Origin: Alphaproteobacteria bacterium
GTDB taxonomy: Bacteria > Pseudomonadota > Alphaproteobacteria > Rhizobiales > JAJFHC01
Length of the DNA stretch: 64,000 nucleotides
Reading direction: 5' to 3'
NCBI GenBank assembly: GCA_021775805.1
Contig: JAJFHD010000125.1
Span: 62,001 to 126,000 of the forward strand
Positions 1 through 64,000 of this stretch are shown piece by piece. Numbering within the stretch: the stretch's first letter is position 1; each line of letters opens with the position of its first letter. Position numbers and translations under genes: made by a program. The notes under the pieces were generated by a model. It saw only the letters and a list, made by a program, of their open reading frames with translations, did not search any database and was not told the origin of the DNA.

Positions 1-603
1 AGTGGTCGCAAACCCGGCCTTGTAGACGCCATTGTTCACGGTTGAGTAGATCCTGTCATTGACCGTGTCGATGTCGCCGCGCAACGCTTCCGGGTAGTAG
101 TCGAGGTTGTTGCCGGTGATGGCGTCGAAGGCGGAATTGAACATGCGAATGATTTCGGACGACTCATTGTTCACGATCGTCTTGAGTGCCTTGTCCCACA
201 GAATTGGTACGGATACCCGGCCGCTGTACCGGGGGTCTGCCTTTGTATAGATCTGATGCGCAAAATCAGCCCGGTTGACCGGGTCAGGAATGCAGCCTTC
301 GCCGTTGGTAAATTGCCAGCCGTTTTTGCCCATGAAGGGGTCGACAACCGAGTGGGAAATGATTTCTTCCAGGCCCTTGAGCTTGCGGAAAATCATGGTT
401 CTGTGGGCCCAGGGACAGGCGAGGGACACATAGAGGTGGTAGCGGCCTGGTTCCGCCTTGAAACCGCCCGTGCCGCTTGGACCAGGTTCGCCGTCAACCG
501 TCAGCCAGTTCCTGAATTGTGAGTCCTGGCGCTTGAATTTTCCGCCGGTCGACTTGGTGTCGTACCATTGATCGTGCCATAAGCCGTCAACGAGAAGTCC
601 CAT
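1..603 (-). CDS. Glutathionyl-hydroquinone reductase, N-terminal part (cut by window edge)
   Basis: First 201 codons of a glutathione S-transferase-like enzyme of the YqjG/PcpF (Xi class) type; the rest lies outside the window. These enzymes reduce glutathionyl-hydroquinones, releasing glutathione, in the cytoplasm. The start ATG is at 601-603, and the protein opens with the family's [15 protein letters not shown]-like segment. The catalytic cysteine sits in a CPWAHR motif at about residues 60-65, and a thioredoxin-fold region with an [12 protein letters not shown] stretch follows. It is transcribed away from the GNAT gene, from the spacer at 604-957. Family assignment is firm; the physiological substrate is not known from sequence. 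Confidence 0.88.
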
Positions 604-957
604 AGTTCGAACACCTTGAACATTGTTGATGGGTACACAAGATATTCCAACGTTTCGGAAAGACAATGGGCATTCGCCGCTGTGCAGGCCGTGTTTAACC
701 GGAAGTTCGCGTTTTAGTGGACGCGCCGGTGTGAAAATGCTAATTGCAGCGCTCTTTGACACGGAGGTCACTACGGTGGCAACGCAGATCAGACGACTTC
801 GACGACGAACCGCCTCGGTACCCGCATTGCGCGGGAACGCTGTCGCGCGCCCTTGTCCTTTCGTCTGAACATGCAACACAGGCAGAGTTGTCTGTAAGTC
901 AATTGAAGGGATTTGAGGCGTACAATTGCCTCAAGTGATTTTCCCGGATCTGACATC
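604..957. other. Divergent intergenic region
   Basis: This spacer of about 350 bp lies between two divergent genes and must hold both promoters. Short frames in it lack ribosome-binding sites and recognisable domains, so I do not call a gene. The one structured element is an inverted repeat at 913-934, listed separately. Two segments (about 770-850) are CG-rich and the rest is AT-richer. Confidence 0.5.
913..934. promoter_or_regulatory. Inverted repeat upstream of the GNAT gene
   Basis: TTGAGGC (913-919) and GCCTCAA (928-934) are perfect 7-bp arms separated by 8 bases, ending 23 bases before the proposed acetyltransferase start. The symmetry and position suit an operator. There is no following T-run, so it is unlikely to be a terminator. 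Confidence 0.3.
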
Positions 958-1524
958 ATGACGACATCAACGACATCAACGACCTCAACGACCTCATCGA
1001 CCTGCACGTTCGATATTCAATGTGAAATCCTTCAAGACCGGCTTGCCATCGACGCCTTGCTCGACGAGGCCTTCGGCCTCGCGCGCAGAACCAAGACCGC
1101 ATACCGGCTGCGTGAAGGATCGAGGCCTGTGGACCGGCTCTGTCTGACGGCGAGGGCTGGCGGCCAAATGGTCGGATCGATACAGTTCTGGCCGCTCCTG
1201 ATCGGCGACAGGACACCGGCCCTGCTGCTCGGGCCGCTTGCGGTCAGTCAGGATGTGCGTGGCCGGGGATGCGGTCTTGCGCTCATGCGCGAAGGTCTGG
1301 ACCGGGCTGAAAGGCTCAACCACGACCTGGTCGTCCTGGTGGGCGATGAACCCTATTATGCCCGTGTCGGTTTCAGCAGGGTGCCGGAGAACCAGCTGAT
1401 CATGCCGGGTTTTGTGGATCCGGCACGGCTGCTGGCAAGGGAACTCCGGGCCGGCGCTCTCAAGAACGCTGCCGGACTCGTCCGTGGTGCCTTACCGTCC
1501 CTCGCGATACCAGGTCAGTCCTAA
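958..1524 (+). CDS. GNAT family N-acetyltransferase (YhbS-like)
   Basis: A 188-residue acetyl-CoA-dependent acyltransferase of the GNAT superfamily; the acceptor cannot be told from sequence. The acetyl-CoA site is visible as LGPLAVSQDVRGRGCGLALM (about residues 96-115), followed by the GDEPYYARVGFSR strand-helix segment typical of YhbS-like members. The chosen start is the ATG at 958. It is followed at once by a nine-base tandem repeat encoding Thr-Thr-Ser units (residues 2-14), which is probably a disordered tail and makes the true start uncertain. The 3' end overlaps the 3' end of the convergent membrane-protein gene by 33 bases. Confidence 0.8.
   Translation: MTTSTTSTTSTTSSTCTFDIQCEILQDRLAIDALLDEAFGLARRTKTAYRLREGSRPVDRLCLTARAGGQMVGSIQFWPLLIGDRTPALLLGPLAVSQDVRGRGCGLALMREGLDRAERLNHDLVVLVGDEPYYARVGFSRVPENQLIMPGFVDPARLLARELRAGALKNAAGLVRGALPSLAIPGQS
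961..1005 (+). repeat. Nine-base tandem repeat in the GNAT 5' end
   Basis: Five consecutive 9-base units (consensus ACGACMTCA) directly follow the start codon and encode repeated TTS triplets. Units 1-2 are identical, units 3-4 are identical, and unit 5 has drifted. The unit length is a multiple of three, so copy-number change would keep the frame. Confidence 0.7.
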
Positions 1525-3579
1525 CAGGCCGAGAATCGCCAGAACAACCGCCAGCCCGGAAAAGATGGGTACGTCCCTGAGTGAGCGCACCACATAGGCG
1601 TTGTTCTGGCGCAATCCCAGCCAGTCGGATCCAGCGGAACGCCGGCCCGGGTTTGTCATGCGGATGCGTGGAATGTTCAGCGAAGCCGTCTGTCCGGCCC
1701 GGGATGCCAGCCAATGAATGCCGCCGTTTGTCTGATCGGCGATAGGCTTGAGTTTGTCTCCGGTCGCACGGATGTCGGAATATTCCTTGGGGTCGGTCGA
1801 CCCGACGGCCACGACTGATGACACAATCCCGTCCGTCAACTGATAGACGCCAATTTCGTCAATCTCCTGACCACCGCGCCAGATCCCGTCGGAGGTTTGC
1901 TTGAGGTCCATGGTCGACGATTTACCCGACGGCGCGGTGACGGTAACCTGCGGGGTTTTGGTCAGCATTGTCCGGCGTTCGATGGTGAGCTGATTGTCCT
2001 TGTGGGAAGCTGAAAGCGCTTCTTCTTCGAGGTCTGGCTCTTTCATGAGCCAGTGAGCGAGGCGGCGCAACAATTCTGACTGTGGGCCGCCACCGTCGTA
2101 CCCCCGGGCCCATAGCCAGGCATGGTCGGACAGCAGTTGTGCCACGCGGCCCTCGCCCTTGCGTTCCAGGATCATCAGCGGTTTGTTGTCGGGACCGGAC
2201 ATCACTGTGTGGCCTGAACTTGACTCGACGTCGATCAACCGAAACCAGCGGCCCCACGTGGGTGTCGACGTTTCGCCGCCGGGCAGGGCCCGTGTCACGG
2301 GATGACGCCGTCCCTGATCAGTAATCTGAGGCCTGAACGGCACTGTTGTCACACTGCCGGTGGGGGCACCGGGCAGCACAGCGGACAGGGGAGTCCTGTA
2401 AAGACTCAACGGCGACGCGAAGGCCGGTCCGGCTGCCGACAGGATTGCGCCGCCCTTCTGGACAAAATTTGCAACGTTGGAAAGGTAGATCAAAGGCAGG
2501 ACGCCGCGGCGCTGATAGCGGTCGAAGACGATAAGATCGAATTCGTCGAGCTTGATTGAAAACAGCTCCCGGGTGGGAAAGGCGATCAGCGACAGCTCCT
2601 TGATCGGTGTCCCATCCTGTTTTTCGGGCGGGCGCAGAATAGTAAAATGCACCAGATCCACGGCGGCGTCGGCCTTGAGGAGATTGCGCCATGTCCTCTC
2701 GCCGGTATGGGGTTCACCCGACACCAACAAAACCCGCAAACGGTCGCGGATCCCCTGTGTCGTGATCAGGGCGCGATTGTTCTGGAGGGACAACTCACCG
2801 TCGACGCCTTCGGCAACGAGCTCGGTGATGATCGGACCGCCGTGATCGATATCCAGCGGAATCGTGACCGGCTGGCCGATGTCGACCTGGACGATTTCGG
2901 TTACTTTGCCGTCGACCGAGACCGTCAGTTTTGCGACGTCACGGCGGGGCAGGGCACCGCTGTCTTCGACACGCAATACGATTTCCTGCTGTTGTCCGAC
3001 GATACCGAATCTTGGCGCCTGTTCAATGACGATCCGCCGGTCGCCTTCATTTCGATGGCCTGAAATGACACCGTGGATCGGCGCGCCCGTGGCCAGGGGG
3101 ACGTTGGCCTCGGTGGCGTCATGGACCTGGCCGTCGGTGATCATGATGGCGCCGGCGAACCTGTCCGGCGGGACGTCCACCAGTGCCGTGTCCAAGGCGG
3201 AGAACAACCTCGTGCCGTTGCCCTGTTCGGGATTGCTGCGGCCGGCCTTGACAACCCGGACGTCGAGATTGGGTATCTTTTCGATCTGCTCGAGGATTTT
3301 CTCCTCGGCAATCTCGGTCTGGCGCGTCCGGTCCAGAAGGGACTGGCTCGGGCTTTGGTCGACGACCACAACCGCCACGTCGGAAAGAACTTCCCGGTCC
3401 TCGTCCCGCAATACCGGATTCAGCAGGGCCAGCAGAAGGACCAGGGTGGCACATGTCCGCAACAGCGAGCCGCGGACGCGGAACACCAGCGCAAGGGCGA
3501 CGACAGCAACACCGAGAACGGCAAAGATGCCGATCAACCAGAGCGGAACGACGGGCAGGAAGGTCAGAGTCCAGTTCAT
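1492..3579 (-). CDS. Membrane protein with glutamine-amidotransferase-like domain, last gene of the MoxR operon
   Basis: A 695-residue inner-membrane protein. Two hydrophobic segments (about residues 8-30 and 38-53) precede a VWA-like region with a DQSPSQS motif near residue 77. A beta-rich part and a class I glutamine-amidotransferase-like domain follow (from about RVLLVSGEPH to WLMKEPD), and a last membrane segment lies near the C-terminus (FSGLAVVLAILGLLGLTWY). The catalytic residues of true amidotransferases are not evident, so it is probably non-enzymatic. The ATG at 3577-3579 overlaps the stop of the upstream gene (TAATG), implying translational coupling, and was preferred to a longer upstream reading. 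This type is usually found in alphaproteobacterial MoxR/DUF58/DUF4159 clusters; its function is unproven. Confidence 0.8.
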   Translation of the reverse strand: MNWTLTFLPVVPLWLIGIFAVLGVAVVALALVFRVRGSLLRTCATLVLLLALLNPVLRDEDREVLSDVAVVVVDQSPSQSLLDRTRQTEIAEEKILEQIEKIPNLDVRVVKAGRSNPEQGNGTRLFSALDTALVDVPPDRFAGAIMITDGQVHDATEANVPLATGAPIHGVISGHRNEGDRRIVIEQAPRFGIVGQQQEIVLRVEDSGALPRRDVAKLTVSVDGKVTEIVQVDIGQPVTIPLDIDHGGPIITELVAEGVDGELSLQNNRALITTQGIRDRLRVLLVSGEPHTGERTWRNLLKADAAVDLVHFTILRPPEKQDGTPIKELSLIAFPTRELFSIKLDEFDLIVFDRYQRRGVLPLIYLSNVANFVQKGGAILSAAGPAFASPLSLYRTPLSAVLPGAPTGSVTTVPFRPQITDQGRRHPVTRALPGGETSTPTWGRWFRLIDVESSSGHTVMSGPDNKPLMILERKGEGRVAQLLSDHAWLWARGYDGGGPQSELLRRLAHWLMKEPDLEEEALSASHKDNQLTIERRTMLTKTPQVTVTAPSGKSSTMDLKQTSDGIWRGGQEIDEIGVYQLTDGIVSSVVAVGSTDPKEYSDIRATGDKLKPIADQTNGGIHWLASRAGQTASLNIPRIRMTNPGRRSAGSDWLGLRQNNAYVVRSLRDVPIFSGLAVVLAILGLLGLTWYREGR

Positions 3580-6431
3580 TACTGACCCAGCCTTTCCAGC
3601 AATGCGGGGACGTGGACCTGATCGGCCTTGTAATTGCCGGTCAATGCATAGATGACGACGTTGATGCCCGTGCGATAGGCAAGTTCCCGTTGTCGTGGTC
3701 CGCCCGGTACGACCGGAAACATGGCTTCGCCACGGGAGTCCACCGCCCATGCGGAGGCATAATCGTTCGAGCCGATGATGATCGACGATACGCCGTCAAA
3801 ATTGGACGCGCCGCGACGGGCATTGCCGTCGGTCGTGATGGCCTCGACCCAGAGTTGTCCGCCGGCCCAACGGCCCGGAAATGACTGAAGCAGATAAAAC
3901 GCCTTGGTGAGGACGTGATCGGCGGGAATAATTTCAAGCGGGGGTATGTCGAGACCTGTAAGAATTCTCCTGAGCGCGCGCGTGCCCGGACTGGCTTCCA
4001 ACGAACCGGAATTGGTCAGGGAGCGGTGCTGGTCGCGGGTGTCGAAGAAAATCGTGCCGCCGTTTTTCATATAGGCGTCGATCTTTGCAAGCGTGGCTTT
4101 CGGCGGCACCGGCGCATCGTGAATCATCGGCCAATAGATCATTGGGAAAAAGGTGATGTCGTCGCGTTCCAGGTCGACGCCGATCGGAGAACCGGGTTCG
4201 AGGGCTGTGCGCTTGGACAAGGCATCGCTCAAACCGGAAAGGCCGGCATGGCTGGCAGCGTCGACGTTTGCATTGCCGGTCTCGACGTAGGCCAGATGGG
4301 TCTTGAGTGTCGCCTGCAAGGCAAAACGCTCGTCGGCCGAGACGGAGGAGGAGCCTTGCGACTCCTGTGCCCTGGCGCCGCCGGACAGATAGGCCGGCAT
4401 GGCGGCAATCAGGAGAATGCCGATTGCCGCGGTTGCCTTGCCCGAGAAACGGCGTCCGAAAATTCGGCCCGAAATGGCCAATACGGCAAGGGCGTCAAGG
4501 ATCAACAGCACCATGGCAACCGCCAGAAGGGGGCCTTTAAGCGGTGTCGACGGCACCGGTTTGAACGAGCCGACGTCAACGCCGGACAGTTGTGACCCAA
4601 GGCGTTCGATTTCCTGATCGGGATCGACGGTATTGACCACGCTGATGACCTGACCACGGCCGTAGATGCCGGGAGGATGGTCCGGAGTCGCTTTCTGTTT
4701 GTCCCGGTCAGACTGGGACAATGGGATCGTGTCCACCGGTGGTTTGACGAGCTCGCCGAAACCGTTGAGCACGCGCACCGGCGGCAGCGCCTGCGGTGCG
4801 TTGACGTCGGCTTGTTCGGTTTTGCCTTTTGCTCCAGGCGCGTTGGACAGATCGACAATGCGTTTGAGCATTTCCACGAACACCCCGGACAGCGGCAGGT
4901 TCGACCACACCGGCGATGCCGGTACGTGAAACAGAATGATCAGACCGTTGCCGCGCGCCTCTGCGGTCACCAACGGTGTTCCGTCCTCAAGACGCGCCCA
5001 GACTTTGCCGGCAAGATCAGCGGAGGGTTCCGCCAGGACCTGGCGGCGGACGGTTACTTCCTTGCTGAGCGCTTCAAGGCCAGCAAACGGACTGCGGTCG
5101 TCGAACGGACCAAAAGACTGAGGTTTGCTCCAGGACAGTGCGCCACCCAGGGCGCGGCCGCCGCGTCGCAGTTTGACGGGAATCAGATCGTCGCTTTTCG
5201 ACGCCAGACGCGGTCCTGCAAACCGGACAAGGACACCGCCGCGGTCGACCCACTTCTCCAGCAGTTCCGCATCGTCATCAAGAAACTGCCCGATGTCGGC
5301 AACGATCAGAACGGATTGCCCCTGATCGACCAGGCTTTTGATGCCACTGGTGTCGGAGGACACGGTCGCCTCGGTGATCTGTGCAAACGGTGCAAGGGCG
5401 TGTGTGGCATAGTGGAGTGGCGACAGCAGTGGTTGCGACAGGTCGTTGGAGGTTCCCGATACGAGACCCACCGGCCGGCGGCGCCAGCGGTCGTCGAGCA
5501 GAAAGACCGCACCAGCGGTCCGCTGACCGACAATTTCAAATCGTCCGATCTGATTGCGCAATGCCAGCGGGATCTCAAACGCCACATCCGCTTCGGTCTC
5601 GCCATCCTTGAAGTCGAACGCAGAGTCCCCGAGCGTACGCCCATTGAGGGCAAGGGCGCGAACAATGCCTTTCGGGCTCGACTTGGGATCCGTGCGCCGG
5701 ATGGTTGCCACGAGGCTGCCGTCGCCTTGCGCCGAGGCGGCAATGTAGGGTGCGTCCTTTGCTGCCTCATGGGTAAGAATCCGCAGTTGCGTTCCGTCGC
5801 CGGCAAGAGACTTGAGACCATCGCCAAATGCCGCGGCGTCGCCATAGTCCATGCCATCCGACAACCAGATGACCTCTTCGGGCGGTGTCGATCCGAGCTG
5901 GCGTTTGATTTCAGCGATCAGGGCCAACCGCGCGGGCTTGAAAGGACTGGGCTCTACGCTGTTGATCAGCTGGCGGATATCGGATGGCGCCTTGTAGGCT
6001 ATCGTCTGGACCGTGCTGCGCGGGGTGGTCATGGCCAGCGCCACCGGCCGGCCGGTCTGTTCCGCACTATTAATGATTGTTTCCAGTGCACTGGTACGCA
6101 GATGCCAGGTCGGCGCCGCCATCCAGCTGTCGTCGATTGCAATCAGCAAGCGGCCCGAGTTCCGGGATACGTCGTGATCGGGATTGAACACGGGTTCTGC
6201 AAGCGCTGTAATGACGAGTGCGGCAAGCAACGTGCGTAACAGGGTCAGCCACCAGGGGCTCTTGTGCCGGGTCTCTTCGGCGTTCATCAGGCCAAGCAGG
6301 AGCCGGATCGGAGGAAAGGCCACCCGGTCGGGTTTGGGAGGGGTAAAGCGCAGGAGCCACCAGATGATCGGGAGCAGGCCCAGCGCCATAAGCGCAAACG
6401 GTACTTCAAACAGAAGAGGTCCAATGCTCAT
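3579..6431 (-). CDS. BatA-like N-terminal domain and DUF4159 membrane protein
   Basis: A 950-residue envelope protein. The first 80 residues form the aerotolerance-regulator N-terminal (BatA) module with two membrane helices and the PxRLLLGLMNAEETRHK linker. A VWA-like region follows (IAIDDSWM near residue 97), then a long periplasmic section. A second pair of membrane helices lies at about 655-715 (LLAVAMVLLILDALAVL and TAAIGILLIAAMPAYL), with a C-terminal DUF4159 domain from about residue 725. It overlaps the DUF58 gene upstream by four bases (ATGA) and the next gene by one. Proteins of this set are linked in the literature to MoxR ATPases and envelope stress, but this architecture has no assigned reaction. 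Confidence 0.88.
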   Translation of the reverse strand: MSIGPLLFEVPFALMALGLLPIIWWLLRFTPPKPDRVAFPPIRLLLGLMNAEETRHKSPWWLTLLRTLLAALVITALAEPVFNPDHDVSRNSGRLLIAIDDSWMAAPTWHLRTSALETIINSAEQTGRPVALAMTTPRSTVQTIAYKAPSDIRQLINSVEPSPFKPARLALIAEIKRQLGSTPPEEVIWLSDGMDYGDAAAFGDGLKSLAGDGTQLRILTHEAAKDAPYIAASAQGDGSLVATIRRTDPKSSPKGIVRALALNGRTLGDSAFDFKDGETEADVAFEIPLALRNQIGRFEIVGQRTAGAVFLLDDRWRRRPVGLVSGTSNDLSQPLLSPLHYATHALAPFAQITEATVSSDTSGIKSLVDQGQSVLIVADIGQFLDDDAELLEKWVDRGGVLVRFAGPRLASKSDDLIPVKLRRGGRALGGALSWSKPQSFGPFDDRSPFAGLEALSKEVTVRRQVLAEPSADLAGKVWARLEDGTPLVTAEARGNGLIILFHVPASPVWSNLPLSGVFVEMLKRIVDLSNAPGAKGKTEQADVNAPQALPPVRVLNGFGELVKPPVDTIPLSQSDRDKQKATPDHPPGIYGRGQVISVVNTVDPDQEIERLGSQLSGVDVGSFKPVPSTPLKGPLLAVAMVLLILDALAVLAISGRIFGRRFSGKATAAIGILLIAAMPAYLSGGARAQESQGSSSVSADERFALQATLKTHLAYVETGNANVDAASHAGLSGLSDALSKRTALEPGSPIGVDLERDDITFFPMIYWPMIHDAPVPPKATLAKIDAYMKNGGTIFFDTRDQHRSLTNSGSLEASPGTRALRRILTGLDIPPLEIIPADHVLTKAFYLLQSFPGRWAGGQLWVEAITTDGNARRGASNFDGVSSIIIGSNDYASAWAVDSRGEAMFPVVPGGPRQRELAYRTGINVVIYALTGNYKADQVHVPALLERLGQ

Positions 6432-7408
6432 GTCGGAACACCTGCAAGATTCTCCTCGTCTGAAGGTATTCCGGTCTCACCGACGAACGATAGCGGATGG
6501 CCCGACATCAAACCGTTCAAAGCCAGCAGCACGGTGTGCGGCGACTGGTCCGTGTGGTGGGTCGTGAACGACCAGCCGAGCCGGCGGGCCAGTTCGCGCA
6601 ACCGGTCGTTGTGCTCCGTCAGCCGCTTGCGATAGTCGTCGCGGAGGCTTTCCGCCCTGCCGACCGTCAGGCGAAGGCCACCGGTCACGGATTCGAATTC
6701 CGTCCGGCCCGTATAGAGAAACGCTTCTTCCGCCGGGTCGAGAACCTGAACAAGGTGCCCGCCGACGTCGCGGGCGGCAATGCCGGCCAAGGCCGCATTG
6801 ATATCGGCAACCGGTTCCAGGAAGTCGCTGAACACGACCACGTGGGAGAACCGGCTGAGCTCCTGCATGGGCGGCAGGCTGTCGTGTGACTGTTCGCGGG
6901 AAATCGAATGGGAAACATATTCTGCAATCCGACGCACCGCGTTCGGTCCGGCACTTGCCGATACACCGCTTCCCAGAGGTCCAATTCGTTCGCCGGCCTG
7001 GGTCAGCAGATGGGCCAGAGCCAGTTCGAGCAATATTGCCCGGTCGACCTTGGTCGTGTTTGCAAGGTCAGATTTGAAGTGCATTGACCCTGAACGGTCT
7101 GCCCACAGCCACACGGTGTTGGCGGCTTCCCACTCGCGTTCGCGAATCAGATAGGTCTGGCGCCTGGCGGACTTGCGCCAGTCGATCATGTTCGGCTGGT
7201 CGCCGGGCCGGTATCTTCGAAACTGCCAAAACGCCTCACCTGGTCCCGCCCGTCTTCTGCCATGCAGTCCCTGCGCAACCGTATGAGCCACCCGATCCGC
7301 TTCAACAAGGAGGTCCGGCAGCCGGGCGGCAAGCTTTTCAGCCTCCGTATTGAGATGTTCGGCGTGGGAGGCGCCGGGTTGTTGTGAAGCGTTTTTCGGA
7401 TCGCGCAT
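6428..7408 (-). CDS. DUF58 (VWA-like) domain protein
   Basis: A 326-residue cytoplasmic DUF58 protein, the usual partner of MoxR AAA+ ATPases. The core family signature is visible: GEAFWQFRRYRPGDQPNMIDW near residue 60, then YLIREREWE and the metal-site-like WADRSGSM segment. No membrane helix is seen. It lies 8 bases after the moxR stop and overlaps the next gene by four bases, so the four minus-strand genes from 8412 to 1492 are very likely one transcript. The likely role is as client or adaptor for the MoxR ATPase in assembling envelope complexes (inference from family). Confidence 0.9.
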   Translation of the reverse strand: MRDPKNASQQPGASHAEHLNTEAEKLAARLPDLLVEADRVAHTVAQGLHGRRRAGPGEAFWQFRRYRPGDQPNMIDWRKSARRQTYLIREREWEAANTVWLWADRSGSMHFKSDLANTTKVDRAILLELALAHLLTQAGERIGPLGSGVSASAGPNAVRRIAEYVSHSISREQSHDSLPPMQELSRFSHVVVFSDFLEPVADINAALAGIAARDVGGHLVQVLDPAEEAFLYTGRTEFESVTGGLRLTVGRAESLRDDYRKRLTEHNDRLRELARRLGWSFTTHHTDQSPHTVLLALNGLMSGHPLSFVGETGIPSDEENLAGVPT

Positions 7409-7416
7409 CAGCGGTC

Positions 7417-8412
7417 TCAGATTTCGCTGCAGAGCCTGGTGATGATGTCGTCGATGCTGACACCGTCGGCGCGGGCGGCAAATGTCAACGCCATACGGTG
7501 GCGAAGAACAGGACCGGCAAGAGCCACAACATCATCGACCGACGGGGACAGGCGTCCGTCCATAAGACTGCGCGCACGGGCACCCAACATGAGCGCTTGA
7601 GTGGCACGGGGGCCGGGGCCCCAGGCAACCTGGGTTTTGAGTTCCTCGATTCCGGTTTCATCGGGCCGCCCGCCGCGCACCAGCTTGAGAATCGCATCGA
7701 CCACATTGTCACCCACCGGAACGCGTCGGACGAGCCTCTGTACGGCCATCAGCTGCTCGGCGTCGAAGACCGTTGGCGACACGTCCTCGTTCGTGCCGGT
7801 TGTCGCGAAAAGCATGCGACGTTCTGCCTCCAAATCAGGATACGGTACATCGATCTGCATGACGAACCGGTCAAGCTGCGCCTCGGGGAGAGGGTAGGTG
7901 CCTTCCTGCTCGAGCGGATTCTGTGTGGCGAGGACATGGAAAGGCCTCGGCAAATCGTAACGCTGACCGGCAACCGTCACGTGCTTCTCCTGCATCGACT
8001 GGAGAAGTGCCGACTGGGTGCGCGGGCTGGCACGGTTGATCTCGTCTGCCATCAGCAACTGGCAGAACACCGGTCCGTTCATGAACCGGAAATGGCGTCG
8101 CCCCTTTTCATCCTCCTCCATGACTTCCGTGCCGATAACATCGGCAGGCATGAGGTCGGGTGTGAACTGGATGCGCTTTTCATCCAGACCCAGCACATGG
8201 GCGATGGTTTCAACCAGTCTTGTCTTGGCAAGGCCCGGGACACCGATCAGCAGGGCGTGGCCGCCGGTCAGTATGGCGGTGAGCGTCTGATCGATAACCG
8301 GTTGTTGGCCAAATATGACCTTCCCGATAGCTGCCTTTATCTCGACAAGCTGTTTCCCGGCTTGTTCGATTTCATCGACGATCTGCTCGTCGGTTTCATT
8401 AACAGTTTGCAT
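7417..8412 (-). CDS. MoxR family AAA+ ATPase
   Basis: A 331-residue AAA+ ATPase of the MoxR chaperone family, first gene of the minus-strand operon. Walker A is GVPGLAKT (57-64), Walker B LLMADE (119-124), sensor 1 ATQNP (162-166), and the arginine-finger region EAQLDRF is around 177-183. Length and motif spacing are normal for the family. A purine-rich GAGGGAGG-like stretch lies upstream on the minus strand but rather far from the ATG, so the exact ribosome-binding site is unclear. MoxR proteins act with VWA-domain partners, which follow here. The gene diverges from the DUF1285 operon. Confidence 0.95.
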   Translation of the reverse strand: MQTVNETDEQIVDEIEQAGKQLVEIKAAIGKVIFGQQPVIDQTLTAILTGGHALLIGVPGLAKTRLVETIAHVLGLDEKRIQFTPDLMPADVIGTEVMEEDEKGRRHFRFMNGPVFCQLLMADEINRASPRTQSALLQSMQEKHVTVAGQRYDLPRPFHVLATQNPLEQEGTYPLPEAQLDRFVMQIDVPYPDLEAERRMLFATTGTNEDVSPTVFDAEQLMAVQRLVRRVPVGDNVVDAILKLVRGGRPDETGIEELKTQVAWGPGPRATQALMLGARARSLMDGRLSPSVDDVVALAGPVLRHRMALTFAARADGVSIDDIITRLCSEI

Positions 8413-8576
8413 GGGAACTAATATATTCTCCGAGGGAGGAAATCCGAAACACTTTTAAGCAATCTGACGTTTGTGGCATCATCAAAAGAGCGCGATCTGT
8501 CGTATGAGTCGAGCGATATCAGCCCACAATGACGCGATTGTGGCGGATATGCCAACCGACATAGGGGTGGTCGAGG

Positions 8577-9179
8577 ATGGTTGAATCCACGATTTCGGAT
8601 GCTGAAGAACCTGTCAAGGGACTGAAGGACGTCAGGCGGTCGCTTTCGCAATCCAGGGCACTACCGCCCGTGGATGACTGGAATCCGCCGTTTCACGGCA
8701 ATTTCGACATGCGAATTGGCAGCGATGGTGCGTGGTACTATCGCGGTTCTGTCATAGCCAGAGCACCCATGGTGCACCTCTTTGCCACCATTTTGCGGCG
8801 GGATGAAGACGATTGTTACTATTTGGTAACCCCAGTGGAAAAAGTTGGTGTCATTGTCGACGATGCGCCCTTCATGGCTGTCGAAATGGCTGTTGACGGG
8901 CCGGGAAAGGATCAGAAAATCGAATTTCGGACGAATGTCGAAGATGTTGTGCCGGTCGGTGAAACCAATCCCTTGCGTTTTGGGCTTGACGACGACTCAC
9001 AGGGGTTGAAACCGTATGTGCTGGTGAGATCCCGGCTGGAAGCCCTGGTGACGAGGAGTCTGACATACGATCTCGTGGAACTGGCGGTCGAGCATGAAAT
9101 CGGCGGCATCGCCCAGCTTGGCGTTTGGAGCGGTGGCTGTTTTTTCCCCATGGCGCCTGTGGATGATGTAAACCCCTGA
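8577..9179 (+). CDS. DUF1285 domain-containing protein
   Basis: A 200-residue cytoplasmic protein of the DUF1285 family, recognisable from PPVDDWNPPFHGNFDMRIG, GAWYYRGSVIARAPMVHLFA and YLVTPVEKVGVIVDDAPF. Its function is unknown. In alphaproteobacteria it is commonly next to a CoA pyrophosphatase, DUF6111 and a CCA-adding enzyme on one side and moxR on the other, exactly as here. Three bases separate its stop from the next start, so it leads a tight operon. Confidence 0.9.
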   Translation: MVESTISDAEEPVKGLKDVRRSLSQSRALPPVDDWNPPFHGNFDMRIGSDGAWYYRGSVIARAPMVHLFATILRRDEDDCYYLVTPVEKVGVIVDDAPFMAVEMAVDGPGKDQKIEFRTNVEDVVPVGETNPLRFGLDDDSQGLKPYVLVRSRLEALVTRSLTYDLVELAVEHEIGGIAQLGVWSGGCFFPMAPVDDVNP

Positions 9180-9182
9180 CTC

Positions 9183-9836
9183 ATGGATACGTTTCGTCAC
9201 GAGTTTGCATATACAGCCGATGAACTGCACGCCATGGCCAGTTCACATCTGGAGCAGGATGTGGATGCGTCATTGATGGAGTTTGCTCTGCCCAGTGCCC
9301 GGGGCGATCATGACCTCAATCCCGGTAGTGAGCCGGAAGCAGTGCGTTCGGCGGCAGTGCTGGTCCCTGTTGTTGCGTATGAGAATCAGACAACCGTGTT
9401 GCTGACCCAAAGATCCAAGGATCTTCCATCGCATCCCGGACAGGTGTCATTTCCCGGCGGCAAGATCGACCGGACCGACGCCACTGCCGTGGCTGCCGCC
9501 CTGCGTGAAACCCATGAGGAAACCGGCATCGATCCATCCTTCGTCGATGTGGCAGGCTTTCTTGACATCTACCAGACCGGCACAGGGTACCGGGTCCTTC
9601 CGGTTGTCGGGATCGTGCAACCGGGTTTCGAAGTGCGTCCGGAACCTGGAGAAGTCGACGAAGTCTTCGAAGTTCCGCTGGAGTTTCTGATGAATCCGGG
9701 CAATCACAAGACACACAGCGGCGAATGGCGCGGTGTGCGACGCTATTACTATGCAATTCCCTACGACAAGTATTATATCTGGGGGGCAACGGCGGGAATG
9801 CTGCGCAATCTTTATGACCGGGTTTATCGGCGATGA
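9183..9836 (+). CDS. CoA pyrophosphatase (Nudix hydrolase)
   Basis: A 217-residue Nudix hydrolase of the CoA-diphosphatase type, expected to split CoA or acyl-CoA into 4'-phosphopantetheine and 3',5'-ADP. The Nudix box starts at GGK (residues 92-94) and includes the metal-binding REx2EE at 108-113. The upstream PSHPGQVSFPGG segment is typical of CoA pyrophosphatases. The usual Glu six residues into the box is Asp. It sits in the DUF1285-Nudix-DUF6111-cca operon and shares ATGA with DUF6111. Confidence 0.92.
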   Translation: MDTFRHEFAYTADELHAMASSHLEQDVDASLMEFALPSARGDHDLNPGSEPEAVRSAAVLVPVVAYENQTTVLLTQRSKDLPSHPGQVSFPGGKIDRTDATAVAAALRETHEETGIDPSFVDVAGFLDIYQTGTGYRVLPVVGIVQPGFEVRPEPGEVDEVFEVPLEFLMNPGNHKTHSGEWRGVRRYYYAIPYDKYYIWGATAGMLRNLYDRVYRR

Positions 9837-10102
9837 TACGTGTTGTGCTTATTGAAATCGGTTTGCTGCTATTGCCGTTTGTCGGTTTTGCTGCCTATCT
9901 TGTGTTCGTCCGGAAAATGGAACCGGGGCCCGATCTGCTGCCGGCGATGCCGGTGCCTAAATTGCTTGTCGGGGGGCTCGTGCTGATGGTCGCCGGGCTG
10001 CTTTCGCTGGTGAATTTCGATAGCAGCGAACCGACGGGGAAATATGTTCCGGCCCAATACAAGGACGGAAAGATTGTTCCAGGGTTTTTTGAAAAGGATT
10101 GA
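9833..10102 (+). CDS. DUF6111 family small membrane protein
   Basis: An 89-residue protein with two predicted membrane helices (about residues 4-25 and 46-63) and a short soluble tail ending in KIVPGFFEKD. The overall pattern matches DUF6111, an alphaproteobacterial family of unknown function consistently found between the Nudix and cca genes. The start overlaps the Nudix stop (ATGA), so translation is probably coupled. Confidence 0.85.
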   Translation: MIRVVLIEIGLLLLPFVGFAAYLVFVRKMEPGPDLLPAMPVPKLLVGGLVLMVAGLLSLVNFDSSEPTGKYVPAQYKDGKIVPGFFEKD

Positions 10103-10123
10103 CCCAGACTTCGGTGCCATTCC

Positions 10124-11404
10124 ATGCGCGATCAACGTTCTCAAGACAAGCCGGCAGACTGTTTGTCCGGCAGTCACCGTGCCGCAGACTTTCATGCAAT
10201 GGACTGGTTCGGCAATCCCGTCTTGCGAGATCTGTTGACCGTCTTGAATGCCGATGGCGCGTGCACACGCATCGTGGGCGGCGCCGTTCGGAATGCGCTG
10301 CTGGGACGGCCTGTGAATGATGTCGACCTGGCAACCACACTGTTGCCGGAACAAACCAAGGCCGCCGCTGCCGCCGCCGGATTCAAGACCGTCGACACCG
10401 GGCTCTCCCACGGCACGATTACGGCGATACGCCAGGTGGACGGTGCCTTTCAGGCCGTGGAAGTCACCACGCTGCGGCACGATGTCGAAACATTCGGCCG
10501 GCATGCCAAGGTGGCGTTTACCGATGATTGGTCGGCAGACGCCGCGCGCCGGGATTTCACTATGAACGCGATTTACGTGGATCAGCAGGGAGAGCTGTTC
10601 GATCCGGTTGGCGGCGTGTGCGATCTCGAGACCAGAACAGTTCGATTTGTGGGCGATCCGGATGACCGGATCGAAGAGGACTTTTTGCGAATTCTGCGAT
10701 TTTTCAGGTTCTCTGCGCAGTATGGCAACGGCATCCTCGAACCGGCAGGTCTTGCGGCATGCGTACGCAAGCGCGCCGGTCTTGCGTCGCTGTCGGCAGA
10801 ACGTATCCGCAAGGAACTGTTTTCACTTCTCGTGGCGCCGTTTGCCTGCGATGTGCTTCGCGCCATGGAATCGTACGGGCTGCTAAGCGACATCCTCGGG
10901 ACGGTCGTGTCGGTTGACGTCTTGTGCCGGCTTGCCATGATCGAAGAGCATCAGGGGTATGATGTCGATCAGGTTCGGCGTCTTGGTGCTCTCGTGCCGC
11001 TCACGTCCCTGGACCAGCGCGGTTTGAAGAAACGTTTGAGGCTTTCAAATTCGCAAAGCGAGGCACTTGCGGCGGCTGCGAAGACTGCCGGTATCCTCAG
11101 ACCACCGGCCGGGATTGCGGACGTAACCGCCGCACTCTATTCACATGGCCGACGGCCGGTACTCGATGGCGTTCTGATTGACTGGTCGAAAAGCGATGTG
11201 CGGGAAAACGATGACGTTTGGATCGACCTCTGCGCGAGAATATCAAACCAGCCGGTGCCGGAATTTCCATTGGGTGGGCGGGACCTGGTCGATCGAGGTG
11301 TACCGGAAGGTCCGCAGGTCGGCCGGGCGCTGCGACGCCTGGAAGCATACTGGCTGCAACGCGACTGCATACCTGGCAAGGTGGAGTTGCTGCAGCAACT
11401 GTAA
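10124..11404 (+). CDS. cca: CCA-adding enzyme / poly(A) polymerase family nucleotidyltransferase
   Basis: A 426-residue class II tRNA nucleotidyltransferase that adds or repairs the CCA end of tRNAs. The catalytic head is clear: GGAVRNALLGRPVNDVDLATTL (about residues 48-69) carries the flexible loop and the metal-binding DxD, and RRDFTMNAIYVD (about 144-155) the nucleotide-interacting segment. A head-neck region follows, with DRIEEDFLRILRFFRFSA. No strong ribosome-binding site precedes the ATG at 10124; an in-frame ATG at 10199 would still keep all motifs, so the first 25 residues are uncertain. Last gene of its operon. Confidence 0.9.
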   Translation: MRDQRSQDKPADCLSGSHRAADFHAMDWFGNPVLRDLLTVLNADGACTRIVGGAVRNALLGRPVNDVDLATTLLPEQTKAAAAAAGFKTVDTGLSHGTITAIRQVDGAFQAVEVTTLRHDVETFGRHAKVAFTDDWSADAARRDFTMNAIYVDQQGELFDPVGGVCDLETRTVRFVGDPDDRIEEDFLRILRFFRFSAQYGNGILEPAGLAACVRKRAGLASLSAERIRKELFSLLVAPFACDVLRAMESYGLLSDILGTVVSVDVLCRLAMIEEHQGYDVDQVRRLGALVPLTSLDQRGLKKRLRLSNSQSEALAAAAKTAGILRPPAGIADVTAALYSHGRRPVLDGVLIDWSKSDVRENDDVWIDLCARISNQPVPEFPLGGRDLVDRGVPEGPQVGRALRRLEAYWLQRDCIPGKVELLQQL

Positions 11405-11481
11405 CGGAGGTCCGGTCTGTCAGTCGCCGAAAACCCCGTGGCCACACCAACGCTACCGCCTGTCTGGATATGACGTCCGCA

Positions 11482-12546
11482 TCATTGGCTTGACGTAAGA
11501 GCTGCCCGGCTGAATGTCTCGATGTCCATGTTGTAATCGTCAGCTGACGCCGGCTGTGTCGTCCCATTTGCTATGTCGGCCCACGAGATCAACACGATGA
11601 AATAACTGCCACCGGACTTTCGAGGTGTTAGAACATAATGGCCGTGCAAGACGAGTTTATCCGACTTACATGCCACAAATCCGTTGTTCATCCTGACGCC
11701 ATCCACGTCCGTGGTGGATGCCTGGGATGCAAACTGCCCGTCGCAGCTCTTGGCCGTTCCGGCAATCAACTTCCTGATCAGCTTCTTTTGACCGCTGGCT
11801 TTTTGCCCGGCCAACAGGTGGACGGCGGCAATTTGTCTTGGAGCAATGGCAACCGCGTCATACCATTCCATGTTTTCCGGCGCGTCTTCGGATGCAATCA
11901 GTTTTGCGTCCGCAATGTGCGTTGCAAGAAGAAAGCTGAACAAGACACGCGTGCTCTCCTGCTTGTATTTTTCTTCTCGCAGGGCCTTTTCGGCCTCTTC
12001 AACACTGTTTGATTTGGCGGCCGAGGCTGAACCGAATCCGGTGCTGGATTCTTCCCGTGCAAGTTGATTTCCCACACATTTTGCAAGAGATGCCATCAAG
12101 CGGGATGTGCCTTTTAGACTAAACGAGTATGTGGTTTTGCCGTCCCAGACCTCCATGAGGTTACCTCGCCGGAACTTCGTTACCATGTGTCCCTTTTGAG
12201 GTATGGGAATGATGACCGTTGTTTGGTTGAATGCCTCGGCATTGGCCTTTCGCCAGCCACTATTGCCAATGCGAAACCGGACGGGAATCTTTTGTCCCTT
12301 CTTCATGTGCCAGTCTTTCGCCTGCAGCATTACATCCCATGAGTAATCTCTGAACACGGTGACGTACAGTACGATGCCACTCTTGTATGTCGCTGAAGCT
12401 GTGCAATTACTAAAACGTCCTGTCTTGTCGCTGATGTAAGCCGAGCCAAACCAGGCGCCTGACTGAAACTTCGATGTTTCTTTTGCTTCCCCGGTCGTGT
12501 TGAAGACAAAAAGAATTGCGAAAAGTGAGGTCAGAATCCGTGCCAT
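11482..12546 (-). CDS. Secreted protein of unknown function with IalB-like cysteine-containing domain
   Basis: A 354-residue protein with a signal peptide (residues 1 to about 21, MARILTSLFAILFVFNTTGE), so probably periplasmic. Residues 28-140 carry FSNCTASATYKSG, a central WxxxLxAKDWHMKKG-like stretch and a closing SLAKCV. The two cysteines probably pair; this pattern resembles the invasion-associated-locus-B-like domain of many exported alphaproteobacterial proteins (moderate confidence). The C-terminal half (EEAEKALREEKYKQ onward) is unassigned, with two more cysteines. GC content is about 47% in sampled lines, below the flanking genes, which suggests acquisition. It stands alone between convergent cca and hemF. 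Confidence 0.7.
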   Translation of the reverse strand: MARILTSLFAILFVFNTTGEAKETSKFQSGAWFGSAYISDKTGRFSNCTASATYKSGIVLYVTVFRDYSWDVMLQAKDWHMKKGQKIPVRFRIGNSGWRKANAEAFNQTTVIIPIPQKGHMVTKFRRGNLMEVWDGKTTYSFSLKGTSRLMASLAKCVGNQLAREESSTGFGSASAAKSNSVEEAEKALREEKYKQESTRVLFSFLLATHIADAKLIASEDAPENMEWYDAVAIAPRQIAAVHLLAGQKASGQKKLIRKLIAGTAKSCDGQFASQASTTDVDGVRMNNGFVACKSDKLVLHGHYVLTPRKSGGSYFIVLISWADIANGTTQPASADDYNMDIETFSRAALTSSQ

Positions 12547-12710
12547 TTACCGCCTCCCTGAGTGTCTTCTTTGAACTTATTTTTCGATATATTGAATGCC
12601 GTGTCAAATCAGCGTTGACGTTGTTGAGGGATTGCTGGCGGAGAACTGGGGTGTTGAGTGTGGTGAAGATTGGCTGGCATCACGAAACTGCCGCTTGGCA
12701 TGCCGGTTGG

Positions 12711-13613
12711 TCACGGCCACTTCACCTCGGGCGGCATGGACGACAGGATGGAGTCGACGTTGCCGCCGGTTTTCAAACCGAATAGCGTGCCGCGGTCATA
12801 GAGGAGGTTGAACTCAACATAACGGCCACGGCGGATGAGTTGTTCTTCACGTTCGGCGTCCGACCAGGGGGCATTCATGTTGCGTCGAACCAGTTCGGGA
12901 TAAATCTCCAGGAACCGGCGGCCAACATCCTGAGTGAAAGCAAAATCCGCATCCCAGTTCTCGCTGTTGAGGTGATCGTAGAATATGCCCCCGATGCCGC
13001 GCATCTCGTTTCGATGGGCCAGAAAAAAATACTCGTCACACCACCTCTTGTAGTGGTCGTAGTCGGCCACCTCGTGCGGCCCGCAGGCGGCCTTCATGGC
13101 GGCGTGAAAGGCAACCGTGTCCGGATCGGTCTGGGTTCGTCTCGCATCGAGGACGGGTGTGAGGTCGGCACCGCCGCCAAACCATGACTTGGACGTCACC
13201 ACAAAGCGGGTGTTCATGTGTACGGCCGGCACATGGGGATTGTGCATGTGGGCAATCAGGGAGATCCCGCTTGCCCAGAAACGCGGGTCGTCCTCGGCAC
13301 CCGGAATCTGCTTTCGAAAATCAGCTGAAAACTCGCCATGGACCGTCGATGTGTGGACGCCGACCTTTTCAAATACACGGCCGTGCATCATCGACATGAC
13401 GCCGCCGCCGCCTTTGGTGGCGTCGTCCTGGGTGCGCTCCCAGGGTGTGCGGACAAAACCGCCGGCGTCCCGGTCGCTGTGGGGGCCGTCGAAGTTGCCT
13501 TCAATTTCTTCGAATGCCGAGCAGATCTGATCGCGCAGGCATTCGAACCAGGCGCGGGCGGCACTCTTTCGATTGTCGAGTTCTTCTTGTGGGGAGATTT
13601 TGTTCTGGGTCAT
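12711..13613 (-). CDS. hemF: Oxygen-dependent coproporphyrinogen-III oxidase
   Basis: A 300-residue HemF, which decarboxylates coproporphyrinogen III to protoporphyrinogen IX with O2 in haem synthesis. Signature segments are the [15 protein letters not shown] motif near the middle, [14 protein letters not shown], and the C-terminal [20 protein letters not shown]. Length matches the family. It is preceded by trmL with a 14-base gap on the same strand. Proximity to petABC, whose cytochromes need haem, is typical of this bacterial group. Confidence 0.96.
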
Positions 13614-13627
13614 GCTTTCATCTTGGC

Positions 13628-14089
13628 TCAGTCTCCGTTTTCTGGAAATCCGCCAATTTGACGCAAAGCCTCGGAGAGCGCCATTGCGACCGAAACCGCA
13701 AGATTGAGCGACCGCGTGGCGGAGGAAATCGGAATCACCAACCGGGCGTCGGCCGTGTCGTGGACATGATCGGGCACGCCGGCGCTCTCGCGGCCAAATA
13801 GCAGGATGTCGTCAGGTCGGTAATCAAAGGCCTGGAAAGAGCTGTGCCCTCTTGTTGTAAAGAGGAGGATGCGCGCAACCTGCGAGGCATTTCGGAAGTG
13901 TTCGTAAGACAGGTGTCGGGTGACCTGGGCCAGATCGACGTAATCCATGCCGGCGCGTTTCAGGGCGCGGTCCGACAGATTGAATCCGGCGGGCTCTATA
14001 ATGTCCGTGGCGACTTCGAAACAGGCTGCCGTGCGAAGAATTGTCCCGGTATTCTGGGGGATGTCGGGTTGATAGAGGGCGATGCGCAT
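13628..14089 (-). CDS. trmL: tRNA (cytidine(34)-2'-O)-methyltransferase
   Basis: A 153-residue SPOUT-fold methyltransferase that 2'-O-methylates the wobble base of certain tRNA(Leu) isoacceptors. The trefoil-knot motifs are visible: N-terminal [18 protein letters not shown], middle [12 protein letters not shown], and C-terminal [20 protein letters not shown]. Length is standard for TrmL, and no additional RNA-binding domain is present. Probably co-transcribed with hemF; divergent from petABC. Confidence 0.93.
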
Positions 14090-14400
14090 GGATAACCTTT
14101 ATATGGTCTGGAAATCGGTGTTTGAAATTTATGCGACATTTTGCCAAACGTCGGATCGATGCTGGACATTCTAGGGCAGGAGTGCCAAAAGATGCTCCAG
14201 AATCCTGCCCTGCCAGGCGGTTTTTTGGGCTTGCCTTTTGTTTCGGTTTGATACGGATTGAAAGCAATTTGCGGGTCTCAAATTCGTTTCGTTTCACGTT
14301 TCGATTCAGGGGTGAAACCGACGCGGAGGCTGCTTGAGCGGGACGCAATTTTTGAGTCTTTCTGGGGACCTTTCTCTTATCGGTATCAAGGGGATTAGCG
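14090..14400. other. trmL-petA divergent spacer with hairpin and promoters
   Basis: This 311-bp spacer must contain the promoters of trmL (minus) and petABC (plus). It holds one clear inverted repeat, arms 14173-14181 and 14203-14211, followed by a run of six T at 14221-14226. The rest (14225-14400) is T-rich and precedes an AAGGGG ribosome-binding site about seven bases before the GTG start of petA. I see no small gene. Confidence 0.5.
14173..14211. repeat. Inverted repeat (hairpin) in trmL-petA spacer
   Basis: Nine-base arms AGGGCAGGA and TCCTGCCCT enclose a 21-base loop. A T-run starts ten bases later on the plus strand. No plus-strand gene ends here, so a simple terminator role makes little sense. 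An operator or a leader structure of the petABC mRNA is more plausible. Confidence 0.35.
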
Positions 14401-14955
14401 GTGGCACATACGGATACGGCTGAACCGACACGCCGGGACTTTCTTTACATCGCCACAGGCACGGTCGCGGCGGTAGGTGCCGCAGGCCTGGTGTGGCCGT
14501 TCATCGACCAGATGAACCCGGATGCTTCGGTCAAGGCGCTGGCCTCGATTGAAGTCGATCTGAGCGCCCTTGAAGAGGGCCAGAGCGTCACGGTCAAATG
14601 GCGCGGCAACCCGGTTTTCATCCGGCACCGCACGGCTAAGGAAATCGAAGAAGCCCGTTCCGTGCCGCTTGATGAACTGCCTGATCAGAATGCACGCAAC
14701 CAGAACATCGGCGACGATGCGAATGCGGACGACAAGAACCGCGCCACGAATGAGAAATTTCTCGTCATGGTCGGTGTCTGCACGCACTTGGGGTGCGTGC
14801 CGCTGGGGCAGGCCGGTGACTTTGGCGGCTGGTTCTGCCCGTGTCACGGGTCGCACTACGATACCTCTGGACGCATCCGCAAGGGACCGGCACCGGAAAA
14901 TCTTCCCGTGCCCGCCTACGAGTTTCTGTCCGAAACAAACATCAAGATCGGCTGA
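14401..14955 (+). CDS. petA: Ubiquinol-cytochrome c reductase, Rieske iron-sulfur subunit
   Basis: A 184-residue Rieske protein of the cytochrome bc1 complex, taking one electron from ubiquinol and passing it to cytochrome c1. It begins with GTG after an AAGGGG ribosome-binding site. A twin-arginine export motif ([10 protein letters not shown], about residues 11-20) leads into the single membrane anchor. The [2Fe-2S] ligands are in CTHLGC and CPCHGSH near residues 129-150. First gene of petABC; 14 bases separate it from the cytochrome b start. Confidence 0.97.
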
Positions 14956-14969
14956 GGGGGCTTGCAGAC

Positions 14970-16274
14970 ATGAGCGGACATTCGACCTATCAGCCGACCA
15001 GCGCCTTTGGCCGCTGGTTTGAAAGCCGGCTACCGGTAATCGGGCTTGTACATTCCTCGTTCATCGCGTTTCCGACGCCGAAGAACCTGAACTATTTCTG
15101 GACATTCGGCGGCATCCTGTCGTTCTGCCTGGTGGCTCAGTTGATGACGGGTATTGTGCTGGCGATGCACTACACGCCGCACACCGAGATGGCATTCTCG
15201 AGTGTCGAGCACATCATGCGCAATGTGAACTATGGCTGGTTGCTGCGCTACATGCACGCAAACGGCGCATCAATGTTCTTTATCGCGGTCTATATCCACA
15301 TGTTCCGCGGCCTTTATTACGGATCTTACAAGGCGCCGCGCGAGGTGCTCTGGATCATCGGGGTTCTGATCTACCTGGCGATGATGGCGACCGCTTTCAT
15401 GGGGTATGTGCTGCCGTGGGGACAGATGAGTTTCTGGGGCGCCAAGGTGATAACAAGCCTGTTCGGTGCCATCCCGCTTATCGGTGATTATGTCGTGACT
15501 TGGCTGTGGGGCGGCTTCTCGGTCGACAACCCGACCCTGAACCGGTTCTTCAGCCTGCATTACCTGCTGCCCTTCGTCATTGCCGGACTGGTGGGGCTGC
15601 ATATCTGGGCACTGCATGTTCCCGGCAACGGCAATCCGACAGGCATCAGCGTCAAGTCGAGCCAGGATACGGTCCCGTTCCATCCGTATTACACGATCAA
15701 GGATGGATTTGCGGCTGTCTGCTTCTTCATCGTCTTTGCCGCGTTCGTGTTCTATATGCCCAATGTTATGGGACATACGGACAACTACATACTGGCAAAC
15801 CCGCTGGTGACGCCGGCTCACATCGTGCCGGAGTGGTACTTCCTGCCGTTCTACGCGATCCTGCGGGCGGTACCATCCAAACTTGGCGGTGTGCTGTGCA
15901 TGTTCGCGGCCATCGGGGTCCTGTTCATCCTGCCGTGGCTCGATACGTCGAAAGTCCGTTCCGCAGTGTTCCGGCCGCTGTACAAGCAGTTCTTCTGGAT
16001 CTTTGTGCTGGTTTGTATCGGCCTGGGATATCTCGGCGCCAAGCCACCGGAAGGCGGTTACGTCATCGCGGCGCGTTTGCTGACGGCCTACTACTTCCTT
16101 CATTTCCTGGTCATTCTGCCAATCCTGGGTCTGATTGAGCGGCCCAGAAAGCTTCCGGCGAGCATCAGTGAAGCGGTGCTGGCGAAATCCAAGAAGAAGA
16201 GCGGGGATTCCGGTGGTGGTTCAGGTGGCGCTGCTGCAAGCGGTGCTGCCGCGGCACCGGACAGTCGGACTTGA
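14970..16274 (+). CDS. petB: Cytochrome b subunit of the bc1 complex
   Basis: A 434-residue integral cytochrome b carrying the two b-type haems and the quinol-oxidising and quinone-reducing sites. Haem-ligand histidines lie in the [20 protein letters not shown] helix and the [18 protein letters not shown] helix; the Qo-site PEWYFLPFY motif is present. The ATG at 14970 follows a GAGGGGG ribosome-binding site and was chosen over a longer upstream reading that runs through petA. The C-terminus ends in a Gly/Ala/Ser-rich tail (about residues 408-434) that is longer than usual and probably disordered. Confidence 0.97.
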
Positions 16275-16292
16275 AGGCGGGAGCTGACTGAC

Positions 16293-17126
16293 ATGATCAG
16301 AAAAGAGAAAACAATGCGCGCGCTGAACGGAACCTCGTTGTTGACGGTATTGCGTCCAGCCGTTGTTGCCACGGCAATCCTGCTGGCCGGTCCGATTACC
16401 GCGCAAGATGCCGGAGCGGCTGGCGATGCGCCGGCGATTGAGGCACAGAGCTGGTCCTTCAGCGGTGTGTTCGGAACTTTTGACCGAGCCTCGGTCCAGC
16501 GCGGGTTTCAGGTCTACAAGGACGTGTGCGCCGCATGCCACTCGATGAAGTACCTGTCCTATCGCAATCTGGGCGAACCGGGCGGACCGGAATTTCCGGA
16601 AGCTCAGGTCAAGGCGATTGCCGCTGAGGTGGAAGTCCAGGACGGTCCGAATGAAGATGGGGACATGTTCGACCGCCCCGGCAGGCCAAGCGACCAGTTT
16701 GTTTCGCCGTTTCCCAACGACAACGCAGCACGTAGCGCCAACGGCGGTGCCCTGCCACCGGATCTCTCGGTTATCGCCAAGGCCCGGCCAAACGGTCCCG
16801 ACTATCTTTATGCGCTGATGACCGGATACAAGGACGCGCCGGCGGGAATGGAACTGGCCGAAGGCATGAGCTACAACGCGGCATTCGTCGGTCATCAGAT
16901 CGCCATGGCTGCGCCGTTGAGTGAAGAATCCGTTGAATACAGCGACGGAACCACCGCAAGCGTGCCTCAGATGTCGAAGGATGTGGTGCAGTTCCTGATG
17001 TGGGCTGCGGAACCGAAGCTCGAGGAACGCAAACGGATCGGGTTCCAGGTCATGATCTATCTGATCATCCTGGCCGGGCTGCTCTACTTCACGACAAAGA
17101 AATTGTGGTCACGCATCGATCACTGA
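16293..17126 (+). CDS. petC: Cytochrome c1 subunit of the bc1 complex
   Basis: A 277-residue cytochrome c1. A signal sequence (to about residue 38) is followed by the haem-attachment motif CAACH (near residues 78-82). The C-terminal helix VMIYLIILAGLLYFTTKKLW anchors the protein in the membrane. An acidic stretch typical of the family is present. An in-frame ATG at 16314 is an alternative start. Last gene of the petABC operon, followed by a terminator-like hairpin at 17148-17177. Confidence 0.96.
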   Translation: MIRKEKTMRALNGTSLLTVLRPAVVATAILLAGPITAQDAGAAGDAPAIEAQSWSFSGVFGTFDRASVQRGFQVYKDVCAACHSMKYLSYRNLGEPGGPEFPEAQVKAIAAEVEVQDGPNEDGDMFDRPGRPSDQFVSPFPNDNAARSANGGALPPDLSVIAKARPNGPDYLYALMTGYKDAPAGMELAEGMSYNAAFVGHQIAMAAPLSEESVEYSDGTTASVPQMSKDVVQFLMWAAEPKLEERKRIGFQVMIYLIILAGLLYFTTKKLWSRIDH

Positions 17127-17147
17127 ACAGTTTCGCGGATTTTGATC

Positions 17148-17177
17148 AAGGGGCCTCTTCGCAATAAGGGGCCCTTT
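17148..17177 (+). terminator. Probable terminator after petABC
   Basis: AAGGGGCC (17148-17155) pairs, with one bulged G, with GGCCCTT (17170-17176), followed by a short T-containing tail. It lies 22 bases after the petC stop and before the mtnP ribosome-binding site. Confidence 0.55.
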
Positions 17178-17221
17178 GTCGTTTGACAGAGCGTGTGACA
17201 ATCGCAAAAGGGAGGCGGGTG

Positions 17222-18127
17222 GTGGTCAAGTCAGTGCTGGGCGTCATGGGCGGCAGCGGATTGTATGAATTGCCGGGGCTGGAAAACGTCCATTGGGAAA
17301 CGGTCGAATCACCCTGGGGGGAACCGTCGGACCAGGTTCTGCACGGCGAGATCGCCGGCCTGCCAGTCCGGTTCCTGCCGCGCCATGGCCGGGGCCACGT
17401 GCTGTCGCCCACGGATATCAACTACCGTGCCAACATTGACGCCTTGAAACGATGCGGTGTGACCGATCTTGTATCGGTTTCAGCCTGCGGTTCCCTGCGT
17501 GAAGACCTGTCCCCTGGCTCTTTTCTGCTCGTGGACCAGTTCATTGACCGCACTTTTGCCCGAGAAAAGAGTTTCTTCGGCAAAGGCTGTGTGGCCCATG
17601 TGCCGATGGCTCACCCGGTGAGTCCCGGCATGGTCGACCGGCTTGAGGCCGCGGCGAAGGCCGAGGGTGTCCCATGCGGGCGTGGCGGCACTTATCTGGT
17701 CATGGAAGGACCGCAGTTCTCGACCTATGCCGAATCCCAGCTCTACCGCTCCTGGGGGTGCGATGTTATCGGCATGACCAACATGCCGGAAGCCAAGCTC
17801 GCCCGTGAGGCGGAGCTCTGTTACGCCACCGTTGCGATGGTGACGGACTTCGATTGCTGGCATCCCGACCATGGCGATGTAGACGTGGCGGAGATCATCC
17901 GCACTTTGCAGGGCAATGCGTCGAATGCGGCACGGCTCGTGGCCAGGCTTGCCCGGGATTTCCCCCGCGAACACGAACCCTGCGCGGCGGGTAGCGATAC
18001 AGCGCTCGAAGTGTCAATATTGACGGCACCCGACGCCCGTGATCCGGAATTGCTGAAAAAGCTCGATGCGGTGGCGGGGCGTGTGCTGGGGTGCGCGGCA
18101 ACAGGTTTGGGGGCGTCGAATGACTGA
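17222..18127 (+). CDS. mtnP: S-methyl-5'-thioadenosine phosphorylase
   Basis: A 301-residue purine-nucleoside-phosphorylase-fold enzyme cleaving methylthioadenosine (MTA) with phosphate into adenine and 5-methylthioribose-1-phosphate. The N-terminal GVMGGSGLYELPGL phosphate loop, PRHGRGHVLSPTDINYRAN and the substrate segment YLVMEGPQFSTYAES are diagnostic. The start is the GTG at 17222, six bases after GGGAGG; the GTG at 17219 is also possible. A TTG further upstream was rejected. The stop overlaps the apt start by eight bases, so adenine made here feeds the next enzyme. Confidence 0.94.
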   Translation: MVKSVLGVMGGSGLYELPGLENVHWETVESPWGEPSDQVLHGEIAGLPVRFLPRHGRGHVLSPTDINYRANIDALKRCGVTDLVSVSACGSLREDLSPGSFLLVDQFIDRTFAREKSFFGKGCVAHVPMAHPVSPGMVDRLEAAAKAEGVPCGRGGTYLVMEGPQFSTYAESQLYRSWGCDVIGMTNMPEAKLAREAELCYATVAMVTDFDCWHPDHGDVDVAEIIRTLQGNASNAARLVARLARDFPREHEPCAAGSDTALEVSILTAPDARDPELLKKLDAVAGRVLGCAATGLGASND

Positions 18128-18650
18128 TTTCACCCGATTTATCCGCACGATTCCCGACTATCCCAAAGACGGGATCATGTTTCGGGATGTGACGACGCTG
18201 TTCGGGGACGCCGACGGATTTCGTGCGGCCGTCGACGCCATGGTCGAACACTACCGGCCGGCAGACATCGATCTTGTGGCCGGCATCGAGGCACGGGGAT
18301 TTATTCTTGGCGGTGCGGTGGCGCACCAGCTGGGCAAAGGGTTTGTTCCGATCCGCAAAAAGGGCAAGCTGCCGTGGAAAACCATCGGACAGGAATACAC
18401 GCTTGAATATGGTGTCGATATCATTGAAATGCATGAAGATGCAGTCCGGCCTGGCCAGAATGTCCTGATCGTTGATGACTTGATTGCCACTGGCGGAACC
18501 GCCGAAGCTGCAGCCCTTCTGATCAAGCGCAGTGGCGGCATATCCAGAGCTGCGTGTTTTGTGATCGAGCTGGCCTCTCTGGGCGGGCGTGCGATTCTTG
18601 AAGACATGGGCATCGAGCTGACGGCACTGTGCGCGTTCGACGGCGATTGA
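18120..18650 (+). CDS. apt: Adenine phosphoribosyltransferase
   Basis: A 176-residue type I phosphoribosyltransferase converting adenine and PRPP to AMP. The PRPP-binding motif VLIVDDLIATGGTA lies at about residues 115-128, with the upstream GIEARGFILGGAVA loop and KLPWKTIGQEYTLEYG. The ATG at 18120, inside the end of mtnP, gives the normal Apt N-terminus; longer readings only extend into mtnP. Its place between mtnP and mtnA fits recycling of the adenine released from MTA. Confidence 0.95.
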   Translation: MTDFTRFIRTIPDYPKDGIMFRDVTTLFGDADGFRAAVDAMVEHYRPADIDLVAGIEARGFILGGAVAHQLGKGFVPIRKKGKLPWKTIGQEYTLEYGVDIIEMHEDAVRPGQNVLIVDDLIATGGTAEAAALLIKRSGGISRAACFVIELASLGGRAILEDMGIELTALCAFDGD

Positions 18651-18662
18651 AGACAAGCTGCC

Positions 18663-19754
<1,092 letters not shown>

Positions 19755-19773
19755 GAGCGTATCGATGCGCCGT

Positions 19774-20259
19774 TTACGGCTTGCGGCGTTCGACAAAAAA
19801 ATCCGCCATCACTTCATAGACCGGAAGATTGTCCCTGTTATGCCCTTCAAACCGGCATACCAGCAATCCCCAGTCGGGTTTGGAGCGCAGCTCCCTTTTT
19901 TCGCAAACCCTTGCTGAATAGGAGATCTCGTCGTTGGCGAAGACCGGTCTGAGCCATCGGATATTCTTCAAGCCGGTCGAGGGGCCAAGCTGCGGACTGC
20001 GTGGCTTGCCGTTGTCGAGCAATGAACCCAGTAGCGCCGTGCGATGGGCTATCGCAAGTTTTTGGCACACCGCCGCGGTATGCCAGCCGCTAGCACACAA
20101 TGCACCGAACATGCTGTTCTTCGCCTTGTCTTCGTCGGTGTGGAAATCCTGGTAGTCGTAACGCTTTGCAAAGGACTTGATTTCTTCCGCGGTGAACACA
20201 TGGCTGCCGAACGCAGCCTGCTCGCCGATTCTGATGTCTTCAAAATACTTTGCGAACAT
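19774..20259 (-). CDS. MaoC family dehydratase (second of pair)
   Basis: A 161-residue single hot-dog-fold MaoC-like protein, a likely enoyl-CoA hydratase or dehydratase acting on acyl-CoA. It shows YDYQDFHTDEDKAKNSMFGALCASGWHTAA, the MaoC hydratase pattern of Asp and His around residues 30-55. The ATG at 20257-20259 overlaps the upstream stop (TGATG) and gives a compact hot-dog protein; the longer reading was rejected. Probably functions with the preceding MaoC gene, as tandem single-domain subunits often do. Confidence 0.85.
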   Translation of the reverse strand: MFAKYFEDIRIGEQAAFGSHVFTAEEIKSFAKRYDYQDFHTDEDKAKNSMFGALCASGWHTAAVCQKLAIAHRTALLGSLLDNGKPRSPQLGPSTGLKNIRWLRPVFANDEISYSARVCEKRELRSKPDWGLLVCRFEGHNRDNLPVYEVMADFFVERRKP

Positions 20260-20726
20260 CAGACAGCACCCCCGGACGGGCGGCAGGCGAACATCTGGGT
20301 GCCGGTCGTCGACATGAGATGGGTCGCATTCTGATTGTAGGCATCCCAGACAAACTTGCATAATCCTGTGCCGGGCCGGCTTCTCGACAGCCGGCTTTCA
20401 AGGCAGGTCCGCCTGATGCGCAAGACGTCGCCGGGGCGCACCGGTTGAAGCCAACGCACCTCATCCATGCCCGGGGACCCCAGGGACGCGGCGTCGAGAA
20501 TGTAGGCGTCGCAGATCAGCTTCATCATGATGGCGCAGGAATGAAAGCCGCTCGCCGCAAGGCCGCCCAGCATTGTGTGGCTGGCAGCATCCTCGTCGAT
20601 GTGAAACGGCTGCGGGTCGTACTCTTTGGCAAAGTCGGCAATTTCTTCCTTGGTAACCCTGTAGTTTCCGAATTCTACGGTTTCACCGGTCTTGAAATCT
20701 TCCCAGTAAATTTTGGCTTTACCCAT
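20259..20726 (-). CDS. MaoC family dehydratase (first of pair)
   Basis: A 155-residue hot-dog-fold MaoC-like protein. The hydratase motif is clear: YDPQPFHIDEDAASHTMLGGLAASGFHS (about residues 36-63), with the catalytic Asp and His. It is coupled to the second MaoC gene by a one-base overlap. The pair diverges from the livJHMGF-box block, so hydration of an unsaturated CoA-ester from benzoate breakdown is a reasonable but unproven role. Confidence 0.87.
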   Translation of the reverse strand: MGKAKIYWEDFKTGETVEFGNYRVTKEEIADFAKEYDPQPFHIDEDAASHTMLGGLAASGFHSCAIMMKLICDAYILDAASLGSPGMDEVRWLQPVRPGDVLRIRRTCLESRLSRSRPGTGLCKFVWDAYNQNATHLMSTTGTQMFACRPSGGAV

Positions 20727-20771
20727 CTATGACCGTCTCCGTATTCTGTTCCGATATCGCCGCCAGAAATC

Positions 20772-20780
20772 GGCACTATA
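20772..20780. promoter_or_regulatory. GGCACTATA motif shared with the boxC promoter
   Basis: With flanking bases the match is AAATNGGCACTATA, here at 20767-20780 and upstream of boxC at 29942-29955. The boxC copy overlaps the predicted -10 element. This copy lies in the spacer between the MaoC genes and livJ. It is a candidate operator for the box regulator (inference from co-occurrence only). Confidence 0.35.
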
Positions 20781-20943
20781 TTTCCCTTGCGTTGAAATTT
20801 GTGGCAAATTAGAGTGCATACCGGAAATAAAATGCCGTTTTCTGTTCGTCCGAGTGCAAATAAACCAAATCGCGAGAGATGGCTTAACATAAGGTCTCAA
20901 GAGCCTTAAGGTTTCTCGCAACACTAGCAAGGGAGGTTGCAAT

Positions 20944-22128
20944 ATGCTCAAGAAGCTGCTGTTGGCGGCTGCCGCCACGACCATGATCGTGTCACCGGCC
21001 GTGTCGGCCGACAAGGTCAAAATCGGTTTTGTCACAACATTAACAACGCCTGTAGGTGTTCTGGGCCGGGACATGGTTGATTCCGTCAATCTGGCCATGG
21101 AACATATTGGTGGAAAAATGGGTGGGCTCGATGTCGAACTCATTATCGAGGACGACGGCTTCAAACCGGAAACCGGAAAGCAAAAAACCGACAAGCTCAT
21201 TCAGCAGGACAATGTGGATTTTGTGACCGGGTTCATCTGGTCGCATGTGTTGCTGGCGTCGAGTCAATCGGCGCTGAAATCCGGCAAGTTCCTGATCAGC
21301 ACCAACGCTGGTCCGTCGCAACTCGCGGGCAAGGGGTGTCACAAGAATTTCTTTTCCACGTCCTGGCAGAACGACCAGACACCGATGGCCATGGGCGAGG
21401 TGCTGAACCAGCAGGGCGTGAAGTCGCTTTACGTGATGGCCCCGAACTATGCTGCCGGCAAGAATATGGTTGCCGGTCTCGAGCGCACCTTCAAGGGCGA
21501 GATCAAGGGCAAGGATCTGACCAAGTGGGGCAAGGATGCCCAGCTTGATTTCTTAGCGGAACTGGCGAAAGCCAAGGCATCGGGCGCCGAAGGTTTGTTT
21601 GTCTTCTATCCGGGCAAGGCCGGCGGTGCGTTCATCAAGCAATACGAACAGGCCGGTCTGCGCGACAAGCTGCCGCTCTACACCGTGTTTACTGTGGACT
21701 CGATCTCCCTGCCCAAGCTGCAGGCCGGAAAACTTGGCGGTGTGCTGGGTTCCCGGGCCACGATGTTCTGGTCACCAGATCTGGATACGCCGCAAAACAA
21801 GAAATTTGTTTCGGCCTTCAAGGAGAAGTACGGCCGCTACCCGGCTCACTACGGGGCGCAGTCCTATGACATGATTTTCCTGATCAAGAGTGCGGTTGAA
21901 GCGGTCAAGGGCGATTTGTCGAACCAGGATGCCGTACGCGCTGCCCTGATGAAAGCGGATTTCCCATCGGTTCGCGGCAAGTATACCTATGGCAACAACC
22001 ACATGCCTATCCAGGACTTCTACCTGCGTGAAACCGTGGCGGATGCCGATGGCAACTGGACAACGAAGATCGTGTCGAAGGTATATGAGGGTCATCAGGA
22101 TCCGTATGCAAAAGACTGCAAAATGTAA
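20944..22128 (+). CDS. ABC transporter substrate-binding protein (LivJ/LivK type, probably aromatic acid)
   Basis: A 394-residue periplasmic type I binding protein with a signal peptide (about residues 1-22, ending AVSA). The Peripla_BP_6 fold is indicated by VKIGFVTTLTTPVGVLGRDMVDSVNLAMEHIGG and by NFFSTSWQNDQTPMAMGEVL. The family binds branched-chain amino acids, but members located beside benzoate-CoA ligase and box genes usually serve benzoate-like ligands. A strong GGGAGGTT ribosome-binding site precedes the ATG. A terminator-like hairpin after the stop could make this gene more highly expressed than the permeases. Confidence 0.9.
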   Translation: MLKKLLLAAAATTMIVSPAVSADKVKIGFVTTLTTPVGVLGRDMVDSVNLAMEHIGGKMGGLDVELIIEDDGFKPETGKQKTDKLIQQDNVDFVTGFIWSHVLLASSQSALKSGKFLISTNAGPSQLAGKGCHKNFFSTSWQNDQTPMAMGEVLNQQGVKSLYVMAPNYAAGKNMVAGLERTFKGEIKGKDLTKWGKDAQLDFLAELAKAKASGAEGLFVFYPGKAGGAFIKQYEQAGLRDKLPLYTVFTVDSISLPKLQAGKLGGVLGSRATMFWSPDLDTPQNKKFVSAFKEKYGRYPAHYGAQSYDMIFLIKSAVEAVKGDLSNQDAVRAALMKADFPSVRGKYTYGNNHMPIQDFYLRETVADADGNWTTKIVSKVYEGHQDPYAKDCKM

Positions 22129-22147
22129 CCGATAACGCTTGATCGAA

Positions 22148-22179
22148 CTGGCGGGCCTCCGGGCTCGCCGGTTTGTTTT
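22148..22179 (+). terminator. Intra-operon terminator between binding protein and permease genes
   Basis: CTGGCGGGCC (22148-22157) pairs with GGCTCGCCGG (22162-22171) around a TCCG loop, with one G-T pair, followed by TTTGTTTT. It sits 20 bases after the binding-protein stop. Partial termination here would raise binding protein relative to membrane components, as is common in such operons. Confidence 0.75.
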
Positions 22180-22247
22180 GGGGGCCGCTGCGGGTTTTTG
22201 GAAACTGCCAAGCCTGCTTCGTATAATTCCACTGCCGTACGGGTTGG

Positions 22248-23174
22248 ATGATGGATTGGGGACTTGTCCTGACACAGGTGCTGAACGGACTTCAGCTCGG
22301 TGTGCTTCTGTTTCTGCTGGCGTCGGGGCTGACCCTTGTCTTCGGCATTATGGATTTCATCAACCTGGCCCACGGATCGCTCTACATGGTCGGCGCGTTC
22401 TTTTGCGCGACCTTGACGGCCCTCACGGGGTCGTTCCTGCTGGCGATCGTGCTGGCGTTGCCGCTCGTGGCCCTTGTGGGACTTGCGGTGGAATTCATCG
22501 TGGTTCGCAGGCTGTATCACAGAGACCACCTGGACCATGTGTTGGCGACATTCGGCCTGATCCTGTTCTTCGATACACTCGTTCACATGGTCTGGGGACC
22601 GGAAGGCATTGCGGTGCCGCTGCCGACGTGGCTCGACGCGCCGGTGGAAATTCTTCCTGGTATTACGTTTCCGGCGTTCCGGCTGCTGATCATCGCAGTT
22701 GGCCTCTCAATTGCCGGAGGGCTCTACTTCATTGTCAATCATACGCGGCTTGGCATGCGGATCCGGGCGGGCGCCTCGAACCGGACCATGGTCGGTGCTC
22801 TGGGAATCGACATCCGTACCTTGTTTTCACTGGTCTTCGCCCTGGGGGCGGTTCTAGCCGGTCTGGCGGGAATGATGATTGCCCCTATCACCGAGGCCAG
22901 CATCGGCATGGGCAATGAAATCATTATCCTGGCCTTCGTGGTGATTATCATTGGCGGCATCGGTTCGGTCAAAGGTGCCTTTGTCGGCGCGCTTCTGGTC
23001 GGTTTGATCGACACCATGGGGAGATCGTTTCTGGATGGGATCTTCAAGCTCTTCATGTCGGATCAGAATGCGGAAACTTCCGCGCCTGCCATATCGGCAA
23101 TGCTGATCTACATTCTGATGGCCGTTATCCTGGCGATCCGCCCTCAGGGCCTGTTCCCGCCGAAGTTGCGTTAG
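22248..23174 (+). CDS. livH: Branched-chain-type ABC transporter permease (LivH)
   Basis: A 308-residue inner-membrane permease with about eight hydrophobic segments, starting QVLNGLQLGVLLFLLASGLTLVFGIMDFINLAHG, the standard LivH opening. It would pair with LivM to form the channel for the aromatic or branched ligand delivered by the binding protein. The family's conserved GxNxxAxxxxGI-like cytoplasmic loop is represented by AGASNRTMVGALGID. Nine bases separate its stop from the livM start. Confidence 0.92.
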   Translation: MMDWGLVLTQVLNGLQLGVLLFLLASGLTLVFGIMDFINLAHGSLYMVGAFFCATLTALTGSFLLAIVLALPLVALVGLAVEFIVVRRLYHRDHLDHVLATFGLILFFDTLVHMVWGPEGIAVPLPTWLDAPVEILPGITFPAFRLLIIAVGLSIAGGLYFIVNHTRLGMRIRAGASNRTMVGALGIDIRTLFSLVFALGAVLAGLAGMMIAPITEASIGMGNEIIILAFVVIIIGGIGSVKGAFVGALLVGLIDTMGRSFLDGIFKLFMSDQNAETSAPAISAMLIYILMAVILAIRPQGLFPPKLR

Positions 23175-23183
23175 GCGGTTATC

Positions 23184-24143
23184 GTGCGCCAGATCAATCA
23201 ATTCGGAATAAGGGGTTTAGTGGTACTCACTTTGCTTGTGATTCTGGCTCTGTTTCCCCTTATCACCCATTTGACAGCACAGCCGTTTTATCTGACCCTG
23301 GCAACTCGATTTGTAATTCTTGCGATAGCAGCAACGAGTCTGAATCTAATTCTTGGCTATGGCGGAATGGTGAGTTTCGGACACGCAGCGTATATTGGAA
23401 TTGGCGCCTATAGCGTTGGTATATTAGCTCATTTTGAAATTGAGAGTGGCTGGGTTCATATTCCTATCGCCGTCGGTGTGTCCGCTCTTTTTGCTCTCGT
23501 CACCGGCGTAATTTCGCTGCGGACCAAGGGCGTCTATTTTATCATGATTACGATGGCGTTTGCGCAGATGGTTTTTTTTGGACTTGTCAGCATCGAACAG
23601 TTCGGCGGCGATGACGGCTTGCAGATCTACTCGCGAAGCACGTTCTCCGGTCTAATCGACCTCGAAGGTGCCGTCGCGCTTTATTACTTTTGTTTTCTGT
23701 CTCTGTTGGCTTGTGTTTTCATCGTTTTTCGACTGGTCAACTCGCGCTTTGGAATGGTAGTGACCGGCGCCAAGGTCAATGAAAGGCGCATGCAGGCGCT
23801 TGGCTTCAACACCTATATTTATCGTTTGACCTGTTACGTCATTGCTGGAGCAATGTGCGGCTTTGCCGGTGCTCTTTTGGGCAATTTCACCAACTTCATC
23901 AGCCCGGAAATGATGGACTGGACACGATCGGGCGAACTCATCTTCATGGTCATTCTGGGTGGTACCGGCTCACTGTTCGGTCCGGTCATGGGAACCATCG
24001 CGTTCCTGTTGCTGGAAGAAATCCTTTCGGGGATTACCACATACTGGCAACTCTATTTCGGAATCTTGCTGATCCTTGTGGTCGTCTTTGCGCGCGGGGG
24101 CATCGACGGATTCCTTGTATCTCTGGACAAGCGCCATGAATGA
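23184..24143 (+). CDS. livM: Branched-chain-type ABC transporter permease (LivM)
   Basis: A 319-residue permease with the LivM core ATSLNLILGYGGMVSFGHAAYIGIGAYSVGIL, and the cytoplasmic loop NERRMQALGFNTYIYRL. The start is GTG at 23184. The first 300 bases or so are clearly AT-richer (42-47% GC in sampled 60-base lines against about 58% in livH), with third-position A/T and rare codons such as ATA. From roughly 23760 composition returns to normal. The protein is intact, so the patch may be a recombined or recently drifted segment. Confidence 0.92.
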   Translation: MRQINQFGIRGLVVLTLLVILALFPLITHLTAQPFYLTLATRFVILAIAATSLNLILGYGGMVSFGHAAYIGIGAYSVGILAHFEIESGWVHIPIAVGVSALFALVTGVISLRTKGVYFIMITMAFAQMVFFGLVSIEQFGGDDGLQIYSRSTFSGLIDLEGAVALYYFCFLSLLACVFIVFRLVNSRFGMVVTGAKVNERRMQALGFNTYIYRLTCYVIAGAMCGFAGALLGNFTNFISPEMMDWTRSGELIFMVILGGTGSLFGPVMGTIAFLLLEEILSGITTYWQLYFGILLILVVVFARGGIDGFLVSLDKRHE

Positions 24144-24888
24144 GGTGGTTCTCAGCTGTGAAACATTGCGCAAGAGCTATGGCGGCATCGTAGCGACAAA
24201 CGACGTGTCGCTCGATGTCCGGCAATCGGAGATACATGCCGTCATCGGGCCCAACGGCGCGGGAAAAACCACACTGGTGGCGCAATTGTCCGGTGAAATT
24301 CTGCCCGACGCAGGCCGGATAACCTTCCAGGGGCGTAACATCACGGGGGTGCCGACCCACCGCCGGTCCCTGATGGGTCTGGCGCGTTCCTTCCAGATCA
24401 CCAGCATTTTTGAAGACATGACGGTTCTCGACAATGCAGCCCTTGCGGTTCAGGCTCATCGTGGCCATTCGTTCCGGTTCTGGAAACCGGCGCGGGCGGA
24501 CGACGAACTCCTCGGCCCGGCCCATGAGGCGCTCAAGCGCGTCGGCCTCGATGCCAGAGCCCACGAAAAAGCCAAGACGCTTTCCCATGGCGAACATCGG
24601 CAGCTCGAGATCGCCATGGCGCTGGCGACGGAGCCGTCATTGCTGCTGCTCGACGAACCCATGGCCGGCATGGGTCCGGAGGAGTCGCTGCGCATGGTCG
24701 CAATCCTGAGGGAACTGCAGGCAGACAAGACCATGCTCCTGGTCGAACATGATATGGATGCGGTGTTCGCCCTTGCCGACCGGATTACCGTCCTGGTTTA
24801 CGGCAAGGTAATTGCCACCGGCACAACCGACGAAATCCGCAACGACGCTGCGGTGCGCACGGCGTATCTTGGGGACGAGGATACGTGA
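24136..24888 (+). CDS. livG: ABC transporter ATP-binding protein (LivG)
   Basis: A 250-residue ATPase. Walker A GPNGAGKTTL (about residues 38-47), ABC signature LSHGEHRQLEIAMALA (about 150-165), Walker B LLLLDEPMAGMGP and the LivG-specific TFQGRNITGVPTHRR are all present. The start ATG at 24136 overlaps the livM stop by eight bases; a longer reading into livM was rejected. It energises uptake together with LivF. Confidence 0.94.
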   Translation: MNEVVLSCETLRKSYGGIVATNDVSLDVRQSEIHAVIGPNGAGKTTLVAQLSGEILPDAGRITFQGRNITGVPTHRRSLMGLARSFQITSIFEDMTVLDNAALAVQAHRGHSFRFWKPARADDELLGPAHEALKRVGLDARAHEKAKTLSHGEHRQLEIAMALATEPSLLLLDEPMAGMGPEESLRMVAILRELQADKTMLLVEHDMDAVFALADRITVLVYGKVIATGTTDEIRNDAAVRTAYLGDEDT

Positions 24889-25592
24889 CCATGCTGAAGG
24901 TGGATAACATCGAGGCATTCTACGGCGTCAGCCAGGCACTCTTCGGCATGTCGCTTGCGGTGAACGCGGGCGAAGTGGTTACCCTGATCGGCCGCAACGG
25001 CATGGGCAAGACCACGACCCTCAACGCCGTCATGGGGATTGTAGCCGTGCGCTCGGGGAAGGTAGAGTTCGAGGGACACGACCTCACGGGCCGGCCTTCC
25101 TACAAGATCGCACAAAGCGGCCTTGGCCTGGTTCCGGAAGGGCGCCAGATTTTTCCTAATCTGAGTGTATACGAAAATCTGGTGGCAACCGCGGCCGACC
25201 GCCGGAACAGTGGCAATGCCTGGACGCTTGACCGGATCTTCGACATGTTTCCCGAACTGGAACAGCGCCGCAACAGCATGGGCAACCTGTTGTCAGGTGG
25301 CGAACAGCAAATGCTGGCGATCGGCCGGGCACTGATGACAAACCCGAGGCTCCTGATACTCGATGAGGCAACCGAAGGTCTTGCCCCCCTGGTCCGCCAG
25401 GAAATCTGGTCCTGCCTGGAACGACTGAAGGCGGAGGGACAATCGATTCTTGTGGTTGACAAGAACGTCAACGATCTGACGAGAATCGCAGATCGGCATT
25501 TCATCATTGAAAAGGGGCAGGTGGTGTGGAGCGGAACATCGGACGAGTTGACCGCCCGACCGGAACTCAAGACCCGTTATCTGGGGGTTTAG
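24885..25592 (+). CDS. livF: ABC transporter ATP-binding protein (LivF)
   Basis: A 235-residue ATPase. Walker A GRNGMGKTT (about residues 36-44), signature LSGGEQQMLAIGRAL, Walker B LLILDEATEGLAPLVRQEIW, and the VPEGRQIFPNLSVYENL segment are typical of LivF. The GTG start overlaps the livG stop (GTGA), with an in-frame ATG two codons later. Last transporter gene before the CoA ligase. Confidence 0.94.
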   Translation: MTMLKVDNIEAFYGVSQALFGMSLAVNAGEVVTLIGRNGMGKTTTLNAVMGIVAVRSGKVEFEGHDLTGRPSYKIAQSGLGLVPEGRQIFPNLSVYENLVATAADRRNSGNAWTLDRIFDMFPELEQRRNSMGNLLSGGEQQMLAIGRALMTNPRLLILDEATEGLAPLVRQEIWSCLERLKAEGQSILVVDKNVNDLTRIADRHFIIEKGQVVWSGTSDELTARPELKTRYLGV

Positions 25593-25702
25593 TGTCGGAG
25601 CGGGAAGAGGAAAAACTGCGCGCGGTTTGCCGCTCGTGTTCCGCTTTAGGAATTTGAAACCTGATCTTGGATGTCAGACTGCATTTGGCGGGGAGAGTAT
25701 CG

Positions 25703-27250
25703 ATGAAAGACAAGGGACGATCGTACAATGCAGCGGTAGACTTCGTTGATCGCCATATCTCGGAAGGCAGGTCCGACAAGGTCGCTTTCATCGATGAGTC
25801 CGGAACCTGCACCTACGGTGAACTCGCGGGCCGGGTCAACCGGATGGCCAATGCACTGCAGACGCTGGGCATCGAGCGCGAAACCCGGGTCGCTCAGATC
25901 ATGCTGGATACAAATGACTTTCCGGCCGTGTTCTGGGGTGCGATCAAGGCCGGAATCGTCCCGGTGGCGCTCAACACCCTGCTTACGACGGATCAGTATT
26001 ATGCAATTTTGCGGGATTGCCGCGCCCGGGTCCTGTTTGTCTCGGATGCTCTTCTGGAAGCCCTCACGCCGATTCTGAGTGACTTGACAGATCTCAGGCA
26101 GGTGGTTGTGTGCGGCGGTTCGAAGGATGATCCCGGTTCCCTGGACAGCCTCCTTGACGGGGCTTCGGATACATTTGAGGCGGTCGACACCTGTATCGAC
26201 GAAGTTGCTTTCTGGCTTTACTCCTCGGGATCCACGGGCATGCCGAAGGGCGTTCTTCACCGTCATTCGAGCCTTTCCTTCACGGCAGAGACCTATGGCC
26301 GGCAGGTGATGGGAATCCAGGAGGACGATGTCGTCTATTCGGCGGCCAAGCTGTTCTTTGCCTACGGTCTTGGCAACGGCATGACCTTCCCGCAATTGGT
26401 CGGCGCAACCACGGTTCTGATTGCGGGCAGACCGACGCCGGATGTGGTCATGGAGACCATGAAGGCGCACCAGCCAACCATATTCTGCGGTGTTCCGACA
26501 CTCTATGGTGCAATGCTTGCCAATCCGAAATGCTTACCGGCCAATGGCTCGGCCCGTCTGCGCCGATGCATTTCGGCAGGGGAGGCTTTGCCCGAAGAAA
26601 TTGGCAACCGGTTCGAAGAACGCTTCGACGTGGAAATCCTCGACGGTGTCGGTTCGACAGAGCTGCTTCACATATTCCTGAGCAACCGATCGGACACGAA
26701 GAGGTACGGCACGTCCGGCATCGCGGTGCCGGGGTACACTGTGAAGCTGGTCGATGAAAAAGGCGGCGATGTTCCGCAGGGCGAGATCGGCGAGATGATC
26801 GTCGATGGCGGGTCGGCGGCGGACGGTTACTGGAACCGGCGGGAAAAGACGCGAGACACGTTCGCCGGCCGCTGGACCTACACCGGCGACAAGTATTATC
26901 AGGACGAGGTCGGATATTACCATTACTGCGGCCGCAGCGACGACATGTTCAAGGTCAGCGGCATCTGGGTGTCGCCGTTTGAAGTGGAATCCGCACTGCT
27001 GAGCCATGAAAGTGTGATCGAAGCCGCCGTCGTGCCCCAGGCCGATGACGACGATCTGCTCAAGCCAAAGGCATTTGTGGTCTTGCGCGACGGTGAGGTT
27101 CTGGACGACGCCCTGTTTGAAACCCTGAAGGAACACGTCAAGAACCAGGTCGGTCCCTGGAAATATCCGCGGTGGATCGAGCCGGCCACGGAATTGCCCA
27201 AAACGGCGACCGGCAAGATCCAGCGGTTCAAGCTGGCCGCCGATTTATGA
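25703..27250 (+). CDS. Benzoate-CoA ligase family protein
   Basis: A 515-residue AMP-forming acyl-CoA synthetase of the benzoate-CoA ligase group (BclA/BadA-like), converting benzoate or a related aromatic acid, ATP and CoA to the aryl-CoA. The P-loop SSGSTGMPKG is at 174-183, the DGVGSTELLHIF motif in the middle, YTGDKYYQDEVGYYHYCGRSDDMFKVSG in the hinge region, and the catalytic Lys in TATGKIQRFKL at about residue 505. The ATG at 25703 has a GGGGAGAG ribosome-binding site. Location between the importer and the box genes supports benzoate as substrate. Confidence 0.9.
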   Translation: MKDKGRSYNAAVDFVDRHISEGRSDKVAFIDESGTCTYGELAGRVNRMANALQTLGIERETRVAQIMLDTNDFPAVFWGAIKAGIVPVALNTLLTTDQYYAILRDCRARVLFVSDALLEALTPILSDLTDLRQVVVCGGSKDDPGSLDSLLDGASDTFEAVDTCIDEVAFWLYSSGSTGMPKGVLHRHSSLSFTAETYGRQVMGIQEDDVVYSAAKLFFAYGLGNGMTFPQLVGATTVLIAGRPTPDVVMETMKAHQPTIFCGVPTLYGAMLANPKCLPANGSARLRRCISAGEALPEEIGNRFEERFDVEILDGVGSTELLHIFLSNRSDTKRYGTSGIAVPGYTVKLVDEKGGDVPQGEIGEMIVDGGSAADGYWNRREKTRDTFAGRWTYTGDKYYQDEVGYYHYCGRSDDMFKVSGIWVSPFEVESALLSHESVIEAAVVPQADDDDLLKPKAFVVLRDGEVLDDALFETLKEHVKNQVGPWKYPRWIEPATELPKTATGKIQRFKLAADL

Positions 27251-27269
27251 TCGGCTGAAAGGTCCGGCG

Positions 27270-28055
27270 ATGGCAAAACGGTCCGGGGCCATGGTCATCG
27301 ACGGGCAACGCCTCGAGTATTCTCTGACCGGGCCTGGCGGTTCGGCCGGACCATTGCTTGTTCTGATACACGAGGGACTGGGATGCGCGTCGCTATGGCG
27401 GGACTTCCCGGACTTGCTGCAAGAGGCGACCGGATGTCAGGTTCTGGCCTACAGCCGCCAGGGCTACGGCGGCTCCAGTGCCGTCGCGCTGCCGCGGCCG
27501 TTGAGCTACATGCACCACGAAGCCGTTAATGTCCTGCCGGGCGTGCTCGATTTCCTGGATCGGGAGAGGGTCGTTCTGATCGGCCACAGCGACGGTGCGT
27601 CAATCGCCGCGATCCACGCCGGGCTGGTTAGGGACGACCGGGTCGGTTCGATCGTGTTGATGGCACCGCACTTCTTTGCCGAGGAATGCGGGCTGCGGAG
27701 CATTGCCGCTGCAAAGCAGCTCTTCGAGGCGGGCGATCTGCGACACCGTCTCCAACGCCATCATGGCGGCAATGTGGATTGTGCGTTCCGGGGCTGGAGC
27801 GAAGCCTGGCTTGATACAGGATTCAGGGATTGGGACATCACCGGTGTACTGAAGACCATCCGGGTGCCCGTCCTTGCGTTTCAGGGCGGCGGCGACGAAT
27901 ATGGCTCAGGTCGACAGATTTGTGTTGTCGAGCAGAACTGCGGAGGCTTTGTGGAGACCATGATAGTTCCTGACTGTGGCCATGCCCCACAACGGGATCA
28001 GCCGGCCAAGACGCTGAAACTGATTTCCGATTTCGTTCGCCGGGTCGGGTCATGA
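27270..28055 (+). CDS. Alpha/beta hydrolase
   Basis: A 261-residue alpha/beta-fold hydrolase. The nucleophile elbow is GHSDG with Ser at about 107. The acid is likely in GGGDEYGS near residue 210 and the His in DCGHAPQ near 236-246. No signal peptide is visible. It lies 19 bases after the ligase and overlaps the next gene by four bases, so it belongs to the same operon. Similar hydrolases recur beside box genes; a thioesterase or ring-cleavage-product hydrolase role is inference. Confidence 0.82.
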   Translation: MAKRSGAMVIDGQRLEYSLTGPGGSAGPLLVLIHEGLGCASLWRDFPDLLQEATGCQVLAYSRQGYGGSSAVALPRPLSYMHHEAVNVLPGVLDFLDRERVVLIGHSDGASIAAIHAGLVRDDRVGSIVLMAPHFFAEECGLRSIAAAKQLFEAGDLRHRLQRHHGGNVDCAFRGWSEAWLDTGFRDWDITGVLKTIRVPVLAFQGGGDEYGSGRQICVVEQNCGGFVETMIVPDCGHAPQRDQPAKTLKLISDFVRRVGS

Positions 28056-28903
28056 GATATGCGACCGGTATCGGCCGCATCAGATGGGCCGTCGGAAAAC
28101 TGATTTTGCCGCTGATTCTGGCACTTGCCGGCCAGACATTCGTTCCGGCGTATGGCCAGGAGGAAGTTGACCTTGAGCTTGTGTTGCTGGCGGATGCCAC
28201 GGGTTCGATTGACGATGCCGAGATCAGGTTTCAGCGTGAAGGATATGCCACGGCGATCGTTCATGAGGAGGTGCTGGCCGCGATCTCAAAGGGATTCACC
28301 CAGCGCATTGCCCTCACATATGTGGAATGGGGGGATGAGACCTCGCAGGAAATCGTTGTGCCCTGGACAATTATCGATGGTCTTGGGAGCGCCCGGGTGT
28401 TTGCCGGGATGCTTCTGAAGCAACCGCGTATGGCTTCCGGGTACAATGCGATCGGCGCGGCCCTGGCGAAAGCCCATGATCTGATCCGGACGAACGAAAT
28501 CTCCGGTTTGCGCCGGGTCATAGATTTTTCAGCCGACAGCGCCAACAACTGGTCCGGCGTACCGATCGAAGTCGCCCGAGCCGCAGCCCTGAGTGACGGT
28601 CTGATCATCAATGGCCTGGCGATTCTGTGCCGCGACGACGACTGCGGCGGGCGGCCGGTCGCCTACGACCTTGAGACCGCTTTTGCAAAGTCGATTATCG
28701 GAGGCCCCGGCAGCTTCGTGGTGACGGTCGATGGCCGCAACAGTTTCGCCGAGGCAGTACGACGAAAGCTTGTACTGGAAATCGCCGACGGTTCAACCCG
28801 GTCGGGGCGATTCAAGAAGGCGCGTCTTCTCCCTGCGGTTCCGGTTGCCCGGCCGGTGCCGGCGGCGACAGGATTTTTTCACACAAGCCGTGAAGTTCGG
28901 TGA
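28052..28903 (+). CDS. DUF1194 domain-containing exported VWA-like protein
   Basis: A 283-residue protein with a signal peptide (about residues 1-36) followed by DUF1194, a von Willebrand A-like domain. The metal-site-like motif is LLADATGSIDDAEIRFQREGY (start about residue 46), with conserved GLRRVIDFSADSANNW and a CRDDDCGG disulfide candidate. Function unknown. The start overlaps the hydrolase stop (ATGA). Its last 92 bases overlap the 3' end of boxR on the other strand, coding in both. Its presence in a benzoate operon is not explained by the pathway. Confidence 0.85.
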   Translation: MRYATGIGRIRWAVGKLILPLILALAGQTFVPAYGQEEVDLELVLLADATGSIDDAEIRFQREGYATAIVHEEVLAAISKGFTQRIALTYVEWGDETSQEIVVPWTIIDGLGSARVFAGMLLKQPRMASGYNAIGAALAKAHDLIRTNEISGLRRVIDFSADSANNWSGVPIEVARAAALSDGLIINGLAILCRDDDCGGRPVAYDLETAFAKSIIGGPGSFVVTVDGRNSFAEAVRRKLVLEIADGSTRSGRFKKARLLPAVPVARPVPAATGFFHTSREVR

Positions 28904-29777
28904 GGCAGTTCTCGACTGTGCGCCGGCTGGTGTCGAGCGTGTAGTCGGCCTGCCGGTAGTAAGCGTCGCGTTCGCGCAGGATCGTGCGCAGGTCGTCCAT
29001 GGCCTGGTTGTTGCCGGCCATCGGCCGCATATCGCCTTGATCGATGACCCTTTGCATATGTTCCTCGGGTGATGTCCTGATCCAGACGGTTTGAAAGTGC
29101 CGGGACAACAGGTTGAAAGTCCGGGCCTCGGCCACAAGCCCGCCGCCGGCCTCGACGATGACACGGTCATGGTTGTCTATGATGTGCTCAAGCGCTTCGT
29201 ACTCGATCCGGCGATAGGCGTTCTGCCCGGTCATTTCCAGCAAGGCGCCGATGTTCATGCCGCCCAGTGAGGCAACCACGTCGGATATCCGGACAAAGGA
29301 TACACCGCATAAATCCGCCAGTTGCCGTCCCAAGGTGGACTTGCCGGCACCGCGCATGCCGATCAGGGCAAGACCCCGCGGACTGCTTTCACACCGCTTT
29401 ACTTCACGGACCAGAATTCGATAGGCGTTGGCCTGTTGGGCTTCGGAAAGGCTTGCAAGGAGATCCTGAAGCGGTGCGGAAATCGCGGCGGAGGCCTCCG
29501 CTGCCGGCAAGACGGACGACAAGGGCTCATTGAGGGTCTCGGCAATGCGATGAAGCAATCCAAGCGTGGCATTGGCCTGGCCTTTCTCAAGTTGGCCAAG
29601 ATAGCGCTCGGACACGCGGGCGTGCTTGGACAGATCCCTTCTTGTCATGCCGCGCCTCGATCGCAGAAGGTGAATGCGGGAGCCGACCGATTTTAACAAT
29701 ACATCGGCCTCACTCAGCAGATCGTCTTCCGGCAGTCCGGAGTCCAGACGCGCTTCGTCAGTCATTGTCTGCCGCAT
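28812..29777 (-). CDS. boxR: BoxR/BzdR-like regulator: helix-turn-helix fused to shikimate-kinase-like domain
   Basis: A 321-residue two-domain regulator. Residues about 33-90 form an XRE-type helix-turn-helix (LRSRRGMTRRDLSKHARVSERYLGQLEKGQA). After a linker, a shikimate-kinase-like domain begins near residue 138 with the intact P-loop GMRGAGKST. This fusion is characteristic of BzdR and BoxR, which repress benzoyl-CoA pathways and are released by benzoyl-CoA bound in the kinase-like domain (established for the family). It is divergent from boxCBA and convergent with DUF1194, whose coding sequence it overlaps by 92 bases. Confidence 0.93.
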   Translation of the reverse strand: MRQTMTDEARLDSGLPEDDLLSEADVLLKSVGSRIHLLRSRRGMTRRDLSKHARVSERYLGQLEKGQANATLGLLHRIAETLNEPLSSVLPAAEASAAISAPLQDLLASLSEAQQANAYRILVREVKRCESSPRGLALIGMRGAGKSTLGRQLADLCGVSFVRISDVVASLGGMNIGALLEMTGQNAYRRIEYEALEHIIDNHDRVIVEAGGGLVAEARTFNLLSRHFQTVWIRTSPEEHMQRVIDQGDMRPMAGNNQAMDDLRTILRERDAYYRQADYTLDTSRRTVENCLTELHGLCEKILSPPAPAGQPEPQGEDAPS

Positions 29778-29928
29778 TCCCTAATGATATCGCTCATCTC
29801 TGTGCCAGCTTGCGGCTTTCTTGGTATCCGGTTCAAGATGTAAGCCGCAGTTTTTGCCTGCTCGCCGCCACGTTTCCATAATCCTGAGTACGAATCCAGA
29901 TATTCGGTATTATAATTCCTTTTTGTGT

Positions 29929-29957
29929 TTGATCAATTGGAAAATAGGCACTATAAG
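29929..29957 (+). promoter_or_regulatory. Predicted sigma-70-type promoter of boxCBA
   Basis: TTGATC (29929-29934) and TATAAG (29952-29957) are separated by 17 bases, close to the housekeeping consensus, giving a leader of about 40 bases before the boxC ATG. The -10 overlaps the GGCACTATA motif (29947-29955) shared with the livJ upstream region, a good place for repressor binding. A quasi-palindrome CGAAT-N6-ATTCG lies about 25 bases upstream of the -35. Confidence 0.55.
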
Positions 29958-30003
29958 TCATGCTTACTTGGGTAAGGCAAACTGGCATTAACGGCGGGAA
30001 GCA

Positions 30004-31656
30004 ATGCACATAGATTTTCAGGTCAGCCCGGAGCGCTACAAACACTGGTCGATAAGAGTCGATGGGGCGATGGCCACGCTCACTATGGATGTGGACGAGC
30101 AGGGCGGTCTTTTCCCCGGCTATGAACTCAAACTGAACTCCTACGATCTGGGTGTCGATATCGAACTCTACGACGCGGTTCAGCGGCTGCGGTTTGAACA
30201 TCCACAGGTCAAGGCCGTGATTCTGCGTTCTGCCAAGGACCGGGTGTTTTGTGCCGGCGCAAACATCAGAATGTTGTCTCAGGCCAGTCATGCTCACAAA
30301 GTGAATTTCTGCAAGTTCACCAACGAGACCCGCAATGCGATCGAAAAAGCAGGCGAGGAATCCGGTCAGTTCTACATTTGCGCCATTAACGGGACGGCGG
30401 CCGGAGGCGGTTACGAACTGGCGCTTGCCGCGGACTACATCGTGATGGTCGACGACGGCTCTGCCGCGGTGTCGTTGCCGGAAGTGCCGCTGCTTGCTGT
30501 TTTGCCGGGGACCGGCGGCCTAACCCGGGTGGTCGACAAGCGGAAAGTGCGCCGGGATCATGCGGATATCTTCTGCACACTGGAAGAAGGCATTCGCGGC
30601 AGCAGGGCGGTCAAATGGCGCCTGGTCGATGAAACTGTTCCAAACTCGAAACTGGAAGGGCGCCTTGAGGCGATCGCCGGTGACTTCGCGGCAAAGTCGT
30701 CGCGGCCGGATCATGGCGGCGGCGTCGAGCTGACACCGCTTGATCGGGAAATCACGGACGAGCGTCTGAAGTACAAATTTCTCGACGTGGACCTCGACCG
30801 GAAGGGCGCCACAGCGACCTTCACGATCAAGGCCTGCGAGCCGCCGCCGCCGGGCTCTGCTGAAGATGCCACCGCTCAAGGGGCCGATTTCTGGCCGCTT
30901 GAACTGGTGCGGTCGTTTGACGATGCCATCCTCCACTTGAGGGCCAATGAAACGGCACTGGGCACCTGGATCTTAAAATCGCAAGGGTCGCTTGAGAACG
31001 TGCTGGCGTTCGACACATTCCTGCTGACCCACAAGGATCACTGGTTTGTCCGGGAAGTGCTCGGGTACTGGAAACGCACTCTCAAGCGTCTCGACGTGAC
31101 GTCGCGGACGATCTTTACGCTGGCGGAACCGGGAAGCTGCTTTGCCGGCTTCCTGGGGGAACTGCTGTTTGCGGCCGACCGGGGCTTCATGTTTATCGGT
31201 ACCCGCGACGGCGATAACAGACCGGAAGCGAAACTCGCCCTGAGCGCGTCGAACTTCGATATCTTTGCCATGCCCAACGATCTCAGCCGGCTTGAAACAC
31301 GGTTCTACGGCGAGCCCGAATCGCTGGAGCAGGCCCGCGCCCTGATCGGCCGCGAACTCGATGGAGAAGAGGCCGAGGATGCCGGACTGGTCACCTATGC
31401 CTACGATGTCATCGATTGGGATGAAGAAGTCCGGCTCATGATCGAGGAACGGGCGGGTTTCTCGCCCGACAGTCTGACCGGACTCGAAGCCAACCTGCGC
31501 TTCCCCGGGCCGGAAACCATGGAAACCAAGATTTTCGGACGTCTGACGGCCTGGCAGAACTGGATTTTTCAGCGGCCAAATGCTGCAGGCGATGACGGCG
31601 CGCTGAAACGATATGGAACGGGCGCGCGGCCCGATTACGACAGGGAAAGGGTTTAA
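30004..31656 (+). CDS. boxC: 2,3-epoxybenzoyl-CoA dihydrolase (benzoyl-CoA-dihydrodiol lyase)
   Basis: A 550-residue crotonase-fold enzyme that opens 2,3-epoxybenzoyl-CoA with two waters, yielding 3,4-dehydroadipyl-CoA semialdehyde and formate. Crotonase features are visible at DRVFCAGANIRM (about residues 80-91) and NGTAAGGGYELALAADYIV (about 128-146). The length of about 550 residues, far above ordinary enoyl-CoA hydratases, and the second half with LAEPGSCFAGFLGELLFAADRG are BoxC hallmarks. First gene of boxCBA; its stop overlaps the boxB start (TAATG). Confidence 0.95.
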   Translation: MHIDFQVSPERYKHWSIRVDGAMATLTMDVDEQGGLFPGYELKLNSYDLGVDIELYDAVQRLRFEHPQVKAVILRSAKDRVFCAGANIRMLSQASHAHKVNFCKFTNETRNAIEKAGEESGQFYICAINGTAAGGGYELALAADYIVMVDDGSAAVSLPEVPLLAVLPGTGGLTRVVDKRKVRRDHADIFCTLEEGIRGSRAVKWRLVDETVPNSKLEGRLEAIAGDFAAKSSRPDHGGGVELTPLDREITDERLKYKFLDVDLDRKGATATFTIKACEPPPPGSAEDATAQGADFWPLELVRSFDDAILHLRANETALGTWILKSQGSLENVLAFDTFLLTHKDHWFVREVLGYWKRTLKRLDVTSRTIFTLAEPGSCFAGFLGELLFAADRGFMFIGTRDGDNRPEAKLALSASNFDIFAMPNDLSRLETRFYGEPESLEQARALIGRELDGEEAEDAGLVTYAYDVIDWDEEVRLMIEERAGFSPDSLTGLEANLRFPGPETMETKIFGRLTAWQNWIFQRPNAAGDDGALKRYGTGARPDYDRERV

Positions 31657-33098
31657 TGATGAACATACAGGTCAACTACGACGATCTCATACCCAACAAT
31701 GTTGGGCTGTCGGACGACCCGCGGCTCAACCGGGCACTGGAATCCTGGCATCCGGGATATATCGACTGGTGGAAAGACATGGGGCCTGAGGGCTTCCAGG
31801 AAGCACTGGTCTATCTGCGCACCGCCGTCAGTGTCGACCCGAAGGGCTGGGCCAAGTTCGACTACGTGCGGATGCCCGAGTACCGCTGGGGTATTTTGCT
31901 GTCGCCACAGGTTGAAGACCGCACGATTCCCTGCGGCGAGCATGTGGGAGAGCCTGCATGGCAGGAGGTTCCCGGAGAATACCGGTCCTTGATGCGGCGG
32001 CTGATCGTCATCCAGGGCGATACCGAACCGGCGTCTGTCGAGCAGCAGCGCCATCTGGGTGCCACGGCGCCGTCGCTTTACGACATGAGAAACCTGTTCC
32101 AGGTAAACGTCGAAGAGGGGCGTCACCTTTGGGCGATGGTCTATCTGCTCCAGAAGTATTTTGGCCGTGACGGACGCGAAGAGGCCGAGGAACTGCTCAA
32201 GCGCCGCTCGGGCGATGAAGACAAGCCCCGCATGCTGGGAGCCTTCAACGAGGCGACGCCGGACTGGCTGTCGTTTTTCATGTTCACGTTCTTCACCGAC
32301 CGAGACGGCAAAATGCAGCTCGAAGCCCTGGCCCAGTCGGGATTCGATCCGTTGTCACGGACCTGCCGCTTCATGCTGACCGAAGAAGCCCATCACATGT
32401 TTGTCGGCGAATCCGGTGTCGGCCGGATCATCGAGCAAACCTGCAAGGCAATGGTCGAGGCCGGTGTCACCGACCCCTACGATGTGGGTCGGGTGAGAGA
32501 TCTGGGCGTGATCGACCTGCCGACGATCCAGAAGAAGGCCAACCTGCATTACTCGCTGACACTCGACCTGTTCGGGTCCGAGATCTCGACCAATGCCGCC
32601 AATGCCTTCAATGCGGGTATCAAGGGGCGGTTCCAGGAAACCAAGATCGACGACGACCATCAGTTGCACAACGACACCTACAGCGTGCTTCACCACAAGG
32701 ACGGCGAATTTGTCGAAGTCGACGAGCCCGCCCTGACCGCCCTCAACGCCAGGCTGCGCGACGACTACATGAACGACTGCGCAAAGGGTGTGGGGCGCTG
32801 GAACAAGATTATCCAGAAACAGGGCGTCGACTTCGAGCTGGCTCTGCCTCATATGGCGTTTCACCGCCACGTCGGACACTTCAATGACCTGAAGGTGTCG
32901 CCGGACGGGGTGGTGTTGTCGGCGGACGACTGGAGTCAAAAGTCAGCCGGCTGGGTGCCTTCGAGCGACGACATGGACTACATAACGTCGCTGATGAAAC
33001 CGGAGATGGAGCCGGCTACCTATTCGGGCTGGATTGCGCCGCCCAAGACCGGTATCGACAACAAGCCGGGCGAATTCGAATATGTCAGGCTGGATTGA
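31656..33098 (+). CDS. boxB: Benzoyl-CoA 2,3-epoxidase, oxygenase subunit
   Basis: A 480-residue class I di-iron monooxygenase that epoxidises benzoyl-CoA using O2 and electrons from BoxA. The ferritin-like ligand pairs are visible as ExxH in VEEGRHLW (Glu154/His157) and TEEAHHMF (Glu244/His247), 90 residues apart. The start ATG at 31656 overlaps the boxC stop; a second ATG follows at once, so either could be used. Neighbours boxC and boxA confirm the assignment. Confidence 0.96.
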   Translation: MMNIQVNYDDLIPNNVGLSDDPRLNRALESWHPGYIDWWKDMGPEGFQEALVYLRTAVSVDPKGWAKFDYVRMPEYRWGILLSPQVEDRTIPCGEHVGEPAWQEVPGEYRSLMRRLIVIQGDTEPASVEQQRHLGATAPSLYDMRNLFQVNVEEGRHLWAMVYLLQKYFGRDGREEAEELLKRRSGDEDKPRMLGAFNEATPDWLSFFMFTFFTDRDGKMQLEALAQSGFDPLSRTCRFMLTEEAHHMFVGESGVGRIIEQTCKAMVEAGVTDPYDVGRVRDLGVIDLPTIQKKANLHYSLTLDLFGSEISTNAANAFNAGIKGRFQETKIDDDHQLHNDTYSVLHHKDGEFVEVDEPALTALNARLRDDYMNDCAKGVGRWNKIIQKQGVDFELALPHMAFHRHVGHFNDLKVSPDGVVLSADDWSQKSAGWVPSSDDMDYITSLMKPEMEPATYSGWIAPPKTGIDNKPGEFEYVRLD

Positions 33099-33136
33099 TT
33101 TCTGTTCTGTCTGACAAAATTTGAAAGTGCGGGAAA

Positions 33137-34345
33137 ATGGCGGCTCTCAGGCAACATCTGATTGATCCGGAAATCTGTATCCGGTGCAACACGTGCGAGG
33201 AAACCTGCACGATCGATGCGGTGACCCACAACGACGACAATTATGTGGTTGATGCCTCGATCTGCAATTACTGCATGGATTGCATTGCGCCGTGTCCGAC
33301 AGGGGCTATCGACAACTGGCGTGTGGTTCTGGAGGCCTACTCTGTCGACGCGCAGTTTGAATGGGATGAACTGCCCGAGCAGGAGGAGTTCGAGGACGCC
33401 GAGAACGACAGCGGCGAAGCCGTTGAAGACGATGTCAGTGCCCTGCTTGCCATCGCTCACGCCGGCGAAGGCGGCAAGGCGCAGGCGCCGGCATCGGCCT
33501 CTCATCCGAGCGTCAATCTTTACAGGCGCAACAGTCCGGTGACGGCACGGGTGGCCGGGAACTTCAGGATCACCGACAAGGCGTCGGAAGCCGACACCCG
33601 GCATATCGTGCTCGATTTCGGCAACACCGCTTTTCCGGTTCTCGAGGGTCAGTGCATCGGTGTCATTCCGCCGGGGACAAACGACGACGGCAAACCGCAT
33701 GAGGTTCGGCTCTATTCGGTTTCAAGTCCCCGTGACGGAGAACGTCCAAATCACAACAACCTGTCCCTGACCGTCAAGCGTGAGGTAACACAGGCAGAAG
33801 ACGGGCAGCATTTCGGTGTTGCGTCGAATTATCTTTGCGACCTTGAAAAGGATGAGGAAGTCCTGATCACCGGGCCGTTCGGATCGACATTTCTGATGCC
33901 GGACGACAACGATGCCAACATCGTCATGATCTGTACCGGTACGGGGTCTGCGCCGTTTCGGGCGTTTACCGAGCGCCGCCGCCGCTCGGCGCCCAATGCC
34001 CGGGGCAAGCTGATGCTTTTCTTCGGCGCCCGTCGCCCGGAAGAGCTGCCCTATTTTGGACCGCTGGCCAAGGTGCCTGCCAGGATCCTGGATCAGGAGC
34101 TGGTGTTTTCACGGCTGGAGGGCCGCAGCAGGGAATATGTCCAGGACCGCATGAGACGGCGCGGCGGTGACATTGCCGCGTTGCTTGGGTCGGACAATAC
34201 GCACATCTACGTGTGTGGCTTGAAAGGCATGGAGAGCGGTGTTGCCGATGCCCTCGAGGGGATCTGCGAGGAGCACGGCTTGGACTGGGAGGCCATCCGA
34301 ACGACCATGCGCGCCAGCGGGCGTTATCACGTGGAGACCTACTGA
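33137..34345 (+). CDS. boxA: Benzoyl-CoA 2,3-epoxidase, reductase subunit
   Basis: A 402-residue NADPH-dependent iron-sulfur flavoprotein feeding electrons to BoxB. The N-terminus holds two [4Fe-4S] motifs (Cys14, 17, 20, 24 and Cys43, 46, 49, 53). An acidic linker (about residues 75-105) leads to a ferredoxin-NADP reductase module with the FAD motif RLYSVSSP and the nucleotide site CTGTGSAPFRAF, and a C-terminal Tyr. Domain order matches BoxA. It follows boxB with a 38-base gap and completes boxCBA. Confidence 0.95.
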   Translation: MAALRQHLIDPEICIRCNTCEETCTIDAVTHNDDNYVVDASICNYCMDCIAPCPTGAIDNWRVVLEAYSVDAQFEWDELPEQEEFEDAENDSGEAVEDDVSALLAIAHAGEGGKAQAPASASHPSVNLYRRNSPVTARVAGNFRITDKASEADTRHIVLDFGNTAFPVLEGQCIGVIPPGTNDDGKPHEVRLYSVSSPRDGERPNHNNLSLTVKREVTQAEDGQHFGVASNYLCDLEKDEEVLITGPFGSTFLMPDDNDANIVMICTGTGSAPFRAFTERRRRSAPNARGKLMLFFGARRPEELPYFGPLAKVPARILDQELVFSRLEGRSREYVQDRMRRRGGDIAALLGSDNTHIYVCGLKGMESGVADALEGICEEHGLDWEAIRTTMRASGRYHVETY

Positions 34346-34457
34346 GGCGGCGTCACCCGAACGGGCGATACTCTCACCTCCCATCGCCGCCCGTATCATG
34401 AAGTTGTCAGAAATATCTCAAGTTTAATTGCGATGATCTGTGGGCTGGATTTCGGTC

Positions 34458-35387
34458 ATGCTGTCACAAAATGCGGACGAGAAGATGAAATCAGATGCTG
34501 CATCCATCAAGGTAACGCCTCTTACCAGGACCTTCGGGGTTGTGGTCCACGACATCGACCTGTCCGAGATCAGGTCCGATGTCGAATTCCCCCAGTTACG
34601 GGCCTTGTTCGAAGAACATTCTGCGCTCCTGTTTCCCGGTCAGAACCTGTCAGATGCCCAACACCTGCACCTTGCCGAAATGTTTGGCCCGATCGAGGAC
34701 CGTATGGCCGACAGCCGCAAGCCTGGCGAAAAGGCCGGGGTGTCACCGGTCAGCAATGAAACCGGTGACGGCGGCGTGACCGACGAGATGGATATGCATA
34801 CCTTGCATCTCAAGGCCAATCAGTTATGGCATATCGATTCCACCTTCATGCCGACCCCGGCGCTGTGCAACATCCTGACGGCCAAGGTCGTCACCGATGC
34901 CGGCGGAGAGACGGAACTCGCCTCCACCCGTGCGGCGTGGGCGATTATGCCGGAGACCCTGAAACAGCGCATCCGCGGCAAAGTTCTGGGTCATAATTAT
35001 ACCCGCTCGCGCGAGATGATCTCAAAGGAACTGGCGCAACAGTCGATGTTCAACAAATGGCCGCCGCAACGCTGGCCGGCGGTGTGGGCCAATCCCGTGA
35101 ACGGTGCTGAGGCGTTGTATATCGCCTCCCATGTCTACAAGGTTGAAGGGCTGGAACAGGCGGAAGGTGAAGCCCTGATCGAAGAACTGGTCGCGTTCTG
35201 CACGCAACCGCAGTTCACGTATTCTCACGCGTGGAAAGTCGGTGATGTCTTGCTCTGGGACCAACGGGCCGTCATGCATCGGGGCATGCCGTGGCCGTAC
35301 GATCAACCGCGCACGCTGACCAGCGTTTGCTGCTCCCTGGCTGATGCCGATGGCCTCGATGCGGCGCGCGCGGCGACTTTAGGCTAA
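34458..35387 (+). CDS. TauD/TfdA family Fe(II)/2-oxoglutarate dioxygenase
   Basis: A protein of about 309 residues with the TfdA-type jelly-roll fold. The metal triad is visible as HxD in QLWHIDSTF and the distal His in AVMHRGMPW; the 2-oxoglutarate Arg is likely in QPRTLTSVCC. Several segments (ANQLWHxDSxF, WDxRxVxHRG) resemble TfdA, the 2,4-dichlorophenoxyacetate dioxygenase, more than taurine dioxygenase. The start is uncertain: GTG 34440, ATG 34458 or ATG 34485, none with a strong ribosome-binding site. Adjacent to boxA, so conversion of an aryloxy or other aromatic precursor is possible (inference). Confidence 0.83.
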   Translation: MLSQNADEKMKSDAASIKVTPLTRTFGVVVHDIDLSEIRSDVEFPQLRALFEEHSALLFPGQNLSDAQHLHLAEMFGPIEDRMADSRKPGEKAGVSPVSNETGDGGVTDEMDMHTLHLKANQLWHIDSTFMPTPALCNILTAKVVTDAGGETELASTRAAWAIMPETLKQRIRGKVLGHNYTRSREMISKELAQQSMFNKWPPQRWPAVWANPVNGAEALYIASHVYKVEGLEQAEGEALIEELVAFCTQPQFTYSHAWKVGDVLLWDQRAVMHRGMPWPYDQPRTLTSVCCSLADADGLDAARAATLG

Positions 35388-35431
35388 AGGCCATCATATC
35401 TGCCGAAATGCACCGACGTCGCATGGTGCCG

Positions 35432-36076
35432 CTACGCTGCCGCATGGGATGAATTTCCGGACTCCTGCATCGCTGTCAGAACCTCGCTCAGAGACCGGCG
35501 CGCACCCGTTTGCAGATATTCCATTGCCCGTAGCGCGGATTCATGAGCCGCTTCGCTGGAGCCGGCAACGCAGTCTTCGATTGCCCGGCAAAAATAGTCC
35601 GACTGATGGCCGTCGACGAAGGTGTAGTGGACGCAGACGTCAGTCAGGCCGCCGCACAGCAAAAGCGTGTCGACTTTCAGTCCACGCAGCAGGATCTCGA
35701 AATCGGTGCCGAAGAATGCCGAATAGCGCCGCTTTTTGATGAGATAGTCGTTGGGCAAAAAACCCATCTCCTCAACCGCGATTTCCGTTTTCGGGTTGTC
35801 CTCCAGACAGTGAACGTCCTCGTCGCCGTCCAGTTCGCGGCCGAAATCAACAAGATCGGGGCGATGCACTTCCTGAATGAAAATCACCGGAATACCCGTC
35901 TCGCGGGCCTTGTCGATTGCAATGCGGGACTTTGCCATACGCTCTTTGTAGCCGGGCATATGGTCGATGGCCCTGACGTCGCTGGAGTCGGTGAACGTTC
36001 CGGCCTGAATGTCGATAACGATCAAGGCCGGCCGGCCTTCGATCAACGCGCGTTTGCGTCCGGAAACATTTGCCAT
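35432..36076 (-). CDS. Isochorismatase-family cysteine hydrolase
   Basis: A 214-residue cysteine hydrolase with the isochorismatase/nicotinamidase fold. The Asp of the triad is in ALIVIDIQAGTFTD, the Lys likely in IKKRRYSAFFGTDFE, and the nucleophile Cys in LLLCGGLTDVCVHYT. The ATG at 36074-36076 follows GGGGAGA and was preferred to an upstream reading. Substrates range from nicotinamide to N-carbamoyl compounds and biuret; none can be assigned here. Convergent with the TfdA-like gene. Confidence 0.85.
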   Translation of the reverse strand: MANVSGRKRALIEGRPALIVIDIQAGTFTDSSDVRAIDHMPGYKERMAKSRIAIDKARETGIPVIFIQEVHRPDLVDFGRELDGDEDVHCLEDNPKTEIAVEEMGFLPNDYLIKKRRYSAFFGTDFEILLRGLKVDTLLLCGGLTDVCVHYTFVDGHQSDYFCRAIEDCVAGSSEAAHESALRAMEYLQTGARRSLSEVLTAMQESGNSSHAAA

Positions 36077-36148
36077 GTGACTGTCTCCCCGAGGTTTATC
36101 AGGTTTTGCTTGCACTTCGCGCGTGGCGGCTTGGACCTGTGAGCCGAT

Positions 36149-36206
36149 GCCTGTTCAATTTAGACGAATTTTGCTATCCTGCAAACATGCAGATGAATGA
36201 ACAGGC
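36149..36206. promoter_or_regulatory. Nested inverted repeats upstream of the caspase-like gene
   Basis: Outer arms GCCTGTTCA (36149-36157) and TGAACAGGC (36198-36206) are perfect 9-mers 40 bases apart; inside lies a second palindrome CTGCA-AACA-TGCAG (36179-36192). The structure is centred about 125 bases before the caspase-like start and in the promoter area shared with the divergent hydrolase gene. A two-site operator or a cruciform is possible. Confidence 0.45.
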
Positions 36207-36304
36207 TATCCGATCGGCGCCATTCGACACCGATACAATTGTTTGTCGATGCGATAATTTTTGGCGGAACAGCCGCCGTCCGAGTTGAATTGCGAGGGAT
36301 CACC

Positions 36305-37690
36305 ATGCGTTCCGGCATTTTGATTCTGTTGTCATTTATACTTGCCAACATCCTGAGCCTGCAGACCGGTTGGGCTGAACGGCGGGTTGCCCTGGTCATT
36401 GGCAACTCCGGTTACGAACATGTGTCCCGGCTGCCAAATCCCGAAAATGATGCAACTGCCATCTCGGCGTCACTCGAACGGCTGGGGTTCGCCGTGCGCA
36501 AGGTCGAGAATCTGACCTATGATGCCATGCGCCGGACCTTGCGGGACTTCGGCAGCGAGGCCGCCGGTGCCGATGTGGCGCTGGTGTTTTATGCGGGGCA
36601 CGGCATTGAGGTCAACAACCAGAACTACGTGATACCCGTCGATGCCCGGCTGAAGCGCGACCGTGACATTGACTACGAGGCGGTGCCGCTTGATCTGCTG
36701 ACACAAGCCGTGGCCGACGCCCGCGGGCTCAAACTTGTCCTGCTTGATGCCTGCCGCGACAACCCATTCGCCGCCAGTATGAAAAGAACCTCCGGCACGC
36801 GGTCGATTGGCCGGGGCCTCAGCCGGGTTGAACCGGCACAGGGCATCCTGGTCAGCTACGCCGCAAAAGAAGGCACGACTGCGGATGACGGAAGCGGCGC
36901 TAACAGCCCGTATACAGAAGCGCTGCTGGCCCACCTGGAACAGCCGGGGCTTGAAATCAACTTTCTGTTTCGCAAGGTCAGAGACCACGTTCTGGCATCG
37001 ACCGGCGGGCGACAAGAGCCGTTTACCTATGGTTCATTGCCGGGCAAGCAAATCTATCTTCGCAGGTCCGAGGCGGCAGAGACGAGAGCGCCAGAGGCGC
37101 AAGAAGACGCAGTGGAGTTGGTCTATTGGAACACCGTCAAGGACAGCGGCGACCCGAAACTCCTTGGATCTTACCTGATCCAGTTCCCCGAAGGCCGGTT
37201 CAAGAGCCTGGCCGTTCTTCTCATGGACAAGGCGAAACTGGCTGCGCTCCCCAAAAATGAGGAACCTGCCCCAAAGCAGACTGTGCCAAAGCTCTCGCGA
37301 AGCGAACTGGTTGAACGTATCCAGGGCGAGCTGAAGAAAGCGAAATGCTACAAAGGCGAAGTGGACGGCAAGTGGGGCACGGGCAGTCAGAAAGCTCTGC
37401 TGCAGTTCCTGGAGACCGCGAAGGCCAGCATCCCCGAGCTTTCCCCGACACCTCAGGCCCTGGCGGTCCTCAGCTCGGTCAATGTCTCGTGTGCGCCTGT
37501 GAAAAAAACCGTCAAGAAAACAACGTCCGGCAGTTCAAAGAGCAAGTCGACGTCGAGCAAGTCCAAAAGTACGTTCGATTGGGAGGGCGAGACGAGAAAA
37601 TGCAAGAATCGCATTTTGAGCGCCTGCAAGCGGATTTGCGCCCGGGGCGGCAAACGGGCTTGTCGTGCGGTCCAAAGAATGGGCGGTTAG
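36305..37690 (+). CDS. Exported caspase-like (peptidase C14) protein with peptidoglycan-binding-like domain
   Basis: A 461-residue protein. A signal peptide or anchor (residues 5-24) precedes the C14 caspase-like domain (RRVALVIGNSGYEHV at 27-40). The catalytic dyad is His99 in FYAGHGIEV and Cys150 in LLDACRDNPF. After the peptidase region (to about 255) there is an SxS/WNTVKDSGDP repeat-like helical unit, then a peptidoglycan-binding-1-like segment (CYKGEVDGKWGTGSQKALL, about 348-366). The C-terminal tail is Ser/Lys-rich and then Cys/Arg-rich (433-455). The ATG at 36305 follows GAGGG. Such orthocaspases may act in stress or death responses; the function here is unknown. Confidence 0.88.
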   Translation: MRSGILILLSFILANILSLQTGWAERRVALVIGNSGYEHVSRLPNPENDATAISASLERLGFAVRKVENLTYDAMRRTLRDFGSEAAGADVALVFYAGHGIEVNNQNYVIPVDARLKRDRDIDYEAVPLDLLTQAVADARGLKLVLLDACRDNPFAASMKRTSGTRSIGRGLSRVEPAQGILVSYAAKEGTTADDGSGANSPYTEALLAHLEQPGLEINFLFRKVRDHVLASTGGRQEPFTYGSLPGKQIYLRRSEAAETRAPEAQEDAVELVYWNTVKDSGDPKLLGSYLIQFPEGRFKSLAVLLMDKAKLAALPKNEEPAPKQTVPKLSRSELVERIQGELKKAKCYKGEVDGKWGTGSQKALLQFLETAKASIPELSPTPQALAVLSSVNVSCAPVKKTVKKTTSGSSKSKSTSSKSKSTFDWEGETRKCKNRILSACKRICARGGKRACRAVQRMGG

Positions 37691-37723
37691 CCTGGGGTTG
37701 GTTGGTAACCTCGTCGGATCAGA

Positions 37724-38821
37724 TCAGTTCGCAAAGCGGAAGTGCATGACGTCACCATCGGCGACAATGTAGTCCTTGCCCTCAAGACGCATCTTGCCGG
37801 CTTCCTTGGCTTTGTTTTCACCGCCCAGGCTTGCAAAATCATTGTACGAAATGGTTTCTGCCCGAATAAACCCCTTTTCGAAATCGGTGTGGATCACACC
37901 GGCGGCCTTTGGTGCCGACGTCTGGCGTCTGACCGTCCAGGCACGGGCCTCCTTGGGACCGACCGTAAAGTAGGTGATCAGGTTGAGGAGTTCGTAGCCC
38001 GACTGGATGAGGCGGTTGAGGCCTGGTTCTTCCAGGCCCAGTTCAGCCAGATACTCGTCCCTGTCTTCTTTTCCCAACTGAGCGAGTTCGGCCTCGATGG
38101 CTGCCGAAATGATGACAGCAATCGCACCATCGGTTTTCGCCTGCTCGACGACCTTGGCAGAATAGGCATTGCCTTCGACGCTTGCGTGCTCCTCGACATT
38201 GCAGACATAGAGAACCGGTTTTGAGGTCAGCAGGTTGAGCCCGCGGTAAGCTGCCTTCTGATTGTCGGGGATGTCTGCCAAGCGTGCGGGTTTACCGTCG
38301 CGCAGAAGTTCCAGGGCCACCTCAACGAGCTGCAGGGTCTCTTTGGCGTCCTTGTCGTTTCCCTTGATCTTCTTTTCGAGGTTGGGGATGCGTTTCTCCA
38401 GGCTCTCCAGATCGGCGAGCATGAGTTCGGTCTCGACAATCTCTGCGTCGGCGATCGGATCGATGCGGCCTTCCACATGGGTAACGTCGTCATCGTCGAA
38501 ACAGCGCAGCACGTAGGCGATGGCGTCGACTTCGCGGATGTTGGCGAGAAACTGATTGCCGAGACCTTCACCCTTGGACGCGCCTTTGACGAGGCCGGCG
38601 ATGTCGACAAACGTCAGGCGGGTGGGAATGGTCTCTGCCGATTTGGCAATATCGGCAAGCGTGGACAGGCGCTCGTCGGGAACCGCGACTTCACCCACAT
38701 TGGGTTCGATCGTGCAGAAAGGATAGTTTTCCGCCTGTGCGGCGGCGGTCTGTGTCAAGGCATTGAACAGGGTGGATTTGCCGACATTCGGCAGCCCCAC
38801 GATGCCGCATTTGAAGCCCAT
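37724..38821 (-). CDS. ychF: Redox-regulated ATPase YchF
   Basis: A 365-residue universally conserved Obg-family P-loop NTPase that prefers ATP and associates with ribosomes. The G1 motif GLPNVGKSTLFNALT is at about residues 8-22, the G3 region VDIAGLVKGASKGEGLGNQFL follows, and the C-terminal TGS-like domain with TVRRQTSAPKAAGVIHTDFEKGFIRAE is intact. It is the last gene of the prs-rplY-pth-ychF string on the minus strand, four bases after pth. Confidence 0.97.
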   Translation of the reverse strand: MGFKCGIVGLPNVGKSTLFNALTQTAAAQAENYPFCTIEPNVGEVAVPDERLSTLADIAKSAETIPTRLTFVDIAGLVKGASKGEGLGNQFLANIREVDAIAYVLRCFDDDDVTHVEGRIDPIADAEIVETELMLADLESLEKRIPNLEKKIKGNDKDAKETLQLVEVALELLRDGKPARLADIPDNQKAAYRGLNLLTSKPVLYVCNVEEHASVEGNAYSAKVVEQAKTDGAIAVIISAAIEAELAQLGKEDRDEYLAELGLEEPGLNRLIQSGYELLNLITYFTVGPKEARAWTVRRQTSAPKAAGVIHTDFEKGFIRAETISYNDFASLGGENKAKEAGKMRLEGKDYIVADGDVMHFRFAN

Positions 38822-38825
38822 GGTA

Positions 38826-39443
38826 TCAGTCTTTCTCTTTGTCTTTTTTCTTGTCCTTGGTGTCGTCCGTCGCCGGGTTCAAGGTCAGGTGAACCCGGTT
38901 TGCGAACGTCGCATCTTCGCCGCGCGCCAGATATTCGGCATGATCTGCGACGGCCTCGATCAGGGGGTCGAGCCATTCGCTGTCGGAGCGGACGAAGTCC
39001 TTGAGGACGTAGGACAGGACACGGTCACGGCCCGGATGGCCGATGCCGAGTCTGACGCGACGAAACTCCTTGCCAAGGAATCTCTCAATCGACCGCAACC
39101 CGTTGTGCCCCGCCGTGCCGCCGCCGGTCTTGACCCGCATGCGGCCGGGATCAAGGTCGAGTTCGTCATGGAACACGACAATGTCGTGCGGCTCGATCTT
39201 GTAGAAATTTGCCGCTTCCGCGACCGAACGTCCGGATTCGTTCATGTAAGTGGTGGGTTTCACCACCAGCACCTTGTTCCCGCCAAGCCGGCCTTCGGAC
39301 ACGTCGCCCTGAAAACGCGATCGCGCAGCCGAAAAGCCATGGCGGCGGATGATTTCATCCGCCGCCATGAACCCGATGTTGTGTCTGTTATGTGCGTGTT
39401 TCGCGCCTGGATTCCCCAGGCCCACAAACAGGATCATAGACAT
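38826..39443 (-). CDS. pth: Peptidyl-tRNA hydrolase
   Basis: A 205-residue enzyme releasing tRNA from peptidyl-tRNA drop-off products. Catalytic His is in [12 protein letters not shown] near residue 21; [21 protein letters not shown] and [12 protein letters not shown] are conserved. The C-terminus carries a lysine/aspartate-rich tail ([13 protein letters not shown]) beyond the usual fold. Lies between rplY and ychF, as is standard in alphaproteobacteria. Confidence 0.96.
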
Positions 39444-39496
39444 GGCCTGTCGTTAGATCAGACGGAATGCCGGTCGTGCCCGGGCCATCCAGCGTC

Positions 39497-40168
39497 TTAT
39501 GCCTCGGTGTCTTCGGCTTCTTCGCCTTCTTCACCTTCTTCACCTTCGACACCTTCAAGACCGTCTTCGCCTTCTTCACCTTCATCGTCCTCGGATTCGA
39601 GGCCTGCCGGTGAGGCGATGGTGGCGACTGTAAAGTCGCGGTCGGTGATCGTCGGCTCAACGCCGTCGGGCAAGTCGATTGCCGAGATGTGAATCGAGTC
39701 GCCCAGATCAAGCCCGGTCAAATCCGCGTCAAAGCTTTCCGGTATGCTGTCGGCCGGGCAATTCACTTCAATGGAGTAGCGAACCACGTTGAGCACGCCG
39801 CCACGCTTGAGGCCCGGTGACTCTTCTTCGTTGAGGAAGTTCACCGAGATTTCCACCGTCACGGTCGCACCCTTGCCCAGACGCAGGAAGTCCACGTGTA
39901 TCGGGAAGTCGCGCACGGGATCAAGCTGGAGATCGCGGGGGATAACTTGCGTTTTCTTGCCGTCCACATTGACGATGAACAGCGTGCTCAGGAACGAGCC
40001 TGTCTGCATCATCACTTCGAGTTCCTTGCGGGGAACCGAAATTGTTTCGGGTTCTTTTTTGTCGCCATAAATGACGCCGGGTACACGACCCTGCCTGCGC
40101 ACGGCTCGAGAGGCCCCCTTGCCAACTCCTTCGCGCACAGCAGCGTCGATCACTGGTGTGTCAGCCAT
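39497..40168 (-). CDS. rplY: 50S ribosomal protein L25 (general stress protein Ctc type)
   Basis: A 223-residue long-form L25 that binds 5S rRNA. The N-terminal L25 domain (RREGVGKGASRAVRRQGRVPGVIYG-like) is followed by the TL5/Ctc C-terminal beta domain. The last 33 residues or so form an acidic Glu/Gly/Asp-rich tail (about 190-223) encoded by imperfect 9-base repeats. The start ATG 40166-40168 follows AAGGAG. A terminator-shaped hairpin lies immediately upstream of that ribosome-binding site, so expression may be controlled by attenuation or reduced read-through from prs. Confidence 0.95.
   Translation of the reverse strand: MADTPVIDAAVREGVGKGASRAVRRQGRVPGVIYGDKKEPETISVPRKELEVMMQTGSFLSTLFIVNVDGKKTQVIPRDLQLDPVRDFPIHVDFLRLGKGATVTVEISVNFLNEEESPGLKRGGVLNVVRYSIEVNCPADSIPESFDADLTGLDLGDSIHISAIDLPDGVEPTITDRDFTVATIASPAGLESEDDEGEEGEDGLEGVEGEEGEEGEEAEDTEA
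39505..39597 (-). repeat. Imperfect 9-base repeats encoding the acidic tail of L25
   Basis: On the plus strand CTTCTTCRC-type units recur about eight times, encoding Glu-Glu-Gly-rich triplets on the minus strand. Low-complexity coding repeats of this kind vary in length between strains. Confidence 0.6.
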
Positions 40169-40183
40169 TATTCCAACTCCTTG

Positions 40184-40211
40184 AAAAAAAGGGAGCTTTC
40201 CAAGCGCTCCC
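40184..40211 (-). terminator. Intrinsic terminator or attenuator in the rplY leader
   Basis: On the minus strand GGGAGC (40211-40206) and GCTCCC (40196-40191) form a 6-bp GC-rich stem with a 9-base loop, followed directly by seven T (40190-40184). The T-run abuts the AAGGAG ribosome-binding site of rplY, so any rplY mRNA started upstream must contain this hairpin. It is either the prs terminator with partial read-through or a regulatory attenuator. Confidence 0.75.
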
Positions 40212-40377
40212 AACTCTTGACAGGCCTTCCCTCCAGGGGTGCGAAAGCCCGTTGCGCAGGCTTATACCGTCTGTTCAACGCAAAGACAACAACCGTTGAG
40301 ACCCTGCCGGCAGATGCGACGATTGGTGCATCAGGTGCGCGGGCGGGCAGGTCCCGCAGCATTCTGGTCAAATGATG

Positions 40378-41310
40378 TCAGTCGAAAAGGCTGGAAACCG
40401 ATTTTTCGTCGGCCGTGCGCCCGATCGCCTCGCCGATCAGGGGGGCGATCGACATAACGCGGATGTTGTTTGAAACCCGGACCGCTTCGGTTGCCTGTAT
40501 GGAATCGGTAATCACTAGGTTCTTCAGGGACGACGATGTAATGCGGGCAACCGCACCGCCTGAAAGAACACCGTGTGTAATGTAGGCCGAGACGTCGGTG
40601 GCGCCCATATTGAGCAGGGCATCGGCGGCGTTGCACAGAGTGCCGCCGGAATCGACGATATCGTCGACCAGGATGCAGGAGCGGCCTTCGACGTTGCCGA
40701 TGATGTTCATGACTTCCGATTCGCCGGGCTGTTCACGGCGTTTGTCGACAATGGCGAGCGGGGCGTCGATGCGTTTGGCGAGACCGCGTGCCCGGATCAC
40801 GCCGCCGACGTCGGGCGACACCACGATCGAACTCTTGATGTCGAAATTTTCCTCAATGTCGCGAACCATGACCGGGGCGGCAAACAGGTTGTCGGTGGGA
40901 ATATCGAAAAAGCCCTGGATCTGGCCGGCGTGAAGGTCGAGGGTCATGACCCTGTCGGCACCGGCCTCGGTGATCAGGTTGGCCACGAGTTTTGCAGAAA
41001 TGGGTGTGCGGGGTCCGGGTTTGCGGTCCTGGCGGGCATAGCCGAAATAGGGTAGAACCGCGGTTATCCGCCGCGCGGATGCCCGGCGAAGAGCATCCAT
41101 GATGATCAGAAGTTCCATCAGGTGATCGTTGGCCGGAAACGACGTCGACTGGATGACAAAGATGTCCTCGCCGCGGACGTTTTCCTGGATTTCGACAAAA
41201 ACTTCCATGTCGGCAAATCGCCGGACGACACATTTTGTCAGTGGAAGATTGAGGTATGCGGCAATTGCGTCAGCCAATGCCCGGCTGCTGTTACCCGCAA
41301 CAAGCTTCAT
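40378..41310 (-). CDS. prs: Ribose-phosphate pyrophosphokinase
   Basis: A 310-residue PRPP synthetase (ribose-5-phosphate + ATP to PRPP + AMP), supplying nucleotide, His and Trp synthesis and the Apt reaction. Motifs: [25 protein letters not shown] near the N-terminus, catalytic flexible loop region [28 protein letters not shown], and the PRPP-binding [14 protein letters not shown]. Normal length. Upstream gene of the prs-rplY-pth-ychF set; its promoter should lie in 41311-41636. Confidence 0.97.
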
Positions 41311-41636
41311 CGCTGTTGTCCTCTTGGTGCTCCGGTTGCATTAGAGTTGCGTCCGGAACCTTTATTCATCCCCAGCCACGGTGAAGACCATGACGGCCTC
41401 GACCCCGACTCACCCAAAACTTCAAGCCTGCCCTGTTGTTGGCGCCTTGTAACAAGGGGCGGGCGGCCTGTAAACACGACTCTGCACCTTAACCACAGTG
41501 CTTTCACGCTACGGCAAACCCCGGTACGGGTAAGGGGCCCTGAGTCGGGTTGGAATTTTGCAATTCATCGACAGATATGCAGGAGGCCTTGCAATTGTGG
41601 CAAGGGTCGGTGCCCTGTCGAAAGAAGGAATTGTGG
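41311..41636. other. Intergenic region upstream of prs
   Basis: This 326-bp region contains the prs promoter (minus strand) and the 3' end of the lipoprotein transcript. It holds a short perfect palindrome CCTTGT-A-ACAAGG at 41445-41457 and a direct repeat of TTGCAATT at 41558-41565 and 41589-41596. I see no tRNA-like fold, riboswitch or convincing small gene. Confidence 0.5.
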
Positions 41637-42629
41637 CTACTTGGCGCGCAACATCAGGTCGATGACACTGTCGACGGCGGCATCCGCCACCGCACCGGCG
41701 ATCGGTGCCCAGCCGCGGTCGAGGGCGCGGGCGGGGATGTTGTTGTCCTGCTTGACGGTACCGATCAGGTCACCGGTCTTGTCATGAACTGTCCAGGCGA
41801 TGGAAACCGCCCGCTTGCCGCCCTTGGGTGGCGCGACCGAGATATCGCCCTTCAGGCGTAGTACGTCAGTTTTGGACGTCGAGGCGACCGGCACGCCGTT
41901 GCGCGACAGGGAGCGGGTCATGGCGGCGACCACGTCGTCGTTGGCACGGGCGTCAAGGCCGGTGATCGCTTCGATGGCTATGGCCTGGACGGCGGCGCTG
42001 TCTCCGGTGCTGCCGGTGATGACCGGATCAGCCGATTGCGAGGATTGCGCAGAGGCCGATGCGATTCGGGTCTGCTGTCTTGCGGGGGCAAGGGATTCCG
42101 GCGGCGGTAGCGCCACATGGCGGACATAAAAGCCTTTCTGACCCAGGATTGCCGAAAGCCGGTCAGCAGTATTCAACGCGATACGATGCATGACACGTCT
42201 GTTCACCGCATCCCACGGGTTCTTCGGAGACGGACCCGGTATGGTTTCTTTTCCCGAGATGCGGCTCTTGCCGGTGCCGATTGAATCGCTGACATCCCAG
42301 ACATAGACGACCACTGTGCCGTCACGGCCGGGCGCTGCCGTCAGCGTGCCCTTCATCCGGTAGCTGCGGTCGGCGGGTGGAGTTCGCGTAGCATTGATGC
42401 CGCGTTTGCCGGCCTCGGCGGTCAGCAGTTGTGTCAGCGCGCGCGCCTTGGAATTTGGCAGTCCCTTGGTGGCAACGATGGAAATAGGTGGCGCTTTTTC
42501 GAACAGTTCGGGAACGAGCGCATCGGTGCCCTTGCCGAATGGCCGGCTGCGGCTTGAGCATGCAGTCAACGCGGCCAGTGCAAGACACACGACCGCAACA
42601 ATTGTCAGCCTGGGTACGCAGCGCCACAT
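41637..42629 (-). CDS. Lipoprotein of unknown function
   Basis: A 330-residue protein with a lipoprotein signal peptide: a hydrophobic core and lipobox LTAC, the acylated Cys being residue 24. The mature part is periplasm-facing and shows two similar modules (about 45-165 and 205-325). Each has a SIxxxGLPxxxARALTQLL- or AVQAIAIEAITGLDARANDDVV-like helix and an RMKGTLTAAPG- or RLKGDISVAPP-like strand, suggesting an internal duplication. No enzyme motif is seen. The ATG at 42627-42629 follows GAGGGA; a longer reading was rejected. It stands alone on the minus strand. Confidence 0.72.
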   Translation of the reverse strand: MWRCVPRLTIVAVVCLALAALTACSSRSRPFGKGTDALVPELFEKAPPISIVATKGLPNSKARALTQLLTAEAGKRGINATRTPPADRSYRMKGTLTAAPGRDGTVVVYVWDVSDSIGTGKSRISGKETIPGPSPKNPWDAVNRRVMHRIALNTADRLSAILGQKGFYVRHVALPPPESLAPARQQTRIASASAQSSQSADPVITGSTGDSAAVQAIAIEAITGLDARANDDVVAAMTRSLSRNGVPVASTSKTDVLRLKGDISVAPPKGGKRAVSIAWTVHDKTGDLIGTVKQDNNIPARALDRGWAPIAGAVADAAVDSVIDLMLRAK

Positions 42630-42687
42630 CGTTGGTCCCTCGACGGGTGTCGGCTTATGGAGAACTCGGCCCAAATTACACACTCCG

Positions 42688-42714
42688 CCTCTATCGTCAC
42701 TACGACAATAGAGG
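42688..42714. repeat. Inverted repeat upstream of the lipoprotein gene
   Basis: CCTCTAT (42688-42694) and ATAGAGG (42708-42714) flank a GTC/GAC inner pair around an ACTAC loop, with one mismatch between. It lies 59 bases before the lipoprotein start and about 100 after the M24 peptidase stop. No T-run follows on the minus strand, so an operator or leader hairpin is as likely as a terminator. Confidence 0.4.
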
Positions 42715-42815
42715 TTACCAAAACCTTAACGCACGTCCCCCATTCGGACAGCGATACGGCTCATCGCCGGTCAACTCTCCGGGCCAAACTGCACAGTTCG
42801 CAATCCAGTGCAGTA

Positions 42816-43967
42816 TTACTTTACAACAAGATCAAGCGGTTCTGAAGACAGACATTCCGGCGCGCCGTCGGTCACCACGTAGGTCTGGCCCAGGGTCATG
42901 GCGTTGCCGCTGTCGCTGTCCATCAGGATCATGTGGGCAAAAAACACCATGCCGGGCACGAAGACGTGGTCGTTGCCGTGGTAGAACATGGGCCAATCCA
43001 TCCAGCTGGGGGTAAATTTTGCCCCCAGGCTGTAGCCGCAGGCGTTCATGCGGTGGTCCCTGAGACCGGCGTCGTCCATGACCCGGGCATGAGCATCGAA
43101 GACCGCTCCGGCGGTGGAGCCTGCAGTCAGGGCGGCTTCCACGGCGCCGAGGGCGTCGACGGCTGCGGAGTGCATATGCTGGTGCTGGGGCGTTGGTTCG
43201 CCGACTATGAAGGTACGCATGAGGGCCGCGTGATAGTGATGGAAGACGCCCGCCCATTCCAGGGTGAGCTGGTCGTTGGCATCGAGTTTGCGCCGGCCCG
43301 ACTTGTAACGGCACAGGAGCGCGTCGGGACCGGAGCCAATGATGAATTCGTTGGCCGGATAGTCGCCGCCGCCGCGAAAGATTTCGGCCTGCATCTGCGC
43401 CAGGATTTCGCCCTCGTCGGCACCTGCCCCGGTGAGGCCAGCTGCCACGCGCAGGGCACGGTCGCCCAGATCGCCGGCGGTGCGGACATAAGCGATTTCC
43501 GCCGGGCTCTTGACCACCCGGATCTGGTTGATCAGTTCGGACGCATCAGTGAGTGTACAAAAGCCGTCGAGGGCCGCATCCACGGCCTTGCCGTTAAGGG
43601 TCGTCAGTCCGTAGGAGGCGTACTCGATGCCCAGACGTTTCCCGCCAGCACCCAGATCGGCCAGCATGTCCTTCAACTGGGTTTCCGGCCGCGCGCCCTG
43701 TTCGTCGGTCCAGACGCGGATGTCTTCCAGGTTGGAGGTGTGCCGGGCCTGCCGGAGATCGGGCAGGCGGGTGAGCAGGGCAAGCTTGCCGTCACTGCCC
43801 AGATAGAGGCACTGGAAAAAACAGAAGCCGAATGTGTCGTACCCGGTGAGATAGTACATGCTCTCCTGGGCGAACATCAAAAGACCGTCGAGGCCATTTT
43901 CGTCGAGACTTGTCCGGGCAGCGGTTACACGGGCAGCATATTCTTCCGCCGCAAAATGGAGTGCCAT
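42816..43967 (-). CDS. M24 family metallopeptidase (Xaa-Pro aminopeptidase-like)
   Basis: A 383-residue pita-bread-fold protein. An N-terminal creatinase/prolidase domain (about 1-150) has LDGLLMFAQESMYYLTGYDTFG; the M24 catalytic domain follows. Metal-ligand positions are less orthodox than usual: the segment YKSGRRKLDANDQLTLEWAGVFHHYHAALMRTF has Glu where the first Asp is expected, and YSLGAKFTPSWMDWP replaces the usual GHGIG-like motif. It may be a non-peptidase M24 member such as a creatinase or DMSP lyase-like protein. Five bases upstream of pgeF's stop on the same strand region. Confidence 0.78.
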   Translation of the reverse strand: MALHFAAEEYAARVTAARTSLDENGLDGLLMFAQESMYYLTGYDTFGFCFFQCLYLGSDGKLALLTRLPDLRQARHTSNLEDIRVWTDEQGARPETQLKDMLADLGAGGKRLGIEYASYGLTTLNGKAVDAALDGFCTLTDASELINQIRVVKSPAEIAYVRTAGDLGDRALRVAAGLTGAGADEGEILAQMQAEIFRGGGDYPANEFIIGSGPDALLCRYKSGRRKLDANDQLTLEWAGVFHHYHAALMRTFIVGEPTPQHQHMHSAAVDALGAVEAALTAGSTAGAVFDAHARVMDDAGLRDHRMNACGYSLGAKFTPSWMDWPMFYHGNDHVFVPGMVFFAHMILMDSDSGNAMTLGQTYVVTDGAPECLSSEPLDLVVK

Positions 43968-43972
43968 GAGAT

Positions 43973-44767
43973 TTATTCTCCTTCATCTGAGAGGAACGCA
44001 TCGGGCCCAAGCGTTATGGCAGAAATCTGCCGGCCGTAATCGGGCTCGTTGCGATGGGTGGCGCGGCGGTAGCTGAAGAAGCCGGTCTCTTGCGCGTAGG
44101 TGCAAAGGTTCGTGTTTTCGACGCTGTGCAGGTTCAATTGGCCAAGCCTGTTCTCGAGAAATCGCGGCAGGTCGAACATGAAATGACCGTCCCGACTGCC
44201 GGCTTCAAAATAGGCGTCATAGGCTCGGTCCTCGGCCAGGAAGGCATCGCGGAATTCCGGCCCCACCTCGTAATTCTTGTGAGATATCGTCGGGCCGATA
44301 GCGGCGACGACGCTTTCCGCCCGGGCGCCAAGTGCCTCCATGGCCTTAATCGTTGCAGCGCAGACGCCGGCCAATGCGCCACGCCAACCGGCGTGGGCGG
44401 CACCGATGACGCCGTTGTCGCGGTCGGCAAACAGGACCGGCGCGCAGTCGGCGGTGAGAATGCCCAGGGCAACGCCTGGCCTTGCCGAGACCATGGCGTC
44501 TGCCTTGGGCGCATCGTCAGGTTCCCAGGGGGCGTCGACAGTCACCACGTCGGGGCTGTGATGCTGATACACGGTCACAAGGCGGTCAGGCGTAAGCCCC
44601 AGAGCGCAGGCCACGTGGATGCGGTTGCGGCGGACGCTGTCGGCGTCATCGTCAGATCCAAAGCCGCAGTTCAGGCCCCGATACAGGCCTGACGAAACGC
44701 CGCCTTCCCGGGTGAAGAACCCGTGTCTGACATCGGCAATCGTGTTGATATTGGTAGCTTCTATCAT
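43973..44767 (-). CDS. pgeF: Peptidoglycan editing factor / purine-nucleoside phosphorylase-like (multicopper oxidase fold YfiH)
   Basis: A 264-residue YfiH/LACC1-family protein. Conserved metal-site segments are FFTREGGVSSGLYRGLNCG near residues 17-35, LTADCAPVLFAD and AAHAGWRGALAGV. PgeF removes wrongly incorporated amino acids from peptidoglycan precursors, and family members also have nucleoside phosphorylase activity. The ATG at 44765-44767 overlaps the upstream gene's stop (ATGA), and the long upstream reading was rejected. Third in the lgt-COG1565-pgeF chain. Confidence 0.92.
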   Translation of the reverse strand: MIEATNINTIADVRHGFFTREGGVSSGLYRGLNCGFGSDDDADSVRRNRIHVACALGLTPDRLVTVYQHHSPDVVTVDAPWEPDDAPKADAMVSARPGVALGILTADCAPVLFADRDNGVIGAAHAGWRGALAGVCAATIKAMEALGARAESVVAAIGPTISHKNYEVGPEFRDAFLAEDRAYDAYFEAGSRDGHFMFDLPRFLENRLGQLNLHSVENTNLCTYAQETGFFSYRRATHRNEPDYGRQISAITLGPDAFLSDEGE

Positions 44768-45924
44768 GTTTGTGGATCTCCGAAGGGAGGCGGCACGGGC
44801 AGTCCTGGTGCCGTCATGGCCAGAACCTTGAACAATTGTCCCATTTGTTGTGGCGCCGTCAAGCGCTCGACAGCGGCATCGATATCGCTCGCCTGTTTGG
44901 CGGTGGCATTGGCCTTCAGCCGCCGGGCTCTCAATCCAATCCCAACCGCATCGAGAAAGCTGCCTTGCTCGATCGGGCCATAAACCCTGGCGCCCGCGGC
45001 AGCGGCAGGTCTTGCAAGGTTCGAAAAATCTACATGGGCGGTCAGATCGACATTTCCGGGGCGCTCGAGCACGGACACGTACCGGTGGCCTCCGAGCGCC
45101 TGGAACGTGTCGCCGGTTGCCGGGCCTCGGTAGCCGTAGTCGATGACCAGGGCCGCGCCATTGTCTCGGGCAAGCCTGGATGCAACAAGGCTGGAAATGT
45201 GCACGGCGGGTGCACAAAACTCGACCACCGTGCCGGGAGTGACCTCGACATTTGCGGCGTCGGGCAGGGCGCCGGTCAGGGGGTCGGGCGAGAGCCCAAA
45301 GGCAAGTCCGCTTGTCCCGGTGTTTTCATCTGCGTTGCCGGGTACGGCGCCGAGGCCGATCAAACGCTCATGCCAGCCTCCTTGCGTGCGCTCGATCTGG
45401 CGAATCGGCAAGGCGTCGAAGAACTCGTTGGCGATCAGCAGGGTCGGGCCGGGAGGTACGTCTTCAAGCCGGTCGTGCCATGAGGGCCGGGCGCCGGAGG
45501 GTTGCAGTGTTTCGGCCTGCTGCGCTCTGAGCACCGGACTGATCTCCACGAGATGAATGTTTGCCGCATCGATAAAACCCGGAACGGCTCTCGATGCCCG
45601 CAGAAGGTCGCCCATCAGGGTGCCGCGCCCCGGACCGAGTTCGACCAGTTTGAAGTTCGCGGGCGATCCCATGGTCGTCCAGACATGGGCACACCAGAGC
45701 CCGACCAGTTCGCCGAACATCTGGCTTATCTCCGGCGCGGTCACGAAGTCGCCGCACGCACCTATCGGATCCCGGGTCCGGTAGTAGCCGAAGTGAGGGT
45801 CGCCCAGACAAATGTCCATGTAGCGCGCCACGGTGATCGGACCGTCCTCGCGAATTTCGTTCCTGATCCGGGCCAGCAACGGACTCTCGTCAACATCGCC
45901 GCCGCCGGCGCTGTGTCCGGTCAC
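44764..45924 (-). CDS. SAM-dependent methyltransferase (COG1565, NDUFAF7/MidA family)
   Basis: A 386-residue class I methyltransferase. The SAM-binding motif is LVELGPGRGTLMGDLLR (about residues 89-105), the N-terminal GPITVARYMDICLGDPHFGYY and the middle LLIANEFFDALPIRQ are family signatures, and LVIDYGYRG follows. The eukaryotic homologue methylates a complex I subunit arginine; the bacterial target is unconfirmed. The start is taken as GTG at 45924, which overlaps the lgt stop (GTGA); an upstream reading overlapping lgt was rejected. Overlaps pgeF by four bases. Confidence 0.9.
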   Translation of the reverse strand: MTGHSAGGGDVDESPLLARIRNEIREDGPITVARYMDICLGDPHFGYYRTRDPIGACGDFVTAPEISQMFGELVGLWCAHVWTTMGSPANFKLVELGPGRGTLMGDLLRASRAVPGFIDAANIHLVEISPVLRAQQAETLQPSGARPSWHDRLEDVPPGPTLLIANEFFDALPIRQIERTQGGWHERLIGLGAVPGNADENTGTSGLAFGLSPDPLTGALPDAANVEVTPGTVVEFCAPAVHISSLVASRLARDNGAALVIDYGYRGPATGDTFQALGGHRYVSVLERPGNVDLTAHVDFSNLARPAAAAGARVYGPIEQGSFLDAVGIGLRARRLKANATAKQASDIDAAVERLTAPQQMGQLFKVLAMTAPGLPVPPPFGDPQT

Positions 45925-46748
45925 GGGGATTGCCGTCGTGCGTTTACGACCAGAGCCAGCCCGGCCACGATCATTGGAACCGACAGAAACATGCCCATGG
46001 TGAAGACGCCGGCATAGTATCCCAGATGAGAATCCGGCATTCGGAAGAACTCCACCAGAACTCGCGACAACCCGTAGCCGATGGCAAAACACCCAGCGAC
46101 GAAGCCCGGCGCGCCCAGCTTGCGGCGATGATGTGTGAGGAAACGCAGGACGACAAACAGAACAAGCCCTTCCAGGAAAGCCTCATAAAGTTGACTAGGG
46201 TGCCGCGGCTCGGGGCCGCCGCCGGGAAAAACCATAGCCCAGGGTACATCAGACACCCGGCCGAAAAGTTCTGCGTTGATGAAGTTCGCGAGGCGGCCAA
46301 AAAACAGGCCGATCGGCACCGTGGCGGCGGCAAGGTCAAACATCGACAGCAGGCTCAACCCGTGGATCCGGCAAAACCCGATCAGAGCGACCAAGACTCC
46401 GAGAAATCCCCCGTGAAACGACATGCCGCCCTGCCAGACAGCCAGGATTTCTGCCGGATGATCCAGAAAATAAGGCAGGTTGTAGAACAGGACATAGCCA
46501 AACCGTCCTCCGAGAATAACGCCGAGGGCCACCCACAGCAGGAGATCGTCAACCTTCTGAGGATCGGTTGCAGGGGTGCCCGGCCACAGACTCTTGTTGG
46601 CGACCAGGCGTTTCATGTAGATCCAGCCCAGGACCAGACCGCCGATATAGGCCAGCGAGTACCAGCGGATTGCAAAGGGACCCAGTTCAATCAGCACGGG
46701 GTCAATGGTCGGAAAGGGCAGGGCAAGCGGCAGCATCGTGTAAGTCAA
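45921..46748 (-). CDS. lgt: Prolipoprotein diacylglyceryl transferase
   Basis: A 275-residue inner-membrane enzyme that transfers diacylglycerol from phosphatidylglycerol to the lipobox Cys of prolipoproteins. Seven hydrophobic segments are seen; the Lgt signature GRLANFINAELFGR lies near residue 140, and GGMSFHGGFLGV earlier carries the conserved His. Start ATG at 46748, with another four codons in. It heads the lgt-COG1565-pgeF operon and diverges from ubiK. It would lipidate the lipoprotein at 41637-42629. Confidence 0.96.
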   Translation of the reverse strand: MTYTMLPLALPFPTIDPVLIELGPFAIRWYSLAYIGGLVLGWIYMKRLVANKSLWPGTPATDPQKVDDLLLWVALGVILGGRFGYVLFYNLPYFLDHPAEILAVWQGGMSFHGGFLGVLVALIGFCRIHGLSLLSMFDLAAATVPIGLFFGRLANFINAELFGRVSDVPWAMVFPGGGPEPRHPSQLYEAFLEGLVLFVVLRFLTHHRRKLGAPGFVAGCFAIGYGLSRVLVEFFRMPDSHLGYYAGVFTMGMFLSVPMIVAGLALVVNARRQSP

Positions 46749-46918
46749 ATTCCTGTAGGTGCGGAACGGTGCGACAATGTGCGGATGGGATTCTTCCTGT
46801 CAAGCGCTCAGACTTGACCGGTCAGACATCGGCACCATACTTAAGTTACAGATCAGGATCACTGAAGCAGGCTTTGTCCGGCCCGGCCCATTCACCGCTC
46901 ACACAGGGTAAGTATGAG

Positions 46919-47269
46919 ATGACCCAGACGACAGGCAAAATTTTCGACGACCTTGCGAAGTTGATGACCAATGCAGCCGGTGCCGCCCAAGGCGTGCGCC
47001 GCGAGGTTGACACTTTGGTGCGCTCACAAGCCGAAAGAGTCCTTAACGATCTGGAAGTGGTGTCACGTGACGAGTTCGATGTGGTCCGCGAAATGGCGGT
47101 CAAAGCCCGCGAAGAGAATGAAGCGCTTGCCGCAAGAATCGCCATTCTTGAAGCAAAAATCGCAAAGCTGGAGTCGTCTCCGGCTGCCAAAGCTCCAGCG
47201 AAGCGGACTGCTGCCCGCAAGCCTGCCGCAGCGAAAACTTCCAAAAAGACTCCGAATTCCGCGAAATAG
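46919..47269 (+). CDS. UbiK-type ubiquinone biosynthesis accessory factor (BMFP family)
   Basis: A 116-residue BMFP/UbiK-like protein. Residues 1-80 form the membrane-fusogenic amphipathic helix plus coiled coil (KIFDDLAKLMTNAAGAAQGVRREVDTLV ... REEVEALAARIAILE-like). The C-terminal 35 residues are an Ala/Lys/Pro-rich tail. UbiK aids O2-dependent ubiquinone synthesis in proteobacteria. The start ATG at 46919 gives the canonical N-terminus; a longer upstream reading runs through the lgt promoter and is rejected. Confidence 0.87.
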   Translation: MTQTTGKIFDDLAKLMTNAAGAAQGVRREVDTLVRSQAERVLNDLEVVSRDEFDVVREMAVKAREENEALAARIAILEAKIAKLESSPAAKAPAKRTAARKPAAAKTSKKTPNSAK

Positions 47270-47356
47270 CGAGCCATTCGACCAGACGTCCGGACAGGAC
47301 CGGTGTGCCTTTTGTGGACAGATGAGATGAGGGGTTGCGCTCGAGTCCCAGCTTGG

Positions 47357-47368
47357 GCACTTTAGTGC
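47357..47368. repeat. Short perfect palindrome between ubiK and ybjN
   Basis: GCACT-TT-AGTGC forms a tight hairpin within the 189-bp spacer between two plus-strand genes. The spacer is AT-rich near its 3' end and probably carries a promoter for the YbjN gene. No clear T-run follows. Confidence 0.3.
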
Positions 47369-47458
47369 TGTTAGTAGGTCGAGTGATTCGCACCGCGAGA
47401 TATGGTATTTAAATTTACTCTCTGGTGCTCCCATCAAGTTCAAATGTGAGCAATAAGC

Positions 47459-47959
47459 ATGGCAACTGCGCAACTCGCTTTCGAACGAGCCGTACATCCC
47501 CTCGACACTATCGAACGGATTGCATCGACACAGGACTGGTCGTTTGACCGAAGTGCCGATGATGAAATCAACATCACCGTTTCGGGGCACTGGGCTGATT
47601 ATCACCTTTCCTTCAACTGGCGTGACGATCTTGAAGGCTTGCACCTGGCGTGCGCGTTCGATCTCAAAATCACCAAGACCCGGCAGGACGAGATTTACCG
47701 TTTGATCGCGATCGTCAACGAACAACTGTGGCTGGGGCATTTCGACATCTGGGCCCAGGAGGGTGTGCTCATGTTCCGCAACTGCCTGTTGCTGGCGGGC
47801 GGCGCGGAAGTGACGAACCAGCAATGCGAAGCGTTGCTTCAGGTCTCCGTCGAGACGTGCGAGCGCTATTTCCCCGCATTTCAATACGTGATCTGGGCCG
47901 GTCGGTCGGCAGAGGAGGCCATCGAGGCGTCCCTGTTTGAAACCGTTGGGCACGCCTGA
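47459..47959 (+). CDS. YbjN domain-containing protein
   Basis: A 166-residue protein with the YbjN fold (type III secretion chaperone-like). Conserved stretches are HPLDTIERIASTQDWSFDRSADDEI, the middle YRLIAIVNEQLWLGHFDIWAQEGVLMFRN and the C-terminal CERYFPAFQYVIWAGRSAEEAIEA. Cytoplasmic; no catalytic motif. In alphaproteobacteria YbjN proteins often neighbour proC and ubiK; function remains unclear. Confidence 0.9.
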   Translation: MATAQLAFERAVHPLDTIERIASTQDWSFDRSADDEINITVSGHWADYHLSFNWRDDLEGLHLACAFDLKITKTRQDEIYRLIAIVNEQLWLGHFDIWAQEGVLMFRNCLLLAGGAEVTNQQCEALLQVSVETCERYFPAFQYVIWAGRSAEEAIEASLFETVGHA

Positions 47960-48138
47960 TACGCAATCCGGTGCCGTGAGGTTGCCAGGTCGCCAAGGTT
48001 GAACGGCAAGGGGCGGTTAACCGCGCCGGACAAATATCCGTTTGCTGCCTTTCCATCGCCAGCGGTTGGATTTATTCTCTTGGCAATACTTTCGCACGGG
48101 GCCGCGGTTTCACGGGGCAACCAGGAGTTTGAAAGACC

Positions 48139-48798
48139 ATGGCCAAGGCAAAACCCGCCTCAGACAAAATCATAGACGCAACCCTCAAACTCGCCGCGGA
48201 TCATTCGTGGTCAGAGTTGGGCATGACCGATATTGCCGCTGCCGCCAAAGTGTCACTCGGTACCTTGCGCGGGGAGTTCGGCTCAAAGGCTTCCATCCTG
48301 TGCGCTTTTGTGCGCCGGGTCGATTGCCATGTGCTCGACCATGCAGATCCGGACATATTGCAGGCGACGCCCAAGGACCGCCTGTTCGATCTTTTGATGC
48401 AGCGGTTCGAGTATCTGGAAGCGCACAAGCCTGCTTTGCGAAACATTGCCAAGGATTTTGATCGGGACGCCGGTGTCTGGCTGCGGTTCGCCGGTTCACT
48501 GATGGCCTCGCAACGCTGGACGTTGCATGCCGCCGGCATTGACACGGCCGGCCTTGCAGGTCGATTGCGGGTCAGAGGCCTTGCTATGGTCTATGCGGCG
48601 ACCTTCAGGGTCTGGCTCAAGGACGACGATCCGGGGTTTGCAAAGACCATGTCGGAACTGGACAGCCAGCTCAGGCGTGGCGAACAATGGCTGGGCCGGC
48701 TTGAAGGCCCTTTGAGATTTGCGGAATCCCTGGTGGGATTCGCCAGGGCCTTTGCCCGGCGCAGGCCGTCCCAGGACTCCGCCACTTCGGCTGATTGA
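48139..48798 (+). CDS. TetR-like protein, possibly COQ9-related
   Basis: A 219-residue all-helical protein. The N-terminus has a TetR-type helix-turn-helix (IIDATLKLAADHSWSELGMTDIAAAAKVSLGTLRGEFGSKASIL), although the usual YYHF segment is replaced by LRGEFG. The C-terminal half (WTLHAAGIDTAGLAGRLRVRGLAMVYAATFRVWLKDDDPGFAKTM) resembles the lipid-binding COQ9 region. Two readings are possible: a transcriptional regulator, or a COQ9-like ubiquinone-biosynthesis factor, the latter supported by nearby UbiK. AGGAG precedes the start. Confidence 0.75.
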   Translation: MAKAKPASDKIIDATLKLAADHSWSELGMTDIAAAAKVSLGTLRGEFGSKASILCAFVRRVDCHVLDHADPDILQATPKDRLFDLLMQRFEYLEAHKPALRNIAKDFDRDAGVWLRFAGSLMASQRWTLHAAGIDTAGLAGRLRVRGLAMVYAATFRVWLKDDDPGFAKTMSELDSQLRRGEQWLGRLEGPLRFAESLVGFARAFARRRPSQDSATSAD

Positions 48799-48855
48799 CG
48801 CCGCAACAAGCCCGCAACAGACATTTCTCATAGAAATGACAGGAGATATGCCGCA

Positions 48856-49209
48856 ATGAACGATGTTCCGGCTGATACAATTTTGTTTGACGACTTTCTC
48901 AAGGTGGACATCCGCGTGGGGACAATAATCGAAGCCGAACCTTTCCCGGAAGCGCGCAAGCCTGCGTTTCGGCTGAAGATCGATTTCGGTCCGGAGATCG
49001 GAGTCAAGAAGACCTCGGCCCAGATTACCCGCCACTACACGCTTGAGAACGTGGTCGGTCGTCAGGTTGCAGCGGTCGTCAATTTTCCACCCCGCCAGAT
49101 CGGACCGATGATGTCGGAAGTGTTGACGTTGGGGTTCCCCGATGGTGACGGTGAAGTGGTCATGATCGGCCTGGATCAAACCGTTCCCAACGGTGGCAGG
49201 CTCTACTGA
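48856..49209 (+). CDS. csaA: tRNA-binding protein CsaA-like
   Basis: A 117-residue OB-fold protein of the tRNA_bind/CsaA family, with FLKVDIRVGTIIEAEPFPEARKPAFRLKIDFG, TSAQITRHYTLENVVGRQVAAVVNFPPRQIGP and a C-terminal VPNGGRLY. CsaA has tRNA-binding and chaperone activity and acts as a dimer. The ribosome-binding site GGAGA precedes the ATG by about 10 bases. Convergent with the histidine kinase gene; 27 bases separate the stops. Confidence 0.92.
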   Translation: MNDVPADTILFDDFLKVDIRVGTIIEAEPFPEARKPAFRLKIDFGPEIGVKKTSAQITRHYTLENVVGRQVAAVVNFPPRQIGPMMSEVLTLGFPDGDGEVVMIGLDQTVPNGGRLY

Positions 49210-49236
49210 CGAGCCGGCAATTGCACCATCCGATTG

Positions 49237-50616
49237 TCACAATGGAATTCTGACCTGGGCGCGCAGGCCGCCAAGGGGACTGTCCGACAGCCGGATGTCG
49301 CCGCCGTGGCTGCGGGCGATGTCGCGGGCGATGGCGAGCCCAAGACCGGTTCCGGTTTCGTCCTGGTTGCGGGCATCGTCGATCCGGAAAAACGGGCGGA
49401 AGACATCGTCACGCAGATCTTCGGGTACGCCGGGACCATCGTCTTCAACGGTTATGTTCAGATACTTTCCGTCGGCCCTGGAACTGACGGCAATCCTGGT
49501 GCCAAACCGGCAGGCGTTGGTGACAAGGTTGGAAATGCAGCGCTTGAAAGCATTCGGCTTGATCGGGACGTCGATCTCAACCGGGTTCAGGTCGATTTCG
49601 CAGTCTGACGACCTTGCCCTAGTGCAGATGTCTTCCAACAAGGCGCGGATGTCGGTTTCCACGGAAGTCTCGTCACCGTCGCCGCGAACGAATGCCATGT
49701 AGTCTTCCAGCATGCGCTGCATTTCGTCGACATCGTGGCGGAGTTCGATGACGTCGGGCCCGTCTCCGAGAAGTGCCAGTTGAAGCTTGAAGCGGGTCAG
49801 CATGGTTCGCAGATCGTGACTGACACCGGCGAGCATTGCGGTGCGTTGCTCGACGTGGCGCTCGATGCGCTGGCGCATCTGCAGGAAGGCCACAGACGCG
49901 CGCTGGACCTCGATGGCGCCCCGGGGGCGGAACTCCGGGTCGTCGCGCCCCAGGCCGAAACTCTGCGCCGCATCAGCCAGTTGCTGAATCGGTCTGATCT
50001 GGTTTCGAAGGAAGATGATGGCGACCCACAGCAGTACCAGGGAGGTGCCGATCATCCAGATTATGAAAATCTCCGAATTGGAGGCATAGGTGCGGCTGCG
50101 TCTTGTGATGACCCTGAAGATGACTTCATCGACCTTGATCCGGATGTCGACATATTTCGACCGGGCCACGGAGTCGATCCAGAATGGACGCCCTATACGC
50201 TTTGTTATTTCCCGGCTGAGCGTGTCGTCGAGCAGCGCGAAAAACGGCTTGGGCTTGGGAGCAGGAAGCTCTTCTCCCTTGACGATCGAGAGACTCAGGT
50301 TCAGCCGCTCGTTGGCCATGCGCACAAGTTGCTCGAAATCCTTGTCCTGGGGATAGGTCTGATAGATGTCGATCAGCATCGAGATATCTTGCGTCGTTGC
50401 GCGGGAAAGCCGCTTGGTGACGGTTTCCCAGTGGCGTTCCATGAATATGAACGCCATCATCGATTGCAGAAGGACCATCGGCGTCACGACAATGATCAGC
50501 GATCTGGGGTACAAGCCTTCCGGCAAGTGCCGCTCAAGGAACCTGGAAAACCGGCTGCGCAGAGTTGGCTTGCCATCGACTGCGGAGTTATTGTTTTCGC
50601 TCAACGCTACCATCAA
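49237..50616 (-). CDS. EnvZ-like sensor histidine kinase
   Basis: A 459-residue membrane kinase. The first membrane segment is near residues 37-60 and the second near 178-200, enclosing a periplasmic sensor; a HAMP domain follows. The H-box GVSHDLRTMLTRFKLQL carries the phospho-His (about residue 264) with Met where many kinases have Pro. N-box NLVTNACRFG, G1 DDGPGVPEDL and G2 GTGLGLAIARDIARSHGG are intact. It lies 39 bases downstream of the OmpR-type regulator and is surely its partner. Signal unknown. Confidence 0.93.
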   Translation of the reverse strand: MMVALSENNNSAVDGKPTLRSRFSRFLERHLPEGLYPRSLIIVVTPMVLLQSMMAFIFMERHWETVTKRLSRATTQDISMLIDIYQTYPQDKDFEQLVRMANERLNLSLSIVKGEELPAPKPKPFFALLDDTLSREITKRIGRPFWIDSVARSKYVDIRIKVDEVIFRVITRRSRTYASNSEIFIIWMIGTSLVLLWVAIIFLRNQIRPIQQLADAAQSFGLGRDDPEFRPRGAIEVQRASVAFLQMRQRIERHVEQRTAMLAGVSHDLRTMLTRFKLQLALLGDGPDVIELRHDVDEMQRMLEDYMAFVRGDGDETSVETDIRALLEDICTRARSSDCEIDLNPVEIDVPIKPNAFKRCISNLVTNACRFGTRIAVSSRADGKYLNITVEDDGPGVPEDLRDDVFRPFFRIDDARNQDETGTGLGLAIARDIARSHGGDIRLSDSPLGGLRAQVRIPL

Positions 50617-50655
50617 TCAGTATCCGGCTAGTTTCCGCTAGACGCCCAAGAAACG

Positions 50656-51405
50656 CTAATCAGTGTAAAGGATGTATCCTGCGCCGCGCACGGTCTGCAG
50701 GTAGATCGGGTTCGCGGGATCGGGTTCGATCTTTCGCCTCAGGCGGTTGATCTGAACGTCGACCGCCCGGGCGGTGCTGCCGGTGCCGTCTGCGGAAAGA
50801 TCGTTCCGGCTGATTGGCTTGCCAGGGCTTCGCGCGAACTGGCGCAAGAGGTCCCGTTCGCGGGTGGTCAGGCGGACCGTTATGCCGTCCATCTTGAATT
50901 CGCCACGCTCTACATGAAAACTGCAATTGCCGAGAAGGATCTCGGCAGGCAGGGTTTCAACAGCCTGGGTGCGTTTGAGGATGTTGTTGATCCGCAGGAC
51001 CAGTTCTCGCGGTTCGAATGGCTTCGGCAGATAGTCGTCGACGCCCGATTCCAGACCGGCGATGCGGTCGTCGCTGTCCGAACGCGCCGTCAACATGAGA
51101 ATCGGCACGCTGGAAGTGTCGCGCAGGCGGTGGGCAAACTCGAGGCCAGTTTCGCCCGGCATCATGACATCGAGAATCAGCAGGTCGAACGACAGTCCCT
51201 TAAGGTGCTGGTCGGCTGCCGGTGCGGATTCAGCGGTCGAAATGCGAAAACCGTTTTCCGTCAGGTAAGTCTTGAGCAGTTCACGAATCCGGCGGTCGTC
51301 ATCGATGACCAGGATATGGGGGGCATCGTCGCCAGGCCGAGCGTCCCGCGGGCCGGTGCCGCGGTCTGGTGTGGAGCTGTGTGACGGGCTAACATCGAGT
51401 TGCAT
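50656..51405 (-). CDS. OmpR-family response regulator
   Basis: A 249-residue regulator. After a non-conserved N-terminal extension of about 30 residues, the receiver domain starts at ILVIDDDRRIRELLKTYL; the phospho-acceptor Asp is in LLILDVMMPGETGLEFA (about residue 79) and the Lys in DDYLPKPFEPRELVLR. The winged-helix DNA-binding domain (LTTREADLLRQF-like, then ARAVDVQINRLRRKIEPDPANP) ends the protein. Co-directional with the MarR gene upstream (53 bases) and the kinase downstream. Confidence 0.94.
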   Translation of the reverse strand: MQLDVSPSHSSTPDRGTGPRDARPGDDAPHILVIDDDRRIRELLKTYLTENGFRISTAESAPAADQHLKGLSFDLLILDVMMPGETGLEFAHRLRDTSSVPILMLTARSDSDDRIAGLESGVDDYLPKPFEPRELVLRINNILKRTQAVETLPAEILLGNCSFHVERGEFKMDGITVRLTTRERDLLRQFARSPGKPISRNDLSADGTGSTARAVDVQINRLRRKIEPDPANPIYLQTVRGAGYILYTD

Positions 51406-51458
51406 GATAATCCTGTCGTCGTGCTGTGGACAAGCTTCTGCCAGCTATTCTATCAGCT

Positions 51459-51989
51459 TCAGCTTGAACGCGAAATGAGGGCTGTGACGGTGGTGCGATC
51501 GGCCGCGTTGATCAGATTATACAGGACCTTACGGTAAACAATCTCTGCATCCGGACCGGAGGTCGCCAGTGCCTCCGCGACCCGGTCGATCTGGGGACGC
51601 GCCAGCCGGCGTGCAAGGTCGTTACCGGTGTCCGTCAGGTAGAGCAGGCGCTGGCGCCGGTCGCTCCGGCCTGCCCGCTGCTCGACAAAGCCCTGTTCGA
51701 CAAGCTGCTTGAGCACGCGTCCGAGACTTTGTTTGGTGATGGCCAGTATGGCGAGCAATTCGGTTACCCGCAGCCCCGGGTTGCGTCCTACGAAGTGGAT
51801 GACCCGATGGTGGGCGCGTCCGAAACCGAACTCTTCAAGGATGGCATCGGGGTCTGCGGTGAAATCGCGATAGGCGAAAAACAGCAGTTCGACCAGTTCC
51901 AGGATCTCGGTTTCATCGGGCTTGTCAGCCAGAACACTTTGTCTCGACGCCCGGTCTGGAAACTTTGTTTCTAAATTTACGTCAGTCAT
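51459..51989 (-). CDS. MarR family transcriptional regulator
   Basis: A 176-residue winged-helix repressor or activator. The wHTH is clear: FGFGRAHHRVIHFVGRNPGLRVTELLAILAITKQSLGRVLKQLVEQGFVEQRAGRSDRRQRLLYLTDTG. The ATG at 51987-51989 was chosen; the longer reading enters the promoter region. It is divergent from the aminotransferase gene and first of three minus-strand regulatory genes (MarR, OmpR-type, kinase). The 214-bp divergent spacer probably holds its own operator. Confidence 0.88.
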   Translation of the reverse strand: MTDVNLETKFPDRASRQSVLADKPDETEILELVELLFFAYRDFTADPDAILEEFGFGRAHHRVIHFVGRNPGLRVTELLAILAITKQSLGRVLKQLVEQGFVEQRAGRSDRRQRLLYLTDTGNDLARRLARPQIDRVAEALATSGPDAEIVYRKVLYNLINAADRTTVTALISRSS

Positions 51990-52203
51990 GTTGACATATT
52001 TCGTGCAGATTGTTACTGATGGCGCCGCATTCACGAAAGGATCGTGCTTTTCGAGCCCTTCATGCCTTCGATAATTACGCAATCCCAGATACTTGACTGT
52101 GATTGCCGTGGGTTTATAGGCCGACTTGGCTGAATGTGCAAAGAGTGACACCCAGGCGCCAAAGGAAAATTTGTTCACGGTGCGCCGAACAGGAGGAAGT
52201 ACG

Positions 52204-53100
52204 ATGGCCGGCCAGCCTTTCGATCAACGAGATGGTCATATCTGGTACAACGGGGATCTGGTCCCCTGGACAGAAGCGAAACTGCATGTTCTGTCCCATG
52301 CAATGCATTATGCGAGTTCGGTGTTCGAAGGCGAACGGGTGTATGGCGGGGAGATATTCAAGCTTACCGAACACACCCAGCGGCTTCACGACTCCGCCAA
52401 GTTGCTCGGGTTCGAAATCCCGTACACGGTCGAGGAAATCGACAAAGCGTGCATCGATACTGTTGCGGCCCAGGGGCTGATGGACGCTTATGTGCGCCCG
52501 GTTGCCTGGCGCGGGTCCGAGATGATGGGCGTGTCGGCACAGGCGACCCGCATCAATGTGGCGATCGCGGTGTGGGAGTGGCCTTCCTATTTCGATCCGG
52601 CAGAACGGCTCAAGGGCATCAAGCTCGACCTCGCCGAATGGCGCCGTCCCGATCCGGCGACGGCACCGTGCAAGAGCAAGGCGGCGGGGCTTTACATGAT
52701 CTGCACCTTGTCAAAACATGCCGCTGAAGACAAAGGTTATGCCGATGCCCTGATGCTTGACTACCGCGGACAGGTTGCCGAAGCGACCGGTGCCAACGTG
52801 TTTTTCGTCAAGGACGGCGCCTTGCACACACCGACGCCCGATTGTTTTCTCGACGGTATCACGCGGCGCACGGTGATCGGATTGGCGAAGGATCGCCAGA
52901 TCAACGTCATCGAACGCACGATCATGCCAGAGGAAATGGCGGACTTCGAGCAATGCTTCATAACGGGCACAGCCGCAGAAGTAACGCCGGTGTCGGAAAT
53001 CGGGCCCTACAATTTCGAAGTCGGGTCGATCACACAGACACTGATGGAAGACTATATGGCTGCCGTACAGCCTGCATCACGGGCAGCGGCGGCTGACTGA
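52204..53100 (+). CDS. ilvE: Branched-chain amino acid aminotransferase
   Basis: A 298-residue class IV PLP aminotransferase interconverting Val, Leu and Ile with their 2-oxo acids using glutamate/2-oxoglutarate. It contains HAMHYASSVFEGERVY, the PLP Lys in CKSKAAGLYMICTLSK (about residue 160), EATGANVFFVKDG and ITRRTVIGLAKD. The ATG at 52204 follows GGAGGAAG; a longer reading is rejected. Divergent from MarR and convergent with moaD. Confidence 0.94.
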   Translation: MAGQPFDQRDGHIWYNGDLVPWTEAKLHVLSHAMHYASSVFEGERVYGGEIFKLTEHTQRLHDSAKLLGFEIPYTVEEIDKACIDTVAAQGLMDAYVRPVAWRGSEMMGVSAQATRINVAIAVWEWPSYFDPAERLKGIKLDLAEWRRPDPATAPCKSKAAGLYMICTLSKHAAEDKGYADALMLDYRGQVAEATGANVFFVKDGALHTPTPDCFLDGITRRTVIGLAKDRQINVIERTIMPEEMADFEQCFITGTAAEVTPVSEIGPYNFEVGSITQTLMEDYMAAVQPASRAAAAD

Positions 53101-53120
53101 TCATACTTTGTCGCGTGAAC

Positions 53121-53154
53121 TTCCCGCCTGTCACCCGCCGGTGACAGGCGGGAA
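53121..53154. terminator. Long symmetric hairpin between ilvE and moaD
   Basis: TTCCCGCCTGTCAC (53121-53134) and GTGACAGGCGGGAA (53141-53154) make a perfect 14-bp stem with a 6-base loop, placed 20 bases after the ilvE stop. It spans the last codons and the stop of moaD (53131-53133), including the codons for its functional Gly-Gly end. A bidirectional terminator is likely, though neither side has a true T-run. Confidence 0.7.
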
Positions 53155-53382
53155 AAACGCAATCTCTCCAGCGCCTTCGATCGGCGTATCGAGACGGGCA
53201 TGGACCTGATCGACAGCGGCGCGTATGACGCGGGTATCCTCGAAGGCGTGCGCGAACTCCGGCCCCCGGGCTCGGATCCAGTCGATAACGTCCTCGACGG
53301 TTTTAACAGTATCGGGAAGTTCGACGGTTTCCTGAGAGACCCCGGTCCGCTGCTTGACCCAGGCAAAATACAAGATCTTCAT
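53131..53382 (-). CDS. moaD: Molybdopterin synthase sulfur-carrier subunit
   Basis: An 83-residue ubiquitin-fold MoaD that carries sulfur as a C-terminal thiocarboxylate for molybdopterin synthesis. The sequence begins MKILYFAWVKQRTG and ends FFPPVTGG, with the essential terminal Gly-Gly. It is 24 bases downstream of pgsA. The partner moaE, which usually follows moaD, is absent: ilvE converges here instead. Confidence 0.92.
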   Translation of the reverse strand: MKILYFAWVKQRTGVSQETVELPDTVKTVEDVIDWIRARGPEFAHAFEDTRVIRAAVDQVHARLDTPIEGAGEIAFFPPVTGG

Positions 53383-53406
53383 TCAAGAATACTCATTGCT
53401 GTGATT

Positions 53407-53973
53407 TCATCGCTGGGAATCAACCACATGGTGAAGCCCGGCGCGAAAGTAGTCATATCCCGTATAAAGTGTCAGCAGCGCGGCGACCCACAAGCCGATG
53501 ACACCGATTTCCGTGCTCAGGGCGAATATCTTCTCTCCGGCCTTACCGGCGAGCAAGAACGCAATCGCTACCATCTGCACTGCGGTTTTCATCTTGGCCA
53601 GCTGGCTGACCGGCACCGATACCTGAAGTTCCGCGAGGAACTCCCGTAAGCCGGATACCAGGATCTCGCGGCTCAGGATGATGACCGCCGCCCACAGGGA
53701 GTATCCCGAAATGGTTTCGTTCTTCACCAGCATCATCAGGGCAACGGAGACCAGAAGCTTGTCGGCAATCGGATCGAGCATGCGTCCCAGAGACGATTGC
53801 AGGTTCATGATGCGCGCCAGGTAGCCGTCGAGAAAGTCCGTGATGCCGGCGGCAACAAATATCCCCAATGCCACCCAACGGGCATTATCACCTTCAAAAA
53901 AGAAGCAACCCACAAGCGCGGGCACGGCGAGAATTCGTCCGTATGTCAACAGATTGGGCAGGCTGGTCAGCAT
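53407..53973 (-). CDS. pgsA: CDP-diacylglycerol-glycerol-3-phosphate 3-phosphatidyltransferase
   Basis: A 188-residue membrane enzyme making phosphatidylglycerol phosphate. The CDP-alcohol phosphotransferase motif is complete in FLDGYLARIMNLQ followed by SLGRMLDPIADKLL (about residues 46-73). Four to five hydrophobic segments. It is usually directly downstream of uvrC in this group; here the S8 and TIR-WD40 genes separate the two. Confidence 0.94.
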   Translation of the reverse strand: MLTSLPNLLTYGRILAVPALVGCFFFEGDNARWVALGIFVAAGITDFLDGYLARIMNLQSSLGRMLDPIADKLLVSVALMMLVKNETISGYSLWAAVIILSREILVSGLREFLAELQVSVPVSQLAKMKTAVQMVAIAFLLAGKAGEKIFALSTEIGVIGLWVAALLTLYTGYDYFRAGLHHVVDSQR

Positions 53974-54103
53974 GGCACCGCAGTAGTTTTTGTTTTGACC
54001 CTGTCTTTAAGATCATTCAAGGGCGCCCGCGTCAATTGCCTGGCGTAGAATTTATCGCCTCGCGAACAAAATGTTGAAGGCAATCTGGCGTATACGGCCG
54101 GAG

Positions 54104-54122
54104 ATCTCGACCAACCCGAGAT
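54104..54122. repeat. Small hairpin downstream of the S8 peptidase gene
   Basis: ATCTCG (54104-54109) and CGAGAT (54117-54122) with a 7-base loop, in the 214-bp spacer between the S8 peptidase stop and pgsA. It could help end S8 transcription; no T-run is present. Confidence 0.3.
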
Positions 54123-54187
54123 TGCGGTGTCTGGCTACGGCCATTTGATGGAGAATGTTGGGCTCCGAATCGTCTGAAAGACCGGGC

Positions 54188-55543
54188 TTAGGGTTCGTTG
54201 AAGGCACGCCGGATGTCGAGCAGTCCATGGCCAAAAAGAGGGTCCCATCCGTCCTGGCCAAGATCGACAGCGGTTCTGGTGAACCGGTTGACGACATCCT
54301 CGGGATGCAGCCACGGCATGGACTGCCTGAGAAGTGCCACCGCGCCGGTGACATAGGCGGCAGCCATCGAAGTGCCGGAACTGGTTTCGTAACTCCTGCT
54401 GCGATGGGCCGCCAGGATGTTGACGCCAGGCGCGGACAGGGAAATGTATTCCCCCCGGTTGGCGTGTTTGTAGAGCCGGTCGCGGGCATCTGTTGCGGTC
54501 ACTGCTATGACGCTGTCATAGGCGCCCGGATAGGCCGGTGGGCCCTTGGCGCCGTGGTTGCCGGCTGCTGCCACAACAACAACGCCGGCATCTGACGCGG
54601 ACTTCAACATGGTCTGGAAAATCGGATCGGCAGGTCCCGCAAAGCTCATGTTGATCACCTGCGCGCCGCCCGCTACGGCCCAATCAACGCCTCTCAGGAG
54701 GTTGAACGTATGTCCGAGGGACTGGCGGTACTTCTTCGAGCGGGCGAAGACACGTGCCGATAACACCTTGGCTCCCGGCGCGACGCCGATCATTCCGTCT
54801 CTGGCTGCGATCACGCTTGCGACGGCAGTACCATGGGATTCCCGTGCATTGCGCTTCCTGCCGGTGAAATCTTCCTGGTCCTGCACCACACCCTTGAGCG
54901 AGGGATGAGCACGGTTTACGCCGGTGTCCAAGATGCCAACGATTATGCCATCACCGCGCGACAGGCTGTGAACGTCTTCGAGTCCAAGTTTTGCGACCGC
55001 GTATTGTGCCGCCTTCCTTGCCGAAAGTGTATACAGGTAATTGGGCTGGGCAAAGGTGATACGGGGATCAATCGACAATTGCAGCGTTCGCTGCGGCGAC
55101 AGGGGTGGACCGACACGTGACCGGATAATCCTCTGGCCGATCAATGCTATTACAGACTCAGCGATACGGGTCAGGCCGTAGTCCTGCAGAAGCGCGTCGA
55201 CGGTGGCGTCGTCGGTATTGCTGTCGACGATAATCAGCAACTCCCGTGTCGCAAACTGGGGCACGGTCGAGGGGCTGTTTTGCGTGTTCCGAGCGGGTGT
55301 GTTCCGGCGCCGTTTCCGGGTTCTGTTCCTGTTCTTGTTCCTGTCAACAGAGTTGATCAGATCATTCAGGTTTATCCGAAAGCCGAAGTTGGAACCCGAG
55401 TCGCCGCCGTTATTGTCATTGCGATCGCTGCCGGTCTGTTGTGCCTGAGCGCTGCCTGTCGCCAGAAAAAGCGCGAATACGAAGGCCGCCGTCGCAGAAA
55501 CCGTACTCGTACTGTTCGGGCCTGCTGCCAGTCGATTTTTCAT
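54188..55543 (-). CDS. Secreted S8 (subtilisin-like) serine peptidase
   Basis: A 451-residue exported protease. Signal peptide to about residue 35 (ends AQA). An Asn/Asp-rich then Arg/Lys-rich segment (about 36-90, RNRTRKRRRN) follows, then an inhibitor-like propeptide (about 98-170). The catalytic domain holds Asp206 (GILDTGVN), His237 (ESHGTAVAS), oxyanion Asn329 (AAAGNHG) and Ser392 (SGTSMAAAY). It shares a divergent 230-bp spacer with the TIR-WD40 gene. Targets unknown; the protein is probably periplasmic or secreted. Confidence 0.93.
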   Translation of the reverse strand: MKNRLAAGPNSTSTVSATAAFVFALFLATGSAQAQQTGSDRNDNNGGDSGSNFGFRINLNDLINSVDRNKNRNRTRKRRRNTPARNTQNSPSTVPQFATRELLIIVDSNTDDATVDALLQDYGLTRIAESVIALIGQRIIRSRVGPPLSPQRTLQLSIDPRITFAQPNYLYTLSARKAAQYAVAKLGLEDVHSLSRGDGIIVGILDTGVNRAHPSLKGVVQDQEDFTGRKRNARESHGTAVASVIAARDGMIGVAPGAKVLSARVFARSKKYRQSLGHTFNLLRGVDWAVAGGAQVINMSFAGPADPIFQTMLKSASDAGVVVVAAAGNHGAKGPPAYPGAYDSVIAVTATDARDRLYKHANRGEYISLSAPGVNILAAHRSRSYETSSGTSMAAAYVTGAVALLRQSMPWLHPEDVVNRFTRTAVDLGQDGWDPLFGHGLLDIRRAFNEP

Positions 55544-55563
55544 GGTATCACCTGACGTTGTAA

Positions 55564-55587
55564 TGACTCAAATAGGGTTATTTGTCA
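55564..55587. promoter_or_regulatory. Interrupted inverted repeat in the S8/TIR-WD40 spacer
   Basis: TGAC-TC-AAATA (55564-55574) and TATTT-GTCA (55579-55587) form a nearly symmetric site, interrupted by a TC bulge, around GGGT. It lies about 20 bases upstream of the S8 peptidase start and so may be an operator. The rest of the spacer (to 55773) ends with an AAGGGA ribosome-binding site before the GTG of the TIR gene. Confidence 0.35.
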
Positions 55588-55773
55588 GGATTGCAACGGG
55601 GACCGCCGTGGCCGGCATGATGATTGAAGCCAGCCACAGATCTTCCGAACAGTGTCCGGCTTGACGTGTTAAAGCAAAAAATGTCCTGATATTGCTGAGA
55701 AGCGCTACAGCATTCGTGCCGGGCGCTGACAAATGGGCAATCGGGGGGCGGAGGCGAGCGAAGGGATTTTGGC

Positions 55774-58700
55774 GTGGCGGACTCGGGAAACTCCGGTCAT
55801 CAGACCACAAAGGTCTTCATTTCATACTCCCGCAACGACAGGCAACTTGTGTCCAGAGTCGCCGAGGCGCTCGAACAGGAAGAAGACATTGCGGTATTCC
55901 GCGATACCGAAGACATTCTGCCGACGGAAGAATGGAGAGAACGGCTTGAACAACTGATCCGTGAGGCAGACACCGTCGTGTTTGCCCTCAGTCCCGACTC
56001 GGCGCAGTCGGAAGTCTGCCGTTGGGAAGTGGATTATGCGGAAAGTCTCAACAAGCGCATTGCGCCGATCGTCATCAGGGACGTGGAGGCGGACGCAATC
56101 CCTGCGCCGCTGACTAAGTACAACTATATATTCTTTACCCAAAGTGGTGATTTCGACAGCGCAACCCCGAACCTTGTTGCGGCGCTGAACACGGATATCC
56201 ATTGGATCCGCGAGCACACCCGGTTGGGTGAAATTGCCCGCCGCTGGAGAGAGCAAAAGAGGCTCGGCGCCCAGCCGCTGCGTGGGTGGGAGTTGGAAGC
56301 AGCGGAACAATGGCTTGCCGCACAACCTGCAAACGCTCCCAATCCTACCGGCCTGCATCGCCAGTACATTTCCGACAGCCGCGCCGCGGCAACCAAACGC
56401 CAGAGGTCGATAATGGGTGGATCGCTGGCGGCAGCCGTGATTGCAGCAGGACTTGCGGGTTTTGCCTTTCTGCAGCAGCAAAAGGCAGAACGGCAGCGTG
56501 CCATTGCCGAAGAACAACGTGCACAGGCACAAGAACAAAGACAGATTGCGGAGCGGCAGCGTAACGAGGCATTGCGTTCGGAGTCGCTTTATCTGGCGGA
56601 TCTGTCCGATACGCAACTGGCACTGGGTGACCCGGTTACCGGGATGCTGATCGCGCTCGCCGGCCTGAAGGACGAGAAAGAGTTGCGGGAAGCCCAGAGA
56701 GAGCGCCCCTATGTAGCGCCGACAGAGGTCAGCTTGTCCAGCGCGGTCATGGCGTTGAAGGAACTGACTGTCCTCAGGAAACACAAGCATGGCGTCAGGT
56801 TTGCGGCGTTCTCGCCGGACGGGACACGTGTCGTCACTGCCTCATACGACAAGTCGGCACGGGTCTGGAACACTGTGACGGGACACCAGTTCGCCGTCCT
56901 GGAGGGACATGACAGCACCTTGGAGAGCGCCCGTTTCTCGCCGGACGGTTCGCGTATCGTCACTGCATCCCTGGACAAGACAGCACGGCTGTGGAACGCG
57001 GTCTCGGGCAAAGAGATTGCGGTGCTTGCGGGCCACGGGCATTGGGTAAAATCCGCCGTCTTCGCGCCCGACGGTTCACGCATCGTTACAGCGTCTTCCG
57101 ACAAAACCGCACGCTTGTGGGATGCGCTGACCGGGCGCGAAATTGCCGTTCTGGGTGGCCACGATGGCAATGTGGAAAGTGCCGTCTTCTCGCCGAACGG
57201 GTCGCATGTGCTCACGGCCTCCTATGACAAGACAGCGCGGGTCTGGGATTCGTCCACGGGAAAACAGATCGCGGCCTTCGAAGGACATGAGGGCAACATC
57301 GAAAGTGCGGTTTTTTCGCCGGACGGAACCCGGGTTGCCACAGCGTCCTCCGACAACACGGCGCGGCTATGGGAGGTGGCAACCGGTGTCCAGATCGCGG
57401 TCCTCACCGGTCATCAAGACAATGTTCAGAGTGCCGCCTTCTCACCCGACGGCTCCCATGTGGTGACGGCATCCTGGGACAGGACGGCGCGGGTTTGGGA
57501 TGCCGTGACAGGCCGGCAAACCGCCGTCCTCACGGGCCATGAAGACAACGTTATCGGTGCCGCCTTCTCGCCTGACGGCGGTCTCATCGTTACCGCCTCG
57601 TATGACAAGACGGCGCGCCTCTGGGCGGCGGAAACGGGAGCCGAACTTGTGGTCTTCAGAGGCCATGAGGACAGGGTGGAATCTGCGGTTTTCTCGCCGG
57701 ACGGGTCGCAGATTGTCACGGCCTCCTATGACAGGACTGCGCGGCTCTGGTCGTCATCGACCGGGACGCAAGTCATCCGTTTCACAGGCCACGACGTTGA
57801 CGTCAACAGCGCGGTTCTTTCGTCTGACGGCAGGCTCCTTGCGACGTCCTCTTATGACAAGACGGCTCGATTGTGGGATGTGGGTTCGGGGAAGCAGATT
57901 GCCGTGTTAGCCGGACATGAGGACAACGTGCAGAGTGCGCGCTTCTCTCCCGACGATACCCGCCTCGTGACGGCGTCCTGGGACAAGACGGCGCAGGTGT
58001 GGGATGTGGTAGCCCGTCAGCAGATTGCAATCCTCAAGGGGCACGAAGACAGCGTCAACAGCGCTGAATTCTCCCCTGACGGCTCACGTATTGTGACTGC
58101 ATCCTGGGACACGACGGCGCGGCTATGGGATGCATCAACCGGTTCCGAAATCGCCGTCCTCAGGGGCCATGAGGGTAAGGTCGGGAGCGCTGTCTTCTCG
58201 CCGGATGGAACGCGTGTGGTCACGGCGTCAGGTGGCGTGGGCACCGACGACCGTACCGCAAGGGTGTGGGATGCATCGACCGGTACCCAGATTGCCGTGC
58301 TTTCAGGACATGAGGGCAACGTGAACAGCGCGATCTTCTCGCCCGATGGGACGCATGTCGTCACCACGTCCGGCGGATTCGGTTCCGATGACAATACGGT
58401 GCGGCTGTGGAATGCTGCGACGGGCGCGCAGACGGCTGTCCTGACAGGTCACGAGGACGGCGTGTGGAGTGCCGCCTTTTCGCCGGACGGCTCGCTTATG
58501 GTTACAGCATCTTCCGATAACACCGGACGCTTGTGGAACGTGGAGACCGGAAAACAGATTGCCGTTCTGGCCGGGCATACGGACAAGGTAGAAACCGCGG
58601 TGTTCTCGCCGAACGGGCTGCGCGTTGTGACCTCGTCGTGGGACAGGACGGCGCGGGTGTGGGATGCCGCCACCGGAGCGCAGGTCGCCATCGCTGCCGG

Positions 58701-58998
58701 ACATGAAGGCGAGGTGTGGGGTGCCGAATTTTCACCGGACGGGTTGCGCATCGTAACGGCATCGTCGGATGCGACCGCACGGTCGTGGCGCGTGTTCTCC
58801 AGGACGCAGGATCTGATGGCCTATGCGAAGAAAAGGGCGGCTCGTTGTCTGGTGTCGTCGGAGCGCACTCGATTTCATCTCCCGGTCGAGCCGCCAGGTT
58901 GGTGCGTGGAGAAAAACAAGTGGCCCTACGACACCGGCGATTGGCGGGCATGGCTTGCCGGGAAGCGTGCGGGTGCCCAGCCGGACATGCCGAAATGA
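55774..58998 (+). CDS. TIR - transmembrane - coiled coil - WD40 protein (16 repeats)
   Basis: A 1074-residue protein. TIR domain at residues 12-145 (VFISYSRNDRQL; BB-loop region RDTEDILPTEEW). The likely NADase Glu85 is retained in SEVCRWEVDYAES. A linker with WLAAQP and PTGLHRQYI leads to one membrane helix (about 214-233). A coiled coil rich in Gln/Arg/Glu follows (236-268), then 16 WD40 units of mostly 42 residues from 332 to 1006, enough for two propellers. A Cys/Trp-containing tail ends it. The start is GTG, 8 bases after AAGGGA. TIR-WD40 proteins occur in many proteobacteria without defined function; NAD+ cleavage or protein scaffold roles are inference. Confidence 0.92.
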   Translation: MADSGNSGHQTTKVFISYSRNDRQLVSRVAEALEQEEDIAVFRDTEDILPTEEWRERLEQLIREADTVVFALSPDSAQSEVCRWEVDYAESLNKRIAPIVIRDVEADAIPAPLTKYNYIFFTQSGDFDSATPNLVAALNTDIHWIREHTRLGEIARRWREQKRLGAQPLRGWELEAAEQWLAAQPANAPNPTGLHRQYISDSRAAATKRQRSIMGGSLAAAVIAAGLAGFAFLQQQKAERQRAIAEEQRAQAQEQRQIAERQRNEALRSESLYLADLSDTQLALGDPVTGMLIALAGLKDEKELREAQRERPYVAPTEVSLSSAVMALKELTVLRKHKHGVRFAAFSPDGTRVVTASYDKSARVWNTVTGHQFAVLEGHDSTLESARFSPDGSRIVTASLDKTARLWNAVSGKEIAVLAGHGHWVKSAVFAPDGSRIVTASSDKTARLWDALTGREIAVLGGHDGNVESAVFSPNGSHVLTASYDKTARVWDSSTGKQIAAFEGHEGNIESAVFSPDGTRVATASSDNTARLWEVATGVQIAVLTGHQDNVQSAAFSPDGSHVVTASWDRTARVWDAVTGRQTAVLTGHEDNVIGAAFSPDGGLIVTASYDKTARLWAAETGAELVVFRGHEDRVESAVFSPDGSQIVTASYDRTARLWSSSTGTQVIRFTGHDVDVNSAVLSSDGRLLATSSYDKTARLWDVGSGKQIAVLAGHEDNVQSARFSPDDTRLVTASWDKTAQVWDVVARQQIAILKGHEDSVNSAEFSPDGSRIVTASWDTTARLWDASTGSEIAVLRGHEGKVGSAVFSPDGTRVVTASGGVGTDDRTARVWDASTGTQIAVLSGHEGNVNSAIFSPDGTHVVTTSGGFGSDDNTVRLWNAATGAQTAVLTGHEDGVWSAAFSPDGSLMVTASSDNTGRLWNVETGKQIAVLAGHTDKVETAVFSPNGLRVVTSSWDRTARVWDAATGAQVAIAAGHEGEVWGAEFSPDGLRIVTASSDATARSWRVFSRTQDLMAYAKKRAARCLVSSERTRFHLPVEPPGWCVEKNKWPYDTGDWRAWLAGKRAGAQPDMPK
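56767..58791 (+). repeat. Sixteen WD40 repeats of about 126 bases
   Basis: The units are 42 codons apart (GH dipeptides at residues 379, 421, 463 and so on to 799). Two consecutive units (GH spacing 47) carry the same 5-residue insertion, SGGVGTDD and SGGFGSDD. Many DNA stretches within units are near-identical, pointing to recent amplification. The first unit is degenerate (KHKHG for GH). Confidence 0.9.
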
Positions 58999-59004
58999 CC
59001 GGCG

Positions 59005-60981
59005 TCAGGTGTGGAAGTGGTCGTGAATCTGGCGGGCAATCGTCTTGCTGATTCCATCTACCGCTTCAAGGTCGTTCAATCCGGCGCGGCTGACCGCCCG
59101 GGCAGAGCCGAAGTGGCGCAAAAGTGCGCGTTTGCGCCCGGGGCCTACTCCGGAGATTTCATCGAGAGGTGATGTGCCGATCGCCTTTTTACGGCGGGCG
59201 CGATGGCTGCCGATGGCAAACCGATGAGCTTCGTCGCGAAGCCTCTGTAGATAATAGAGAACCGGGTCGCGCGCCTCCAGCATGAAGGGCGCGCGGCCGG
59301 GCATGAAGAAACGTTCCCTGCCGGCGTCCCGGTCGGGGCCCTTGGCGATGCCAACCAGGGTTACCCGCGAGATGCCGAGATCATCCAGGACTTCCTTGAC
59401 CACCGACAACTGACCCGCCCCACCGTCGATGAAAATGATGTCAGGCCATGGCGAGACCTTGACCTCGTCAACGTCACCGCCGTCACCGGCGTCACTGTCT
59501 TCAGGGGGGGTGTCTTTCAGACCGGGCTCCGGGGATCCCGCTTTTCTGGCGTCGTTCTCTTCGACTTTGAGCAGGCGGGTGAAGCGGCGTTTAAGCACTT
59601 CGCGCATCATGCCGTAGTCGTCACCGGCCACCGTCTCCTGCGACTTGATGTTGAATTTCCGGTACTGATTTTTCAGGAATCCTTCGGCGCCGGCTACAAT
59701 CATGGCGCCGACCGGGTGGGTCCCCTGAATATGACTGTTGTCGTAGACCTCGATCCGCGCAGGCGGGGAATCGAGCCCGAATTTTTCCGCAATGCCTTCC
59801 AGCAGTGTGTTCTGGGATCTGGTTTCCGCGAGGCGCCGTCCCAGAGCTTCCCGGGCGTTGGACAGAGCATGCTCAACAAGTTCTAGCTTTTCGCCACGGC
59901 GCGGCACGGATACGGTGATCCTGCGCTCCGCGCGAACGCTCAGGGCATCGGCCAGAATAGCGCGGCCTTTGACGTCCTCGCTCAACAGGACCAGCCTGGG
60001 TATGGGTTTGTCGTCGTAGAACTGCGCGAGGAACGCCTCTAGAACTTCTGCAGCTTCGAACGATCTGTCGGCCCGGGGAAAGTAGGCGCGGTTGCCCCAG
60101 TTCTGGCCGGCGCGGAAGAAGAACACCTGGACACAGGTCTGGCCACCGTCCTGTGTGACGGCAAACACATCGCCTTCAAGAACGGTGCCGGGGTTGATGC
60201 CCTGATGAGCCTGGACGTGGGTCAGGGCAGCGATCCGGTCGCGGTAGATAGCCGCACGCTCGAAGTCGAGACCCGCACTTGCGGTTTCCATGAGCTTAAG
60301 CAGTCCGTCTTTGACCGACTGGCTGCGCCCGGCAAGGAAACCAAGCGCCTCTTTTACCAGCTCGTCATAGTCCTCACGGCTGATTTCGCCGGTGCACGGC
60401 GCACTGCAGCGCTTGATCTGATAGAGCAGGCACGGACGCGTTCGGCTTTCGTAGACCGAGTCGGAACACGAGCGCAGCAGGAAGGCACGCTGAAGCGCGT
60501 TAAGCGTCCGGTTGACGGCGCCGGCTGACGCAAAAGGTCCGAAATATTCACCCTTGCGTGAGCGCGCGCCGCGATGTTTGACAACCTGTGCGACGTCGTG
60601 ATCCCGGGCGAGCAGAATATAGGGAAACGACTTGTCGTCGCGCATCAAAACATTGAAACGCGGCTTAAGCCGCTTGATCAGATTGGCTTCCAGCAACAGT
60701 GCCTCGGCCTCCGAGGCGGTGGTGACGAACTCCATGTGGACCGTGCCGGAAATCATCCGCGCGATCCGGTTGGTATGGCCCATCAGACGGGTGTAACTCT
60801 GGACCCGCTTTTTTAGATTGCGCGCTTTGCCGACATAGAGCACATCGCCGTCCGCGTTCATCATGCGGTAGACGCCCGGCCGGTTGGGCAGATTCTTGAC
60901 GTAACCGCGAATGACGTCTGTACCTGAGGCCGGTCCGGCCTCGTCTGTCGCGGTGGTTTCTGTGGCGTCTTCGGTCGACAT
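59005..60981 (-). CDS. uvrC: UvrABC excinuclease subunit C
   Basis: A 658-residue nucleotide-excision repair nuclease making both incisions. GIY-YIG domain at the N-terminus ([25 protein letters not shown], residues 36-60), UVR motif ([24 protein letters not shown]), RNase H-like domain with [16 protein letters not shown], and tandem HhH at the end ([25 protein letters not shown]). An acidic insertion lies near 500-520. Six bases separate its stop from that of the convergent TIR-WD40 gene. Confidence 0.97.
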
Positions 60982-61115
60982 GAGAGGTGCTGGATTTCCG
61001 GAATTGCGTCGGTGTCAGTTTATGTCAGATTCGCAACGGAATCACAGTTGTTCGGTTGAGTTGTTATCAGATTGGGAAATCGTCGAGAACTTGGGGTCCG
61101 CTGGAATCCCTGCTG

Positions 61116-61580
61116 TCAAAACTCGAGTGGCGCATTGTCGATGACTTCCTTCATGACGAAGAAGGTGCGGGTCTGACGAACACCGGGCAGGGCGATGAGT
61201 TGTTCGCCGTGGAGACGGTTGAAATCCGCGATGTCCTGAACCCTGATCTTGAGAAAATAGTCGAAATCGCCGGCAACCAGGTGGCAGTCGAGAATGAACG
61301 GCAGGCCGACGATGGCCTCTTCAAATGCCCCAAAGCTCTCCGGCGTTGACCGGTCGAGAACAACGCCCACAACAACCAGGGCACCACGGTCGACCCGCTC
61401 GGGCACGACTTCGGCGCGCACCGACCGGATAAACCCCTGGTCAAACAGACGCTGGGTCCGGCGATGGCAGGTTGCCGGGCTAACATTGACGGTTTTTGCC
61501 AGTTCTGCGTTCGTCAGGCGGCCATCACGCTGTAGATGCCTGAGAATCCTGCGATCAATGCGGTCGATCTGATCTTCCAT
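61116..61580 (-). CDS. Lrp/AsnC family regulator, AcdR-like
   Basis: A 154-residue regulator with an N-terminal AsnC helix-turn-helix (IDRRILRHLQRDGRLTNAELAKTVNVSPATCHRRTQRLFDQGFI) and a C-terminal RAM ligand domain (FDYFLKIRVQDIADFNRLHGEQLIALPGVRQTRTFFVMKEV). The ATG at 61578-61580 was preferred to a TTG upstream. It diverges from the ACC deaminase gene, the arrangement known for acdR-acdS, where the Lrp-type protein activates deaminase expression in response to substrate. It may also control itself. Confidence 0.9.
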   Translation of the reverse strand: MEDQIDRIDRRILRHLQRDGRLTNAELAKTVNVSPATCHRRTQRLFDQGFIRSVRAEVVPERVDRGALVVVGVVLDRSTPESFGAFEEAIVGLPFILDCHLVAGDFDYFLKIRVQDIADFNRLHGEQLIALPGVRQTRTFFVMKEVIDNAPLEF

Positions 61581-61685
61581 GAGGGAATCTTCCAAATATT
61601 CGCAAAAAGATAACCGAAAATACCAAAAATTATTGATTTATACGAGTCAAAGATAAAACTGTAAGCGAAACTAGAGAGCACCTTT

Positions 61686-61697
61686 CAAACGAGTTTG
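61686..61697. promoter_or_regulatory. Palindrome in the acdR-acdS spacer
   Basis: CAAAC-GA-GTTTG is a perfect palindrome 43 bases before the acdS start, within an AT-rich 160-bp divergent spacer. AT-rich palindromes of this size fit binding sites of Lrp-type regulators. Confidence 0.45.
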
Positions 61698-61740
61698 GTT
61701 ATGGTCAGGTCAACACGATCCGATGCAGGGAGATTTGAAG

Positions 61741-62754
61741 ATGCTTTCGAAGTTTGAACGTTACCCGCTGACATTCGGCCCGACGCCCATCGAGGAATTG
61801 AGCCGTCTGTCCGAGCACCTGGGAGGAGACATCGCGCTATTCGCCAAACGCGAGGACTGCAACTCCGGACTGGCCTTCGGCGGCAACAAGATCCGCAAGC
61901 TCGAGTACATCGTGCCCGATGCGATTGCCTCGAATGCCGATACGCTGGTGACGATCGGCGGTGTGCAGTCCAATCACACGCGCCAGGTCGCGGCGGTTGC
62001 CGCAAAGATCGGCATGAAGTGCCGGCTGGTCCAGGAAAGCTGGGTGCCGTTTCAGGATGCGGTTTATGACCGGGTAGGCAACATTCTCATGAGCCGGGTG
62101 ATGGGGGCGGAAATCGAACTGGTCGACGAGGGGTTTGATATCGGCATTCGGGAGAGCTGGGAAAATGCCCTGGCGGACGTCAAGGCAAAGGGCGGTAAAC
62201 CCTATGCGATACCCGCCGGCGCCTCGGTCCACAAATATGGCGGCCTCGGATTCGTCGGGTTTGCCGAGGAAGTGCGGGCGCAGGAAGCCGAGATGGGCAT
62301 TACGTTCGACTATATTATCGTGTGTACAGTGACGGGCTCGACCCATGCAGGCATGCTGGTGGGGTTCGCCGCCGACGGCCGCGCGCGCAATGTCATCGGG
62401 ATCGACGCGTCCGGGACACCGGAACAAACCAAACTGCAGGTTCTGGACATCGCCCGGAAGACGGCGGAACTCGTCGAACTCGGCAGCGATATCACCGCCG
62501 ACGATGTAGTCCTCAACGAAGACTATGCCTATCCGCTCTACGGAGTACCGTCGGAGGAGACCAACGAGGCAATCAGGTTGTGTGCGCGCATGGAAGGCAT
62601 GATGACCGATCCGGTCTACGAAGGCAAATCGATGCAGGGCATGATCGACCTGGTGCGTAAGGGGTTCTTCCCGGCCGGTTCAAAAGTGCTCTACGCCCAC
62701 CTCGGCGGCGTGCCGGCGATAAACGGGTACAGTTACATCTACCGGAACGGGTAG
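61741..62754 (+). CDS. acdS: 1-aminocyclopropane-1-carboxylate deaminase
   Basis: A 337-residue PLP enzyme that opens ACC, the plant ethylene precursor, to 2-oxobutyrate and ammonia. The PLP Lys is Lys50 ([12 protein letters not shown]), the nucleophile Ser77 (QSNHT), and Tyr293, Glu294 (PVYEGKS) and Leu321 (AHLGG) match the residues that distinguish true ACC deaminases from D-cysteine desulfhydrase. The ATG at 61741 follows GGGAG. Divergent from an AcdR-like regulator. Supports plant-associated or rhizosphere growth, or use of other aminocyclopropane compounds. Confidence 0.95.
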
Positions 62755-63044
62755 GGTTGTTCGGGAGTGCCGGCGCGATCGAACGGCGATGATGTTTGTT
62801 CGCGTGGTTCAGACTCCAGACACAATCCTCCTCGGGCTTGACCGGAGGATACAAGGACGATCATCTGGATGAGATGCACGAGATACGCGCGTCGAGCGCG
62901 CGCATGACAGGAAGTTGGACACGGGATACGGCTCCGGTTGCATCGGTTCTTCCTGGTTTGTGGCTGCATTGGAAACCCTGGCTTCGGAGAATGCGACGCT
63001 GTACGGTTTTCCGCAGCATCTACGGACAAACAGGGAGACTATCC
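62755..63044. other. acdS-racemase gene spacer
   Basis: This 290-bp spacer holds a REP-like palindrome at 62825-62850. Frames extending the racemase upstream lack a ribosome-binding site and homology to the family N-terminus. I see no further gene. Confidence 0.5.
62825..62850. repeat. REP-like palindrome
   Basis: ATCCTCC (62825-62831) and GGAGGAT (62844-62850) with CGGGCTTGAC between resembles the dispersed intergenic palindromes common in alphaproteobacterial genomes, whose translation typically reads like VKPEDD. The single copy here is degenerate. Confidence 0.45.
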
Positions 63045-63827
63045 ATGCAGCGGGACCCGGACAGCACCATCGCGATGGGAAGGCGTGGGCAGATCTGTTC
63101 GGGCATGGGGCTCGGGGTTTTGCTCATGGACGATGAGTACCCCGGATTTCCGGGCGACGTGCGCAATCCCAGCGGGTTTCCGTATCCGATACAGTACGAA
63201 ATCGTCGAGGGTGTCGACATCAAGCTCCTGAACTATTCGGGCGATGCCAGGGAGCGCGCTTTCGAGCCGATCCTGAAGGCGGCACAACGGCTCAAACGGG
63301 TAGGCGCGCGCGCGATCATCGGCGAGTGCGGCCACTTTTCCTACTTCCAGAAACGGCTTGCCGATGCGATTGACATCCCGGTTTTCATTTCAAGCCTGCT
63401 GCAGGTCTCCTGGGCTAAACAGGTGATCGGCCGCGACCGTATGGTCGGGGTCGTGGTGTCTCACACCGAACCGGTGACCGACGCCCATCTTGAAGCGGTC
63501 GGTGTCGTGCGTGACGACCGGATGGCCATTCGGGGCGCACGAAACGATGGCAAGTGTCCGGCCTTCGACGGACTCTGGCATGCTGAAAAACGCGCCGACC
63601 CGCCGCGTGCGGTGTTTGCCGACGCTGAAACCCAGTTCGTCAAGGTTTGTGTCGACTTCGCGACAGAGTATCCGAACATGGGCGCGATGGTAATCGAGTG
63701 CACCGGTTTTCCTCCGTTTGCGCAATCGGTTCAACGGGCGATCGACCTTCCGGTCTTCAGTTATGCGACGCTAATGGATTTTGCCAATTCCGCCGTCGCC
63801 CACCGCGGGTTTTCCGGTCACGTCTGA
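63045..63827 (+). CDS. Aspartate/glutamate racemase family protein
   Basis: A 260-residue protein of the Asp/Glu racemase superfamily. The first catalytic Cys region is GECGHFS (about residue 96) and the second IECTGFPPFAQSV (about 224), both Cys retained. The beginning GLGVLLMDDEYPGFPGDVRNPSGFPYPI is typical of the subfamily without a racemase assay. The ATG at 63045 follows GGGAG. Downstream of acdS on the same strand but with its own spacer; the substrate is unknown (hydantoin- or maleate-type chemistry is possible). Confidence 0.8.
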   Translation: MQRDPDSTIAMGRRGQICSGMGLGVLLMDDEYPGFPGDVRNPSGFPYPIQYEIVEGVDIKLLNYSGDARERAFEPILKAAQRLKRVGARAIIGECGHFSYFQKRLADAIDIPVFISSLLQVSWAKQVIGRDRMVGVVVSHTEPVTDAHLEAVGVVRDDRMAIRGARNDGKCPAFDGLWHAEKRADPPRAVFADAETQFVKVCVDFATEYPNMGAMVIECTGFPPFAQSVQRAIDLPVFSYATLMDFANSAVAHRGFSGHV

Positions 63828-63829
63828 CT

Positions 63830-64000
63830 TCAGTTCCTGAGTTTCATGAAGTCGATGAACACACGCAGCACCTCGATATTTGCATTCGCCTTGGGATAAT
63901 AGAGGAAGTGCCCGGGTTCCTGTACGGCGTAGTCGTCAAGAACGCTTTGCAGTTTGCCTGTAGCCAACTCGTTCTCGATATTGGCGCGGAACAGCCAGCC
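63830..64000 (-). CDS. LysR family transcriptional regulator, C-terminal end (cut by window edge)
   Basis: Last 56 codons of a LysR-type substrate-binding domain, ending ...GHFLYYPKANANIEVLRVFIDFMKLRN and stop at 63830-63832. The pattern LLxDYxxxxxxxYLYYPKxRxxxPKVRAFIDF is common to LysR regulators. The DNA-binding part and its target lie outside the window. Convergent with the racemase gene, two bases between stops. Confidence 0.85.
   Translation of the reverse strand, partial: GWLFRANIENELATGKLQSVLDDYAVQEPGHFLYYPKANANIEVLRVFIDFMKLRN

What the first reader, a model, noticed from the sequence alone, without database searches (positions are those of the whole stretch)
54188..58998. Subtilase/TIR-WD40 islet splitting the uvrC-pgsA-moaD neighbourhood
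In many alphaproteobacteria, especially Hyphomicrobiales, uvrC, pgsA and moaD(E) are adjacent and co-directional (established knowledge). Here a divergent pair, a secreted S8 peptidase and a TIR-WD40 protein, lies between pgsA and uvrC, and uvrC and pgsA remain on the same strand. The pair shares one 230-bp spacer, as expected for a co-regulated two-gene module. Insertion of a TIR-effector-like module at a housekeeping site is how defence genes often sit. A joint function of the two proteins is inference.
Basis: partly seen in the sequence, partly recalled or inferred. Interest (0 to 1): 0.78.

Follow-up and report, generated by a model that had tools for sequence, protein, structure and literature searches.

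The report
Orphan protease beside membrane TIR–WD40 receptor
Two unrelated genes, an exported subtilisin-type protease and a predicted membrane-spanning TIR receptor with a large beta-propeller sensor, were added between two housekeeping genes in this bacterium; the receptor belongs to a widespread, modular, immune-like family, but nothing shows that it works with this particular protease.

Summary
In detail: S8 peptidase (54188-55543, -) and TIR-WD40 gene (55774-58998, +), divergent across 230 bp, lie between uvrC and pgsA-moaD. The site is empty (55-300 bp) in 27 order relatives, including all of the nearest ones examined; eight others carry unrelated cargo, none S8 or TIR. So the islet is lineage-specific. 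The claimed two-gene module is not supported: of 27 TIR-linker places and 64 S8 places in 398 genomes, and 80 TIR loci from GTDB, this is the only co-location. The S8 is an orphan of a family that normally sits in an ECF-sigma/anti-sigma/S8 operon. The TIR protein is a stand-alone, NTPase-free TIR-linker-TM-repeat protein whose C-terminus is WD40 or TPR; this TIR-rich genome (29 TIR_2 matches versus 0-7 in 40 relatives) has at least six with this N-terminal module. Best model: cytosolic TIR NADase, one TM helix, periplasmic ~16-blade propeller sensor. Defence is inferred; neighbours are defence-like at only 1 of 23 loci. Unexpectedly, a sister WD40 subfamily has a strict partner: an exported clan-CD-like putative protease, adjacent in 5/5 occurrences, also where an nSTAND1 NTPase replaces the TIR. 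This keeps a receptor-plus-exported-protease reading alive.

The parts
54188..55543 (-). exported S8 (subtilisin-type) serine peptidase, 451 aa, orphan of the ECF/anti-sigma/S8 operon family
   Evidence: PF00082 E=1.5e-48; triad D206, H237, S392 intact; homologs' operon context
55439..55543 (-). putative signal peptide of the S8 peptidase (residues about 1-35)
   Evidence: hydrophobic stretch from residue 10 on, followed by AQAQQ; no signal-peptide predictor was run
55544..55773 (.). 230-bp divergent spacer
   Evidence: ORF coordinates; no sigma70-like promoter or terminator found
55774..58998 (+). TIR-linker-TM-coiled-coil-WD40 protein, 1074 aa, GTG start
55813..56160 (+). TIR domain (residues 14-129), with E85 in an S-x-x-C-x-x-E motif
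   Evidence: TIR_2 E=5.3e-25; E85 invariant in 13 and at least 90% in 34 relatives; fold matches SPARTA TIR-APAZ, MyD88 and SARM1
56404..56472 (+). single predicted TM helix (residues 211-233), N-in by positive-inside rule
   Evidence: hydropathy; flank charges N-in in 36 of 41 relatives
56779..58824 (+). WD40 array, about 16 blades (15 regular repeats, 58% mean internal aa identity)
59005..60981 (-). uvrC (right flank, convergent with the TIR-WD40 gene)
   Evidence: Pfam
53407..53973 (-). pgsA-type CDP-alcohol phosphatidyltransferase (left flank)
   Evidence: PF01066
53131..53382 (-). moaD (ThiS family)
   Evidence: PF02597

Best explanation
Two genes of separate origin entered the normally tight uvrC-pgsA junction on this organism's branch. 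The main one is a stand-alone membrane TIR receptor: a cytosolic TIR NADase, one TM helix and a periplasmic ~16-blade WD40 sensor. A ligand or cleavage event at the propeller is proposed to cluster the proteins, so that the TIR domains assemble through the linker and coiled coil, cleave NAD+, and stop or kill the cell, most plausibly during phage attack or envelope injury. The neighbouring exported S8 peptidase comes from an ECF/anti-sigma/S8 operon family and lacks those regulators here. It may act independently, or in the same compartment as the sensor. Shown: gene architecture, empty sites, conserved glutamate, modular C-terminus, lack of co-occurrence. Inferred: NADase activity, topology, ligand, defence role.
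For: Empty site in 27 relatives, other cargo in 8, none S8/TIR. Genomes holding S8 or TIR-WD40 elsewhere, where the gap could be measured, have the site empty or filled with something else. E85 invariant in 13, at least 90% in 34 relatives; AF2 pLDDT 89.9 with best PDB fold matches to SPARTA TIR-APAZ, MyD88 and SARM1. N-terminal TIR-linker-TM conserved while the C-terminus is WD40 or TPR-like. N-in charge bias in 36 of 41. Own paralogs group with other lineages' proteins rather than together and sit singly among metabolic genes. 29 TIR_2 matches here versus 0-7 in 40 relatives; tetranucleotide match argues against contamination. S8 family next to ECF and/or anti-sigma in 22 of 28 contexts; that anti-sigma not found in G000.
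Against: No NADase or phage data. Defence genes flank only 1 of 23 loci. Repeats are not hypervariable or recently amplified (58% aa, 63% nt identity), unlike fungal NLR sensors at about 85% (PMC4986451). Topology rests on hydropathy and charge only. No same-family genome was returned, so the age and number of insertion events are unknown.
Confidence: 0.55

Rival explanations
1. S8 and TIR-WD40 are one functional unit: the exported protease cleaves or is sensed by the periplasmic propeller, and this controls the cytosolic TIR effector.
For: Both are predicted to meet in the periplasm. A sister TM-WD40 subfamily has a conserved exported clan-CD-like protease partner in 5 of 5 occurrences. Of the three S8 genes of the genome, only this one is near a TIR gene. 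Divergent 230-bp spacer.
Against: The S8/TIR-WD40 pair is seen only once: 0 further co-locations among 27 TIR and 64 S8 places in the order sample and 80 GTDB loci. The other own paralogs have no S8 nearby. The S8 family normally pairs with ECF/anti-sigma genes.
Confidence: 0.25
2. The TIR-WD40 protein is not a defence protein but a membrane stress or developmental sensor, in which TIR acts as a scaffold or signalling domain.
For: It sits among metabolic genes at nearly all loci. The profile's best sequence matches in the PDB are TLR and MyD88 TIRs. Repeats show no sign of fast diversification.
Against: Conserved glutamate; patchy occurrence, 16 of 398 genomes; one relative beside methyltransferases and Vsr; top fold matches include SPARTA and SARM1 TIRs.
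Confidence: 0.3
3. The junction is simply a permissive spot where unrelated single genes accumulate, and the two genes have nothing to do with each other or with defence.
For: Other cargo at the same gap: TPR/sulfotransferase-like, GNAT, mechanosensitive-channel-like, peroxiredoxin-like and others. Codon usage of both genes is like that of the flanks.
Against: Does not explain a TIR-rich genome or the conserved TIR active site.
Confidence: 0.3

Closest known systems
Bacterial TIR NADase immune effectors (SPARTA TIR-APAZ, Thoeris ThsB, SpbK) and SARM1
   Same: TIR fold, conserved glutamate, TIR joined to a sensing module; best PDB fold matches include SPARTA and SARM1
   Different: no APAZ/Ago, no ThsA partner, no NTPase; membrane-spanning with a WD40 array; only weak ThsB profile hits
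Prokaryotic and fungal STAND/NLR proteins with WD40 or TPR sensors (PMC7159879, PMC8195603, PMC4986451)
   Same: effector at the N-terminus, repeat sensor at the C-terminus, WD40/TPR swapped
   Different: no NACHT/NB-ARC/STAND NTPase; a TM helix and coiled coil instead; internal repeat identity 58%, not about 85%
Swarozyc/DUF4062 TIR-like NADases (PMC13174449)
   Same: TIR-like NADase plus auxiliary sensor; DUF4062 also occurs with NACHT and WD40 in human TEP1
   Different: window protein is canonical TIR_2 and predicted membrane-bound; only the sister loci L307/L308 have a weakly DUF4062-like N-terminus with nSTAND1
IetAS (S8 anti-phage peptidase IetS plus ATPase IetA)
   Same: S8 peptidase fold
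   Different: weak partial IetS hits only; no AAA ATPase partner; predicted exported
ECF sigma/anti-sigma/S8 peptidase operon of this order
   Same: same S8 family (34-48% identity)
   Different: window S8 has no sigma or anti-sigma gene beside it

Membership tests
TIR NADase family | TIR domain over curated cut-off | tested here: met
   TIR_2 88.7 bits versus 28
TIR NADase family | conserved active-site glutamate | tested here: met
   E85 invariant in 13, at least 90% in 34 relatives; equivalence to the SARM1 glutamate is by motif position, not by assay
TIR NADase family | NAD+ cleavage | not testable with these tools
   needs an assay
Thoeris | ThsA (SIR2/SLOG, macro or TM effector) beside ThsB | tested here: not met
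   neighbours are S8, uvrC and pgsA
STAND/NLR receptors | central STAND NTPase (NACHT, NB-ARC, nSTAND) | tested here: not met
   no NTPase domain between TIR and WD40; residues 201-349 have no significant Pfam hit
HET-E-like hypervariable WD40 sensors | about 85% or more internal repeat identity | tested here: not met
   58.5% aa, 63% nt; benchmark PMC4986451
S8 peptidase family | PF00082 and an intact D/H/S triad | tested here: met
IetAS | full-length IetS match and an IetA ATPase neighbour | tested here: not met
T7SS mycosin | TIGR03921 over cut-off | tested here: not met
   217.1 versus 278.75 bits
ECF/anti-sigma/S8 operon | adjacent ECF sigma and membrane anti-sigma genes | tested here: not met
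   absent in the window; anti-sigma not found in G000; ECF and/or anti-sigma beside 22 of 28 homologs
Conserved S8 + TIR-WD40 two-gene module | co-location in more than one genome | tested here: not met

The most novel reading that the evidence does not exclude
TIR- or STAND-linked TM-WD40 receptors form a class of transmembrane immune sensors whose periplasmic propellers work with interchangeable exported proteases: a clan-CD-like protease at G000:C54 and in four other genomes, and a recruited S8 subtilase in this window. Periplasmic proteolysis would then trigger cytosolic NAD+ depletion.
Probability: 0.22. Interest if true: 0.78.

Novelty: new variant of a known kind. Interest (0 to 1): 0.47.

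Why it matters
Bacterial TIR effectors are usually described as soluble proteins with a cytosolic sensor or an NTPase. A widespread, NTPase-free, membrane-spanning family (Alphaproteobacteria, Cyanobacteria, Chloroflexi, Verrucomicrobia and others) with a swappable propeller or TPR sensor would resemble Toll-like receptors in logic: the sensor outside the membrane, the TIR inside. The strict exported partner of the sister subfamily gives a testable entry to how such receptors could be triggered. For the window itself, the result is a caution: divergent adjacency and an empty site do not make a functional pair.

Tried and rejected
(1) S8 + TIR-WD40 as a conserved module: rejected by the co-location survey. 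(2) Defence-island membership: PADLOC scan of 98 neighbours at 23 loci; the families listed with two members are all methyltransferases, and L166 holds two of these. Only the first 25 of 100 matched families were shown. (3) Plasmid carriage: one TIR hit on a Tolypothrix plasmid, no close plasmid copy of the S8. (4) Recently amplified or hypervariable WD40 repeats: not supported. (5) MAG contamination as the cause of the TIR expansion: nine own TIR/WD40 contig stretches match the window's tetranucleotide profile at r 0.93-0.97, relatives at 0.70-0.80. (6) Target-site duplication at the islet ends: no shared repeat of 7 bp or more in the flanks tested. (7) Protease motif scan near TIR loci: only the clan-CD-like family recurs convincingly; no S1 or S8 motif (the scan is motif-based and would miss divergent proteases). 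(9) Foreign codon usage: not seen.

Full report
Observation. The window holds an S8 peptidase gene (54188-55543, minus), a 230-bp spacer and a TIR-WD40 gene (55774-58998, plus, GTG start). They lie between pgsA (53407-53973, minus) and uvrC (59005-60981, minus), with moaD beyond pgsA. The S8 has an intact D206/H237/S392 triad and an N-terminal hydrophobic export signal. The TIR domain scores 88.7 bits against TIR_2, cut-off 28. Fifteen regular WD40 repeats follow one more divergent blade; the full-length model is all-beta from about residue 341 to 964, at moderate confidence (mean pLDDT 73.6).

The site. uvrC, pgsA and moaD were mapped in order relatives. In 27 genomes the uvrC-pgsA gap is 55-300 bp. 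These include the lineages whose uvrC is closest to the window's (G036, G037, G112, G077, G143, G167). Eight genomes carry other genes or a longer gap there, such as a TPR/sulfotransferase-like, a GNAT, a mechanosensitive-channel-like or a peroxiredoxin-like gene (read from sequence; not profile-checked). None carries an S8 or TIR gene there. The islet is therefore best read as gained on this branch. The search returned no genome of the same family, so the age and the number of events are open. Codon usage matches the flanks and no shared terminal repeat of 7 bp or more was found.

Is it a module? In 398 order genomes the TIR-linker occurs at 27 places in 16 genomes (E<=1e-30) and the S8 at 64 places in 61 genomes (E<=1e-65). 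The window is the only co-location. Three other genomes (G037, G391, G269) have both, on different contigs. None of 80 GTDB loci found with a TIR-linker profile has an S8 homolog within the flanks held, up to 8 kb. The own-genome paralogs lack an S8 neighbour. The S8 family instead lies beside an ECF sigma factor and/or a membrane anti-sigma factor in 22 of 28 contexts. That anti-sigma was not found in this genome (a search without a positive control), so the S8 looks like an orphan.

The TIR protein. It is a stand-alone protein with TIR, a conserved DIxWIREHTRL linker, one TM helix, a coiled coil and a repeat array. Across relatives the N-terminal part stays, while the C-terminus is WD40 in some and TPR-like in others (the TPR reading is from sequence pattern). 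E85 in an S-x-x-C-x-x-E motif is invariant in 13 and at least 90% conserved in 34 sequences. The AF2 model of residues 1-250 (pLDDT 89.9) matches SPARTA TIR-APAZ, MyD88 and SARM1 best. Flank charges put the N-terminus inside in 36 of 41 relatives, hence a predicted periplasmic WD40 array. There is no NTPase. Internal repeat identity is 58% aa and 63% nt, against about 85% in fungal NLRs with concerted evolution (PMC4986451), so rapid repeat shuffling is not supported.

Genome context. This genome has 29 TIR_2 matches versus 0-7 in 40 relatives, and at least six proteins with the same N-terminal module. Composition argues that these contigs belong to the same organism. In the tree the paralogs group with sequences from other lineages (C136 with Roseibium, C54 with G143, C141 with G112) rather than with each other; only the window and C20 pair, weakly. 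Among the five pairs of loci compared around paralogs, flanks are shared only at C54. This looks like repeated acquisition or old paralogy of single genes. Defence genes flank 1 of 23 loci (L166: two cytosine methyltransferases and Vsr). Defence is therefore inferred from the protein, not from its neighbours.

A side finding that bears on mechanism. The C54 paralog (L093) lies divergent to a 390-aa gene with an N-terminal hydrophobic signal, a C-terminal hydrophobic segment and no Pfam or NCBIfam hit. Its family was found in 3 of 398 order genomes and 2 further genomes of a 385-genome class sample, and in no further genome of a 229-genome phylum sample. All five lie directly beside a gene whose WD40 part is homologous to L093. 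In two of them (L307, L308) the TIR is replaced by an nSTAND1 NTPase with a weakly DUF4062-like N-terminus (Pfam E=0.29 for L308, below cut-off); DUF4062 has been reported as a TIR-like NADase family (PMC13174449). H205-G206 and C278-x-S280-G281 are invariant, the arrangement of a clan CD (caspase/legumain-like) dyad. This is a motif argument only; no profile or structure match supports it. The partner follows the WD40 sensor, not the effector. It suggests, but does not show, that TM-WD40 sensors work with exported proteases, and it is the main reason to keep a joint role for the window's S8 open.

Verdict. Observation confirmed. The islet is real and lineage-specific. The pair as a module is not supported; the TIR-WD40 protein is a member of a modular transmembrane TIR family with a plausible immune role; function is untested.

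Noticed in passing
L093:1645-2817:- with L093:3302-6205:+ (G000:C54); L162, L175, L307, L308: Uncharacterised exported protein family with a clan-CD-like SHG / C-x-SG motif, directly beside a TM-WD40 gene in 5 of 5 occurrences; the effector of that gene is TIR in three and nSTAND1 (weakly DUF4062-like N-terminus) in two.
   Followed up: partly
whole genome G000: 29 TIR_2 matches versus 0-7 in 40 order relatives; at least six proteins share the TIR-linker-TM module.
   Followed up: partly
L180:9840-10538:- (P0001) and similar loci: Membrane anti-sigma factor of the ECF/anti-sigma/S8 operon has a C-terminal stretch weakly like a fervidolysin prodomain (PF22148, E=0.002, below cut-off): the anti-sigma may carry a protease-propeptide-like domain recognised by the S8.
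   Followed up: no
L205, L210, L211, L212, L216: Same TIR-linker-TM N-terminus joined to TPR-like repeats instead of WD40.
   Followed up: partly
L166 (G391:C6): TIR-WD40 relative beside two C5-cytosine methyltransferases, a Vsr endonuclease and transposase-like genes, about 8 kb from uvrC.
   Followed up: partly
L077, L079, L080, L082, L083, L088: The uvrC-pgsA gap holds different single genes in different relatives.
   Followed up: partly
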